From: a virus
Direction: 5' to 3' (one strand)
IMG/VR virus record: IMGVR_UViG_3300028272_000002
Coordinates: 1 to 34,527 of that record
Length of the DNA: 34,527 nt
Part shown: positions 1 through 34,527 of the stretch, piece after piece
Layout: each line of letters opens with the position of its first letter
Position numbering within the stretch: position 1 is the stretch's first letter
The notes under the pieces: generated by a model
Seen by the model: only the letters and a program-made list of their open reading frames with translations
Told to the model about the DNA's origin: nothing
Database searches by the model: none
Position numbers and translations under genes: made by a program

Positions 1-17
1 TAAACTTTATACGCAAC

Positions 18-1985
18 ATGGAAATCAAATTAAGAGAATTACGGCTTTTGAATTTTAAGGGAATCAAGAATCTTAAGATTCAATTTTACCTGGACTCGCC
101 CAATTTCATTTCGGGCGATAATGCAACAGGGAAAACAACGATTATGGATGCTTTTTTATGGCTGATCTTTGGAAAAGACTCTTTCAACCGGACAGACTTC
201 AGCTTAAAGACTTTGGATTTAGATGGAAACCCGATTTCAAGGTTACCTCATGAGGTCGAAGGATTGCTCCAGATTGACGGTGAATATACACGACTGCGCC
301 GGACCCTGAATGAAAAATGGCAGAAGAAACGGGGATCTGAGATTGAAGAATTCACAGGCCACGAAACCGGATATTTCGTCAATGATGTTCCCCGATCCCA
401 GAAGGAGTATCAGGAGATCGTAAGTGACCTCTGCCACGAGCAGTTATTTAAGCTGATCACCAATCCCGCCTATTTCCCCTCACAGAAAAAGGAATTCCAG
501 CGCGAAGTCCTTTTGAAAATGGCCGGGAATATTTCTGATCAGGAAATTGCCGGAGACAACAAAGAATTTAACACACTGCTAAATCAGCTCAATGGTAAAA
601 CGCTGGATGAATACAAGCGGGAGATCGGGGCAAAGAAAAAGATAATCCGTGATCAGATCTCAGACATCCCGCCCCGCATCGATGAACTCAAGCGCAATAT
701 GCCCACAACTGAGGATTGGGATTTCGTTGAAAAACGGATCCAGCAGAATGAAGCAGAGATCGCCAGTTGCGACGAGCAGATCGCAGACGTCAGCAAGCAG
801 ACTCAGGCACTGTCACAACAGTACGACGAGAACCTGCACAAGATATCCGAACTGAAACGCCGGCGATATTCAATGGCATGGGAGATCATCGAAGGGATGA
901 ATCAAAAATACAAACAAGCTATGACCGAGATCGGAGAGATGAAGGATTTGATGGCGGTGAAATGGACGGAATCGGACCGACATACGCGGAGTATAGATAA
1001 TTATGCTATCGACATCCGACAGGCAGAAAAAGAACTGGCACAATATCGCGCTGAATGGCAAAAACAGTTTGACAAACATCTGTCATTTGATGAAAAAGAA
1101 TTTATATGTCCTACCTGCCAGCGTGCCTTTGAAGAGGCGGATGTTGAGGAAAAGAAGCAATCGCTCTCAGAGCATTTCAATACCGAAAAAGAAACACGTT
1201 TGAAAGAAATCACCGAAAAAGGGCGCTCTTTAAAAAAGCAAGTAAATGAGGTAAGGGAGAAAAATCAGTCTTTAGAAAAAGCCTTGTCGCTGATTCGATC
1301 AGAAATTGAGATCACGGAAAAGGAGATTCAGGCGGCCGAGAATTCTCTGCCGACAAAGATTGCTTATGATATTGAAACAATCTCTTTACCAGAGCTTTCA
1401 GACATTGATGCTGAAATCGAAAATCTTGAAAAACAGATCCAGCAACCAGCACAAAAACCGGAACAATCCCTGCTTATCCGTGAACTGAATGATCGGAAAG
1501 CCAATTATCAAATGCAGAATCATGATCTATATCATGAATTATCGCAAAAGGAAAGAATTGAGGAAAGCCAGGAGCGGATCATCACGCTTGAGGCGCAACT
1601 GATTCAAATGAATCAACAGCTTGCCGAACTTGAAAAAATAGAATTTGTCATGACTGAATTTTCAAAGGCAAAGATCATAGAGGTTGAAAAGCGCATCAAT
1701 GGTCTATTCAACCTGGTGCGCTTCAAGATGTTTGAGATCCAGATCAACGGCGGGGAGATCGAAACCTGTGAGGCAACCATTGACGGGGTTCCCTATTCTG
1801 ATCTGAATAACGGCATGCGAATAAATGCAGGATTGGATATCATCAATGCACTGTCGAAACATCATCAGTATTTCGCACCAATTTGGATTGACAACCGCGA
1901 AGCGGTCAACGATGTGATTGATGTTCAATCTCAGATGATAAATTTGGTAGTCACTCGCGATAAAACTTTAATTATCAACAATTAA
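18..1985 (+). CDS. Rad50/SbcC-like AAA ATPase with zinc hook
   Basis: A 655-aa SMC/Rad50-type ATPase, probably acting on DNA ends during phage recombination or replication. The N-terminus has a Walker A loop (GDNATGKT, residues 33-40). Long charged coiled-coil segments (about 180-360 and 375-550) flank a zinc-hook motif CPTC at 364-367. The C-terminus carries the second ATPase half, with FAPIWIDNREAV around 620-630 in the Walker B position, where Asp625 is followed by Asn rather than the usual Glu. No SbcD/Mre11 nuclease gene is adjacent. The next genes are RecT and an MBL-fold hydrolase, 10 and about 960 bp downstream, so the three probably form one recombination operon. The start at 18 gives the intact N-terminal strand before Walker A. 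Family is confident; the exact role is inferred. Confidence 0.85.
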   Translation: MEIKLRELRLLNFKGIKNLKIQFYLDSPNFISGDNATGKTTIMDAFLWLIFGKDSFNRTDFSLKTLDLDGNPISRLPHEVEGLLQIDGEYTRLRRTLNEKWQKKRGSEIEEFTGHETGYFVNDVPRSQKEYQEIVSDLCHEQLFKLITNPAYFPSQKKEFQREVLLKMAGNISDQEIAGDNKEFNTLLNQLNGKTLDEYKREIGAKKKIIRDQISDIPPRIDELKRNMPTTEDWDFVEKRIQQNEAEIASCDEQIADVSKQTQALSQQYDENLHKISELKRRRYSMAWEIIEGMNQKYKQAMTEIGEMKDLMAVKWTESDRHTRSIDNYAIDIRQAEKELAQYRAEWQKQFDKHLSFDEKEFICPTCQRAFEEADVEEKKQSLSEHFNTEKETRLKEITEKGRSLKKQVNEVREKNQSLEKALSLIRSEIEITEKEIQAAENSLPTKIAYDIETISLPELSDIDAEIENLEKQIQQPAQKPEQSLLIRELNDRKANYQMQNHDLYHELSQKERIEESQERIITLEAQLIQMNQQLAELEKIEFVMTEFSKAKIIEVEKRINGLFNLVRFKMFEIQINGGEIETCEATIDGVPYSDLNNGMRINAGLDIINALSKHHQYFAPIWIDNREAVNDVIDVQSQMINLVVTRDKTLIINN

Positions 1986-1995
1986 ACTTAATAAC

Positions 1996-2937
1996 ATGAA
2001 ATCAACGAACAATAACAATTCAAAGCAGGAACCCCCGGCTCAGGTGAAGGCTGTCGTAAAATTCGAGAATATTTCGGATTCAGTTCTTTCAAAGATCAAG
2101 GAATTTGAAGACAACGGCACTATGAAGCTGCCGCAAAATTATATTGTTGAGAATCAGCTCAAATCTGCCTGGCTGCTCATGCAGGAGGTCAAAGATAAGA
2201 ATAACGTCCCTGTTTTGCAAGCATGCACCAGGGAATCGATTGCCCGCTGTTTGCTGGATATGGTTCTGCAAGGGCTTTCCCCGATCAAAAAGCAGGTTTA
2301 TTTCATCGCATATGCAAATAAACTGACTTGTGTAAGATCCTATTTCGGTTCAGTCGCACTTGCAAAACGATCAGGTGGGATCACTGCCGATCCGGTTGCT
2401 AATGTTATTTATGAAGAAGACGAATTCACGTACGAGATCGATGCAGTGACAGGGATAACACGGATTATCAAGCATGAGCAGAAGCTGGAGAACATCAACA
2501 TTGACAAGATTAAAGGAGCTTATTGCATTCTTCAGAAGGAGGATAAGACGATAGCAACGATTATGACCATTGCCCAGATTCGCCGCAGTTGGGAGCAGGG
2601 AGCGGCAAAGGGAGCTTCTCCGGCACATAAGAATTTTACGGATGAGATGTGCAAGAAAACCGTAATTGGCCGTGCCTGCAAAATGGCCATCAATTCTTCT
2701 GACGATGCTTGGATGTATGAAGGGGTGAAGGACGACGAGACAGTCGACGTTGCGACGGAACAGCGCAATGAAACTGTTCATAAGACGCCGGAACCGATTA
2801 ATATCGCAGATGTCAAGTTTGAGGAAGTGCCTGAAAAGCAACCAGTTGCAAAACAGCCAATACAGAAAACGTCAGTGGAGACAGAGACATTGCAGCCGTC
2901 TGCAATCGACGATACGATCAAGGGACCTGGATTTTAA
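1996..2937 (+). CDS. recT: RecT-family single-strand annealing protein
   Basis: A 313-aa homologue of RecT, which anneals complementary single strands in phage homologous recombination. The conserved core runs from about residue 30 to 240: a helical segment ending LLDMVLQGLSP, then VYFIAYANKL and the SYFG segment near 115, then the block around KNFTDEMCKKTVIGRACK (about 215-232) typical of the family. The last 70 residues are a low-complexity Gln/Pro/Glu tail, common in these proteins. It starts 10 bp after the SbcC-like gene and is followed after 8 bp by the MBL-fold gene, so it sits inside an operon. No RecE or YqaJ exonuclease is seen nearby. Confidence 0.9.
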   Translation: MKSTNNNNSKQEPPAQVKAVVKFENISDSVLSKIKEFEDNGTMKLPQNYIVENQLKSAWLLMQEVKDKNNVPVLQACTRESIARCLLDMVLQGLSPIKKQVYFIAYANKLTCVRSYFGSVALAKRSGGITADPVANVIYEEDEFTYEIDAVTGITRIIKHEQKLENINIDKIKGAYCILQKEDKTIATIMTIAQIRRSWEQGAAKGASPAHKNFTDEMCKKTVIGRACKMAINSSDDAWMYEGVKDDETVDVATEQRNETVHKTPEPINIADVKFEEVPEKQPVAKQPIQKTSVETETLQPSAIDDTIKGPGF

Positions 2938-2945
2938 TAAATTTA

Positions 2946-3695
2946 ATGTTAAAAATGAAGCTAAAAATACTTTGCAGCAATAGTTTAGGCAATTGTTACA
3001 TCCTTGAAAATAATAGCGAGGCTTTGATCATTGAAGCTGGGATAAAACTGAAGGAAGTAAAGAAAGCCCTGAATTTCAATTTAAGAAAGGTTGCTGCCTG
3101 CATTGTTACCCATTCTCATCATGATCATGCAGGTTATATCGAACAATTGATGACAGCCGGCATAACTGTCCTGGCCCTGGAAGAAACTTTCCAGGCGAAG
3201 AATATTGACGAGGCAGCATCATTCAGAAAAAGGATACAACCAGGGCACGGATACAAGGCTGGGAATTTCAAAATCCTTGCCTTCACGGTTGCTCATGACG
3301 TGCCGTGCCTTGGTTTTGTCATCGAGCATTTAGATTCAGGAAAGATATTATTTCTGACCGATACGATGACTTGCGGTTATAGCTTTTCCGGGCTTAACCA
3401 TTTGATGATCGAAGCAAATTATTCAGATGATCAACTTACAAAGAATATTCAATCAGAAACAGTCCCCTTGTCATTAAGAGCCAGGTTGCTAGCTTCGCAC
3501 ATGGAATTTGAAACCACAAAACAGATCATTAAAAATCAAGATTTAAGCCAAGTGCGAAATATCGTACTGATCCATCTTTCAGACAGGAACTCGGATGAAA
3601 AACGGTTTGTATCAGAAATCAAGTCTATGACAGGGAAATCGGTACATGCTGCACAGAAAGGGATAGAGATAGAATTTAACAAGGAACCATTTTAA
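2946..3695 (+). CDS. MBL-fold metallo-hydrolase (putative nuclease)
   Basis: A 249-aa metallo-beta-lactamase-fold hydrolase. The metal ligands are visible: H56-x-H58-x-D60-H61 in the HSHHDH motif, H117 in FTVAHDVP, D139 in FLTDT, and later His residues in LLASHME (H185) and LIHLSD (H210). The N-terminus KLKILCSNSLGNCYIL resembles small MBL proteins of the YycJ type, many of which are predicted nucleases. Position directly after recT suggests it processes DNA ends for annealing, but that role is inference. A second Met at 2955 (MKLKIL) is an equally good start and aligns better with family N-termini. Confidence 0.85.
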   Translation: MLKMKLKILCSNSLGNCYILENNSEALIIEAGIKLKEVKKALNFNLRKVAACIVTHSHHDHAGYIEQLMTAGITVLALEETFQAKNIDEAASFRKRIQPGHGYKAGNFKILAFTVAHDVPCLGFVIEHLDSGKILFLTDTMTCGYSFSGLNHLMIEANYSDDQLTKNIQSETVPLSLRARLLASHMEFETTKQIIKNQDLSQVRNIVLIHLSDRNSDEKRFVSEIKSMTGKSVHAAQKGIEIEFNKEPF

Positions 3696-3712
3696 AAATA
3701 TTGAAAACATCC

Positions 3713-4174
3713 ATGAAAAAACTTACAATCCTTGAGCGGGTCCTGAAAATTATCCGGATTCCCAGAACAGAATATAATCCAGAGATCGAAAAACTGGATC
3801 AGATCATTGCTGAATGGGATGGCCAATACCTTCAGCATCTTATCGATGCAATCTTTGATGGCTTTGAGATTGATCTGTCTAACCGGAAGAAATTGAATGC
3901 GAACATTATGCGCTGGATCGATCAGGATATGTACGATTATCTCCGAATAAAAATTGGTCAAAGTTACATCAATGAGTTTGGCGACACACTGACCAAAGAG
4001 AAGGGTTTTTCGGTGAATATAAGGGCTGAGATTCGAAATATCGACGCGCCGGGATCGGTCAATACTTGCCTGTTTGAGGAGCTTCGTGACGCAAAAGCCT
4101 GGATTGATCATCGGAGGATAGACCATAATCGGATTACATCACCAACGACCTGGAAGTTGAAATCGAAGGAATAG
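3713..4174 (+). CDS. hypothetical protein, last larger gene of the recombination operon
   Basis: A 153-aa soluble acidic/basic mixed protein that I do not recognise. It opens with MKKLTILERVLKIIRIP and continues with a predicted helical stretch containing WDGQYLQHLIDAIFDGFEIDLSNRKKLNA. There are no signal peptide, membrane segment or metal motifs. A TTG at 3701 would extend it by four residues; ATG 3713 is preferred. It follows the MBL gene after 17 bp and precedes a cluster of tiny membrane proteins. The minus-strand frame over the same stretch is open but looks like a shadow. Confidence 0.65.
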   Translation: MKKLTILERVLKIIRIPRTEYNPEIEKLDQIIAEWDGQYLQHLIDAIFDGFEIDLSNRKKLNANIMRWIDQDMYDYLRIKIGQSYINEFGDTLTKEKGFSVNIRAEIRNIDAPGSVNTCLFEELRDAKAWIDHRRIDHNRITSPTTWKLKSKE

Positions 4175-4194
4175 ATCCTTAAAATCAAATAGCT

Positions 4195-4308
4195 ATGTTT
4201 TTTAAATACATCATTCACAACTGGTACATTCTTCTAATACTTTGGATTGGATTCACCTGGTTAATATTCAAATTCCTGCAGGGGAGCAAGGCAAAATTGA
4301 GAAAATGA
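4195..4308 (+). CDS. small membrane protein (37 aa)
   Basis: A 37-aa ORF starting MFFKYIIHNWYILLILW with a single strongly hydrophobic segment (about residues 5-27) and a basic tail (GSKAKLRK), so a type N-in membrane micro-protein is likely. Its TGA overlaps the ATG of the next small membrane ORF by four bases (ATGA), a sign of translational coupling. Function unknown. Small membrane proteins in phages include holins and superinfection factors, but nothing here decides between those. Confidence 0.5.
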   Translation: MFFKYIIHNWYILLILWIGFTWLIFKFLQGSKAKLRK

Positions 4309-4544
4309 CAAAATCAGAAAAATGGCAGATACGTATTATCCTGATCTGTGGGCTGTATTTCATCATCCGGTGCTTTACGGGCTGCTCAACGACCTGCCTG
4401 ACCAGTGAGGCTAAGTACCACCAACCAGGGTCAGGGTATGTGGTGGGTGCGGATAAAGATTGGCTTTTTAAATGTGAGTTTTCCGATATTCAAATACAAA
4501 CTGAAAGCTGCAAGAAAAATAAAGGGAGATGTATTTTGGAATGA
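4305..4544 (+). CDS. small membrane or lipoprotein-like protein (79 aa)
   Basis: A 79-aa ORF coupled by ATGA overlap to the previous gene. Residues 8-26 (IRIILICGLYFIIRCFTGC) form a hydrophobic segment ending in Cys residues, so it may be a single-pass membrane protein or a poor lipoprotein signal. Its second half overlaps another frame (4405-4599) that has better evidence of being protein coding. The C-terminal half of this ORF may therefore be constrained mainly by the other frame. Confidence 0.45.
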   Translation: MTKSEKWQIRIILICGLYFIIRCFTGCSTTCLTSEAKYHQPGSGYVVGADKDWLFKCEFSDIQIQTESCKKNKGRCILE

Positions 4545-4599
4545 GCTTCAGAATGATTGGTTTGATTGGTTAGAAGAAGAATTATTTGGTGAGGAATAA
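4405..4599 (+). CDS. small protein with GMWWxRIxIG / FPIFKYKLK motifs, nested start
   Basis: An ORF of up to 64 aa with GTG start at 4405 or ATG at 4438, overlapping the end of the preceding membrane ORF in another frame. It contains GMWWVRIKIG followed by FPIFKYKLK. A second small protein at 8882-9001 carries GMWWMRIRIG and the same FPIFKYKLK, with a 27-bp identical DNA stretch (4480-4506 and 8960-8986). This similarity supports the frame as truly coding. The C-terminus (FDWLEEELFGEE) is acidic and unique to this copy. Function unknown. Confidence 0.55.
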   Translation: MRLSTTNQGQGMWWVRIKIGFLNVSFPIFKYKLKAARKIKGDVFWNELQNDWFDWLEEELFGEE

Positions 4600-4604
4600 C
4601 AGCC

Positions 4605-4907
4605 ATGAAATATTATTTCAGTGAGTTTGATGAGGAATATTGCTATTTATATGGTTATCTTATTGAATACATGAAGGATGAAGGCATAGATGAAATGGAA
4701 ATTTATAAGGCAAAACGTGAAACTGGAACTGATACTTTTTTTTGCAAGTTTCATAAAGAGGTTGGAATAGTAGGTGAAAATTGCGGGATACAATGTAAAG
4801 AATATATGCCACGAAACGGTAAAAATGGACGCTGTAAATATTCAGGACACACTTATTGTAAAACAGGAAAAGTCATAATAATAAAACGACAGAAGGAGGG
4901 AAAATGA
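4605..4907 (+). CDS. cysteine-rich small protein
   Basis: A 100-aa protein with Cys at 13, 47, 60, 64, 77 and 85 in an arrangement (ENCGIQC, then PRNGKNGRC, then HTYC) that suggests a small metal-binding fold. The N-terminal half is acidic. A purine-rich sequence GGTGAGGAATAACAGCC directly precedes the ATG and resembles the leader of the gene at 6724. Its stop overlaps the next small ORF (ATGA). I recall similar proteins in Bacteroides phages and mobile elements but cannot assign a function. Confidence 0.6.
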   Translation: MKYYFSEFDEEYCYLYGYLIEYMKDEGIDEMEIYKAKRETGTDTFFCKFHKEVGIVGENCGIQCKEYMPRNGKNGRCKYSGHTYCKTGKVIIIKRQKEGK

Positions 4908-5074
4908 ATATTGAAAAAGCAACAAAAGAAAACGGCAATTTGCCTATATATAGTGTTATAGCCCGTTTTATTAAACGCTCAACTTTTAATCGCACCATAC
5001 TGGAATTGAAACACAAATACGATACAACGAATGATTTCAGATCAGGATATAAAAATCATGCAGGCGCGTTATGA
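4904..5074 (+). CDS. small basic protein (56 aa), function unknown
   Basis: A 56-aa ORF that starts in an ATGA overlap with the previous gene and is preceded by GAAGGAGGG, one of the few clear Shine-Dalgarno-like sites here. It opens MNIEKATKENGNLPIYS and is Lys/Arg-rich. The 3' end overlaps the start of the DnaA-like gene by 44 bp in another frame. No domain is recognised. Confidence 0.4.
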   Translation: MNIEKATKENGNLPIYSVIARFIKRSTFNRTILELKHKYDTTNDFRSGYKNHAGAL

Positions 5075-5438
5075 CAAACTTCGCCGTTTGCGCAATAAGA
5101 TAAACCTTGAATTGATCTGGCTTTCCGATAAGATCAATCATTCTCATATAGATCTGATCTTTGCTGACTTTGTCATGCGATCCGCTGCGGCATATTTTGA
5201 TTTAGACATAGAGCTATTAAAAAAGGGGAAAAGGGATCGTCCTATTGTTGATGCCAGACATATTGCTATGAAAATTATCAGAGAAAATACTGGCTTATCG
5301 CTAAATCAAATCGGAGTGTTGTTTCACGTCCATCATGCTACAGTTTTAAATGCTTGTCACAAAGTAGATAATCTATATCAATCTGATAAAAAATTCAGAG
5401 CACAATATGAGGCATTAGTGATGGAGGTGGAATGTTAG
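5031..5438 (+). CDS. DnaA domain IV-like DNA-binding protein
   Basis: A 135-aa protein whose second half matches the C-terminal DNA-binding domain of the replication initiator DnaA: RDRPIVDARHIAM (68-80), LSLNQIGVLF (89-98) and the signature-like HHATVLNACHKV (101-112), comparable to the HTTV box of DnaA that contacts the DnaA box. The AAA+ ATPase domain is absent, so it cannot load helicase by itself. It may bind an origin, recruit or block host DnaA, or act as a regulator. ATG 5031 is used; ATG 5058 is also possible. It lies just upstream of a 219-bp noncoding gap and the replisome-organizer-like gene. Confidence 0.75.
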   Translation: MISDQDIKIMQARYDKLRRLRNKINLELIWLSDKINHSHIDLIFADFVMRSAAAYFDLDIELLKKGKRDRPIVDARHIAMKIIRENTGLSLNQIGVLFHVHHATVLNACHKVDNLYQSDKKFRAQYEALVMEVEC

Positions 5439-5465
5439 AATTGAAATAGAATTGCCAATTTTTTT

Positions 5466-5488
5466 TTAACATTTTTTTTTAATGTTAA
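5466..5488. repeat. AT-rich perfect inverted repeat after the DnaA-like gene
   Basis: TTAACATT (5466-5473) and AATGTTAA (5481-5488) form an 8-bp perfect stem over a seven-T loop, preceded by another T tract. It could be a weak terminator of the upstream operon or part of an easily melted AT-rich origin region. The sequence alone does not decide. Confidence 0.4.
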
Positions 5489-5496
5489 TAACCTTT

Positions 5497-5528
5497 TTTG
5501 CTTTCGTTCATTATATTTTGTATTTTTA
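5497..5528 (+). promoter_or_regulatory. Bacteroidetes-type promoter for the structured RNA
   Basis: TTTG at 5497-5500, a 20-bp spacer, and TATTTTTA at 5521-5528, which matches TAnnTTTG at seven of eight positions. The predicted start of transcription is near 5535, exactly where the first stem of the downstream RNA begins. Spacing is identical to the promoters at 7792, 11573, 26596 and 28755. Confidence 0.55.
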
Positions 5529-5533
5529 TAGAA

Positions 5534-5656
5534 GCTAATCATAAGCCTATGAAATTCAATGAAAAATTCACAGTCAGGTACAGAGCAAGCGCAAGCCCTC
5601 TATCTTCCTTCATTTCAACGGATGATTAGCCGTGCCTGACTTTTTTTATTTTTTTA
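5534..5656 (+). ncRNA. structured RNA with interleaved stems and terminal U-run
   Basis: Two perfect or nearly perfect 9-bp pairings interleave: GCTAATCAT (5534-5542) with ATGATTAGC (5622-5630), and GTCAGGTAC (5573-5581) with GTGCCTGAC (5632-5640, one G-U pair). A minor TGAAAT/ATTTCA pairing (5550-5555, 5612-5617) extends the first stem. The order A-B-A'-B' is that of a pseudoknot. The second stem is followed at once by seven U, then more U (5641-5655), as in an intrinsic terminator. With the promoter at 5497-5528 this gives a discrete transcript of about 115 nt, ending just before the replication gene. It could be a small RNA, or a leader that attenuates the next gene. Confidence 0.55.
5549..5629 (+). 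CDS. possible 26-aa leader peptide inside the structured RNA
   Basis: ATG at 5549 opens 26 codons (MKFNEKFTVRYRASASPLSS...) ending with TAG at 5627-5629, inside the second arm of stem A. If translated, ribosomes would cover the first arm of stem B and reach into stem A, so it could serve as an attenuator leader. It may equally be chance. There is no clear ribosome-binding site and the peptide lacks runs of one amino acid. Confidence 0.2.
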   Translation: MKFNEKFTVRYRASASPLSSFISTDD

Positions 5657-5657
5657 A

Positions 5658-6506
5658 ATGGTTATGAGTAAAAGACTGACAGACACTGAAATTTGGAAAA
5701 AACCTTGGTTTTTTGATCTGGATGAAAAAACAAAGCTATTTTGGTTCTATATGCTTTCAGATTGTGATGCAGCAGGGATTTGGACAGCAAACTGGAAAAT
5801 CGTTGAAGCCTATCTCGGAAAACTTGACAGACAAAAAATCATTGAAAATTTAAAAGAGCAAATAACCATCCTGGATGAAGGAAATTATTGGCTAATTAAT
5901 GATTTTATACGCTTTCAATATGGGTTTCCGTTAAAAGAATCAGCTCCTATGTTTAAAAAAATCAATACTCTATTGAAACAAAGAAAAATAAATATTAATA
6001 CTCTATATGATACAGTATGTGATACAGTATGTGATACTGTTAAAGATGAAGAAGAAGATAAGGATAAGGATATTAAGGGGGGTGCAGGGGGGAATTTTGC
6101 TAATCGAATGATTTTACCTTTTAATGAACTCAAAACCGAAATTATGGGGTCTGAATCCTGGATAGAACAGACGACTATGCACTTTCATATCACGAAGGCG
6201 AAATGTACGGAATGGCTAAGGCAATTTCTTGAGGAGTTAAAATTAACAGAAGATGCTGCTAAACCCTTACAAGAAGTGAAAAGTCATTTTATTCACTGGT
6301 ATAAAAAGCAGCCGAAAGAGTCAATAGCTGTCTATACTGCACCCATCAAAAAGAAGCCCGTCCTCTTTCCAGATCACTGGGATGAGGATTTTTCTTTCAC
6401 TCTTACCATAGAACAAGAGCAGCAATATATCGAACACCTGGCTCTTTTGGGATACAAACCGAAATTTAATCCAGCGGAAAAAAAGCTTGAATTCATAAAA
6501 CCATAA
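5658..6506 (+). CDS. replisome organizer-like replication protein
   Basis: A 282-aa protein. The N-terminal part (about 1-100; WKKPWFFDLDEKTKLFWFYM, DAAGIWTANW, LINDFIRFQYG) resembles the winged-helix DNA-binding half of phage replisome organizers. A linker with repeated DTVC units (about 118-128) and an acidic Lys/Asp/Glu stretch follows. The C-terminal part (about 150-215; LPFNELKTEIMGSESWIEQT, then HFIHWYKKQ) resembles the helical domain found in Bacteroidetes phage replication proteins. It likely binds the origin and helps recruit helicase. Start may be 5658 or 5664 (MSKRL). A T-rich terminator-like RNA end lies just before the start. The linker DNA contains dyad repeats (see 6009-6044). 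Confidence 0.65.
   Translation: MVMSKRLTDTEIWKKPWFFDLDEKTKLFWFYMLSDCDAAGIWTANWKIVEAYLGKLDRQKIIENLKEQITILDEGNYWLINDFIRFQYGFPLKESAPMFKKINTLLKQRKININTLYDTVCDTVCDTVKDEEEDKDKDIKGGAGGNFANRMILPFNELKTEIMGSESWIEQTTMHFHITKAKCTEWLRQFLEELKLTEDAAKPLQEVKSHFIHWYKKQPKESIAVYTAPIKKKPVLFPDHWDEDFSFTLTIEQEQQYIEHLALLGYKPKFNPAEKKLEFIKP
6009..6044. repeat. 12-bp dyad tandem repeats inside replication gene (possible iterons)
   Basis: GATACAGTATGT occurs at 6009-6020 and 6021-6032, and a diverged third unit GATACTGTTAAA at 6033-6044. Each full unit holds the odd dyad ATAC-N-GTAT. The flanks are very AT- or purine-rich (about 5950-6008 and 6042-6070). The arrangement recalls lambda ori, whose iterons lie inside the initiator gene O. 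It could instead be only a low-complexity protein linker. Confidence 0.4.
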
Positions 6507-6510
6507 AAAC

Positions 6511-6657
6511 ATGTATACTTATAAGCAACATTTTTGGGAACTTGACGAGAACGGAAAGCTGGTTCCATTATGTCGTTGTAGGGTGGGCTTTCATTTATCC
6601 AACACACCCTGTAAAAAGTGCCTAACCCTTAAAAAACAAACTACCGATAAAGTCTAA
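6511..6657 (+). CDS. small zinc-binding-like protein (48 aa)
   Basis: A 48-aa ORF (MYTYKQHFWELDENGK...) starting 4 bp after the replication gene. Cys21-x-Cys23 and Cys34-x2-Cys37 make a compact four-Cys site, with His28 between. It looks like a short zinc-knuckle protein. It ends at TAA 6655-6657, before a 66-bp gap with no clear signal. Function unknown. Confidence 0.45.
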   Translation: MYTYKQHFWELDENGKLVPLCRCRVGFHLSNTPCKKCLTLKKQTTDKV

Positions 6658-6723
6658 GGGCTATATAGGCATATTTATTAATGGGGAAATAACTTTTATT
6701 AAAAAAGAATTGGAGGAACAGCC

Positions 6724-7203
6724 ATGACGCCACAGAAATTTGTTGCAAAATGGGGGTTTCTCAGGGAAGATAAATTAGGATCAGAAAAAGATAATGAACC
6801 AAGGATGATCAAGATTCTCAAGAGATTAAACAAAGAGATGTTGAAAGATTTGGAGGAAATAATTAAAACTAACATGACAAAAAAAGTAATTATTTGGGAA
6901 CATACGACATTTAAGGATATCCCAGAACAGGATAATCTATTACATGATCCAAAAAAAATAGCTATGATAAAATTACAAATACATCCTGACGGAGTATGGT
7001 GGACAAGCGAGTATGAATATAAGGGAAGGAAAATACTTATTAAAGCAAAAAATGGACATGGGGTAAAGGCTCATGTTTTTTATCCTAATTCGGAAAAAGT
7101 ACAATTTACATTGCGATATAATTTTATGATTCCAAGTGATTTATTAAAAAAGGTACAAGTAAAAATAGATTTAAAGGAGGAAAAAAACAATGAAATTCAT
7201 TAA
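6724..7203 (+). CDS. hypothetical protein (159 aa)
   Basis: A 159-aa lysine-rich protein, unrecognised. The first half is helical and charged (ILKRLNKEMLKDLEEIIK). The second half is strand-rich and contains IHPDGVWWTSEYEYKGRK. There is no signal peptide or Cys cluster. A strong GGAGGAACAGCC leader precedes the ATG, much like that of the gene at 4605. Its 3' end overlaps the next gene by 14 bp. Base composition is more AT-rich than the flanking replication genes. Confidence 0.55.
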   Translation: MTPQKFVAKWGFLREDKLGSEKDNEPRMIKILKRLNKEMLKDLEEIIKTNMTKKVIIWEHTTFKDIPEQDNLLHDPKKIAMIKLQIHPDGVWWTSEYEYKGRKILIKAKNGHGVKAHVFYPNSEKVQFTLRYNFMIPSDLLKKVQVKIDLKEEKNNEIH

Positions 7204-7384
7204 TCAATTCGATGATGTTATTGAGGTTACCGATAAAATTACAGCTCACCTAAATGATTGTAAAGATGAATACAATTATGAGTACTTCCTGTCTCTGAGA
7301 GATGCAAAATTTTGGGTTCGGAAAAAAAGGAAAGTAAAATGTGAATGGAAGGAAGAGAAATGGTATTCATTTTTTTCTGATTAA
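7190..7384 (+). CDS. hypothetical protein (64 aa)
   Basis: A 64-aa ORF starting MKFINQFDDVIEVTDK, with a clear AAAGGAGG site 9 bases upstream of ATG inside the end of the previous gene. The C-terminal half is basic and aromatic (REAK-like FWVRKKRKVKCEWKEEKWY). The segment LSLRDAKFWV recalls EELRDAKAWI in the gene at 3713, but the match is too short to claim homology. Function unknown. Confidence 0.5.
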   Translation: MKFINQFDDVIEVTDKITAHLNDCKDEYNYEYFLSLRDAKFWVRKKRKVKCEWKEEKWYSFFSD

Positions 7385-7402
7385 AAAAGAAGCGGAGGAG
7401 TT

Positions 7403-7540
7403 TTGAAAACAGGCGAAATGACAGCACTAATTATTTATCTGATCGTGGCCATAATTCTTTTTTATGCAGGTTATTCTCTGGCGAAATTCGAGCAGAAAAC
7501 AGACGACATATATAAGAATTTATTAAAACGGAAAAAATGA
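7403..7540 (+). CDS. single-pass membrane micro-protein (45 aa)
   Basis: A TTG at 7403, 3 bp after GCGGAGGAG, opens 45 codons; an internal ATG at 7418 would give 40. Residues about 6-27 (MTALIIYLIVAIILFYAGYS) form a transmembrane helix, followed by a basic cytoplasmic-type tail. Stop TGA 7538-7540 is directly followed by, and overlaps, possible next starts (7537, 7541). Function unknown. Confidence 0.45.
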   Translation: MKTGEMTALIIYLIVAIILFYAGYSLAKFEQKTDDIYKNLLKRKK

Positions 7541-7752
7541 ATGACCAAAAATTCACAAAAAGAATGTTCAAAATCTGGTCAAAGCTATTCGAAAATGGCA
7601 GGACTCTTTGCGTTCTTAAATGGGGCATAACGCTTTGCAGCTATGAGCAGTACAGCCTTGCAGTATTTTTCAAGTTTGCACGTAAGTATCTGGCTGTATT
7701 GCTTATAGGTGCGGTTATGCCCCGTTTTTCTTTGCGTTCTTATTTAGAATAA
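7537..7752 (+). CDS. doubtful ORF read through an attC-like hairpin
   Basis: ATG 7537 overlaps the previous stop (ATGA) and opens 71 codons, but from residue 24 the frame runs through the large inverted repeat 7622-7723, so its C-terminus is probably not a real gene product. A competing frame from ATG 7541 gives 29 codons and stops at TAA 7628-7630, inside the first arm of the hairpin. This is where integron-cassette genes often stop. The original gene here may have been truncated by the insertion. Confidence 0.25.
   Translation: MNDQKFTKRMFKIWSKLFENGRTLCVLKWGITLCSYEQYSLAVFFKFARKYLAVLLIGAVMPRFSLRSYLE
7607..7632 (+). repeat. 26-bp direct repeat, copy 1
   Basis: The 26-bp sequence begins TTTGCGTTCTTAAAT and ends GGGGCATAACG. 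An exact second copy lies at 8377-8402, 770 bp away, and a third partial copy (TTTGCGTTCTTA) at 7731-7742. Its second half is the 5' arm of the hairpin at 7622-7723. Confidence 0.85.
7622..7723. repeat. attC-like long imperfect hairpin
   Basis: Outer arms GGGGCATAAC (7622-7631) and GTTATGCCCC (7714-7723) are exact inverse complements. Inner arms 7641-7657 and 7692-7708 pair over 17 bp with only two G-U pairs. An asymmetric unpaired part (9 versus 5 nt) separates them, and the apical loop is 34 nt. The layout of R boxes (GCATAAC and GTTATGC), spacers and inner boxes matches the folded attC sites of integron cassettes, though the R boxes deviate from the strict RYYYAAC/GTTRRRY rule. T5 after the second arm also allows a terminator role. 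No integron integrase is seen in the window. Confidence 0.5.
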
Positions 7753-7791
7753 AATTAAATTACAAAATAAGTGAAAATAATTGTAGAAATA

Positions 7792-7823
7792 TTTGGCGAT
7801 TACAAAATAACGTTGTATATTTG
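7792..7823 (+). promoter_or_regulatory. consensus Bacteroidetes promoter of the inserted unit
   Basis: TTTG (7792-7795), 20-bp spacer, TATATTTG (7816-7823): a full match to TTTG-N20-TAnnTTTG. Transcription should start near 7830, about 40 bp before the gene at 7869. This gives the inserted unit its own promoter, as expected for a moron or autonomous cassette. Confidence 0.7.
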
Positions 7824-7868
7824 TAGTGTAATAATTAATTAAATGTTTCACAAATAAAATTTACGACA

Positions 7869-8201
7869 ATGAAAACTTTAGAAATTTACAAAACAAGAAA
7901 AGACGAATTAGTAGAAAAAACTATCGAATTAATGCCAACTGCTTTAAGCGGTGACCGCGCAAACAGAACATTCTTCTTTAAAGTTGATGAAGAAACAAAC
8001 GAATTGACAGTTGATTACTTGTACTACTTAGGTCAGCAATCATTAAGCGAAAATTGTTTTTACACTATTAAAGACCACGAAACACCAGACCCAGCAGATT
8101 TTGGTTACGAAAGTATTGATGAAATGGATTTTGACGCTTGTGGATTTACTGAGCAGATTGAAAATGCAATTGAAGAAAAAATAATGTTAATTGAACAATA
8201 A
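7869..8201 (+). CDS. hypothetical acidic protein in cassette-like insert (110 aa)
   Basis: A 110-aa acidic protein starting MKTLEIYKTRKDELVEKT and ending in a Glu-rich helix (QIENAIEEKIMLIEQ). No domain is recognised and there is no export signal. It has its own consensus promoter and lies between the two copies of the 26-bp repeat. Its AT-rich, A-ending codon choice (GAA, AAA, TTA) differs from the late phage genes. Its TAA overlaps the ATG of the next ORF (TAATG), so the two are translationally coupled. Both look like accessory cargo. Confidence 0.6.
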   Translation: MKTLEIYKTRKDELVEKTIELMPTALSGDRANRTFFFKVDEETNELTVDYLYYLGQQSLSENCFYTIKDHETPDPADFGYESIDEMDFDACGFTEQIENAIEEKIMLIEQ

Positions 8202-8389
8202 TGTTCTGGTTTTTAAACAAGCAAACAAACACTCCTGAAATTTTGGGGAGTGTTTCCGCTATCTGTGCGAAAACAGAATTAAAAGAAGATGCTCTATACT
8301 ATCATTTTTCACGCCTCAAAAGAACTGAATTTGAGAATGAAAAATACAGGATAGTAAAATGCAAGGTTGTTCGTGCTTTGCGTTCTTAA
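8201..8389 (+). CDS. small HTH-like protein in cassette-like insert (62 aa)
   Basis: A 62-aa basic protein coupled to the previous gene. The segment LGSVSAICAKTELKEDALYYHFSR (about 16-39) has the spacing of a helix-turn-helix, followed by NEKYRIVKCKVVR. I recall similar short proteins in Flavobacteriia and their phages. Its stop codon (8387-8389) lies within the second copy of the 26-bp repeat, 5 bp before the R-box-like GCATAAC at 8395, again as in a cassette gene. A DNA-binding regulator is possible but unproven. Confidence 0.5.
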   Translation: MFWFLNKQTNTPEILGSVSAICAKTELKEDALYYHFSRLKRTEFENEKYRIVKCKVVRALRS

Positions 8390-8402
8390 ATGGGGCATAA
8401 CG
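8377..8402 (+). repeat. 26-bp direct repeat, copy 2 (half attC-like site)
   Basis: An exact copy of 7607-7632. After GGGGCATAACG the sequence differs from copy 1, and no complementary GTTATGCCCC arm follows before the next gene. This copy therefore looks like the 5' half of a site whose 3' half has been lost. The 62 bp from 8403 to 8464 hold no other clear signal. Confidence 0.8.
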
Positions 8403-8464
8403 GTTCGTATATGAAAAGTACCGGATTTAAAACACAAATTTTTAAACTTAAAATATAATTTGAT

Positions 8465-8851
8465 ATGAAAACAAATTTTAGATTACCAGTAAAAGCAAGG
8501 TATTTTTTATATACTTTGTTAACGTGCGTTTTTTGCGCATCGGCTTACTCGCAAGATTGCGGAACGTGGATAAAAGATACTACGTATTGCGAAAGTTGGA
8601 TTAGTATTGATACGATTAATTACAACCAGAATGCTGATACCACATGGACTTATACAGAATGGCAGTTTGCCATGAATCCCGCACTAACTTATTTAGTTTA
8701 TTGTCCATGTGGTTGTGGGTACGATAATTGGGAAATTCGCAAAAGAGTAAGTGCGGTGGGAGTAATACAGCAACAAAAAAGAGTTACAACTTATAAATAC
8801 GTAGAAAGTGAATTTGAAAAACGTTTACGCTCATTAAAAAATGCACGTTAA
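8465..8851 (+). CDS. exported cysteine-rich protein (128 aa)
   Basis: A 128-aa protein with an N-terminal signal peptide: basic start, hydrophobic run FLYTLLTCVFCASA, and a Bacteroidetes-type cleavage region AYSQ at about residue 30. The mature part has paired Cys residues (CGTW, YCES and the cluster CPCGCG near residue 75), likely disulfides in the periplasm, and ends in a basic helix. Function unknown. It sits between the cassette-like insert and the phage paralogue at 8882, so it may be further cargo. A self-complementary CGTTAACG overlaps its stop. Confidence 0.55.
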   Translation: MKTNFRLPVKARYFLYTLLTCVFCASAYSQDCGTWIKDTTYCESWISIDTINYNQNADTTWTYTEWQFAMNPALTYLVYCPCGCGYDNWEIRKRVSAVGVIQQQKRVTTYKYVESEFEKRLRSLKNAR

Positions 8852-8881
8852 CGTATATGTATATACAGTTAAGATAAAATT

Positions 8882-9001
8882 ATGATTGAACATTTCAGAA
8901 AGAAAGTCCCTAACGGGATGTGGTGGATGCGGATCCGGATAGGCAATCTTGAAATTACGTTTCCGATATTCAAATACAAACTGAAAAATGAAAACAAATA
9001 A
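8882..9001 (+). CDS. small protein, paralogue of the 4405-4599 ORF
   Basis: A 39-aa ORF (MIEHFRKKVPNGMWWMRIRIG...) containing FPIFKYKLK. It shares the motif pair and a 27-bp identical DNA segment with the ORF at 4405-4599 but lacks that copy's acidic tail. The conservation of protein sequence around a changed third-position background indicates real coding. It is basic and aromatic, with no membrane segment. Function unknown. Confidence 0.55.
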   Translation: MIEHFRKKVPNGMWWMRIRIGNLEITFPIFKYKLKNENK

Positions 9002-9143
9002 GAAATCTCATGCCTGGAAAATATTATGGCTGCTCTGGGGTCGCAAGAAAGCTGAAAGCGTTGATGATGACATGGATTTATGTCTGAATATTATTGATAA
9101 ATATTTAAGTAAATATGATCTGATTCAAAAGAAAAGGAAATGA
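8988..9143 (+). CDS. small basic protein (51 aa)
   Basis: A 51-aa ORF overlapping the end of the previous gene by 14 bp in another frame. It starts MKTNKKSHAWKILWLLWGRK, with a short amphipathic or hydrophobic patch (WKILWLLW), then an acidic helix and a Lys-rich end. No domain recognised. It may associate with the membrane surface. Confidence 0.4.
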   Translation: MKTNKKSHAWKILWLLWGRKKAESVDDDMDLCLNIIDKYLSKYDLIQKKRK

Positions 9144-9162
9144 TAAATGTAAATAAAAAACA

Positions 9163-9669
9163 ATGAAAACACAAAATATTGGGCTAATTTTACTTTGCAT
9201 AATGTTTTGTGTTCAAACCTGTAAGGGTCAGGAGATTGGCAGCACCTTCGGATATAACGGGAATATCTACACTACCATTGAGGTTGGCTACCAGGTTAAG
9301 CATATCCAAACAACTGCTTATCTGGCCATTCCATTTTGGCAGTCAGGTAATATAACGCACGTTGATAAATTGTGGCATTATCGATCGCTTGGATATTTTA
9401 CCGGACTACGAGCAAAATATCTATGGAGGCGATTTGCCATTGGTGCGGCCCTGCAATATGAAAAATACTGTTATGATCTGACTTTGCTTGTCACCCATCC
9501 ACCTGGGGAAAAGGCGAAAATGCGAGACTGGAGAATTACTCCGGTGGCTTGCTTCGATTATAAATTACATCAGAATATCAGCATTGGCATCAATGCTGGG
9601 CAAATTCCGGATTTACATTTGAGATTTAACGTTAAATTAAACAATCATGGGAAAAACAGCAATGAGTAA
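9163..9669 (+). CDS. exported, probably beta-barrel-like protein (168 aa)
   Basis: A 168-aa protein with signal peptide MKTQNIGLILLCIMFCVQTCKGQ; cleavage is likely near residue 22, and the Cys residues leave a lipoprotein reading open. The mature part alternates polar and aromatic residues in short strands (YTTIEVGYQVK, TTAYLAIPFW, FAIGAALQYEK, ISIGINAGQI), typical of a small outer-membrane barrel. A phage-encoded surface protein could change the host envelope, for example in superinfection exclusion; that is inference. It ends overlapping the next ORF's first codons. Confidence 0.55.
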   Translation: MKTQNIGLILLCIMFCVQTCKGQEIGSTFGYNGNIYTTIEVGYQVKHIQTTAYLAIPFWQSGNITHVDKLWHYRSLGYFTGLRAKYLWRRFAIGAALQYEKYCYDLTLLVTHPPGEKAKMRDWRITPVACFDYKLHQNISIGINAGQIPDLHLRFNVKLNNHGKNSNE

Positions 9670-10030
9670 AATTAATAATTATAAAGCAAGTTGGATTTGC
9701 GTAATAGGTTCAATCCCTAAAAACAAATTACCATTTGATTGTGACAAATCGATGCAACTTGCCGTTAAAAAAGCCTATTATCAGACAACCAATAATAATG
9801 ATTATACTCATTATTATTCTGGATGGTGGTTCAATGATAAAACAGCTAATTTGATTATTGATATCATGGCACTTGGTAATGATGATTCAAAAATAAAAGA
9901 AATTAAGAAAATAGTTTATAGTAAGGAGAAAGCTTATATATACAAATCTCCACAATCCCGATTACCGGGTGAAACCGTAAAGGCATTTGCCTTTAGGATA
10001 GCATTAAAAAAAATATCTGGAAAACCTTAA
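9662..10030 (+). CDS. hypothetical protein (122 aa)
   Basis: A 122-aa protein starting MSKINNYKASWICVIGSIPK; an upstream in-frame ATG at 9647 would add five residues inside the previous gene. The segments SGWWFNDKTANLIIDIMALG and the Lys-rich C-terminus suggest a soluble alpha/beta protein. No motif is recognised. It is coupled to the exported barrel-like protein by overlap. Confidence 0.5.
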   Translation: MSKINNYKASWICVIGSIPKNKLPFDCDKSMQLAVKKAYYQTTNNNDYTHYYSGWWFNDKTANLIIDIMALGNDDSKIKEIKKIVYSKEKAYIYKSPQSRLPGETVKAFAFRIALKKISGKP

Positions 10031-10041
10031 TAAAAAAAATT

Positions 10042-10175
10042 ATGAAAATCACAAGAATTGACATTATGGCCAGTATTTTGGTATAGCCGTAGGGCTATTC
10101 ATAGCATTCCTTATATGGCATAAGCCTAAAGAATCTCCACTCCTTAGATGGCTAAGGTTTATAAAAGATAATTAA
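10042..10175 (+). pseudogene. possible frameshifted small membrane protein
   Basis: ATG 10042 gives only 14 codons before TAG. In another frame of the same stretch a sensible membrane segment appears (FGIAVGLFIAFLIWHK, then a basic tail RWLRFIKDN) and ends at TAA 10173-10175, one base before the next start. A one-base shift near 10060 would join the two into a protein of about 44 aa. It is either a decayed gene, a sequencing error, or an ORF using an unusual start. Confidence 0.3.
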
Positions 10176-10370
10176 ATGGAAGAGTTAGTTGAGATTGTTT
10201 GTCTTGAGTGTGGGCATAAGTTTGAGGTTAAATCAAATGGTCATTCTCTGGCTATGTATGATCAGGATCGGTCTATACATTGTGCATTTGATGGTGAAAA
10301 ACTGAAATGCCCTGAATGTGGACAGGAACAATTAATATTCAAAGGTTATGAAAAAGCTAAAAAGATTTAA
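10176..10370 (+). CDS. zinc-ribbon small protein (64 aa)
   Basis: A 64-aa protein with CLEC (Cys9, Cys12) and CPEC (Cys45, Cys48), the two knuckles of a zinc ribbon, separated by 32 residues. It starts directly after the preceding TAA and overlaps the next gene by 23 bp. Such proteins often bind nucleic acid or mediate protein contacts; no specific role can be read. Confidence 0.55.
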   Translation: MEELVEIVCLECGHKFEVKSNGHSLAMYDQDRSIHCAFDGEKLKCPECGQEQLIFKGYEKAKKI

Positions 10371-10536
10371 TTGGGAGGATGATCGTCTTGAATATAAGGG
10401 CTGGAAGGCGGTTATTACAAATGATAACTTTTACGAGATTACATCCCCGGAAGGTGAGCGGATAATCGGTAGTGAGGTAAATCAGAAAGAAGCCAGAAAG
10501 ATGATCGAGAACTTTTTATTTCTGAGAGCGAAATAA
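10348..10536 (+). CDS. hypothetical protein (62 aa)
   Basis: A 62-aa ORF starting MKKLKRFNWEDDRLEYKGWK. The pattern YKGWKAVITNDNFYEITSPEG suggests a short beta hairpin-rich fold, followed by a helix (QKEARKMIENFLFL). It overlaps the zinc-ribbon gene in another frame. Function unknown. Confidence 0.45.
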   Translation: MKKLKRFNWEDDRLEYKGWKAVITNDNFYEITSPEGERIIGSEVNQKEARKMIENFLFLRAK

Positions 10537-10580
10537 TCCGGAAGTTATTAACCGACAATATTATTTATTGATTTTAGTAA

Positions 10581-10588
10581 TATATTTG
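10581..10588 (+). promoter_or_regulatory. possible -7 promoter element
   Basis: TATATTTG at 10581-10588 is a full match to TAnnTTTG, but no TTTG lies at the usual distance upstream (expected near 10557). If active, transcription would start near 10595, so the short gene here would have little or no leader. Confidence 0.3.
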
Positions 10589-10594
10589 TATCCT

Positions 10595-10804
10595 ATGTGG
10601 ACACAGTTTATGTACCGTCTTTGTGGTTTTGAACTGAAAAAGGGCGGAGATTCAATATGTAAATGGGAGGCTTATGCGGAGGTGAAGGATGATCCTGATG
10701 CAATGGAATCCCTGCTTTGCGGTATGCATCCTGTCATAAGACGTATCAAAAAGGATAATACTGTTATGGAAGAAATCTGGAAAAAAAACAGAAAAAGAAT
10801 ATAA
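10595..10804 (+). CDS. hypothetical protein (69 aa)
   Basis: Starts considered are TTG 10568, ATG 10595 (MWTQFMYRLCGFELKKGG) and ATG 10610. The protein is a small Cys-containing, charged polypeptide with acidic middle (EVKDDPDAMESLLCG) and a Lys/Arg-rich end. No domain is recognised. It is followed by 42 bp without features and then the radical SAM gene. Confidence 0.4.
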   Translation: MWTQFMYRLCGFELKKGGDSICKWEAYAEVKDDPDAMESLLCGMHPVIRRIKKDNTVMEEIWKKNRKRI

Positions 10805-10846
10805 ACAAATGAGATTCTGCAAAATTATAAAGTTCTTTTTGAATAA

Positions 10847-11569
10847 ATGAATATAATTTATGAACCAAGGGGCAAGGCCAGAGAATATAGCGAGCTTGCA
10901 ATAAATCTTTATACTGGTTGCCTACATGCTTGTAAGTATTGCTATTGTCCTAAAATACAATTTAAAACGCTTGAAGATTGGTCAGCGAATCCGCAAGCCA
11001 GAAAAGACATCCTAAAACATCTTGAAAAAGATGCCCAAAATCATCGGGGCGAAAAGAGAGAGGTTTTATTGTGTTTCATGTCTGATCCTTATCAATCTGA
11101 TAAGGCGGCAGAAGTAACCCATCAAGCACTTTTGATACTTGAAAGAAATGAATTTAAGAAAGTTACCATTTTGACAAAAGCCGGATTCAGGGCAATGAAT
11201 GATTTCGATATTTTGAAGCGGAATAACTGGAGATTTGGAAGCACAATTATTTTCGATAATGAAAAAAGCCGGCAGGAATGGGAACCCTCGGCACCATCTA
11301 TAAAAAGCAGGATCGATGCCTTGAAATATGCTCATACACAAGATATATTTACATGGGTGTCAATAGAACCGGTGATTTATCAAAAGGAAAGCCTCAATCT
11401 GATAAGGAACCTACTTCCATTTGTTAATTATTGGAAAATAGGGAAGTTGAATAATTTTCCATCCATCGAAAAGAAAATCGACTGGAAAGCTTTTTATAAT
11501 GAAGCGAAAAAATTGATTCCTGATGAAAATGTTTATTATAAAATTGATTTGCTTAATGCAATAAAATAA
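10847..11569 (+). CDS. radical SAM protein, SplB/photolyase-like family
   Basis: A 240-aa protein with the radical SAM cluster motif C25-x3-C29-x2-C32 (CLHACKYCYC) near the N-terminus, preceded by YEPRGKAREYSELAINLYTG, as in the family annotated as DNA repair photolyase or spore photoproduct lyase-like (COG1533). The partial barrel continues with LLCFMSDPYQ, KKVTILTKAG and WVSIEPVI. It should bind a 4Fe-4S cluster and S-adenosylmethionine in the cytoplasm. The substrate is unknown; DNA or nucleoside modification is possible for a phage copy. It is the last gene before the terminator at 11603. Confidence 0.75.
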   Translation: MNIIYEPRGKAREYSELAINLYTGCLHACKYCYCPKIQFKTLEDWSANPQARKDILKHLEKDAQNHRGEKREVLLCFMSDPYQSDKAAEVTHQALLILERNEFKKVTILTKAGFRAMNDFDILKRNNWRFGSTIIFDNEKSRQEWEPSAPSIKSRIDALKYAHTQDIFTWVSIEPVIYQKESLNLIRNLLPFVNYWKIGKLNNFPSIEKKIDWKAFYNEAKKLIPDENVYYKIDLLNAIK

Positions 11570-11572
11570 TAC

Positions 11573-11603
11573 TTGACAATCGTTCAAAAAAAAACTAATT
11601 TTG
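11573..11603 (+). promoter_or_regulatory. late-operon promoter before terS
   Basis: TTG (11573-11575, in TTGACA), 20-bp spacer, then TAATTTTG (11596-11603), a full TAnnTTTG match. Transcription should start near 11610, about 19 bp before terS, so the mRNA leader is very short. The last base of the -7 element is the first base of the terminator hairpin. Confidence 0.6.
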
Positions 11604-11628
11604 CTGCTCTGACAGGGCAGCTTTTTTT
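11603..11628 (+). terminator. intrinsic terminator between early and late regions
   Basis: GCTGCTCT pairs with AGGGCAGC (8 bp, one G-U) around a 3-nt loop at 11603-11621, followed by seven T (11622-11628). It would end transcription from the accessory region immediately before the terS ATG at 11629. A transcript begun at the overlapping promoter would lack the 5' arm and so escape termination. Confidence 0.75.
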
Positions 11629-11991
11629 ATGAAATATGATATAGAACATACTAGTAAGATTATTGAAGCATTGAACAATGGTGAAGGCAGGGTTAGGGCG
11701 TGTAAAATTGTTGATATTCATTATTCAACTTTTATTGAATGGATGGATAAACCCGAATTCTCCGAACAGGTTAAAAAAGCTGAATCAACGGGTGATGATA
11801 AGATTAAGGACTTGCAAAAGCGGAAGATCATCGAGGACAAATCCTGGACATCGGGGGCCTGGTGGCTGGAACGTAATTATCCTGATCAATACCGGCAACG
11901 TATTGAGCAGACCGGAGATCCTATCATTCCAAATTTGGGACTTTCATATGAAGAACTTTGCAAGTTGAAATATGGAAAAGCGGGGGATTGA
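11629..11991 (+). CDS. terS: terminase small subunit
   Basis: A 120-aa protein. The N-terminal half is a helix-turn-helix (RVRACKIVDIHYSTFIEWMD, about 22-41) as in phage terminase small subunits, which bind the packaging site. The middle helical region contains the typical SWTSGAWWLERNYPDQY (about 72-88). The extreme C-terminus (GLSYEELCKLKYGK) likely contacts TerL. It starts right after a terminator T-run and overlaps terL by 20 bp. Confidence 0.85.
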   Translation: MKYDIEHTSKIIEALNNGEGRVRACKIVDIHYSTFIEWMDKPEFSEQVKKAESTGDDKIKDLQKRKIIEDKSWTSGAWWLERNYPDQYRQRIEQTGDPIIPNLGLSYEELCKLKYGKAGD

Positions 11992-13426
11992 CAAAATTAT
12001 TGACGTGAACCTGGCCCGGGTGAATTTCTGGGAATTCTGCAAACTAACAGCTCCGGATTTCTATAAGGACGACCGGTCTCATCTGCGGGAGTTATGTGAC
12101 GCGCTGGAAAAACTTTACCGTGGTGAGTTGATGTTAAACGGCAAGGTATGCAGGAAGCTTATGATCAATTATCCGCCACAGCATGGCAAGAGCCGCACGC
12201 TGGTTAATTTCTGCAAATGGGTATTGGGATTGAACACTAATGAGAAATTTATTATTGGCAGTTATAACGATATTACCGCCACGGATTTCTCAAAATATAC
12301 ACGTGATGGTATCAGTGAAACACGGCAGGGCAAGGATCAGTTGATTTATCATGATATTTTCCCGTTCACGAAGATCAAACAGGGTGATGCTACTATGCAA
12401 CGATGGGCATTAGAGGGGCAACATTTTTCCTATCTGGGAGCAGGTATAGGTGGTACTCTGACATCCAAGGGTGGTACAATTTTGATCATCGATGATCCGG
12501 TGAAAGGCGCTGAGGAGGCATTGAATGAGACGCACCTTGAAAAATTATGGTTATGGTATACTGGTACATTTATTTCACGTGTCAGTGCCGAGTTTGGACA
12601 GCCCCTGGAAATATTCAATGCTACGCGGTGGTCAAAGAAAGATCCGGCTGGCAGGCTTTTGGAATCAGACGAAGGTAATGAATGGTATATACTTTCTAAA
12701 GAGGTTTATAAGGATGGTAAGATGTTATGCGATGATCTGTTGAATTTTGATGCATATACACATCGTAAAAATTTGATGTTACATGATTTGAATACGGCAA
12801 TGATTTTCTGGGCAAACTATCATCAACTAACCGTTGATTTACAGGGGAGATTATACCAGCATCTGAAAATTTATGAAGAATTACCCCGCAATGATCAAGG
12901 GCAAATACTTGGAGAAATACATAATTATACAGATACGGCCGATGAAGGGGAGTGTTATCTTTGTTCTGTGAATTACCTTGAATATCAGCGGCAGGCATAT
13001 ATTTTAGATGTTTATTACACGCAGGAGCCGATGGAGGTGACCGAACTGGCGACGGCAAGGATGATGGAGGGGGTAAAACTATCAAAGATTGAAAGTAATA
13101 ATGGAGGCCGTGGCTTTGCCCGTGCTGTGCAGGAATGGTGTCATAAGATGGATAATCATTATACGGTCATTGATTGGTTTCATCAAGGAGATAATAAGAA
13201 TGTCCGCATAAACACCTGGAGTGCATGGGTGCAGCAAAATGTTTATTTTCCACTAAATTGGGGGGTCCGCTGGCCTGAGTTTTATCAGCATATTATTAAC
13301 TTTATACGCAATGGAGAAAATAAATATAAGGACGCTCCGGACGTACTGACAGGCATAGGAGAGATGTGCACGAAGGAAAAGCATGGGTCGGTTATATTAA
13401 CACAAACACGAAAAAACAGACTATGA
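11972..13426 (+). CDS. terL: terminase large subunit
   Basis: A 484-aa packaging motor. The ATPase domain shows Walker A NYPPQHGKS (66-74), Walker B ILIIDDP (170-176) and a motif III NATRW (216-220). The nuclease domain begins around D321/D324 (DTADEGECYLC) and D346 (ILDVYYTQEP), with the usual acidic metal-binding residues. It cuts concatemers and drives DNA into proheads. The start overlaps terS and the stop overlaps the portal start (ATGA). Length is normal for a compact TerL. Confidence 0.93.
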   Translation: MEKRGIDKIIDVNLARVNFWEFCKLTAPDFYKDDRSHLRELCDALEKLYRGELMLNGKVCRKLMINYPPQHGKSRTLVNFCKWVLGLNTNEKFIIGSYNDITATDFSKYTRDGISETRQGKDQLIYHDIFPFTKIKQGDATMQRWALEGQHFSYLGAGIGGTLTSKGGTILIIDDPVKGAEEALNETHLEKLWLWYTGTFISRVSAEFGQPLEIFNATRWSKKDPAGRLLESDEGNEWYILSKEVYKDGKMLCDDLLNFDAYTHRKNLMLHDLNTAMIFWANYHQLTVDLQGRLYQHLKIYEELPRNDQGQILGEIHNYTDTADEGECYLCSVNYLEYQRQAYILDVYYTQEPMEVTELATARMMEGVKLSKIESNNGGRGFARAVQEWCHKMDNHYTVIDWFHQGDNKNVRINTWSAWVQQNVYFPLNWGVRWPEFYQHIINFIRNGENKYKDAPDVLTGIGEMCTKEKHGSVILTQTRKNRL

Positions 13427-14910
13427 AAATCTTGGGTTTCAATATTCAGCGTACACCGAAAGCGGTATTAACGCAAAAAGTAGGATCATTCGATCTTATT
13501 ACTGCAGCACCTAATCGAAGCAGTCAGGATATCAATGATTGGATTAATGCTGTAAAAAGTTCTGAGAATATTTATCTCCCCAGCAGAAAACAGCTTTATG
13601 AAATCTATTTTCAGACGGTATTGGATGATGATTACGTTACAACAACCGAAAAAAGAAAAGCAAATATCCTTAACCTGAATTTGGTCTTTAAGCGGGATGA
13701 TCAGATTGATGAAAAAGTAACGGCATGGATTAATACCATACCCTTCCGTCAATTTAAAAACGATCTGATGGATACTATCTTTTGGGGTCATAGCCTGTTT
13801 GAGTTCGATTACTCAAAGGATTTCTTCAATTATGTATTGATACCCCGTATAAATATAAACCCGGAAAGAAAGATCGTTATGAAAACACCATGGGATATGA
13901 CCGGGATACCATATCTTACGGATGAGTATAAAAACCTGCTTCTGGAAGTAATGGATTCCAATATTTTTGGATTACTAAGGGTGATCTCTATCTATGCGAT
14001 CTATAAACGCAATATGATGGGTGATTGGGCTAATTATTCGGAATTAGCGGGTAATAACTTCAGGATGGTTAAGTATACCGGGAGTGATACAAACATTAGG
14101 AGCAGGGTAGTTAGTGCTTTGGAGAATGCGGGTAGCGGTGGCGTTGTCAATCTCCCGGAAGGAGTAGAGGTAGATTTTATTAATCAGTCAAGTGCTTCCG
14201 CTAATGCCCTGTTTGAAGGATTCCATAAACGTATGTCTGACGCAATCATCCGACTTATTTTAGGCCAGACGATTACGACTACAGATACGCAGGCTGCTTA
14301 TGCAAGAGCTACTATAGCTAAAGAGGTTGAGGATGAAATAAACAGCAATGATCGATGCTTTATGCTTGACGTTCTTAATGAACAGTTCAGGGAAAAGATT
14401 GCTTTTTGGGGATTTGATACGGATGGGGATTTTGTCTTTGAAGAATCAGATAAGACCCCATTTCGGGAGAAGTTGGAGAACGATAAGATTCTTAATGAAA
14501 TCCTCAAAGACTTATGGCTCCCTGATGAGTATATTCTTGAACGTTATGCGGTTAATCCAAAGCCGGAAGAAGCTACGCCAACGCCAACGGTAGTAATCCC
14601 TTCGCCGGAAGGAATCATGCCATTACCGGAGGATGCTATTGAAATATCAAACCCTTATAATGAACACGCTGCCCGGCTGATACATCCGGGTAAGTTCGAT
14701 AAGTTCAGACGTACAAAGGGTGGAACCCTTCATGGTATAGTTGTTCCAAGTAGTATCAGTATCATTTGGGGGCATCTTAAAGGTAGAAAGGAATCAGATT
14801 GGGCGGCACAGTCTTTACGGTTCTCAAAAATTAAATGGTCGGGCGATAGGGCAAAAAAATGGCTAACAGATAATCAGATCAAATACATAACCTTTGAACC
14901 TGCGGTATAA
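13423..14910 (+). CDS. portal protein, DUF935/Mu gp29-like, with C-terminal extra domain
   Basis: A 495-aa portal, starting at ATG 13423 in the ATGA overlap with terL; an upstream in-frame ATG at 13366 lies inside terL and is unlikely. Residues about 60-365 resemble DUF935 portals: FWGHSLFEFDY, the segment ending AIIRLILGQTITTTDTQAAYA, and the stem-like region after it. A Pro-rich linker (about 379-398) leads to an extra domain of about 85 residues (HAARLIHPGKFDKFRRTKGG, QSLRFSKIKWSGDRAKKWL), a module I know as an appendage of many metagenomic phage proteins. The portal is the ring through which DNA passes. Confidence 0.85.
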   Translation: MKILGFNIQRTPKAVLTQKVGSFDLITAAPNRSSQDINDWINAVKSSENIYLPSRKQLYEIYFQTVLDDDYVTTTEKRKANILNLNLVFKRDDQIDEKVTAWINTIPFRQFKNDLMDTIFWGHSLFEFDYSKDFFNYVLIPRININPERKIVMKTPWDMTGIPYLTDEYKNLLLEVMDSNIFGLLRVISIYAIYKRNMMGDWANYSELAGNNFRMVKYTGSDTNIRSRVVSALENAGSGGVVNLPEGVEVDFINQSSASANALFEGFHKRMSDAIIRLILGQTITTTDTQAAYARATIAKEVEDEINSNDRCFMLDVLNEQFREKIAFWGFDTDGDFVFEESDKTPFREKLENDKILNEILKDLWLPDEYILERYAVNPKPEEATPTPTVVIPSPEGIMPLPEDAIEISNPYNEHAARLIHPGKFDKFRRTKGGTLHGIVVPSSISIIWGHLKGRKESDWAAQSLRFSKIKWSGDRAKKWLTDNQIKYITFEPAV

Positions 14911-14965
14911 TGATTAGATGAATATTATCAAAGGATATTAGAAACGGGATTAAAAAAAATAGAAA

Positions 14966-15706
14966 ATGCGGGAAATCAATCTTAACGGGAAAACGTATGG
15001 ATTTAAGGAATGGGAAGATCTGACTTTAAATCAGGCGAAAGCTATCATAGATATCCCTATTCCTGAAAAACTTAAAAAGCATCTGGAAACCGGTAATCTA
15101 TTGGATTCTACACCCAATGAGGAATTAGATGTTTTTCCACGTTATTATATTGAAGTGATACTGGCATTAAGTGATATACCACGCGAAGAATTTGAGATTG
15201 TTAAATATGGATTTTTCCGGCACGTTCAATATATCACCGATTTTTTTTACAAGTATTGTCTTGAATATCTGCTTGCATTAAGTAATGCCCCTAAAGAGGA
15301 TACCCTTACAAGTATTATTTCCTTTGACTTTAAGGGTGAGGAATATATCATTCCGTCTGATAAAAAAATAGCAGAGATGATTATTCCTTTGGCTGATGAA
15401 AAGGCGATAACCTTTGTGGAATCAACGCAGTTAATGTCCTCTATGTTTGAAACGAAAACGATAGGGATAGAAAATATGGCATTGATTATTGCAATCCTAT
15501 GTCGTAAAGATAGAGAGGAATATAATGAACAGACAGCATTAAAACGTGCGGAGGACTTCAAAGAGTTGACAATGGATATTGTGTGGGGGATTTTTTTTTA
15601 CATCATCGGTGGATTGAATATATCAGTAAGACGTTTAAACATATTATCGGGGATAACGCAAAGACATCTGGAAAGGATGGAATTGCAGTCAGAGCTTCAG
15701 GGTTAA
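14966..15706 (+). CDS. tail assembly chaperone-like protein, frame-0 product
   Basis: A 246-aa protein beginning with the small beta unit MREINLNGKTYGFKEWEDLT, followed by mainly helical sequence; a second beta unit (SFDFKGEEYIIPSDKKI) lies in the middle. Position between portal and tail completion genes and a probable -1 frameshift site (15591-15599) near its end suggest a tail assembly chaperone, which usually exists as a short and a frameshifted long form. Sequence similarity to a named family is not evident to me. The spacer before it (14911-14965) has no clear feature. Confidence 0.5.
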   Translation: MREINLNGKTYGFKEWEDLTLNQAKAIIDIPIPEKLKKHLETGNLLDSTPNEELDVFPRYYIEVILALSDIPREEFEIVKYGFFRHVQYITDFFYKYCLEYLLALSNAPKEDTLTSIISFDFKGEEYIIPSDKKIAEMIIPLADEKAITFVESTQLMSSMFETKTIGIENMALIIAILCRKDREEYNEQTALKRAEDFKELTMDIVWGIFFYIIGGLNISVRRLNILSGITQRHLERMELQSELQG

Positions 15707-15861
15707 GGGAGTTTGGGGTACGGTCATTAATTTATGAGGTAGAAGATGATTCACACTTCACGACAGAAGAAGTAGAACAGTTAAACGTCTATGAATTTTT
15801 GAACCGGCTAAGCTATATCAGGGCAAAATATAAATACATACAAATGCAACAAAGTCAATGA
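15583..15861 (+). CDS. -1 frame extension of the chaperone-like gene
   Basis: Open -1 frame overlapping the previous gene by 124 bp. It could start at GTG 15583, but more likely joins the upstream frame at the T9 run, giving a fusion of about 298 aa (211 + 87). The part past the frame-0 stop (GVRSLIYEVEDDSHFTTEEVEQL, then VYEFLNRLSYIRAKYKY) is a sensible helical C-terminus of the kind seen in frameshifted tail chaperones. Its stop overlaps the next start (ATGA at 15858), which argues that ribosomes do arrive in this frame. No independent ribosome-binding site is seen. Confidence 0.55.
   Translation: MGDFFLHHRWIEYISKTFKHIIGDNAKTSGKDGIAVRASGLREFGVRSLIYEVEDDSHFTTEEVEQLNVYEFLNRLSYIRAKYKYIQMQQSQ
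15591..15599 (+). promoter_or_regulatory. probable -1 ribosomal frameshift site (T9)
   Basis: In frame 0 the codons read GGG ATT TTT TTT TAC. The heptamer T-TTT-TTT fits the X-XXY-YYZ slippery rule and would move ribosomes into the open -1 frame that continues to 15861. No downstream stem-loop was worked out. A homopolymer sequencing error is the main alternative. Confidence 0.45.
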
Positions 15862-16280
15862 ACTACAAAACCTTAAAGGATAATCTTGAAACCTATGCTC
15901 TTGCAGCAGGGATTAAGACATACCGTTTCGGATATGTTGAAGAAATCAACATTCTCAGGGAGAAAGATAAATCGGTGCTTTATCCTGTTATGCTTGTAGT
16001 ACCGCCGACATGGAAAGTGAATGTACGGGAAAAACATTTTCTGACAGAGTTGAACTTTTTTATTATCAATGATTTGACTAAGGCTTCACGTACAGTAGCT
16101 ACCCGGGAAGAATCATGGGATTATATTCATACGCTTGCAGTAGCATTCATTGGATATATCGATCAGAATACGGGGCTTTCAAGTAACTCGCCTTTAACGG
16201 CTATCCCTTATCCGCAAGGCATAACGGTGAATGATGATATCGGAGTAGAATTCACGGTAACAATAAAAGTGATATGCTAA
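15858..16280 (+). CDS. tail completion / head-tail joining protein candidate
   Basis: A 140-aa protein beginning MNYKTLKDNLETYALAAGIK, with strands LYPVMLVVPPTWKVN and TELNFFIINDL and a C-terminal strand EFTVTIKVI. The size, fold pattern and location between portal region and tape measure are those of small tail-terminator or completion proteins. Starts in an ATGA overlap with the -1 frame ORF and overlaps the next gene by 7 bp. Assignment rests mainly on context. Confidence 0.5.
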   Translation: MNYKTLKDNLETYALAAGIKTYRFGYVEEINILREKDKSVLYPVMLVVPPTWKVNVREKHFLTELNFFIINDLTKASRTVATREESWDYIHTLAVAFIGYIDQNTGLSSNSPLTAIPYPQGITVNDDIGVEFTVTIKVIC

Positions 16281-16786
16281 CGCCAGACCAGGTGAATATT
16301 ATCAGGACTTATATATCAACCTGTTTTTTAAAGGAATGGGTTCTGGAAGGGCATTACCTTACAGGGAAGCTTATAAAAGAACTGGAATTTAAAGTATGGG
16401 CTTATACCGATCGGTGGATCATGGAGACATGGGGCTATAGGTATGGCATCATTCAGGATAAAGGTGTTCCGGCGAATCGTATACCCTTTGATGGTACAAA
16501 GCATGGCGGTACAAGTCTGTATATTCAGGGATTGATAAACTATGTCTCCCGGCGTATGGGTGTAGCTAAGGATAGTAAGGAAAACCTATCGATTGTTTTC
16601 GCAATAGCACATACGCAACATAAAGTAGGTATGCAGATCCGGACTTTTGGGACGGGAACGAAATGGCTAACCAATTCAATAATTAATATTGAAAGCGGTT
16701 TATCATCTATCGTTGAGCCTTTCATTTTCAAACGATTTGACGGTATCGTGCAAAACCTTATAGATGAATATAATAAGGCAGCTTAA
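16274..16786 (+). CDS. HK97 gp10-like / neck or tail protein candidate
   Basis: A 170-aa protein with N-terminal helices and the region RRMGVAKDSKENLSIVFAIA, then THKVGMQIRTFGTGTKWL-like sequence near residues 110-135, reminiscent of HK97 gp10-type head-tail joining proteins in which a helical arm ends a small alpha/beta fold. It is coupled to the preceding gene by overlap and is followed by the large tail proteins. Moderate confidence in a structural role; low in the exact one. Confidence 0.4.
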   Translation: MLTPDQVNIIRTYISTCFLKEWVLEGHYLTGKLIKELEFKVWAYTDRWIMETWGYRYGIIQDKGVPANRIPFDGTKHGGTSLYIQGLINYVSRRMGVAKDSKENLSIVFAIAHTQHKVGMQIRTFGTGTKWLTNSIINIESGLSSIVEPFIFKRFDGIVQNLIDEYNKAA

Positions 16787-16797
16787 AAATTTAAGTC

Positions 16798-17865
16798 ATG
16801 GCTATTACAAATACTGTTTATCCGGCAGCTAAACATCCAGCCTATAACCCTGTAGAGTGGAAATTTACCTCAGATCGTTATGATGGATTGAATAATCTAC
16901 AGTTGAAATGTGTTGTTAAAAATGGCGCAGGAACGGTTATTGCTTCAAAATATGTGCAATCGGATTCAAGTGGGGTCTTTACTTTTGATGCAAATAAGAT
17001 ACTACAATCTCAGCTTGCCTTCACTATCAGTACGTCAATAGTTATTGTTGCGGAATCCAGTACCGGATCTTATTTTATCTATACGTTACTTATTGAGGAA
17101 TGGTATGAGGATGGCAATGACGATTTTGTAATAGGGGATAATCTGGCTATATCAACGGTAGGTGGAAGTCCTATTATTTGCTATAATATGGCGAAGCAAT
17201 CGGATGAAACCTTTAGTGATTATCTCTGTAATGCAAGCGGGAAGTTCCTTCAATCCCGCCCTTCAAATCTTAAAGTGAATACGGTTGATCCCTTACAGTT
17301 TTCATTTATAACAGATGAGGCATCAGTGGCATGGGTGGTAAACTTAGTTCTTTTTGTAGGAGGGAATTCCTCGTATGGTGATACTCTTGTCATAAACGGG
17401 GGTAGAGGGATCATAGTAATCCCGGAAGGGTATTTAAACGCAAACGTGAATTATATTGAGGTATCATTGACAGGTAAATCAGAAATATTGGTTATTTATG
17501 TCAATCCACGCTGCATGGCTGATTATGCAACTATTATGTGGAAGAATCATTTTGGCGGGTTTGATACGTATACCTTCCCTAAGAGGAAGATTGTCAATAA
17601 AAGTTCTTCGGAAGAATTCATAACCAATGGTGAATTGAATCGTTGTGGTATTGAAGCGGAGGAGATATGGGAATTGGAGGGATCACCTGAAACGAATGAT
17701 ACGCTTACATGGTTCCGGGATCTATATAATGCACGGGAAGCTTATCTTGTAGAGCTCAATATTTATTCTAAAGTAGTTATCTTATCCGGGGAGAGCGTTT
17801 TAGAAGATACCAACCTGATAATCCCTGCCGTCAAAATCAAGTTACAGGCTAAGCTATTGAATTGA
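16798..17865 (+). CDS. tail protein, beta-rich (355 aa)
   Basis: A 355-aa, largely beta protein (AITNTVYPAAKHPAYNPVEW at the start; SGVFTFDANKIL; then WKNHFGGFDTYTFPKRK near 240-258). The GGFDTYTF block is one I associate with tail proteins of Bacteroidetes phages and their distal-tail region. There are no signal peptide or membrane segments. Its stop overlaps the next gene by one base (TGATG), and the two probably form one tail substructure. Exact role unknown. Confidence 0.55.
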   Translation: MAITNTVYPAAKHPAYNPVEWKFTSDRYDGLNNLQLKCVVKNGAGTVIASKYVQSDSSGVFTFDANKILQSQLAFTISTSIVIVAESSTGSYFIYTLLIEEWYEDGNDDFVIGDNLAISTVGGSPIICYNMAKQSDETFSDYLCNASGKFLQSRPSNLKVNTVDPLQFSFITDEASVAWVVNLVLFVGGNSSYGDTLVINGGRGIIVIPEGYLNANVNYIEVSLTGKSEILVIYVNPRCMADYATIMWKNHFGGFDTYTFPKRKIVNKSSSEEFITNGELNRCGIEAEEIWELEGSPETNDTLTWFRDLYNAREAYLVELNIYSKVVILSGESVLEDTNLIIPAVKIKLQAKLLN

Positions 17866-20174
17866 TGGTAGAATATAAGCTATATATAAACGATGAACAA
17901 TTGGATGTTTTAACGGTTGACGTTCCTATTTCCTTTAGCATAACGGATATTAATGAATCAGGCACAAAGAAGGCAAACAAGACGGGAATTATAAAAGTCC
18001 CGGATACGGAGAGGAATAGGAAAATCATAGGATTCCGTTATGACCCTAATATCGCAAAGACAATTACAGGGGATACTGCTTTACTAACCGAGGGCACATT
18101 TGAGTTTATCGGAAATATTATCTATTATAAAACTACGATAGAAAAAAACATAATCTATTATGAACTTCAAATTGTTGCCGGGAATGCAGAATGGGTTAGT
18201 GGTCTTACCGGGATAAGTTTGAAAGACCTTACCATCCCAACCATTGAACATGAATATTCCTATGACAACATAGATGGTTCAGAGGTAGGTGTAGAGGGAG
18301 TAACTGATTACCTTTACCCGCTTATTGATTATGGGAAATTTATCAATGGGTATTATGTAACTCTTTGTGATCGGTTGCCAGCGATCCGGCTTATAACAGT
18401 TATCAAAGCGATATTTAAGAAAGTAGGGATAGCCGTTTCAAGCACTTTTTTGAATACCGCAGATTTTGCCAAATGGTTCTTCACAAATAATAACTATGAC
18501 ATATACGATTCTGAAACTCTTAAAGAGTATCAATTTATGGCCGGATTTTTTGTTACGGATGTAAACCAACAAACAATCCCTTCTCAGGCAGCCCCTACAG
18601 CTATCAGCCCTTTTCTTGGTTCAACAGATAAAATAGTACCTTTTGATGATGATTCTAATGCGCCGTTTTTTGATACGAGCAGTCAATATGATACTACAAC
18701 CTATACTTATACGGTAGCAGCAGGGAAGGCAGGGAATTTCCGGTTCAGATGCCATCTTTTGGTTCAGCTATGGGTACAATGGAGTGACGGATTGGACACG
18801 ACATTTATGTTGGAGATTTATCAAAACGCAGTTCAAATCGCACGTGATACTTATGCCTTTGGAGTTCAGCCTTCCGGGATTATTAATTTAGCCAGGCAAA
18901 TGGAATGTATGAGTGAGTATGTAGCCTGTAACGTTACAGATGCTATAACCGCTAAAATAACCGTAAGCGGAACGATAGAGAATCATTCCGGATATCCTAC
19001 CTATCTTCATGTAGATTTGATTTCTATGGAGGAATCTTATCTTATAAGTGAGGCTCTTACCCGGCCAGCGGAGGGGCATGATTGGACGACAGCAGAATTA
19101 TTGCCTGATATTGAATGTCTGGAATTTTTACGAGGGGTAAACGGATTATTTAATCTTAATTATCTTACGGATAATTTTATAAAGACGGTTTATATTGAGC
19201 CAGACGAAACGTTCCGGGCGGGAGATCCTATTGATTGGAGTGTAAAACTGGATACATCAAGAACGATTGTTGTAAAAAAGATTGATACCCCGAGCTGGAA
19301 AATTTACCGGATGAAAATTGACGGGGCGGATAAGGTGATACAAAATATGGAATCGGTTATCGCTTTCAGTAATGGGAATGGAGAAACCGAGCTTTTTGAA
19401 AATAAGGTATTTGCTGATACAATGCTTGATTACAGCAGGGAGATAGGATTACAGAATACAAAGATACCTACGCTATGGAATGAGAATCTTGTTTATCCCG
19501 CAACGCCTAATCAGTTTATGAATTTTGGCGTGAGGATATTTAAGTATATCGGGGTAACCGCCTGTAGCGGTGGAGATCAATGGATTTTTAACGGGTTACG
19601 TAGCGATTATCCAAAAATTGAGGGGAAGAGGATGAAGGATTTTACAGAGTATTTTGCGAATGAAAACTATATCATAAATAATGGATTTATCGTAGAGGCA
19701 TATTTTCTTCTTCATGTAAAGGATATCAATAATATTATAAGCTGTGTAGATGATAATGATTTCCGGTCAAAAATTTGGATCAGCAACGCAATGTTACGGG
19801 GATATTATTGCGTGAACAATATTGATAAGTATAAACAGGGTGAGTCTGTATCGATAGAACTATTTCAGGCTTGGGCTGAGAAGGTTGGACTGGTTGAAAC
19901 TGAAAGACTGATACTCAAAACGGGAGCTGTTTCCGGGGCAGCGGGAGGCGCATATCTTAAAGGGGTAGGTGGTGGAAGTGGATATTCCTGCCTGATAACC
20001 GATGCGGGTATCATTACAGAAATAACAGATGAAAATAACTGGAGTTCTCAGAATTATACCGGGTCTTTACTTGGATTGGTAGAATGTAATTATTATATTG
20101 ATTGGGTTACAAAGATCAAATATGACTTTGACGGAACAAATTTAGTACGTTATTTTATAAATACCGTTCTCTAA
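17865..20174 (+). CDS. large tail protein (769 aa), distal-tail or hub candidate
   Basis: Starts at ATG 17865 in a TGATG overlap (TTG 17862 is an alternative). The N-terminus is a beta domain (VEYKLYINDEQLDVLTVDVP, NKTGIIKVPDTERNRKI). The middle contains a jelly-roll-like block (about 225-385; TYTYTVAAGKAGNFRFRCHL) typical of carbohydrate- or protein-binding modules. The C-terminus ends in Gly-rich strands. Size and position just before the tape measure suggest a baseplate hub or distal tail component. The domain reading is from pattern only. Confidence 0.5.
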   Translation: MVEYKLYINDEQLDVLTVDVPISFSITDINESGTKKANKTGIIKVPDTERNRKIIGFRYDPNIAKTITGDTALLTEGTFEFIGNIIYYKTTIEKNIIYYELQIVAGNAEWVSGLTGISLKDLTIPTIEHEYSYDNIDGSEVGVEGVTDYLYPLIDYGKFINGYYVTLCDRLPAIRLITVIKAIFKKVGIAVSSTFLNTADFAKWFFTNNNYDIYDSETLKEYQFMAGFFVTDVNQQTIPSQAAPTAISPFLGSTDKIVPFDDDSNAPFFDTSSQYDTTTYTYTVAAGKAGNFRFRCHLLVQLWVQWSDGLDTTFMLEIYQNAVQIARDTYAFGVQPSGIINLARQMECMSEYVACNVTDAITAKITVSGTIENHSGYPTYLHVDLISMEESYLISEALTRPAEGHDWTTAELLPDIECLEFLRGVNGLFNLNYLTDNFIKTVYIEPDETFRAGDPIDWSVKLDTSRTIVVKKIDTPSWKIYRMKIDGADKVIQNMESVIAFSNGNGETELFENKVFADTMLDYSREIGLQNTKIPTLWNENLVYPATPNQFMNFGVRIFKYIGVTACSGGDQWIFNGLRSDYPKIEGKRMKDFTEYFANENYIINNGFIVEAYFLLHVKDINNIISCVDDNDFRSKIWISNAMLRGYYCVNNIDKYKQGESVSIELFQAWAEKVGLVETERLILKTGAVSGAAGGAYLKGVGGGSGYSCLITDAGIITEITDENNWSSQNYTGSLLGLVECNYYIDWVTKIKYDFDGTNLVRYFINTVL

Positions 20175-23100
20175 TGGAAAAGCAAATTTATTTACGTATC
20201 ACGTTAGCGGACGTTGATAATCAGACACAGAAGGTTGTATCCCTTAAAGAGGCTCTCCGCCAATTAGGTATAGAGAGAAGCAAGCTTATAGGTCAGCAGA
20301 AAACGGAAGAGAATCAGATCAAAAAGCTGACGGCGGAAAATCAAAAGCTATTAACTGCTATTGACAAAGATAAGACGAAAACTAAGGAATATAGTCAAAA
20401 CATTACTGAGAATAGTCAAAAGATTACTGAGAGCCGGACTAAAATTAAGGAGTTAGGAACGCAGATAGAACAGCTTAGCATAAAGCAGATGCAAGCTGGG
20501 AAAGCCGTTACTGCTGCTTCGGCTCAGATGCGGGTATTAGATAAGACCTATGGTACCGCAGCAGGATCTATCGCCCGGTTACGTGCTGAAACATCTTTAA
20601 TGATCCAGAAGGCGAATCAGATGTCAGTAACTAATGCTAAATCAAGAGTTATCCGGGATCAGCTTACTGCATCTATTCAGAAGAATCAAATGCAGATCAG
20701 GAATTTTGATCGTGCCGTATCCGGCTCACGTACTTTGGTAGGGGAGTATTCAATGGGGATAGGTCAGGCGTTCCAGAAAATAAGCATGGCTATAAGCGGG
20801 GTAATGATGGCATATATGGCGTTTGACAGGATCATTAAAGTAGGATGGAATAATTTCAAGAAATGGGAACAGGGGATAGTCAATGTTCAGACTTTACTTT
20901 TTGGAGGGATGGATGTAACGCTGGAAGGGCGTATGACGCAACTGATGAAAACATATGGGTTGGAGATAGACGAATTGACTAAGGCATTTTTCAGTTCAGT
21001 TAGTGCCGGGTTGTCTGTTGAGCAATCCCAGGAAATGATCACTCAGGCGATAATCCTTTCCAAAGCAGGGGTGACAGATTTAGCTACTGCAACAGATGGT
21101 ATGACCTCGGTGATGAATGCCTATCGATTAAGTATTGATGAGGCTGCACAGGTTGCATCGTCATTTTTCGTAGCGCAGAAATATGGTAAAATGACGGTGG
21201 AGGATTTGGCTAAAGTTGTAGGGAACATAGCACCTATAGCTAATGTAGCCGGGGCATCCTATCAGGAAGTAGCAACGATGATGGCTATGATGACAAAGAA
21301 TGGACTTAATGCCCGTATGGCTGCTACTGCTATCAGGGCAGCAATGTTGTCAATGATAAAGCCTACGGCAACCGCTAAGAAAGCATTTGACGAATTAGGT
21401 ATCACGTGGGGTGCTACGGGTGTAAGAGAACAGGGTATGGTTACGATCCTCCATAAAATAGCTGATGCATACGATAAGAATGCGGACGTATTAGTGCGGT
21501 TAACACCAAATATCCGGGCATTGATTGGCTTAGGGGTGATGAATAAAAAGGCAATGGAAGATTTTGACGTCATGCTTAAAGATGTCAATGAAGATTATGG
21601 TGAGGGTGGATTCCTGATGAAAGCGTATGCTATGCAGATGGATACAGCTGCGGAGAAAGCTAAAGTATTCAAGGCAAACATACGTCTGGCAGGTATGGAG
21701 TTATCTCACCGTTTACATCCTGCACAGAGTCTTGTGAAAAAAGGTCTGTTTGAATTATCAGAATGGTTTCTGAAAAACGCTGATGCTATCTTTAAATTCA
21801 TACATATCATAGGTATAGCTACGGGTGCACTTTTGCTACATCGGTTAACTATGATGATAATAAACTCTGTCAAAGTAGCATCTATTGCTATCACGAATGG
21901 GCTGACGGCAGCACAGGTCATGGAGAATTCTACTATTAAAGCTAATACAGTCATAACGAAGATAGCTATTGCACTTAAAAAAGCGTATGCTTGGGCTGCC
22001 ACAAACCTTACAAGCGCAACAAAGATCGCTACTGTAGCACAGAAGGCATGGAATACGGCAATGACATCTAACCCTATCGGATTAATTATTACCGGAGTAG
22101 CGGCATTGATATCGATACTTACCCTGTTACCGAAAAAGATCTCTGCAGTATCAAAGGTTAAACAGGAGATGAATGATATTGATTTAGAGGTTAATAAAAA
22201 TACACTCGTTCAGATTCGGCAGGTTGAGAAATTAGTAAATATTATAAAGGACTCAAAGTCAAGCTATCTGGATGTTAAATCTGCAAAGGAACAGTTGTCT
22301 GAAATTGATAAAGTCCGGTTGTCAAATATCAATAAGGAAACACTTGCCAATGGGGAAGCAAGAAAATCATTGGATCTATGGATTATAAGTATCAAGGAGG
22401 AAGCAAGAGTAAAAGCTATTAACGCAAAAATGGATGAGATTGCAGCAAAGCGGTTAGATGTAGAGGCGGGTAAGGGAGTAGACCCGAAGTTTTTCGGAAG
22501 GGTGTGGAATTCTATAAAGGCGTTAGGGAATGCTAATGTAGCTACTTTTTATGATGCTAAGACGGCTATCAATAATACTACGGATGCGTTGGCAGAATTA
22601 AATCAGGAAGAGGAATTATATCTGGCGCAGTTAAATACGTCTTCAACGGCAGTAAACGATCAGGTAGAATTAGCACTAAACTGGGAAACACGGTTACAGG
22701 AATTACAGAAGGCGAGGGCAGAGCTTGAATCCAATACCGTTAAGGGTATAAAGGAAAGGATGGCGGCAGAGATTGAGGAATATGATCTTGAAGCATCAAA
22801 TATTGAGACTGAGGTTACAGATGATCAGATGCGTTTTGAGATGTTGGATGAACTGGAAGAAACGCATCTGTTAAAGATGGAAGAAATGGAGGAGGAATTA
22901 CGCAATGCCTCTAAAGGTACGACAAAAGCATTAAAAGATGATGCTAAAAGTGCTACAGATGCTTATAAGACCTTAACGGAATCTATTATTGAATCTCTTG
23001 AGAGTACGGGTGCTAAAGAGATCGTTAAAACAGAAGTGGAATATACATCAAAGAAGGAAGAAGCAGCAGGGATAGATAATGTCGTTTTGAAACAGAAGGC

Positions 23101-24895
23101 ATTGGAATTAGCTGCCGGGGAACACGCTAAGGCTATAATGGAAATATATAACAAAGAAGATTTTACATCGGTTATAGCATCACAACTAACAGAAGTACAA
23201 ACAGTTTATACTACAGCTGTTTCAGCTATACGTGAAGAATTCGGTAAGACCGAAGCAGGATATGCTAAGGAGTTAGATGCTCTTGAAGAGTTTGCTAAAG
23301 GTACGGAAAACATATTTTCCGGGTTTAAGATCTCACAGCTTATTGAAGAAGATAGAATAAAGCAACAGGGAGAATTTGAAAAGATGAGGTCTGATGAAAA
23401 TAAGATATTCGATAACAGACTTAAAGAATATAGTCTGTTTAGCGTAAACATGGAAACGCTAACTGCGGATCAGCTTACGGCATTGGAAATACTCAATGAA
23501 GAGCATAATAAAAAACTTCTGGATATCTATGATAAGGAGTTAGAGGATAAGATCGTAAAAGCAGAGGAAGCCTATAAGACTGAAACCATTGCCCGTAATG
23601 CAATCTTTCAGGAGGAACTTCTTGCATTAGGAGATAATGAAGCTGCTAAGATAAAGCTAAAGGAAAAGTTTGCACTTGAAGAACTGAATAGGCAACGGGA
23701 GTATATCACGAATACCATATCCATGTTGCAGGAGCAGCTAACTCCTGCCTTAGCGTTAACGGAAGGGATAGTAGGTATTACCTTATCAGAAGAAGAAAAA
23801 GCAGCCCTGACGAAGCGTATTAATGAATTACGGGCTGAATTAGCAAAGCTTGGGGTTAGTATCACAGAACTTGATAAGGGAACGGGTAAGGATATTTTCG
23901 GTCAGACACAGGATGATTGGAATAACCTAAAGAAAAACATGGTAGGGATATCAGAAAGTGGGGATATCCTATTTGGTACTTTTGAGACCGTAAAAGAAAG
24001 TATTGATACCTTTATAGATGCTGAGGATATTACTGCAAAGATAGAAGCTATAGGTGCGGCCGCAACTTCTATTATGTCTGGATATGATGGTATCAGGACA
24101 CAGCTTGAGAATAATGCAATAGCAGAATCTGAACAAAGGGCAGCTCAGCAAACGCTTATTATTGAAAATGAATATGACAGGCAGAAAGCCTCTTTAGATT
24201 CACAGTTAGCCAAGAAGACTATAACGGAAGAAGTCTATAATCAAAAGGTTGAGGCTTTGGATAATAAGACAGCCTCCCGGAAGAAAAAACTTGAAGATGA
24301 TATTGATAAAAAGAAACAGGAAATTGAATTCAAACAGGCACGCAGAGATAAAATTAATGCAATTTTTTCTATTCTGATAAATACAGCGGTTGGTGTAGTT
24401 AAGGCATTTCCAAATATTATTTTGATGGCTTTATTAGCCGTAATAGGTGCTGCATCATTAGCAATGGTAGCTGCTACTCCATTGCCTAAACATGCTTTTG
24501 GAAAACGACCGGGAAAACAACAGGGAAAGGGTATGGTTATACCGGGGAATGATGCCTGGGATTCTGATAATTACTTAGCAAGGATTTCCTCTAAGGAAGT
24601 TGTTTTAAATGCTCGTAGTATGACAGATAGTGATGTATTAACCCTGACGGGTACTCCAAGGGAGATCGCATCACAAATCAATTCCTACAAGGGTTATGGT
24701 GTAAAATTCGCCTATGGTGGCACAATGGCAGTTAATTCGTCAAAACCTGGTTCTACAATAGATCGTGAATTGGTAAAGGAAATAGTAGAAGAAACCGTTG
24801 ATGGGATATTAGGAATACCTGTTTACGTTCTTGAAAGTAATATCACAAAAGCTCAAAGACTTGTTAAGGTTGTTAAAACAGCTGGTGATCTATGA
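20174..24895 (+). CDS. tail tape measure protein (TP901 family)
   Basis: A 1573-aa protein that fixes tail length and later helps DNA entry. Residues 1-115 form a Gln/Lys-rich coiled coil. Residues about 254-455 match the TP901-type core (YGLEIDELTKAFFSSVSAGL, VMNAYRLSIDEAAQVASSFF, TPNIRALIGLGVM). Hydrophobic segments follow at about 548-565, 633-655 and 1397-1437, with long coiled coils (about 700-1390) between the last two. The start shares one base with the previous stop (TAATG). The length implies a long, non-contractile tail; no sheath gene is seen. The stop overlaps the glycosyltransferase start. Confidence 0.92.
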   Translation: MEKQIYLRITLADVDNQTQKVVSLKEALRQLGIERSKLIGQQKTEENQIKKLTAENQKLLTAIDKDKTKTKEYSQNITENSQKITESRTKIKELGTQIEQLSIKQMQAGKAVTAASAQMRVLDKTYGTAAGSIARLRAETSLMIQKANQMSVTNAKSRVIRDQLTASIQKNQMQIRNFDRAVSGSRTLVGEYSMGIGQAFQKISMAISGVMMAYMAFDRIIKVGWNNFKKWEQGIVNVQTLLFGGMDVTLEGRMTQLMKTYGLEIDELTKAFFSSVSAGLSVEQSQEMITQAIILSKAGVTDLATATDGMTSVMNAYRLSIDEAAQVASSFFVAQKYGKMTVEDLAKVVGNIAPIANVAGASYQEVATMMAMMTKNGLNARMAATAIRAAMLSMIKPTATAKKAFDELGITWGATGVREQGMVTILHKIADAYDKNADVLVRLTPNIRALIGLGVMNKKAMEDFDVMLKDVNEDYGEGGFLMKAYAMQMDTAAEKAKVFKANIRLAGMELSHRLHPAQSLVKKGLFELSEWFLKNADAIFKFIHIIGIATGALLLHRLTMMIINSVKVASIAITNGLTAAQVMENSTIKANTVITKIAIALKKAYAWAATNLTSATKIATVAQKAWNTAMTSNPIGLIITGVAALISILTLLPKKISAVSKVKQEMNDIDLEVNKNTLVQIRQVEKLVNIIKDSKSSYLDVKSAKEQLSEIDKVRLSNINKETLANGEARKSLDLWIISIKEEARVKAINAKMDEIAAKRLDVEAGKGVDPKFFGRVWNSIKALGNANVATFYDAKTAINNTTDALAELNQEEELYLAQLNTSSTAVNDQVELALNWETRLQELQKARAELESNTVKGIKERMAAEIEEYDLEASNIETEVTDDQMRFEMLDELEETHLLKMEEMEEELRNASKGTTKALKDDAKSATDAYKTLTESIIESLESTGAKEIVKTEVEYTSKKEEAAGIDNVVLKQKALELAAGEHAKAIMEIYNKEDFTSVIASQLTEVQTVYTTAVSAIREEFGKTEAGYAKELDALEEFAKGTENIFSGFKISQLIEEDRIKQQGEFEKMRSDENKIFDNRLKEYSLFSVNMETLTADQLTALEILNEEHNKKLLDIYDKELEDKIVKAEEAYKTETIARNAIFQEELLALGDNEAAKIKLKEKFALEELNRQREYITNTISMLQEQLTPALALTEGIVGITLSEEEKAALTKRINELRAELAKLGVSITELDKGTGKDIFGQTQDDWNNLKKNMVGISESGDILFGTFETVKESIDTFIDAEDITAKIEAIGAAATSIMSGYDGIRTQLENNAIAESEQRAAQQTLIIENEYDRQKASLDSQLAKKTITEEVYNQKVEALDNKTASRKKKLEDDIDKKKQEIEFKQARRDKINAIFSILINTAVGVVKAFPNIILMALLAVIGAASLAMVAATPLPKHAFGKRPGKQQGKGMVIPGNDAWDSDNYLARISSKEVVLNARSMTDSDVLTLTGTPREIASQINSYKGYGVKFAYGGTMAVNSSKPGSTIDRELVKEIVEETVDGILGIPVYVLESNITKAQRLVKVVKTAGDL

Positions 24896-25521
24896 AATTC
24901 AGTATAGTTATAGCTGACCGGGGCGATAGACCTCAATTTCTTGAACATTGTATTTTTCAGATGGAACGGCAGACAGTACAACCATCAGAAATTTTGCTGG
25001 TTAATCATCTACCTTTAAAAGAAGGGTTTGACATTAACGAAAGGTTACTGTTAGGCGTTACATCATCCCGGTATGACCGTATATTTTTTATTGAGAACGA
25101 TGATTATTACCCGGATAATTATTTTGAGGTTATGCTTAGGTATAGTCGGTTTAACTTCATTGGTATTCGCCGGACAATTTATTACAACATTTTTAATAAC
25201 AGGTATTCAATCCTTAATCATTGGGGTGAACAGCGATCAAGTTTATTTTGTACCGCAATCATTAAGAACCCCTTAATCTATAAATTATTTTATGGTAATA
25301 ATTTCGTTGATCTTCGCCTTTGGGAATATGCACGTTATACTAATTCATACTATCTGTTAGATTTAGATCAGATATGCCCTATCGGTATAAAACATGGTAT
25401 TGGGTTGTGTGGTGGGGAAGGGCATAGAAGTCATTTATTGCTTTCCGATCAGGGGAAAACATGGCTTAGGGATCACGTCAGGCCGGAGAGTTTTGAGTTT
25501 TATAAAACGATCAATAAATAA
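24892..25521 (+). CDS. glycosyltransferase, GT-A type
   Basis: A 209-aa protein beginning KFSIVIADRGDRPQFLEHCI, the nucleotide-sugar binding start of GT-A folds, with IFFIENDDYYPDNYF (about 64-78) supplying the metal-binding Asp pair (D70, D71). The rest (GGEGHRSHLLLS near the end) is plausible for the acceptor half. It transfers a sugar, probably to a virion or host component. It starts in an ATGA overlap with the tape measure gene, so it is an integral part of the late tail operon. Confidence 0.75.
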   Translation: MKFSIVIADRGDRPQFLEHCIFQMERQTVQPSEILLVNHLPLKEGFDINERLLLGVTSSRYDRIFFIENDDYYPDNYFEVMLRYSRFNFIGIRRTIYYNIFNNRYSILNHWGEQRSSLFCTAIIKNPLIYKLFYGNNFVDLRLWEYARYTNSYYLLDLDQICPIGIKHGIGLCGGEGHRSHLLLSDQGKTWLRDHVRPESFEFYKTINK

Positions 25522-25570
25522 ATGTCCTATATGTTCATTTCAATTCCAGTATAGTGCGATTAAAATTAAG

Positions 25571-26101
25571 ATGGCACATAAAGCACAACAGGATTTTATC
25601 AGGGAAGTCAAACTACGCCTACCGAAATATTTTACCGGGGTAAATGTTTTAGACTGCGGATCATTGGATATCAATGGTAACAATCGGGAATTTTTTGATG
25701 ATAGCAGGTATATAGGATTAGATATCATACCGGGTAGGAATGTGGATATTGTTTGTCCGGCGCATAAATATCATGAATATGGGTTTGATGTTGTCATTTC
25801 AACGGAGATGCTTGAACATGATAAGTTCTGGAAAAAAAGCCTTGAAAATATTTATTTAATGGTTCGGGATAATGGGCTTATTATTCTAACTGCTGCAACT
25901 ACCGGGCGGGAACCGCATGGTATACCGGGGCATCATCCAAAGGATAGCCCGGCAACCCATAATTACTATTTGAATATTACAAAAGAAATGCTTGTATCTG
26001 TCTTTAGCCCAGGTATGTTCAACATATATCAATTATTTATAAACCATACTGATATATATTTCTATGGTATCAAAAACAATCTATGTCGTTGCATCTGGTA
26101 A
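25571..26101 (+). CDS. SAM-dependent methyltransferase (type 11 like)
   Basis: A 176-aa protein from ATG 25571 (MAHKAQQDFIREVK). Motif I is VLDCGSLDINGN (26-37), the post-I acidic residue is D51 (YIGLDI), and motif IV-like FDVVISTEMLEHDKFW lies at 72-87, all of a class I methyltransferase. The same frame stays open upstream with a CPIC motif, and a TTG near 25493 could give a longer form. Sits between a glycosyltransferase and an MptE-like protein; the acceptor is unknown. Confidence 0.7.
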   Translation: MAHKAQQDFIREVKLRLPKYFTGVNVLDCGSLDINGNNREFFDDSRYIGLDIIPGRNVDIVCPAHKYHEYGFDVVISTEMLEHDKFWKKSLENIYLMVRDNGLIILTAATTGREPHGIPGHHPKDSPATHNYYLNITKEMLVSVFSPGMFNIYQLFINHTDIYFYGIKNNLCRCIW

Positions 26102-26594
26102 TACACTAAGAGGTTTTGACTTTGAGAAACTTCGTGGGGGGGAGATCATAACTGTAAATGATAATTTTAGGTTTATACCTTTTGCTCAACACTTAGTTAT
26201 CTTAGACCTAAAGTTTTATAAACAGTATAAACGTGAATTACGAAGCTTTAAGGGTAAAATCTATAATGACCGGGGTATATTGGGTAGTATCCCTATCCCT
26301 ACGACATCTATTAATAATTCAGGTTATTCAGCTATTAAACTGGCCATGTCATTTCATCCGAGGATAATTCATCTATTAGGGTTTGATTTATGCCGTGAAA
26401 AATATGTCCATCATTTTGACGATCAGCCCGTACCTAATTTTACCAACTTCCAAAGAGTAGCTAATGCAATTAATGAGATCAATACCCGTATAAAAATCTA
26501 TAATTATAGTGATGTTTCAATCATCACTAAATTTCCTAAAATACCCTTAATAGATTTACCATTACCTTTTTGTACCAAAAATGGTACAAAATAA
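26064..26594 (+). CDS. MptE/DUF115 or sialyltransferase-like protein
   Basis: A 176-aa protein opening KTIYVVASGNTLRGFDFEKL, then ITVNDNFRFIPFAQHLVILD (about 29-48), and SGYSAIKLAMSF with IIHLLGFDL (about 85-110). This pattern is that of the Rossmann-like fold shared by DUF115/MptE-like proteins and some CMP-sugar glycosyltransferases. It overlaps the methyltransferase by 38 bp. Together the three genes look like a small glycan or surface-modification set. The C-terminus runs into the palindromic operator at 26569. Confidence 0.6.
   Translation: MVSKTIYVVASGNTLRGFDFEKLRGGEIITVNDNFRFIPFAQHLVILDLKFYKQYKRELRSFKGKIYNDRGILGSIPIPTTSINNSGYSAIKLAMSFHPRIIHLLGFDLCREKYVHHFDDQPVPNFTNFQRVANAINEINTRIKIYNYSDVSIITKFPKIPLIDLPLPFCTKNGTK
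26569..26590. promoter_or_regulatory. 9-4-9 palindromic operator, copy 1
   Basis: TTTGTACCA (26569-26577), AAAA, TGGTACAAA (26582-26590): a perfect 9-bp inverted repeat. It lies 5 bp upstream of the TTTG element of the next promoter. A near-identical palindrome is at 28727-28748 with the same spacing to its promoter. It overlaps the end of the upstream gene. Confidence 0.65.
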
Positions 26595-26595
26595 G

Positions 26596-26627
26596 TTTGA
26601 CTACCATTAATTTAGATTGTATTTTTG
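26596..26627 (+). promoter_or_regulatory. late promoter for tail tube and connector genes
   Basis: TTTG (26596-26599), 20-bp spacer, TATTTTTG (26620-26627): full consensus. Start of transcription is expected near 26634, 24 bp before the gene at 26658. Confidence 0.75.
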
Positions 26628-26657
26628 CTCATTGAATAACTTTTAATCTCTAATGTC

Positions 26658-27221
26658 ATGGCAATCGCGAATTATGTAAAAGTTTGTGAAAAGAATGTAC
26701 CCGGCGTTAACAGTTTATTTTATACCGAAGTAGGTAACATTGATACCGTTACCATTACTGACGGTGAAATTACTGCGGTTACGATGGGGACTGCTACTAA
26801 TTTCTTCCATGAGTTTGATGCTGACATTGATTCCATCGAGTATAGTTGGGAAGGCAAAGGATCAAAAAACTATTTCGGCAAGCAGACGCTTGAAGCCGGA
26901 TTCAGTAAACTCACCAAAGATCTTTTAACGGCAAAGAAATCTCTTGTAGATGCTATCAACTGCGGTATGATCCCTATCTGGATTGATGGTAATAGTCAGG
27001 CTTGGATGGGTTGGAATGATAGCGAAAAAGCCAAGCGCCCATGGAACAATATCGAAGATACCTTTAAGACCGGGAAAAAGCCATCGGATGAAGATGGTGG
27101 TATTTTCGTTATCACAATTTCGGGTGAAACGGGGTATGATGCCACACCTTTTAATGCGGCCCTAACGGCATCTATCATTGCAGAAGCTACGGCTGCATCT
27201 TTGTTTATTGATTTTAATTAA
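26658..27221 (+). CDS. major tail (tube) protein candidate
   Basis: A 187-aa protein starting MAIANYVKVCEKNVPGVNSL. It has alternating strands (YTEVGNIDTVTITDGEITAV; FHEFDADIDSIEYSWEG), a Gly-rich GGIFVITISGETG segment and an Ala-rich end, typical of tail tube proteins. A dedicated consensus promoter drives it, as expected for a highly expressed virion protein. Its position after the tape measure is unusual for a tube gene, so the call is moderate. Confidence 0.55.
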   Translation: MAIANYVKVCEKNVPGVNSLFYTEVGNIDTVTITDGEITAVTMGTATNFFHEFDADIDSIEYSWEGKGSKNYFGKQTLEAGFSKLTKDLLTAKKSLVDAINCGMIPIWIDGNSQAWMGWNDSEKAKRPWNNIEDTFKTGKKPSDEDGGIFVITISGETGYDATPFNAALTASIIAEATAASLFIDFN

Positions 27222-27222
27222 G

Positions 27223-27453
27223 ATGTACCGGGTTGTAAAAGGACAGGAAAAAGGCGTAGTATTCCTGATGAAGAAACCACATGGAATGCCAAATTCAATA
27301 ATATTGGCGTTAGCTACGCAGGCCGAGCTTGAATATCTTTATTTAAAAGGACATCCCTTTGTATATAAGGATATTGAACCACAGGAGAAAATTAAGGAAG
27401 ATCCTGAAAGTGAGGTCAAGAAGAAAGAAAAACCTATAATCCGTAAACTTTAA
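27223..27453 (+). CDS. small virion-associated protein candidate (76 aa)
   Basis: ATG 27223, one base after the tube-gene stop, opens 76 codons: MYRVVKGQEKGVVFLMKKPH, then a helix (LALATQAELEYLYLKGHPF) and a Lys/Glu-rich tail. The helix-with-YLYLKGH pattern is common in small head-tail interface or assembly proteins of Bacteroidetes phages, as far as I recall. Function not established. Confidence 0.45.
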   Translation: MYRVVKGQEKGVVFLMKKPHGMPNSIILALATQAELEYLYLKGHPFVYKDIEPQEKIKEDPESEVKKKEKPIIRKL

Positions 27454-27456
27454 TTG

Positions 27457-28200
27457 ATGTTTATCACTAAGGAACAGGTTATAGCTCTTGCAATAAAACG
27501 TACTTTCAGCGAAGGGCTGTTAAATAATTCTGATCTGGTAGCTGCAGAACAGAAATATATCCGACCTATTCTTACCCCTGATCTTTATGATGCCGTATTA
27601 TCGGCTGCCCCAACTGAATATTTAGTGGATACGCTATCTGCCGCCGGGATGCTTTTTGTTTATACTACGGGCATGAAAGCTAACGGAAAAGCAATTACTT
27701 CAATCTCTATTGCTGACCCGGCTATCTTTACTATCTCCACACATGGGTTTCTTTCGGGACAAGATATTCATATTACAGGTACGACTATAGATAAATGGGA
27801 TGCCCTGATTAGCGATAAGTTTTTTATCTGTAATAAATTATCCGCAGATACTTTTTCACTCCTTCAAACGCTAACTACTGAATATATCAAACCCGCTCTT
27901 GCTTATTATATTGTCTATGATATTTTTAATGAGATGTTTGTGGAGTTTTCAGAGAGGGGTGTTTTCAATCTAGAAGCTAAAAATGCACAGATTATTTCAA
28001 ATCAGACCCGTACAGAAGCCCGGAATGATATTTATAATAAGGCACAGACATTGAGTCGTATTCTTAAAACCTATATTGAATTACAGGTTACAAATGAGGT
28101 AGCTATCTATAAGGATTATTATGAATCCGGGGAGATCGATTCTGTTAATTCCGATCTTGTAACTACAGGCGGGATCACTAAACGGGCTAACTACTTTTAA
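27457..28200 (+). CDS. head-tail connector-like protein with inserted beta domain
   Basis: A 247-aa protein (ATG 27457; TTG 27454 alternative). The flanking parts (MFITKEQVIALAIKRTFSEG, PILTPDLYDAVL; and after about 145 LAYYIVYDIFNEMFVEFSERG) look like the helical head-tail connector (gp6 type). Between them, about residues 80-138, lies a beta module (ITSISIADPAIFTISTHGFL, ITGTTIDKWDALISDKFFIC, DTFSLL) resembling the FCCH/Ig-like pattern often found in virion proteins. The 3' end overlaps a convergent minus-strand ORF by 14 bp. Confidence 0.55.
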   Translation: MFITKEQVIALAIKRTFSEGLLNNSDLVAAEQKYIRPILTPDLYDAVLSAAPTEYLVDTLSAAGMLFVYTTGMKANGKAITSISIADPAIFTISTHGFLSGQDIHITGTTIDKWDALISDKFFICNKLSADTFSLLQTLTTEYIKPALAYYIVYDIFNEMFVEFSERGVFNLEAKNAQIISNQTRTEARNDIYNKAQTLSRILKTYIELQVTNEVAIYKDYYESGEIDSVNSDLVTTGGITKRANYF

Positions 28201-28345
28201 GCCTTACGTCATATTCCCTTTGTATCCATTCAGTTATAGCTATTGCAGCAGATAATGGCGCACTTGTTTTACATTGCCCGATCAAAACAGCAGCGACAAT
28301 GTTAGCGATCTGTCTTTGGAAAATAAGCCAATCGTTGTCATTCAT
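28187..28345 (-). CDS. small minus-strand protein (52 aa)
   Basis: Minus-strand ORF from ATG 28345 to TAG at 28187: MNDNDWLIFQRQIANIVAAV..., a helical protein with a moderately hydrophobic Ala/Ile-rich middle. Its start overlaps the stop of the minus-strand gene at 28338-28700 by 8 bp, so it is the second gene of that operon. Its end overlaps the convergent connector gene. Function unknown. Confidence 0.5.
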   Translation of the reverse strand: MNDNDWLIFQRQIANIVAAVLIGQCKTSAPLSAAIAITEWIQREYDVRLKSS

Positions 28346-28700
28346 AGTAAATCCAATTTGTATTTATAATTTCCAGCCATGGCAGCCATTCCGTTCTCCC
28401 CGTAGGTTCAAAGGTATATCTAAAACTGTTGGTATCCCAAATAATCTGAGCCTCATAAATAGTATCAGTACCTATACTGAAATGTACTATATCACCGGGT
28501 AGATAATTGTTTTCGCCTAATTTTATAATATGGTATCCATATTCCTTTAAAATATCAGTAAGTTTTTCATTATGACATTCAGGGATAGGGCGATATTGTT
28601 TTTCATTTAGTCTTAGTGTCCGGAGTGGTATCCCGGACATTTTTTCAAGAAGTAAGAGTTTGATCAGGGGATGGGCTTTGAGGAAACGTAATATTTCCAT
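28338..28700 (-). CDS. minus-strand helix-turn-helix regulator candidate (120 aa)
   Basis: From ATG 28700 (MEILRFLKAHPLIKLLLLEK). The N-terminal half has the order of a small helix-turn-helix domain (KLLLLEKMSGIPLRTLRLNE, then CHNEKLTDILKEYGY). The second half is a strand-rich module (GDIVHFSIGTDTIYEAQIIWD, WLPWLEIINTNWIYY). The frame is open further upstream to 28841, but that part crosses the divergent promoter region and is unlikely to be coding. It is one of only two believable minus-strand genes and borders the palindrome at 28727. It likely regulates the nearby late promoters; this is inference. Confidence 0.6.
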   Translation of the reverse strand: MEILRFLKAHPLIKLLLLEKMSGIPLRTLRLNEKQYRPIPECHNEKLTDILKEYGYHIIKLGENNYLPGDIVHFSIGTDTIYEAQIIWDTNSFRYTFEPTGRTEWLPWLEIINTNWIYYE

Positions 28701-28714
28701 GATCTTCTTTTTTA

Positions 28715-28748
28715 CAAAGGTAATACTTTGTTCCAAATTTGGTACAAA
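28715..28748 (-). promoter_or_regulatory. possible promoter of the minus-strand operon
   Basis: Read on the minus strand: TTTG (28748-28745), 22-bp spacer (slightly long), TACCTTTG (28722-28715), a full -7 match. Predicted start near 28708, 8 bp before the regulator ATG. The palindromic operator fills the -33 and spacer region, so a bound protein should block it. Confidence 0.4.
28727..28748. promoter_or_regulatory. 9-4-9 palindromic operator, copy 2
   Basis: TTTGTTCCA (28727-28735), AATT, TGGTACAAA (28740-28748): the same dyad as at 26569-26590 with one mismatch in the left arm. It lies between divergent promoters, 5 bp from the -33 element of the + promoter and overlapping the - promoter. 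Confidence 0.65.
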
Positions 28749-28754
28749 ATAAAA

Positions 28755-28785
28755 TTGACTTATAATAATAAATCTTATAATTTTG
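28755..28785 (+). promoter_or_regulatory. late promoter for protease and capsid genes
   Basis: TTG (28755-28757, in ATTGAC), 20-bp spacer, TAATTTTG (28778-28785). Expected start near 28792, only about 9 bp before the ATG at 28801. Architecture matches the promoter at 26596. Confidence 0.65.
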
Positions 28786-28800
28786 TGCAAAAGATTTTCA

Positions 28801-29940
28801 ATGGCGTTATATACTGATATTGGTAATACACGTGAGATCATGCTTTATGGATCAATCGGTGAAACCGTTGATGGCAATGATATCGGTGAGATCATAAGAC
28901 AGGCTCCAGAGGCAAACATTTCAGAAATACATATTCGTATAAATTCCAATGGCGGGGATATTATCAATGGTCTTTCTGTTATAACTTCTCTTATAGCGGT
29001 AACGATTCCAGTAACTACATTTATTGATGGAGTAGCGGCAAGCATGGCGGGTGTCATTTATCTGACCGGGAAAAAGCGGGTGATGAATGACTTTGCTTTA
29101 CTAATGCTACATGAGCCGAGCTTTTGGGGTATGACCGCAGAGGAAGTTGAGGATGAGAAAACTCGTGAGGCTTTATTACGTTTCCGGGATATGCTTATTA
29201 AGATAATCTCCAACAGTACAAAAATGGAAGAGGATGAGGTCTTAAAAGTATTACAACAGGAAACATGGTATAACGCCGAAGAAGCCCTAAAACTGGGTTT
29301 GGTAGATGAAATCTATGTAACTAATTTTCAGGATTTATTTAATCAGCCTGCATCGAAAATCCTAACCAAGATAGCAGCCAAATTTAAAGAACAAACCATT
29401 ATGGAAGAATTAAAAAACATATTGACATTATTGGGTATGCCCGAAGGTTCAACGATTGGCGATATTGAAACGTCAGTTCAAAAATTGATTGATGAGGTTG
29501 CGAATCAGAAAGGACAGATTGATACCCTAACCACTACCAACGAAAGCCTTACCGCAATGGCTACGCTGAAACCGGAAGCCGAAGAAGCTCTTAATGATGA
29601 GATCAAGCGTTTATCCGATGAGAAAAATCAGCTAAGCTTTTCCGCAGGAGAAGCCCTTATTGCGGAAGCCAAGCTTTCCGGTAAGCTAACCATCGCTGAT
29701 ACCCTTACCTTGAAAGGTAAACCATTCTCAGAGATTACTACGGTGATTGCCGGAAAAGTTATCCCAAAGAAAATTTCAGCCATATTGCAGTCTCCCGAAG
29801 ATGTTGCGTCTTTGGCGAAGGAATGGGATACCCTACATCATGGGAAAAACGGTGAACTCGGGCAGTTAAAAAAATCAAACCCTGAACGCTTCAAAGCGTT
29901 ATTCAAAGCTAAATACGGTCACGACCCTAATACTATCTAA
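28801..29940 (+). CDS. ClpP-type prohead protease with scaffold-like C-terminus
   Basis: A 379-aa protein from ATG 28801. The first 190 residues are a ClpP/S49-type serine protease: IHIRINSNGGDIINGL (oxyanion region, about 44-58), GVAASMAGV with catalytic Ser81, and LMLHEP with His104. From about residue 200 the sequence becomes coiled-coil, Glu/Lys-rich (VQKLIDEVANQKGQIDTLTT), like a scaffolding domain. In-frame ATG 29401 (Met201) exactly at the junction could give a free scaffold. It matures the prohead. The TTG at 28783 lies in the promoter and is not used. Confidence 0.85.
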   Translation: MALYTDIGNTREIMLYGSIGETVDGNDIGEIIRQAPEANISEIHIRINSNGGDIINGLSVITSLIAVTIPVTTFIDGVAASMAGVIYLTGKKRVMNDFALLMLHEPSFWGMTAEEVEDEKTREALLRFRDMLIKIISNSTKMEEDEVLKVLQQETWYNAEEALKLGLVDEIYVTNFQDLFNQPASKILTKIAAKFKEQTIMEELKNILTLLGMPEGSTIGDIETSVQKLIDEVANQKGQIDTLTTTNESLTAMATLKPEAEEALNDEIKRLSDEKNQLSFSAGEALIAEAKLSGKLTIADTLTLKGKPFSEITTVIAGKVIPKKISAILQSPEDVASLAKEWDTLHHGKNGELGQLKKSNPERFKALFKAKYGHDPNTI

Positions 29941-29941
29941 C

Positions 29942-30358
29942 ATGAGCCAAGAGAAATTTTATGCTGAACTCAAGCAGCCGGATACCGGGTATGCTCTTAC
30001 CATTAAAGATGTAGGGTCTTTACCGGCAGACTGTACCGCTATGATCCCTACCTGTTATTCACGGTCAACGGTTACCGATTTAGCTACTATCGCTCTGACG
30101 ATAACGCAGCCGATCGAAATTATCCCTATTGATACTATGGCACAAGCCTGTCTTATCAATCTGACGATCAGTTCCGAACTGGCGGCTGGCGCAAAAATCT
30201 ACCTTAAACTTCCGTCTGATGGAACAGGGAGGACGGTAACGCTTGGAACGGGAACCTGTACTTCTGTGATAACGGGAGGAAACTCAAAAACGAAATGGGC
30301 TTTGCTTGTCTATGACGGCACAATTTATAATTTAGTATCTGTTTATCAAATTAATTAA
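29942..30358 (+). CDS. small beta protein, decoration candidate, paralogue A1
   Basis: A 138-aa beta-rich protein (SQEKFYAELKQPDTGYALTI; LTITQPIEIIPI; INLTISSELAAGAKIYLKL; LLVYDGTIYNLVSVYQ). It is clearly homologous to the next gene over its full length, and more distantly to the two after it through LTISxExxAGAxIxL and the final YDGT/YNGT strand. It lies between protease and major capsid protein, a usual place for capsid decoration proteins. No signal peptide. Confidence 0.5.
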   Translation: MSQEKFYAELKQPDTGYALTIKDVGSLPADCTAMIPTCYSRSTVTDLATIALTITQPIEIIPIDTMAQACLINLTISSELAAGAKIYLKLPSDGTGRTVTLGTGTCTSVITGGNSKTKWALLVYDGTIYNLVSVYQIN

Positions 30359-30777
30359 TGGCACAGGAAAAGATATATGCGGTATTACATCAGCCCGGAA
30401 CAGGGTATAAGCTAACTATTAAAGACGTTAGCAGTCTCCCTTCTGACTTAACTGCTATGATCCCGACATGTTATGCACGATCGGCTGTTACTTATGCCGA
30501 TCCTTTAGCATTAACGATAACGCAGCCTATTGAGATCATTCAGGTTGCAGCTCTTACGGGTGATGTTACTATTAATTTAACCGTATCAAGTGATTTGATA
30601 GCAGGGGCTGAATTATTTTTACGATTTATTGCGGATGGGGTAACGGCAACCATCACATTCGGAACGGGTATTGGAACGGCTACCGCTTTTACATTAGCCA
30701 CAACGAAAATTGCTTGGGTTTATCTTGTCTATGACGGTACAGCCTATCAGGTTATCTCAAAATATCAAACAAATTAA
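30358..30777 (+). CDS. small beta protein, decoration candidate, paralogue A2
   Basis: A 139-aa protein sharing one base with the previous stop (TAATG). It aligns end to end with paralogue A1 (AQEKIYAVLHQP; LTAMIPTCYARS; LTITQPIEII; INLTVSSDLIAGAELFLRF; YLVYDGTAYQVISKYQ), differing mostly in loops around residues 45-75 and 95-115. A recent tandem duplication with divergent loops is the simplest reading. Confidence 0.5.
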   Translation: MAQEKIYAVLHQPGTGYKLTIKDVSSLPSDLTAMIPTCYARSAVTYADPLALTITQPIEIIQVAALTGDVTINLTVSSDLIAGAELFLRFIADGVTATITFGTGIGTATAFTLATTKIAWVYLVYDGTAYQVISKYQTN

Positions 30778-30778
30778 A

Positions 30779-31129
30779 ATGAGCGTAACTAATTATATCA
30801 ATTACCCTTTCGGTTTGATACAGACGGCTAATCTGACAGCATCTGGATCACAGGCGATTTCTATCAATGCAGCAGTAACGCATATTGACGGCGTTACAGT
30901 ATCTTCAACAGGGGCAAGGACATTAGTATTGACAATAAGTAGCGAAGTGAAAGCGGGTGCTGTTATTCATTTAGCTGCTAAGGCAGCTTCCGGTGCAGGT
31001 AATATGGTTTTCTCAACCGGATTTACTGCGCCTACACACTTACAGGTAAATACTAAAACGCATACGCAGAGTTTTTTCTATAACGGAACGACTTTTTATC
31101 CTATGGCAGAAATACTTCAAATCGACTAA
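30779..31129 (+). CDS. small beta protein, decoration candidate, paralogue B1
   Basis: A 116-aa protein from ATG 30779, one base after the previous stop; the longer upstream frame overlaps A2 and is not used. Sequence: SVTNYINYPFGLIQTANLTA, LVLTISSEVKAGAVIHLAA, STGFTAP, QSFFYNGTTFYPMAE. Strongly similar to the next gene and distantly to A1/A2. Confidence 0.5.
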   Translation: MSVTNYINYPFGLIQTANLTASGSQAISINAAVTHIDGVTVSSTGARTLVLTISSEVKAGAVIHLAAKAASGAGNMVFSTGFTAPTHLQVNTKTHTQSFFYNGTTFYPMAEILQID

Positions 31130-31132
31130 ATC

Positions 31133-31471
31133 ATGACTTATATTTCATATCCTTTTGGTGACATGGCATCGGCCGAACTAACAGCATCAGGGGCGCAGGC
31201 AATAACGATAAGTGAGCAAGTAACCTATCTTGACGGAGTAACCGTTGAAGCAACAAATGACAGAACGCTTAACCTAACTATTTCCGATGAGGTAAAAGCA
31301 GGTGCTATGATTTATCTGTCTTCAAAGACAAACGGTACTGAGGGTACTATTTTCGGTACTGGATTTACTGCCCCAACGATTACCGGGGAAGCAGGTAAAA
31401 CATTCACTCAGGCATTTTTTTATAACGGTACAGTTTTTCTACCAGTTGGTAATTATGTAAAAGTTGATTAA
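31133..31471 (+). CDS. small beta protein, decoration candidate, paralogue B2
   Basis: A 112-aa protein 3 bp after B1, sharing ISYPFGDMASAELTASGAQA, LNLTISDEVKAGAMIYLSS, GTGFTAP and QAFFYNGTVFLPVG with it. Fourth member of the tandem set; the major capsid gene starts 18 bp downstream. Confidence 0.5.
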   Translation: MTYISYPFGDMASAELTASGAQAITISEQVTYLDGVTVEATNDRTLNLTISDEVKAGAMIYLSSKTNGTEGTIFGTGFTAPTITGEAGKTFTQAFFYNGTVFLPVGNYVKVD

Positions 31472-31489
31472 CCATAAAATAATTTAACA

Positions 31490-32395
31490 ATGGCAATTAA
31501 TAAAGAAATTTGGCAGAACTTCATCGCTGAAAACCTTTTCGAGGACAACCCGCATCTGGATCTTGCAGTTGTAGCTGATGAAAACGTAGAAGGGAAAACG
31601 GTTCATATCCCTTCCGCAGGAGCGGCTGCAACAGTTACTCGTAACAGATCAAGTTTTCCGGCAGTAGTCGTTGATCGTACCGATAACGATGCGACCTACG
31701 ATATTGATGAATTTTCCATTGATCCGGTTCGGGTTGCAAATGCTGAATTGCATGAGCTTTCCTTCGATAAGATGGCATCATTGATGAATGACGTGATGAT
31801 GTCATTACGTGAGGCCGTCGGAGACTGGATGTTTTACAATTGGAGAGTGACATCTGCTACCTACATGACCCGAACCACCGGAACTACAGTAGCGGCTCAT
31901 GCTCCATCAGCGACCGGAACGAGGAAGCGTATTCTTGCCGCAGATATCCAAACGGCTGCCCGTATCCTGAACCACTACAAAGTTCCAATGGCTGATCGTT
32001 ATGTAGCACTTGATGCTTTCATGTACGATCAGCTTCTGAGTGATCTCCGATTCGGGGAATTCCGGGATTCCGTCAAAGAAATGGATTTAGCCAGGGGTAT
32101 CATCGGCCAGCTTTTTGGTTTCAATATCATCATGCGCCCGACAGTCCTGTATTATGACAATACGGGAACTCCCGTACCAAGAAGTCCTGACGATGCCGGG
32201 GCAACAACGGATTATGCGGCAGCTATTTGCTGGCAGAAAAACATGGTGGAACGTGCCTTTGGCGCTATTGATGTCTTTGAGGACATTGATAATCCAATGT
32301 ATTACGGTTCAATTATTTCCGGCCTTGTCAGATCCGGAGGACGGAAAAGAAGATATTCAGGTCTTGGTGTTGTCGCTATCATACAAACTACGTAA
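31490..32395 (+). CDS. major capsid protein
   Basis: A 301-aa HK97-fold-type capsid protein. N-terminus MAINKEIWQNFIAENLFEDN; then EGKTVHIPSAGAAATVTRNR, DEFSIDPVRVANAELHELSF (E-loop region), a helical spine DIQTAARILNHYKVPMADRY (about 150-170), VALDAFMYDQLL, GIIGQLFGFNIIMRPTVLYY, and a C-terminal GLGVVAII strand. Codon use is more even and GC-rich than in the accessory genes, as expected for high expression. Position after protease/scaffold and decoration-like genes, and a strong terminator behind it, support the call. Confidence 0.85.
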   Translation: MAINKEIWQNFIAENLFEDNPHLDLAVVADENVEGKTVHIPSAGAAATVTRNRSSFPAVVVDRTDNDATYDIDEFSIDPVRVANAELHELSFDKMASLMNDVMMSLREAVGDWMFYNWRVTSATYMTRTTGTTVAAHAPSATGTRKRILAADIQTAARILNHYKVPMADRYVALDAFMYDQLLSDLRFGEFRDSVKEMDLARGIIGQLFGFNIIMRPTVLYYDNTGTPVPRSPDDAGATTDYAAAICWQKNMVERAFGAIDVFEDIDNPMYYGSIISGLVRSGGRKRRYSGLGVVAIIQTT

Positions 32396-32424
32396 GTAGC
32401 GTTCTGGATTGTGGTTGTGTAACT

Positions 32425-32465
32425 GGCGGTGGTTGGCAGGAATCTGTTGGCTACCGCCTTTTTTT
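32425..32465 (+). terminator. strong intrinsic terminator after the major capsid gene
   Basis: Arms 32425-32439 and 32444-32458 pair over 15 bp (GGCGGT with ACCGCC at the base, then several G-U pairs) around a GAAT loop, followed by seven T (32459-32465). It ends 13 bp before the next ATG, so the fibre genes need read-through or another promoter, which I could not identify. Confidence 0.75.
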
Positions 32466-32478
32466 AAAAACTATCGCT

Positions 32479-32871
32479 ATGAAAACATTATTTTTAATTC
32501 TTTTGATGTCTATCGGATTGATAGCTTTTTCTCAAACGATTATCCTGGAATCCGGCTATACTATAACTACCGTCGATAATTATTGGAAAATTGACATACC
32601 GGCGTATGAAGATATGCTATATGACGCAGGAATACAGATTCGTTGGTTAGGTCTAACCGGGGTACTTGACGGTACGGTTTCTATTCAACACGGTCTTGAA
32701 GGAGATACTTTACGATGCGATTATGGTATGAATCAGGACTTAAATACGGCAAACGGATATAGCTATTTTGAATTATGGGAGGTTACTGCGACAGATCTAT
32801 ATGTTAATTTTGATCGCAATAATATTACGGGAGGACTTTTACGAATCAATTATATGCTACGAAAAAAATAA
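32479..32871 (+). CDS. Sec-exported beta protein near fibre genes (130 aa)
   Basis: A 130-aa protein with signal peptide MKTLFLILLMSIGLIAFSQ (cleavage about residue 18). The mature part is a beta sandwich-like protein (TIILESGYTITTVDNYWKID, LDGTVSIQHGLEGDTLRCDY, DLYVNFDRNNITGG). It precedes fibre-like genes that also carry signal peptides. It may be an exported surface protein or, if the signal is not processed, a tail appendage. Function unknown. Confidence 0.55.
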   Translation: MKTLFLILLMSIGLIAFSQTIILESGYTITTVDNYWKIDIPAYEDMLYDAGIQIRWLGLTGVLDGTVSIQHGLEGDTLRCDYGMNQDLNTANGYSYFELWEVTATDLYVNFDRNNITGGLLRINYMLRKK

Positions 32872-32876
32872 TCACC

Positions 32877-34037
32877 ATGAAAAAAATTATCAGTTTTTTA
32901 GCTATTATGCTAATAGGGTTAATGGCTTTGGCTCAAACTACCCATAGGGTTAGTTATGGTGAATCCGATCCCGTCTGGATATCGGATAGTACGGATTATA
33001 TTCATAGGAATGACACAACGACAAAGGTAGCATCCCGAAAATGGGTGACAGATAAAGCTTATGTAACAGCTACCTATACAGGCGATTTGACAATTACAGG
33101 TGATATTACAGGCGATACAGCTAAATTTACCCATTATGGAGGGAAATCTCCCTTTACCGTTGGGGATGCTGGGTTTAATTTAGAATATAATAATGACTGG
33201 TTTACTTACGGAGTACCTGGATTAATGATTTCATCTAAAAATGATTTTGGATATAATATGAATGGTGTGATGGATTTTTCGATAACGGGATTAGATACAT
33301 TATTAATTTTTGCATGGATAAGAAATGATTTTTCAGAAGGGTATAATATTGCCCTTGACAGCAATCGAATTGAAATTGGTTCAAATCCCCAGATGGCTGG
33401 AGTTGCTAATATCAATATCGGAGATGCTACAAACTATGATGATATTGTGAATATATACGGTACGTATGGTGGTACGGTCATTATTGATCCAAATTTAGAA
33501 AACGTGGCGATGGGTGCTTGGAGTCTATATTCTAACACGGAAGGGGAAAGTAACGTGGCGATGGGTTCTGGGAGTCTTAAATATAATACGGAAGGGGTAG
33601 GTAACGTGGCGGTGGGTTATCAGAATCTATACTTTAACACGACAGGATATCATAACACAGCGATGGGTACTGAAAGTCTTTTTTCTAACACGGAAGGGGA
33701 AAGTAACGTGGCGATGGGTTATAGATCAGGATATTCAAACACTGAGGGCGGTAATAATATATTTATCGGAGATTCAGCTGGATATAATGCCACTGGCAGC
33801 TATAAGCTATATATAGATGAAAGTCCCACGGCTGCACCTTTGATTTATGGTGATTTCGAAAATAATCTGTTGACAATTAACGGTGATATGACCGTTACGG
33901 GAAAGGTAGCTGCATCGGATTCGATTTGTATTGCAAGATTTCGCTGGGCATCGAAAGGAACAATTCCGAATGATACGCTTGTATTGATAAGGGGCGTAAA
34001 TGATACAATTGAATGGCATCCGCCAAGAGCACCATGA
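32877..34037 (+). CDS. fibre-like protein with 17-aa repeats and signal peptide
   Basis: A 386-aa protein. Residues 1-20 (MKKIISFLAIMLIGLMALAQ) are a clear signal peptide. About 70-85 hold TGDLTITGDITGD, a fibre-type beta stretch. Residues about 209-310 are six 17-aa repeats (NVAMGxxSLxxNTEGxx), the trimeric left-handed beta-roll type seen in YadA-like heads and phage tail fibres. The C-terminus repeats TINGDMTVTGKVAASDSI. It likely trimerises and binds host surface. A signal peptide on such a protein is odd for a virion part. It overlaps the next gene (ATGA). Confidence 0.65.
   Translation: MKKIISFLAIMLIGLMALAQTTHRVSYGESDPVWISDSTDYIHRNDTTTKVASRKWVTDKAYVTATYTGDLTITGDITGDTAKFTHYGGKSPFTVGDAGFNLEYNNDWFTYGVPGLMISSKNDFGYNMNGVMDFSITGLDTLLIFAWIRNDFSEGYNIALDSNRIEIGSNPQMAGVANINIGDATNYDDIVNIYGTYGGTVIIDPNLENVAMGAWSLYSNTEGESNVAMGSGSLKYNTEGVGNVAVGYQNLYFNTTGYHNTAMGTESLFSNTEGESNVAMGYRSGYSNTEGGNNIFIGDSAGYNATGSYKLYIDESPTAAPLIYGDFENNLLTINGDMTVTGKVAASDSICIARFRWASKGTIPNDTLVLIRGVNDTIEWHPPRAP
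33501..33806 (+). repeat. 51-bp tandem repeats in the fibre-like gene
   Basis: AACGTGGCGATGGGT-type units recur with exact 51-bp period at 33501, 33552, 33603, 33654, 33705 and 33756 (last one diverged). A 37-bp identical stretch, 33531-33567 and 33684-33720, lies three periods (153 bp) apart, indicating recent duplication or exchange between units. Confidence 0.85.
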
Positions 34038-34527
34038 GGTTATTTTTATTGATAATACTATGTTTACTGTCAATAATTACCCCGGCTCAAAATATCTTTA
34101 AAGGATTCAAACCGCAATTAAAAGCCAGAGAGGGTGATACGACAAACGCTTTACTGATAGAGAATACGGGCGGGGGATATTGTGGTATTTATGTAATACG
34201 GGGAACGGATACCCTAAGATATCATTATGATAAGAATGGAAAGGCTGTACTTGCTATTCTGGATACTTTAAATCTTGCCGGATTCAAGTTATTTTATCTC
34301 GCACTTGCGCCTGATACGTTATTTATAAATGAAGATACTCTTGCTATTGGTGTAGGTGCAAATTACTGGACATTAGTCGGTAATTACCTATATCCTTATA
34401 ATTTGACAGATTCAGTTGGAATTGCAAGGGCAAATGCAAGGACTACACTTGACGTTAATGGAAATACATATATTGACAGCACGTTAAGGGTTGCAAATAT
34501 CAATCTTACCTCTGCAAGTGCGGGAAC
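34034..34527 (+). CDS. fibre-like exported protein, cut by window end
   Basis: Starts in an ATGA overlap with the previous gene; 164 residues are visible and the frame is open at the end. Signal peptide MRLFLLIILCLLSIITPAQ, then strand-rich sequence (GDTTNALLIENTGGG, GIYVIRGTDTLRYHYDKNGK) and, near the cut, TTLDVNGNTYIDSTLRV, a motif common at the junctions of Bacteroidetes fibre and chaperone-type surface proteins. Likely a further fibre component; the C-terminus is unknown. Confidence 0.55.
   Translation, partial: MRLFLLIILCLLSIITPAQNIFKGFKPQLKAREGDTTNALLIENTGGGYCGIYVIRGTDTLRYHYDKNGKAVLAILDTLNLAGFKLFYLALAPDTLFINEDTLAIGVGANYWTLVGNYLYPYNLTDSVGIARANARTTLDVNGNTYIDSTLRVANINLTSASAG

Follow-up and report, generated by a model that had tools for sequence, protein, structure and literature searches.

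The question raised by this locus is why two late promoters of one phage carry the same palindrome, and whether a small gene lying backwards beside the second copy encodes the protein that recognises it. The window, which is the whole 34.5-kb stretch of DNA analysed here, corresponds to IMG/VR virus record IMGVR_UViG_3300028272_000002 (positions 1 to 34,527). Pfam and PHROGs name a RecT protein, a DnaA-C-domain protein, a small terminase, a Mu-type portal, a tape measure, a ClpP-like head maturation protease and a major capsid protein in this record. The best annotated relatives of the capsid protein come from Porphyromonas, Elizabethkingia and Flavobacterium phages, and therefore, the host is likely to belong to the Bacteroidetes.

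A sequence-only reading of the window had placed one copy of a palindromic operator at position 26569 and a second, altered at a single base, at 28727, and both were located there. The first putative operator, O1 (26569–26590, assigned to no strand), is the perfect palindrome TTTGTACCA-AAAA-TGGTACAAA, and the second, O2 (28727–28748, likewise without strand), is TTTGTTCCA-AATT-TGGTACAAA with one mismatch. No further copy was detected in the 34.5 kb with up to three mismatches allowed, and two copies were obtained in 0 of 100 dinucleotide-preserving shuffles (mean, 0.02). For the looser core TGTAC-N8-GTACA with one mismatch, the chance expectation is 0.45 per genome of such size; the bare core is not rare, and the strength of the palindromes rests on their position and longer arms. 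O1 falls within the final codons of the preceding ORF (26064–26594). Operator and promoter together form the largest direct repeat in positions 24000–33000 (59 nt, 75% identical).

The primary sigma factor of Bacteroidetes, sigma-ABfr, recognises TTTG at -33 and TAnnTTTG at -7 (PMC7366714). Predicted promoters of the claimed form, TTTG or TTG followed by N20 and TAnnTTTG, were found at 26596 and 28754, and the distance from palindrome to -33 element was measured as the 5 bp that had been given for both. The predicted tube operon promoter (26596–26627, plus strand) is TTTG-N20-TATTTTTG, and that of the protease-capsid operon (28754–28785, plus strand) is ATTG-N20-TAATTTTG. The sigma-ABfr boxes are present in all four late promoters, two in the window and two in the relative G001 described below, with ATTG at the protease promoter of the window. 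In each of the four, the spacer between the -33 and -7 boxes is 20 nt and the dyad axis precedes the -33 tetranucleotide by 16 nt, which would put the dyad at about -51 to -55 from the transcription start. The terS promoter at 11573 is of the same type and carries no palindrome. The earlier proposal of a local switch for the tube and capsid genes is thus borne out insofar as the operator stands at two late promoters and no others, that of the tube and that of the protease, decoration and capsid genes, but a switch controlling all late genes is contradicted by the operator-free terS promoter.

On its other side, O2 faces a minus-strand -7 box (TACCTTTG, 28715–28722), located 15 nt from the O2 axis. 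O2 accordingly stands between divergent promoters, as had been read from the sequence, namely the plus-strand protease-capsid promoter and the putative promoter of the regulator gene, inside which it sits. The latter has a 22-nt spacer in the window, and in G001 a clear -33 box is missing. The minus-strand TAnnTTTG lies 15 nt from the axis at both O2 sites, in the window and in G001, and no such box occurs within 60 bp of the O1 site in either phage. Because TAnnTTTG is found at only about 5 to 9 of 10,000 positions (background frequencies, 5.5e-4 and 8.7e-4 per position), an equal offset in two phages is unlikely to arise by chance. Of the suggested control of the regulator over its own gene, what can be seen is that the predicted promoter of this gene overlaps one operator, O2.

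Downstream of O1 is the gene for a putative tail tube protein of 187 aa (26658–27221, plus strand), so named from its position and in the earlier reading; it has no family match and is 47% identical to its counterpart in G001. The last gene before the minus-strand cassette encodes a head-tail connector-like protein with DUF6712 (27457–28200, plus strand). The cassette consists of the minus-strand gene and the small gene behind it that had been noticed beside the second palindrome: the putative regulator P0001 (120 aa, 28338–28700) and an ORF of 52 aa (28187–28345), both on the minus strand. The small ORF has no family match and is dissimilar to the ORFs at this place in G001. Across O2, the plus strand encodes the ClpP-like head maturation protease, possibly with a scaffold part (28801–29940), four related small proteins of 138, 139, 139 and 112 aa, decoration-like by position (29942–31471), and the major capsid protein (31490–32395). 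An intrinsic-terminator-like hairpin with a T-tract follows the capsid gene (32425–32458, plus strand), where the protease-capsid operon probably ends.

Scanning with a capsid alignment gave 80 loci, of which only one has the same gene order, locus L009 on the 49-kb IMG/VR contig 3300047202_000066 (G001), with a capsid protein 58% identical to that of the window. G001 keeps the counterpart of ORF 26064–26594, the tube, connector and minus-strand genes, the protease and the capsid in this order, and the minus-strand gene encodes a homologue of P0001 with 44% identity in the same slot. Just two dyad sites were found on the whole contig, those at the tube and protease promoters, and this promoter pair, each with its dyad, forms the largest direct repeat in the region (64 nt, 81%). 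The O1-O2 distances are 2158 and 2541 bp in the two phages. In register, the arms are TTTGTACCA/TGGTACAAA (O1) and TTTGTTCCA/TGGTACAAA (O2) in the window, and TTAGTACAT/GTGTACATG and TATGTTCAC/GTGTACATG in G001. Each phage has a single right arm at its two sites (TGGTACAAA in the window, GTGTACATG in G001), and the arms of the two phages differ around an invariant GTACA; the left half of both O2 sites is the same TGTTC variant, and that of the tube-side unit of G001 is AGTAC. This pattern is as expected if the operator co-diverged with a regulator that is 44% identical. Duplication or gene conversion also appears to contribute to the agreement of the arms, since neighbouring bases are repeated within each phage as well. 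The prediction that palindrome and regulator would co-occur and co-vary in relatives thus held in the sole relative found to share the gene order, where the register is kept and the letters are changed.

In most other relatives of the capsid protein, the protease is preceded by terminase genes that read in the opposite direction. None of the 42 other capsid-relative records examined gave a match to the regulator or to the operator-promoter unit; the pattern used for the unit finds the protease-side copy in G001, by which it is shown to work, and misses the tube-side copy (AGTAC). Annotated phages and plasmids yielded no direct relative of P0001. IMG/VR scans with P0001, tube or capsid singly, with regulator and connector alignments, or with the C-terminal half gave the G001 contig or nothing, and the connector alignment had no match in GTDB genomes. 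A pattern of palindrome plus promoter with full arms and 6 nt from palindrome to TTG, which fits the window sites, was likewise not found in GTDB genomes; the palindrome search of IMG/VR gave one match, an unrelated dispersed repeat in locus L003. The direct-repeat element between divergent genes of the Winoviridae was considered as a shared late operator and rejected, as it is a single copy. By these searches, the P0001 family is rare.

P0001 had been described as helix-turn-helix-like, a label that no family match supports: nothing convincing was obtained in Pfam, PHROGs or NCBIfam for the whole protein or its halves. Pfam gave no match up to E 10 for both homologues and their separate N-terminal domains, a search in which the HMMER filters may hide weak ones, and no sequence match was found in the PDB. 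PADLOC gave one short match of P0001 to an ATPase model (27 residues, E 4e-4) and none for the G001 homologue. AlphaFold reached a pLDDT of 44 from the single sequence and 65 from the two homologues. The latter model has four predicted N-terminal helices (residues 3–9, 15–22, 26–30 and 41–53; pLDDT about 60–79 in this region), followed by strands in a beta-rich C-terminal half. Foldseek with this model gave no match under E 0.001. VIA-align placed residues 1–57 on Aca11 and 5–58 on the SaPI2 Stl repressor, both weakly (Z 3.2), and residues 62–119 on Tudor and chromo domains with low scores (Z up to 3.9). These low structural scores agree with an HTH domain and a small beta barrel, short of proof. 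A lambda-repressor-like (XRE) regulator would be expected to show an HTH domain of four to five helices; for comparison, the fold prediction gave the four N-terminal helices, with only weak matches and a pLDDT of 65 behind them.

How the locus works can be pictured as follows. P0001 would be a small regulator that binds DNA as a dimer, with TGTAC-N8-GTACA as its recognition sequence. A dimer on O2 would occupy the stretch from -33 to -7 of the P0001 promoter and turn its own gene off, and the same O2-bound protein would touch RNA polymerase at the divergent protease-capsid promoter, just upstream of -33. On O1, it would likewise touch the polymerase for the tube operon. Overall, expression of the operons that encode the most abundant virion proteins would be set in a self-limiting manner, most likely upwards. 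The place just upstream of the -33 box is where many activators touch the polymerase. A site in constant phase there would suit such contact, and a site inside the regulator promoter would suit repression. Since no gene reads backwards from O1, the conservation of this site must have to do with the tube promoter. For this reason, and because O2 lies both inside the regulator's own promoter and upstream of -33, a self-limiting activator is favoured, and it agrees with the presence of only two sites, both at late promoters. We infer that P0001 is the binder, that it acts as a dimer, that it represses its own gene and that the direction is activating. Several points speak against this picture. 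The tube and protease promoters are near-consensus at -33 and -7 and may need no activator, and the repeat runs past the operator through the promoter, so that the constant spacing may partly reflect duplication or conversion. The 22-nt spacer of the regulator promoter and its lack of a clear -33 box in G001, the weak fold model, the missing HTH family match and the single relative count on the same side. We give about even chances to P0001 as a self-limiting regulator, more likely an activator, of the tube and the protease, decoration-like and capsid operons through O1 and O2.

Next after the activator ranks a reading in which P0001 binds both operators as a repressor or damper, which keeps the tube and capsid operons down until late and represses its own gene as well, either by excluding contacts of the polymerase alpha subunit or by looping between O1 and O2, 2.2–2.5 kb apart. 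With near-consensus core elements the promoters should be active alone, small HTH autorepressors are common in phages, and the similar site distances (2158 and 2541 bp) would permit looping. However, the operator lies upstream of -33 in all four late promoters and leaves the core uncovered, steric repression needs no constant phase, and the late programme as a whole would not be delayed, given a terS promoter of the late region that has no operator. We regard repression, by either means, as unlikely. We hold it to be improbable that P0001 is a bystander and the operators are read by a host regulator or by another phage protein, such as a small zinc-ribbon protein, Ogr-like on TGT-N12-ACA. The core equals this P2 late-promoter consensus (PMC3931495), which is exact at both window sites and at O2 of G001 (three of the four sites; O1 of G001 has AGT), and a protein of 63–64 aa with two CxxC pairs is common to both phages (10176–10370 in the window). 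It does not have the CX2CX22CX4C spacing, though, and no Ogr is among the family matches listed. The flanks agree within a phage and differ between phages, which points to a phage-specific binder, and O2 has a constant offset inside the promoter of P0001 itself. Among the proteins common to both phages, the only two other candidates from DNA-binding families are the DnaA-C-domain protein and the small terminase. SOS control was also considered: the non-canonical LexA proteins of Bacteroidetes (S24 repressors) have a CI-like N-terminal domain and palindromic sites, GGA-N5-TCC and CTAA-N5-TTAG (PMC8565304), and the likely host phylum is the same. It was rejected, because neither motif occurs in any of the sites (TTTGTACCA-N4-TGGTACAAA and TATGTTCAC-N4-GTGTACATG), and P0001 has too few residues to hold a peptidase domain.

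The minus-strand pair might instead form a moron or a cassette of the aca type, in which an autorepressor is joined by a variable partner; O2 would then serve autorepression only and O1 would be a by-product of promoter duplication. Aca proteins are small HTH autorepressors that act from an inverted repeat inside their own core promoter (PMC9410906, PMC8434428), and O2 is placed in the same way, its axis 15 nt upstream of the predicted minus-strand -7 box in both phages. The opposite strand, the promoter of its own, the dissimilar small ORFs behind the regulator and the weak N-terminal match to Aca11 fit as well. Against this stands O1, a perfect palindrome in the window with no minus-strand gene or -7 box, which keeps its 16-nt offset in both phages and belongs to a structural operon far away. 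The acr gene precedes the regulator in acr-aca operons, whereas P0001 comes first, its partner ORFs have no match and no acr gene is known here; no anti-CRISPR sign was found, with the 27-residue ATPase-model match as the sole one in PADLOC. The C-terminal half of Aca2 is mainly helical and that of P0001 is predicted to be beta-rich. Such a cassette seems quite improbable to us. Very little credence is left for a role in RNA, with the palindromes forming hairpins or terminators at which the upstream operon ends and the repeat being just a duplicated promoter region. O1 does coincide with the 3' end of the gene before it, and its RNA folds well (-10.9 kcal/mol, z -3.7), but no T-tract follows it and no terminator-like site was called there; the plus-strand RNA of O2, which is away from any plus-strand gene end, barely beats shuffled sequence in the two phages (z -1.3 and -1.2).

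The self-limiting activator favoured above resembles several known systems in part. As with P2 Ogr and P4 Delta (PMC3931495), more than one late promoter carries a common dyad upstream of the -35 region. Ogr serves all late operons, in contrast to the operator-free terS promoter here, and its zinc finger is CX2CX22CX4C, whereas P0001 and its homologue each have a single cysteine. Membership of P0001 in the Ogr family was rejected for the missing zinc motif and for the absence of a Pfam Ogr_Delta match for either homologue; by analogy, P0001 may work like Ogr without being a member. Mu C is a phage-encoded dimer whose sites adjoin the -35 region at more than one late promoter (PMC4461284), and the likeness lies in one phage-encoded regulator, a presumed dimer in the case of P0001, for sites so placed. 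The targets of Mu C are mom and every late promoter of Mu. No sequence match to the Mor/C domain was found for P0001 or its homologue in Pfam up to E 10, a search in which the HMMER filters may hide weak ones. The Mu C gene belongs to the middle operon. Passages of PMC4461284 describe phi29 p4 and lambda CI as proteins that each activate one promoter and repress another. These two control early/late or lysogeny switches, whereas the P0001 gene lies inside the structural region and its putative targets are the tube and capsid operons. Because the Ogr zinc motif and the acr-aca operon order are both absent, the system is assigned to none of Ogr, Mu C, phi29 p4, lambda CI and Aca.

Little has been written on how Bacteroidetes phages control their late genes, and we found no description of a late-gene activator in Bacteroidetes in the openly licensed literature. 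The present case supplies a protein, two operators and, in the terS promoter, an internal operator-free control. More tentatively, and with considerable doubt, P0001 may stand for a new family of small regulators with an HTH-like N-terminus and a Tudor/SH3-like beta domain, encoded inside the structural genes and self-limiting, which, bound to a dyad at a fixed upstream position, would contact the Bacteroidetes primary-sigma polymerase and so activate only the operons whose virion proteins reach the highest copy number. Such a family, if true, would be a class of late activators distinct from Ogr, Mu C, p4 and Q. If P0001 activates, it would also be a natural part for regulated expression in Bacteroidetes, whose primary sigma uses unusual boxes.

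A minus-strand cassette before the ClpP-like protease gene is also present in the Winoviridae Flavobacterium phages pippi8-1 and FPSV-S1 (loci L006, 17881-18587, and L008, 17847-18559, respectively). Each of these cassettes encodes two proteins, of about 60 and about 167 aa; the smaller one is HTH-like, and its gene is unannotated in FPSV-S1. The sequence TATAAAGACAAAwTAAAGAC is conserved between the divergent genes at both loci. The 22-bp operator pattern of the window was also found in L003, a locus of an unrelated phage contig, where it occurs in one copy of a dispersed palindromic repeat element, GGGGACGGTTACTTTTGTwCCAGCACTGGwACAAAAGyGGCTGTCCCC (copies at 241-290, 1496-1540 and 3061-3115), and this is apparently a chance match.

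Between the protease and capsid genes, four related small genes are arranged in tandem in the window (29942-31471). The related contig G001 has three such genes in this place, and two of their products are 77% and 76% identical to those of the window, far above the identity of the capsid proteins. The stretch between the tape measure gene and the tube genes (24892-26594) holds ORFs that resemble a glycosyltransferase, a methyltransferase (judged by eye) and, by PHROG 4603, a sialyltransferase.

The small protein encoded at 10176-10370 is of the zinc-ribbon type, has two CxxC pairs and is 40% identical to its G001 counterpart; it is a possible regulator. At terS, a terminator-like hairpin with a T7 tract lies directly 3' of the promoter and is followed by the start codon (11573-11627). 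The same order was observed at terS in G001 (14413-14470, reverse complement), where the stem has another sequence. The start of the late RNA would fall within the hairpin stem, and therefore, the hairpin may terminate transcription from the early region without stopping the late transcript, or it may be an element of the 5' leader.
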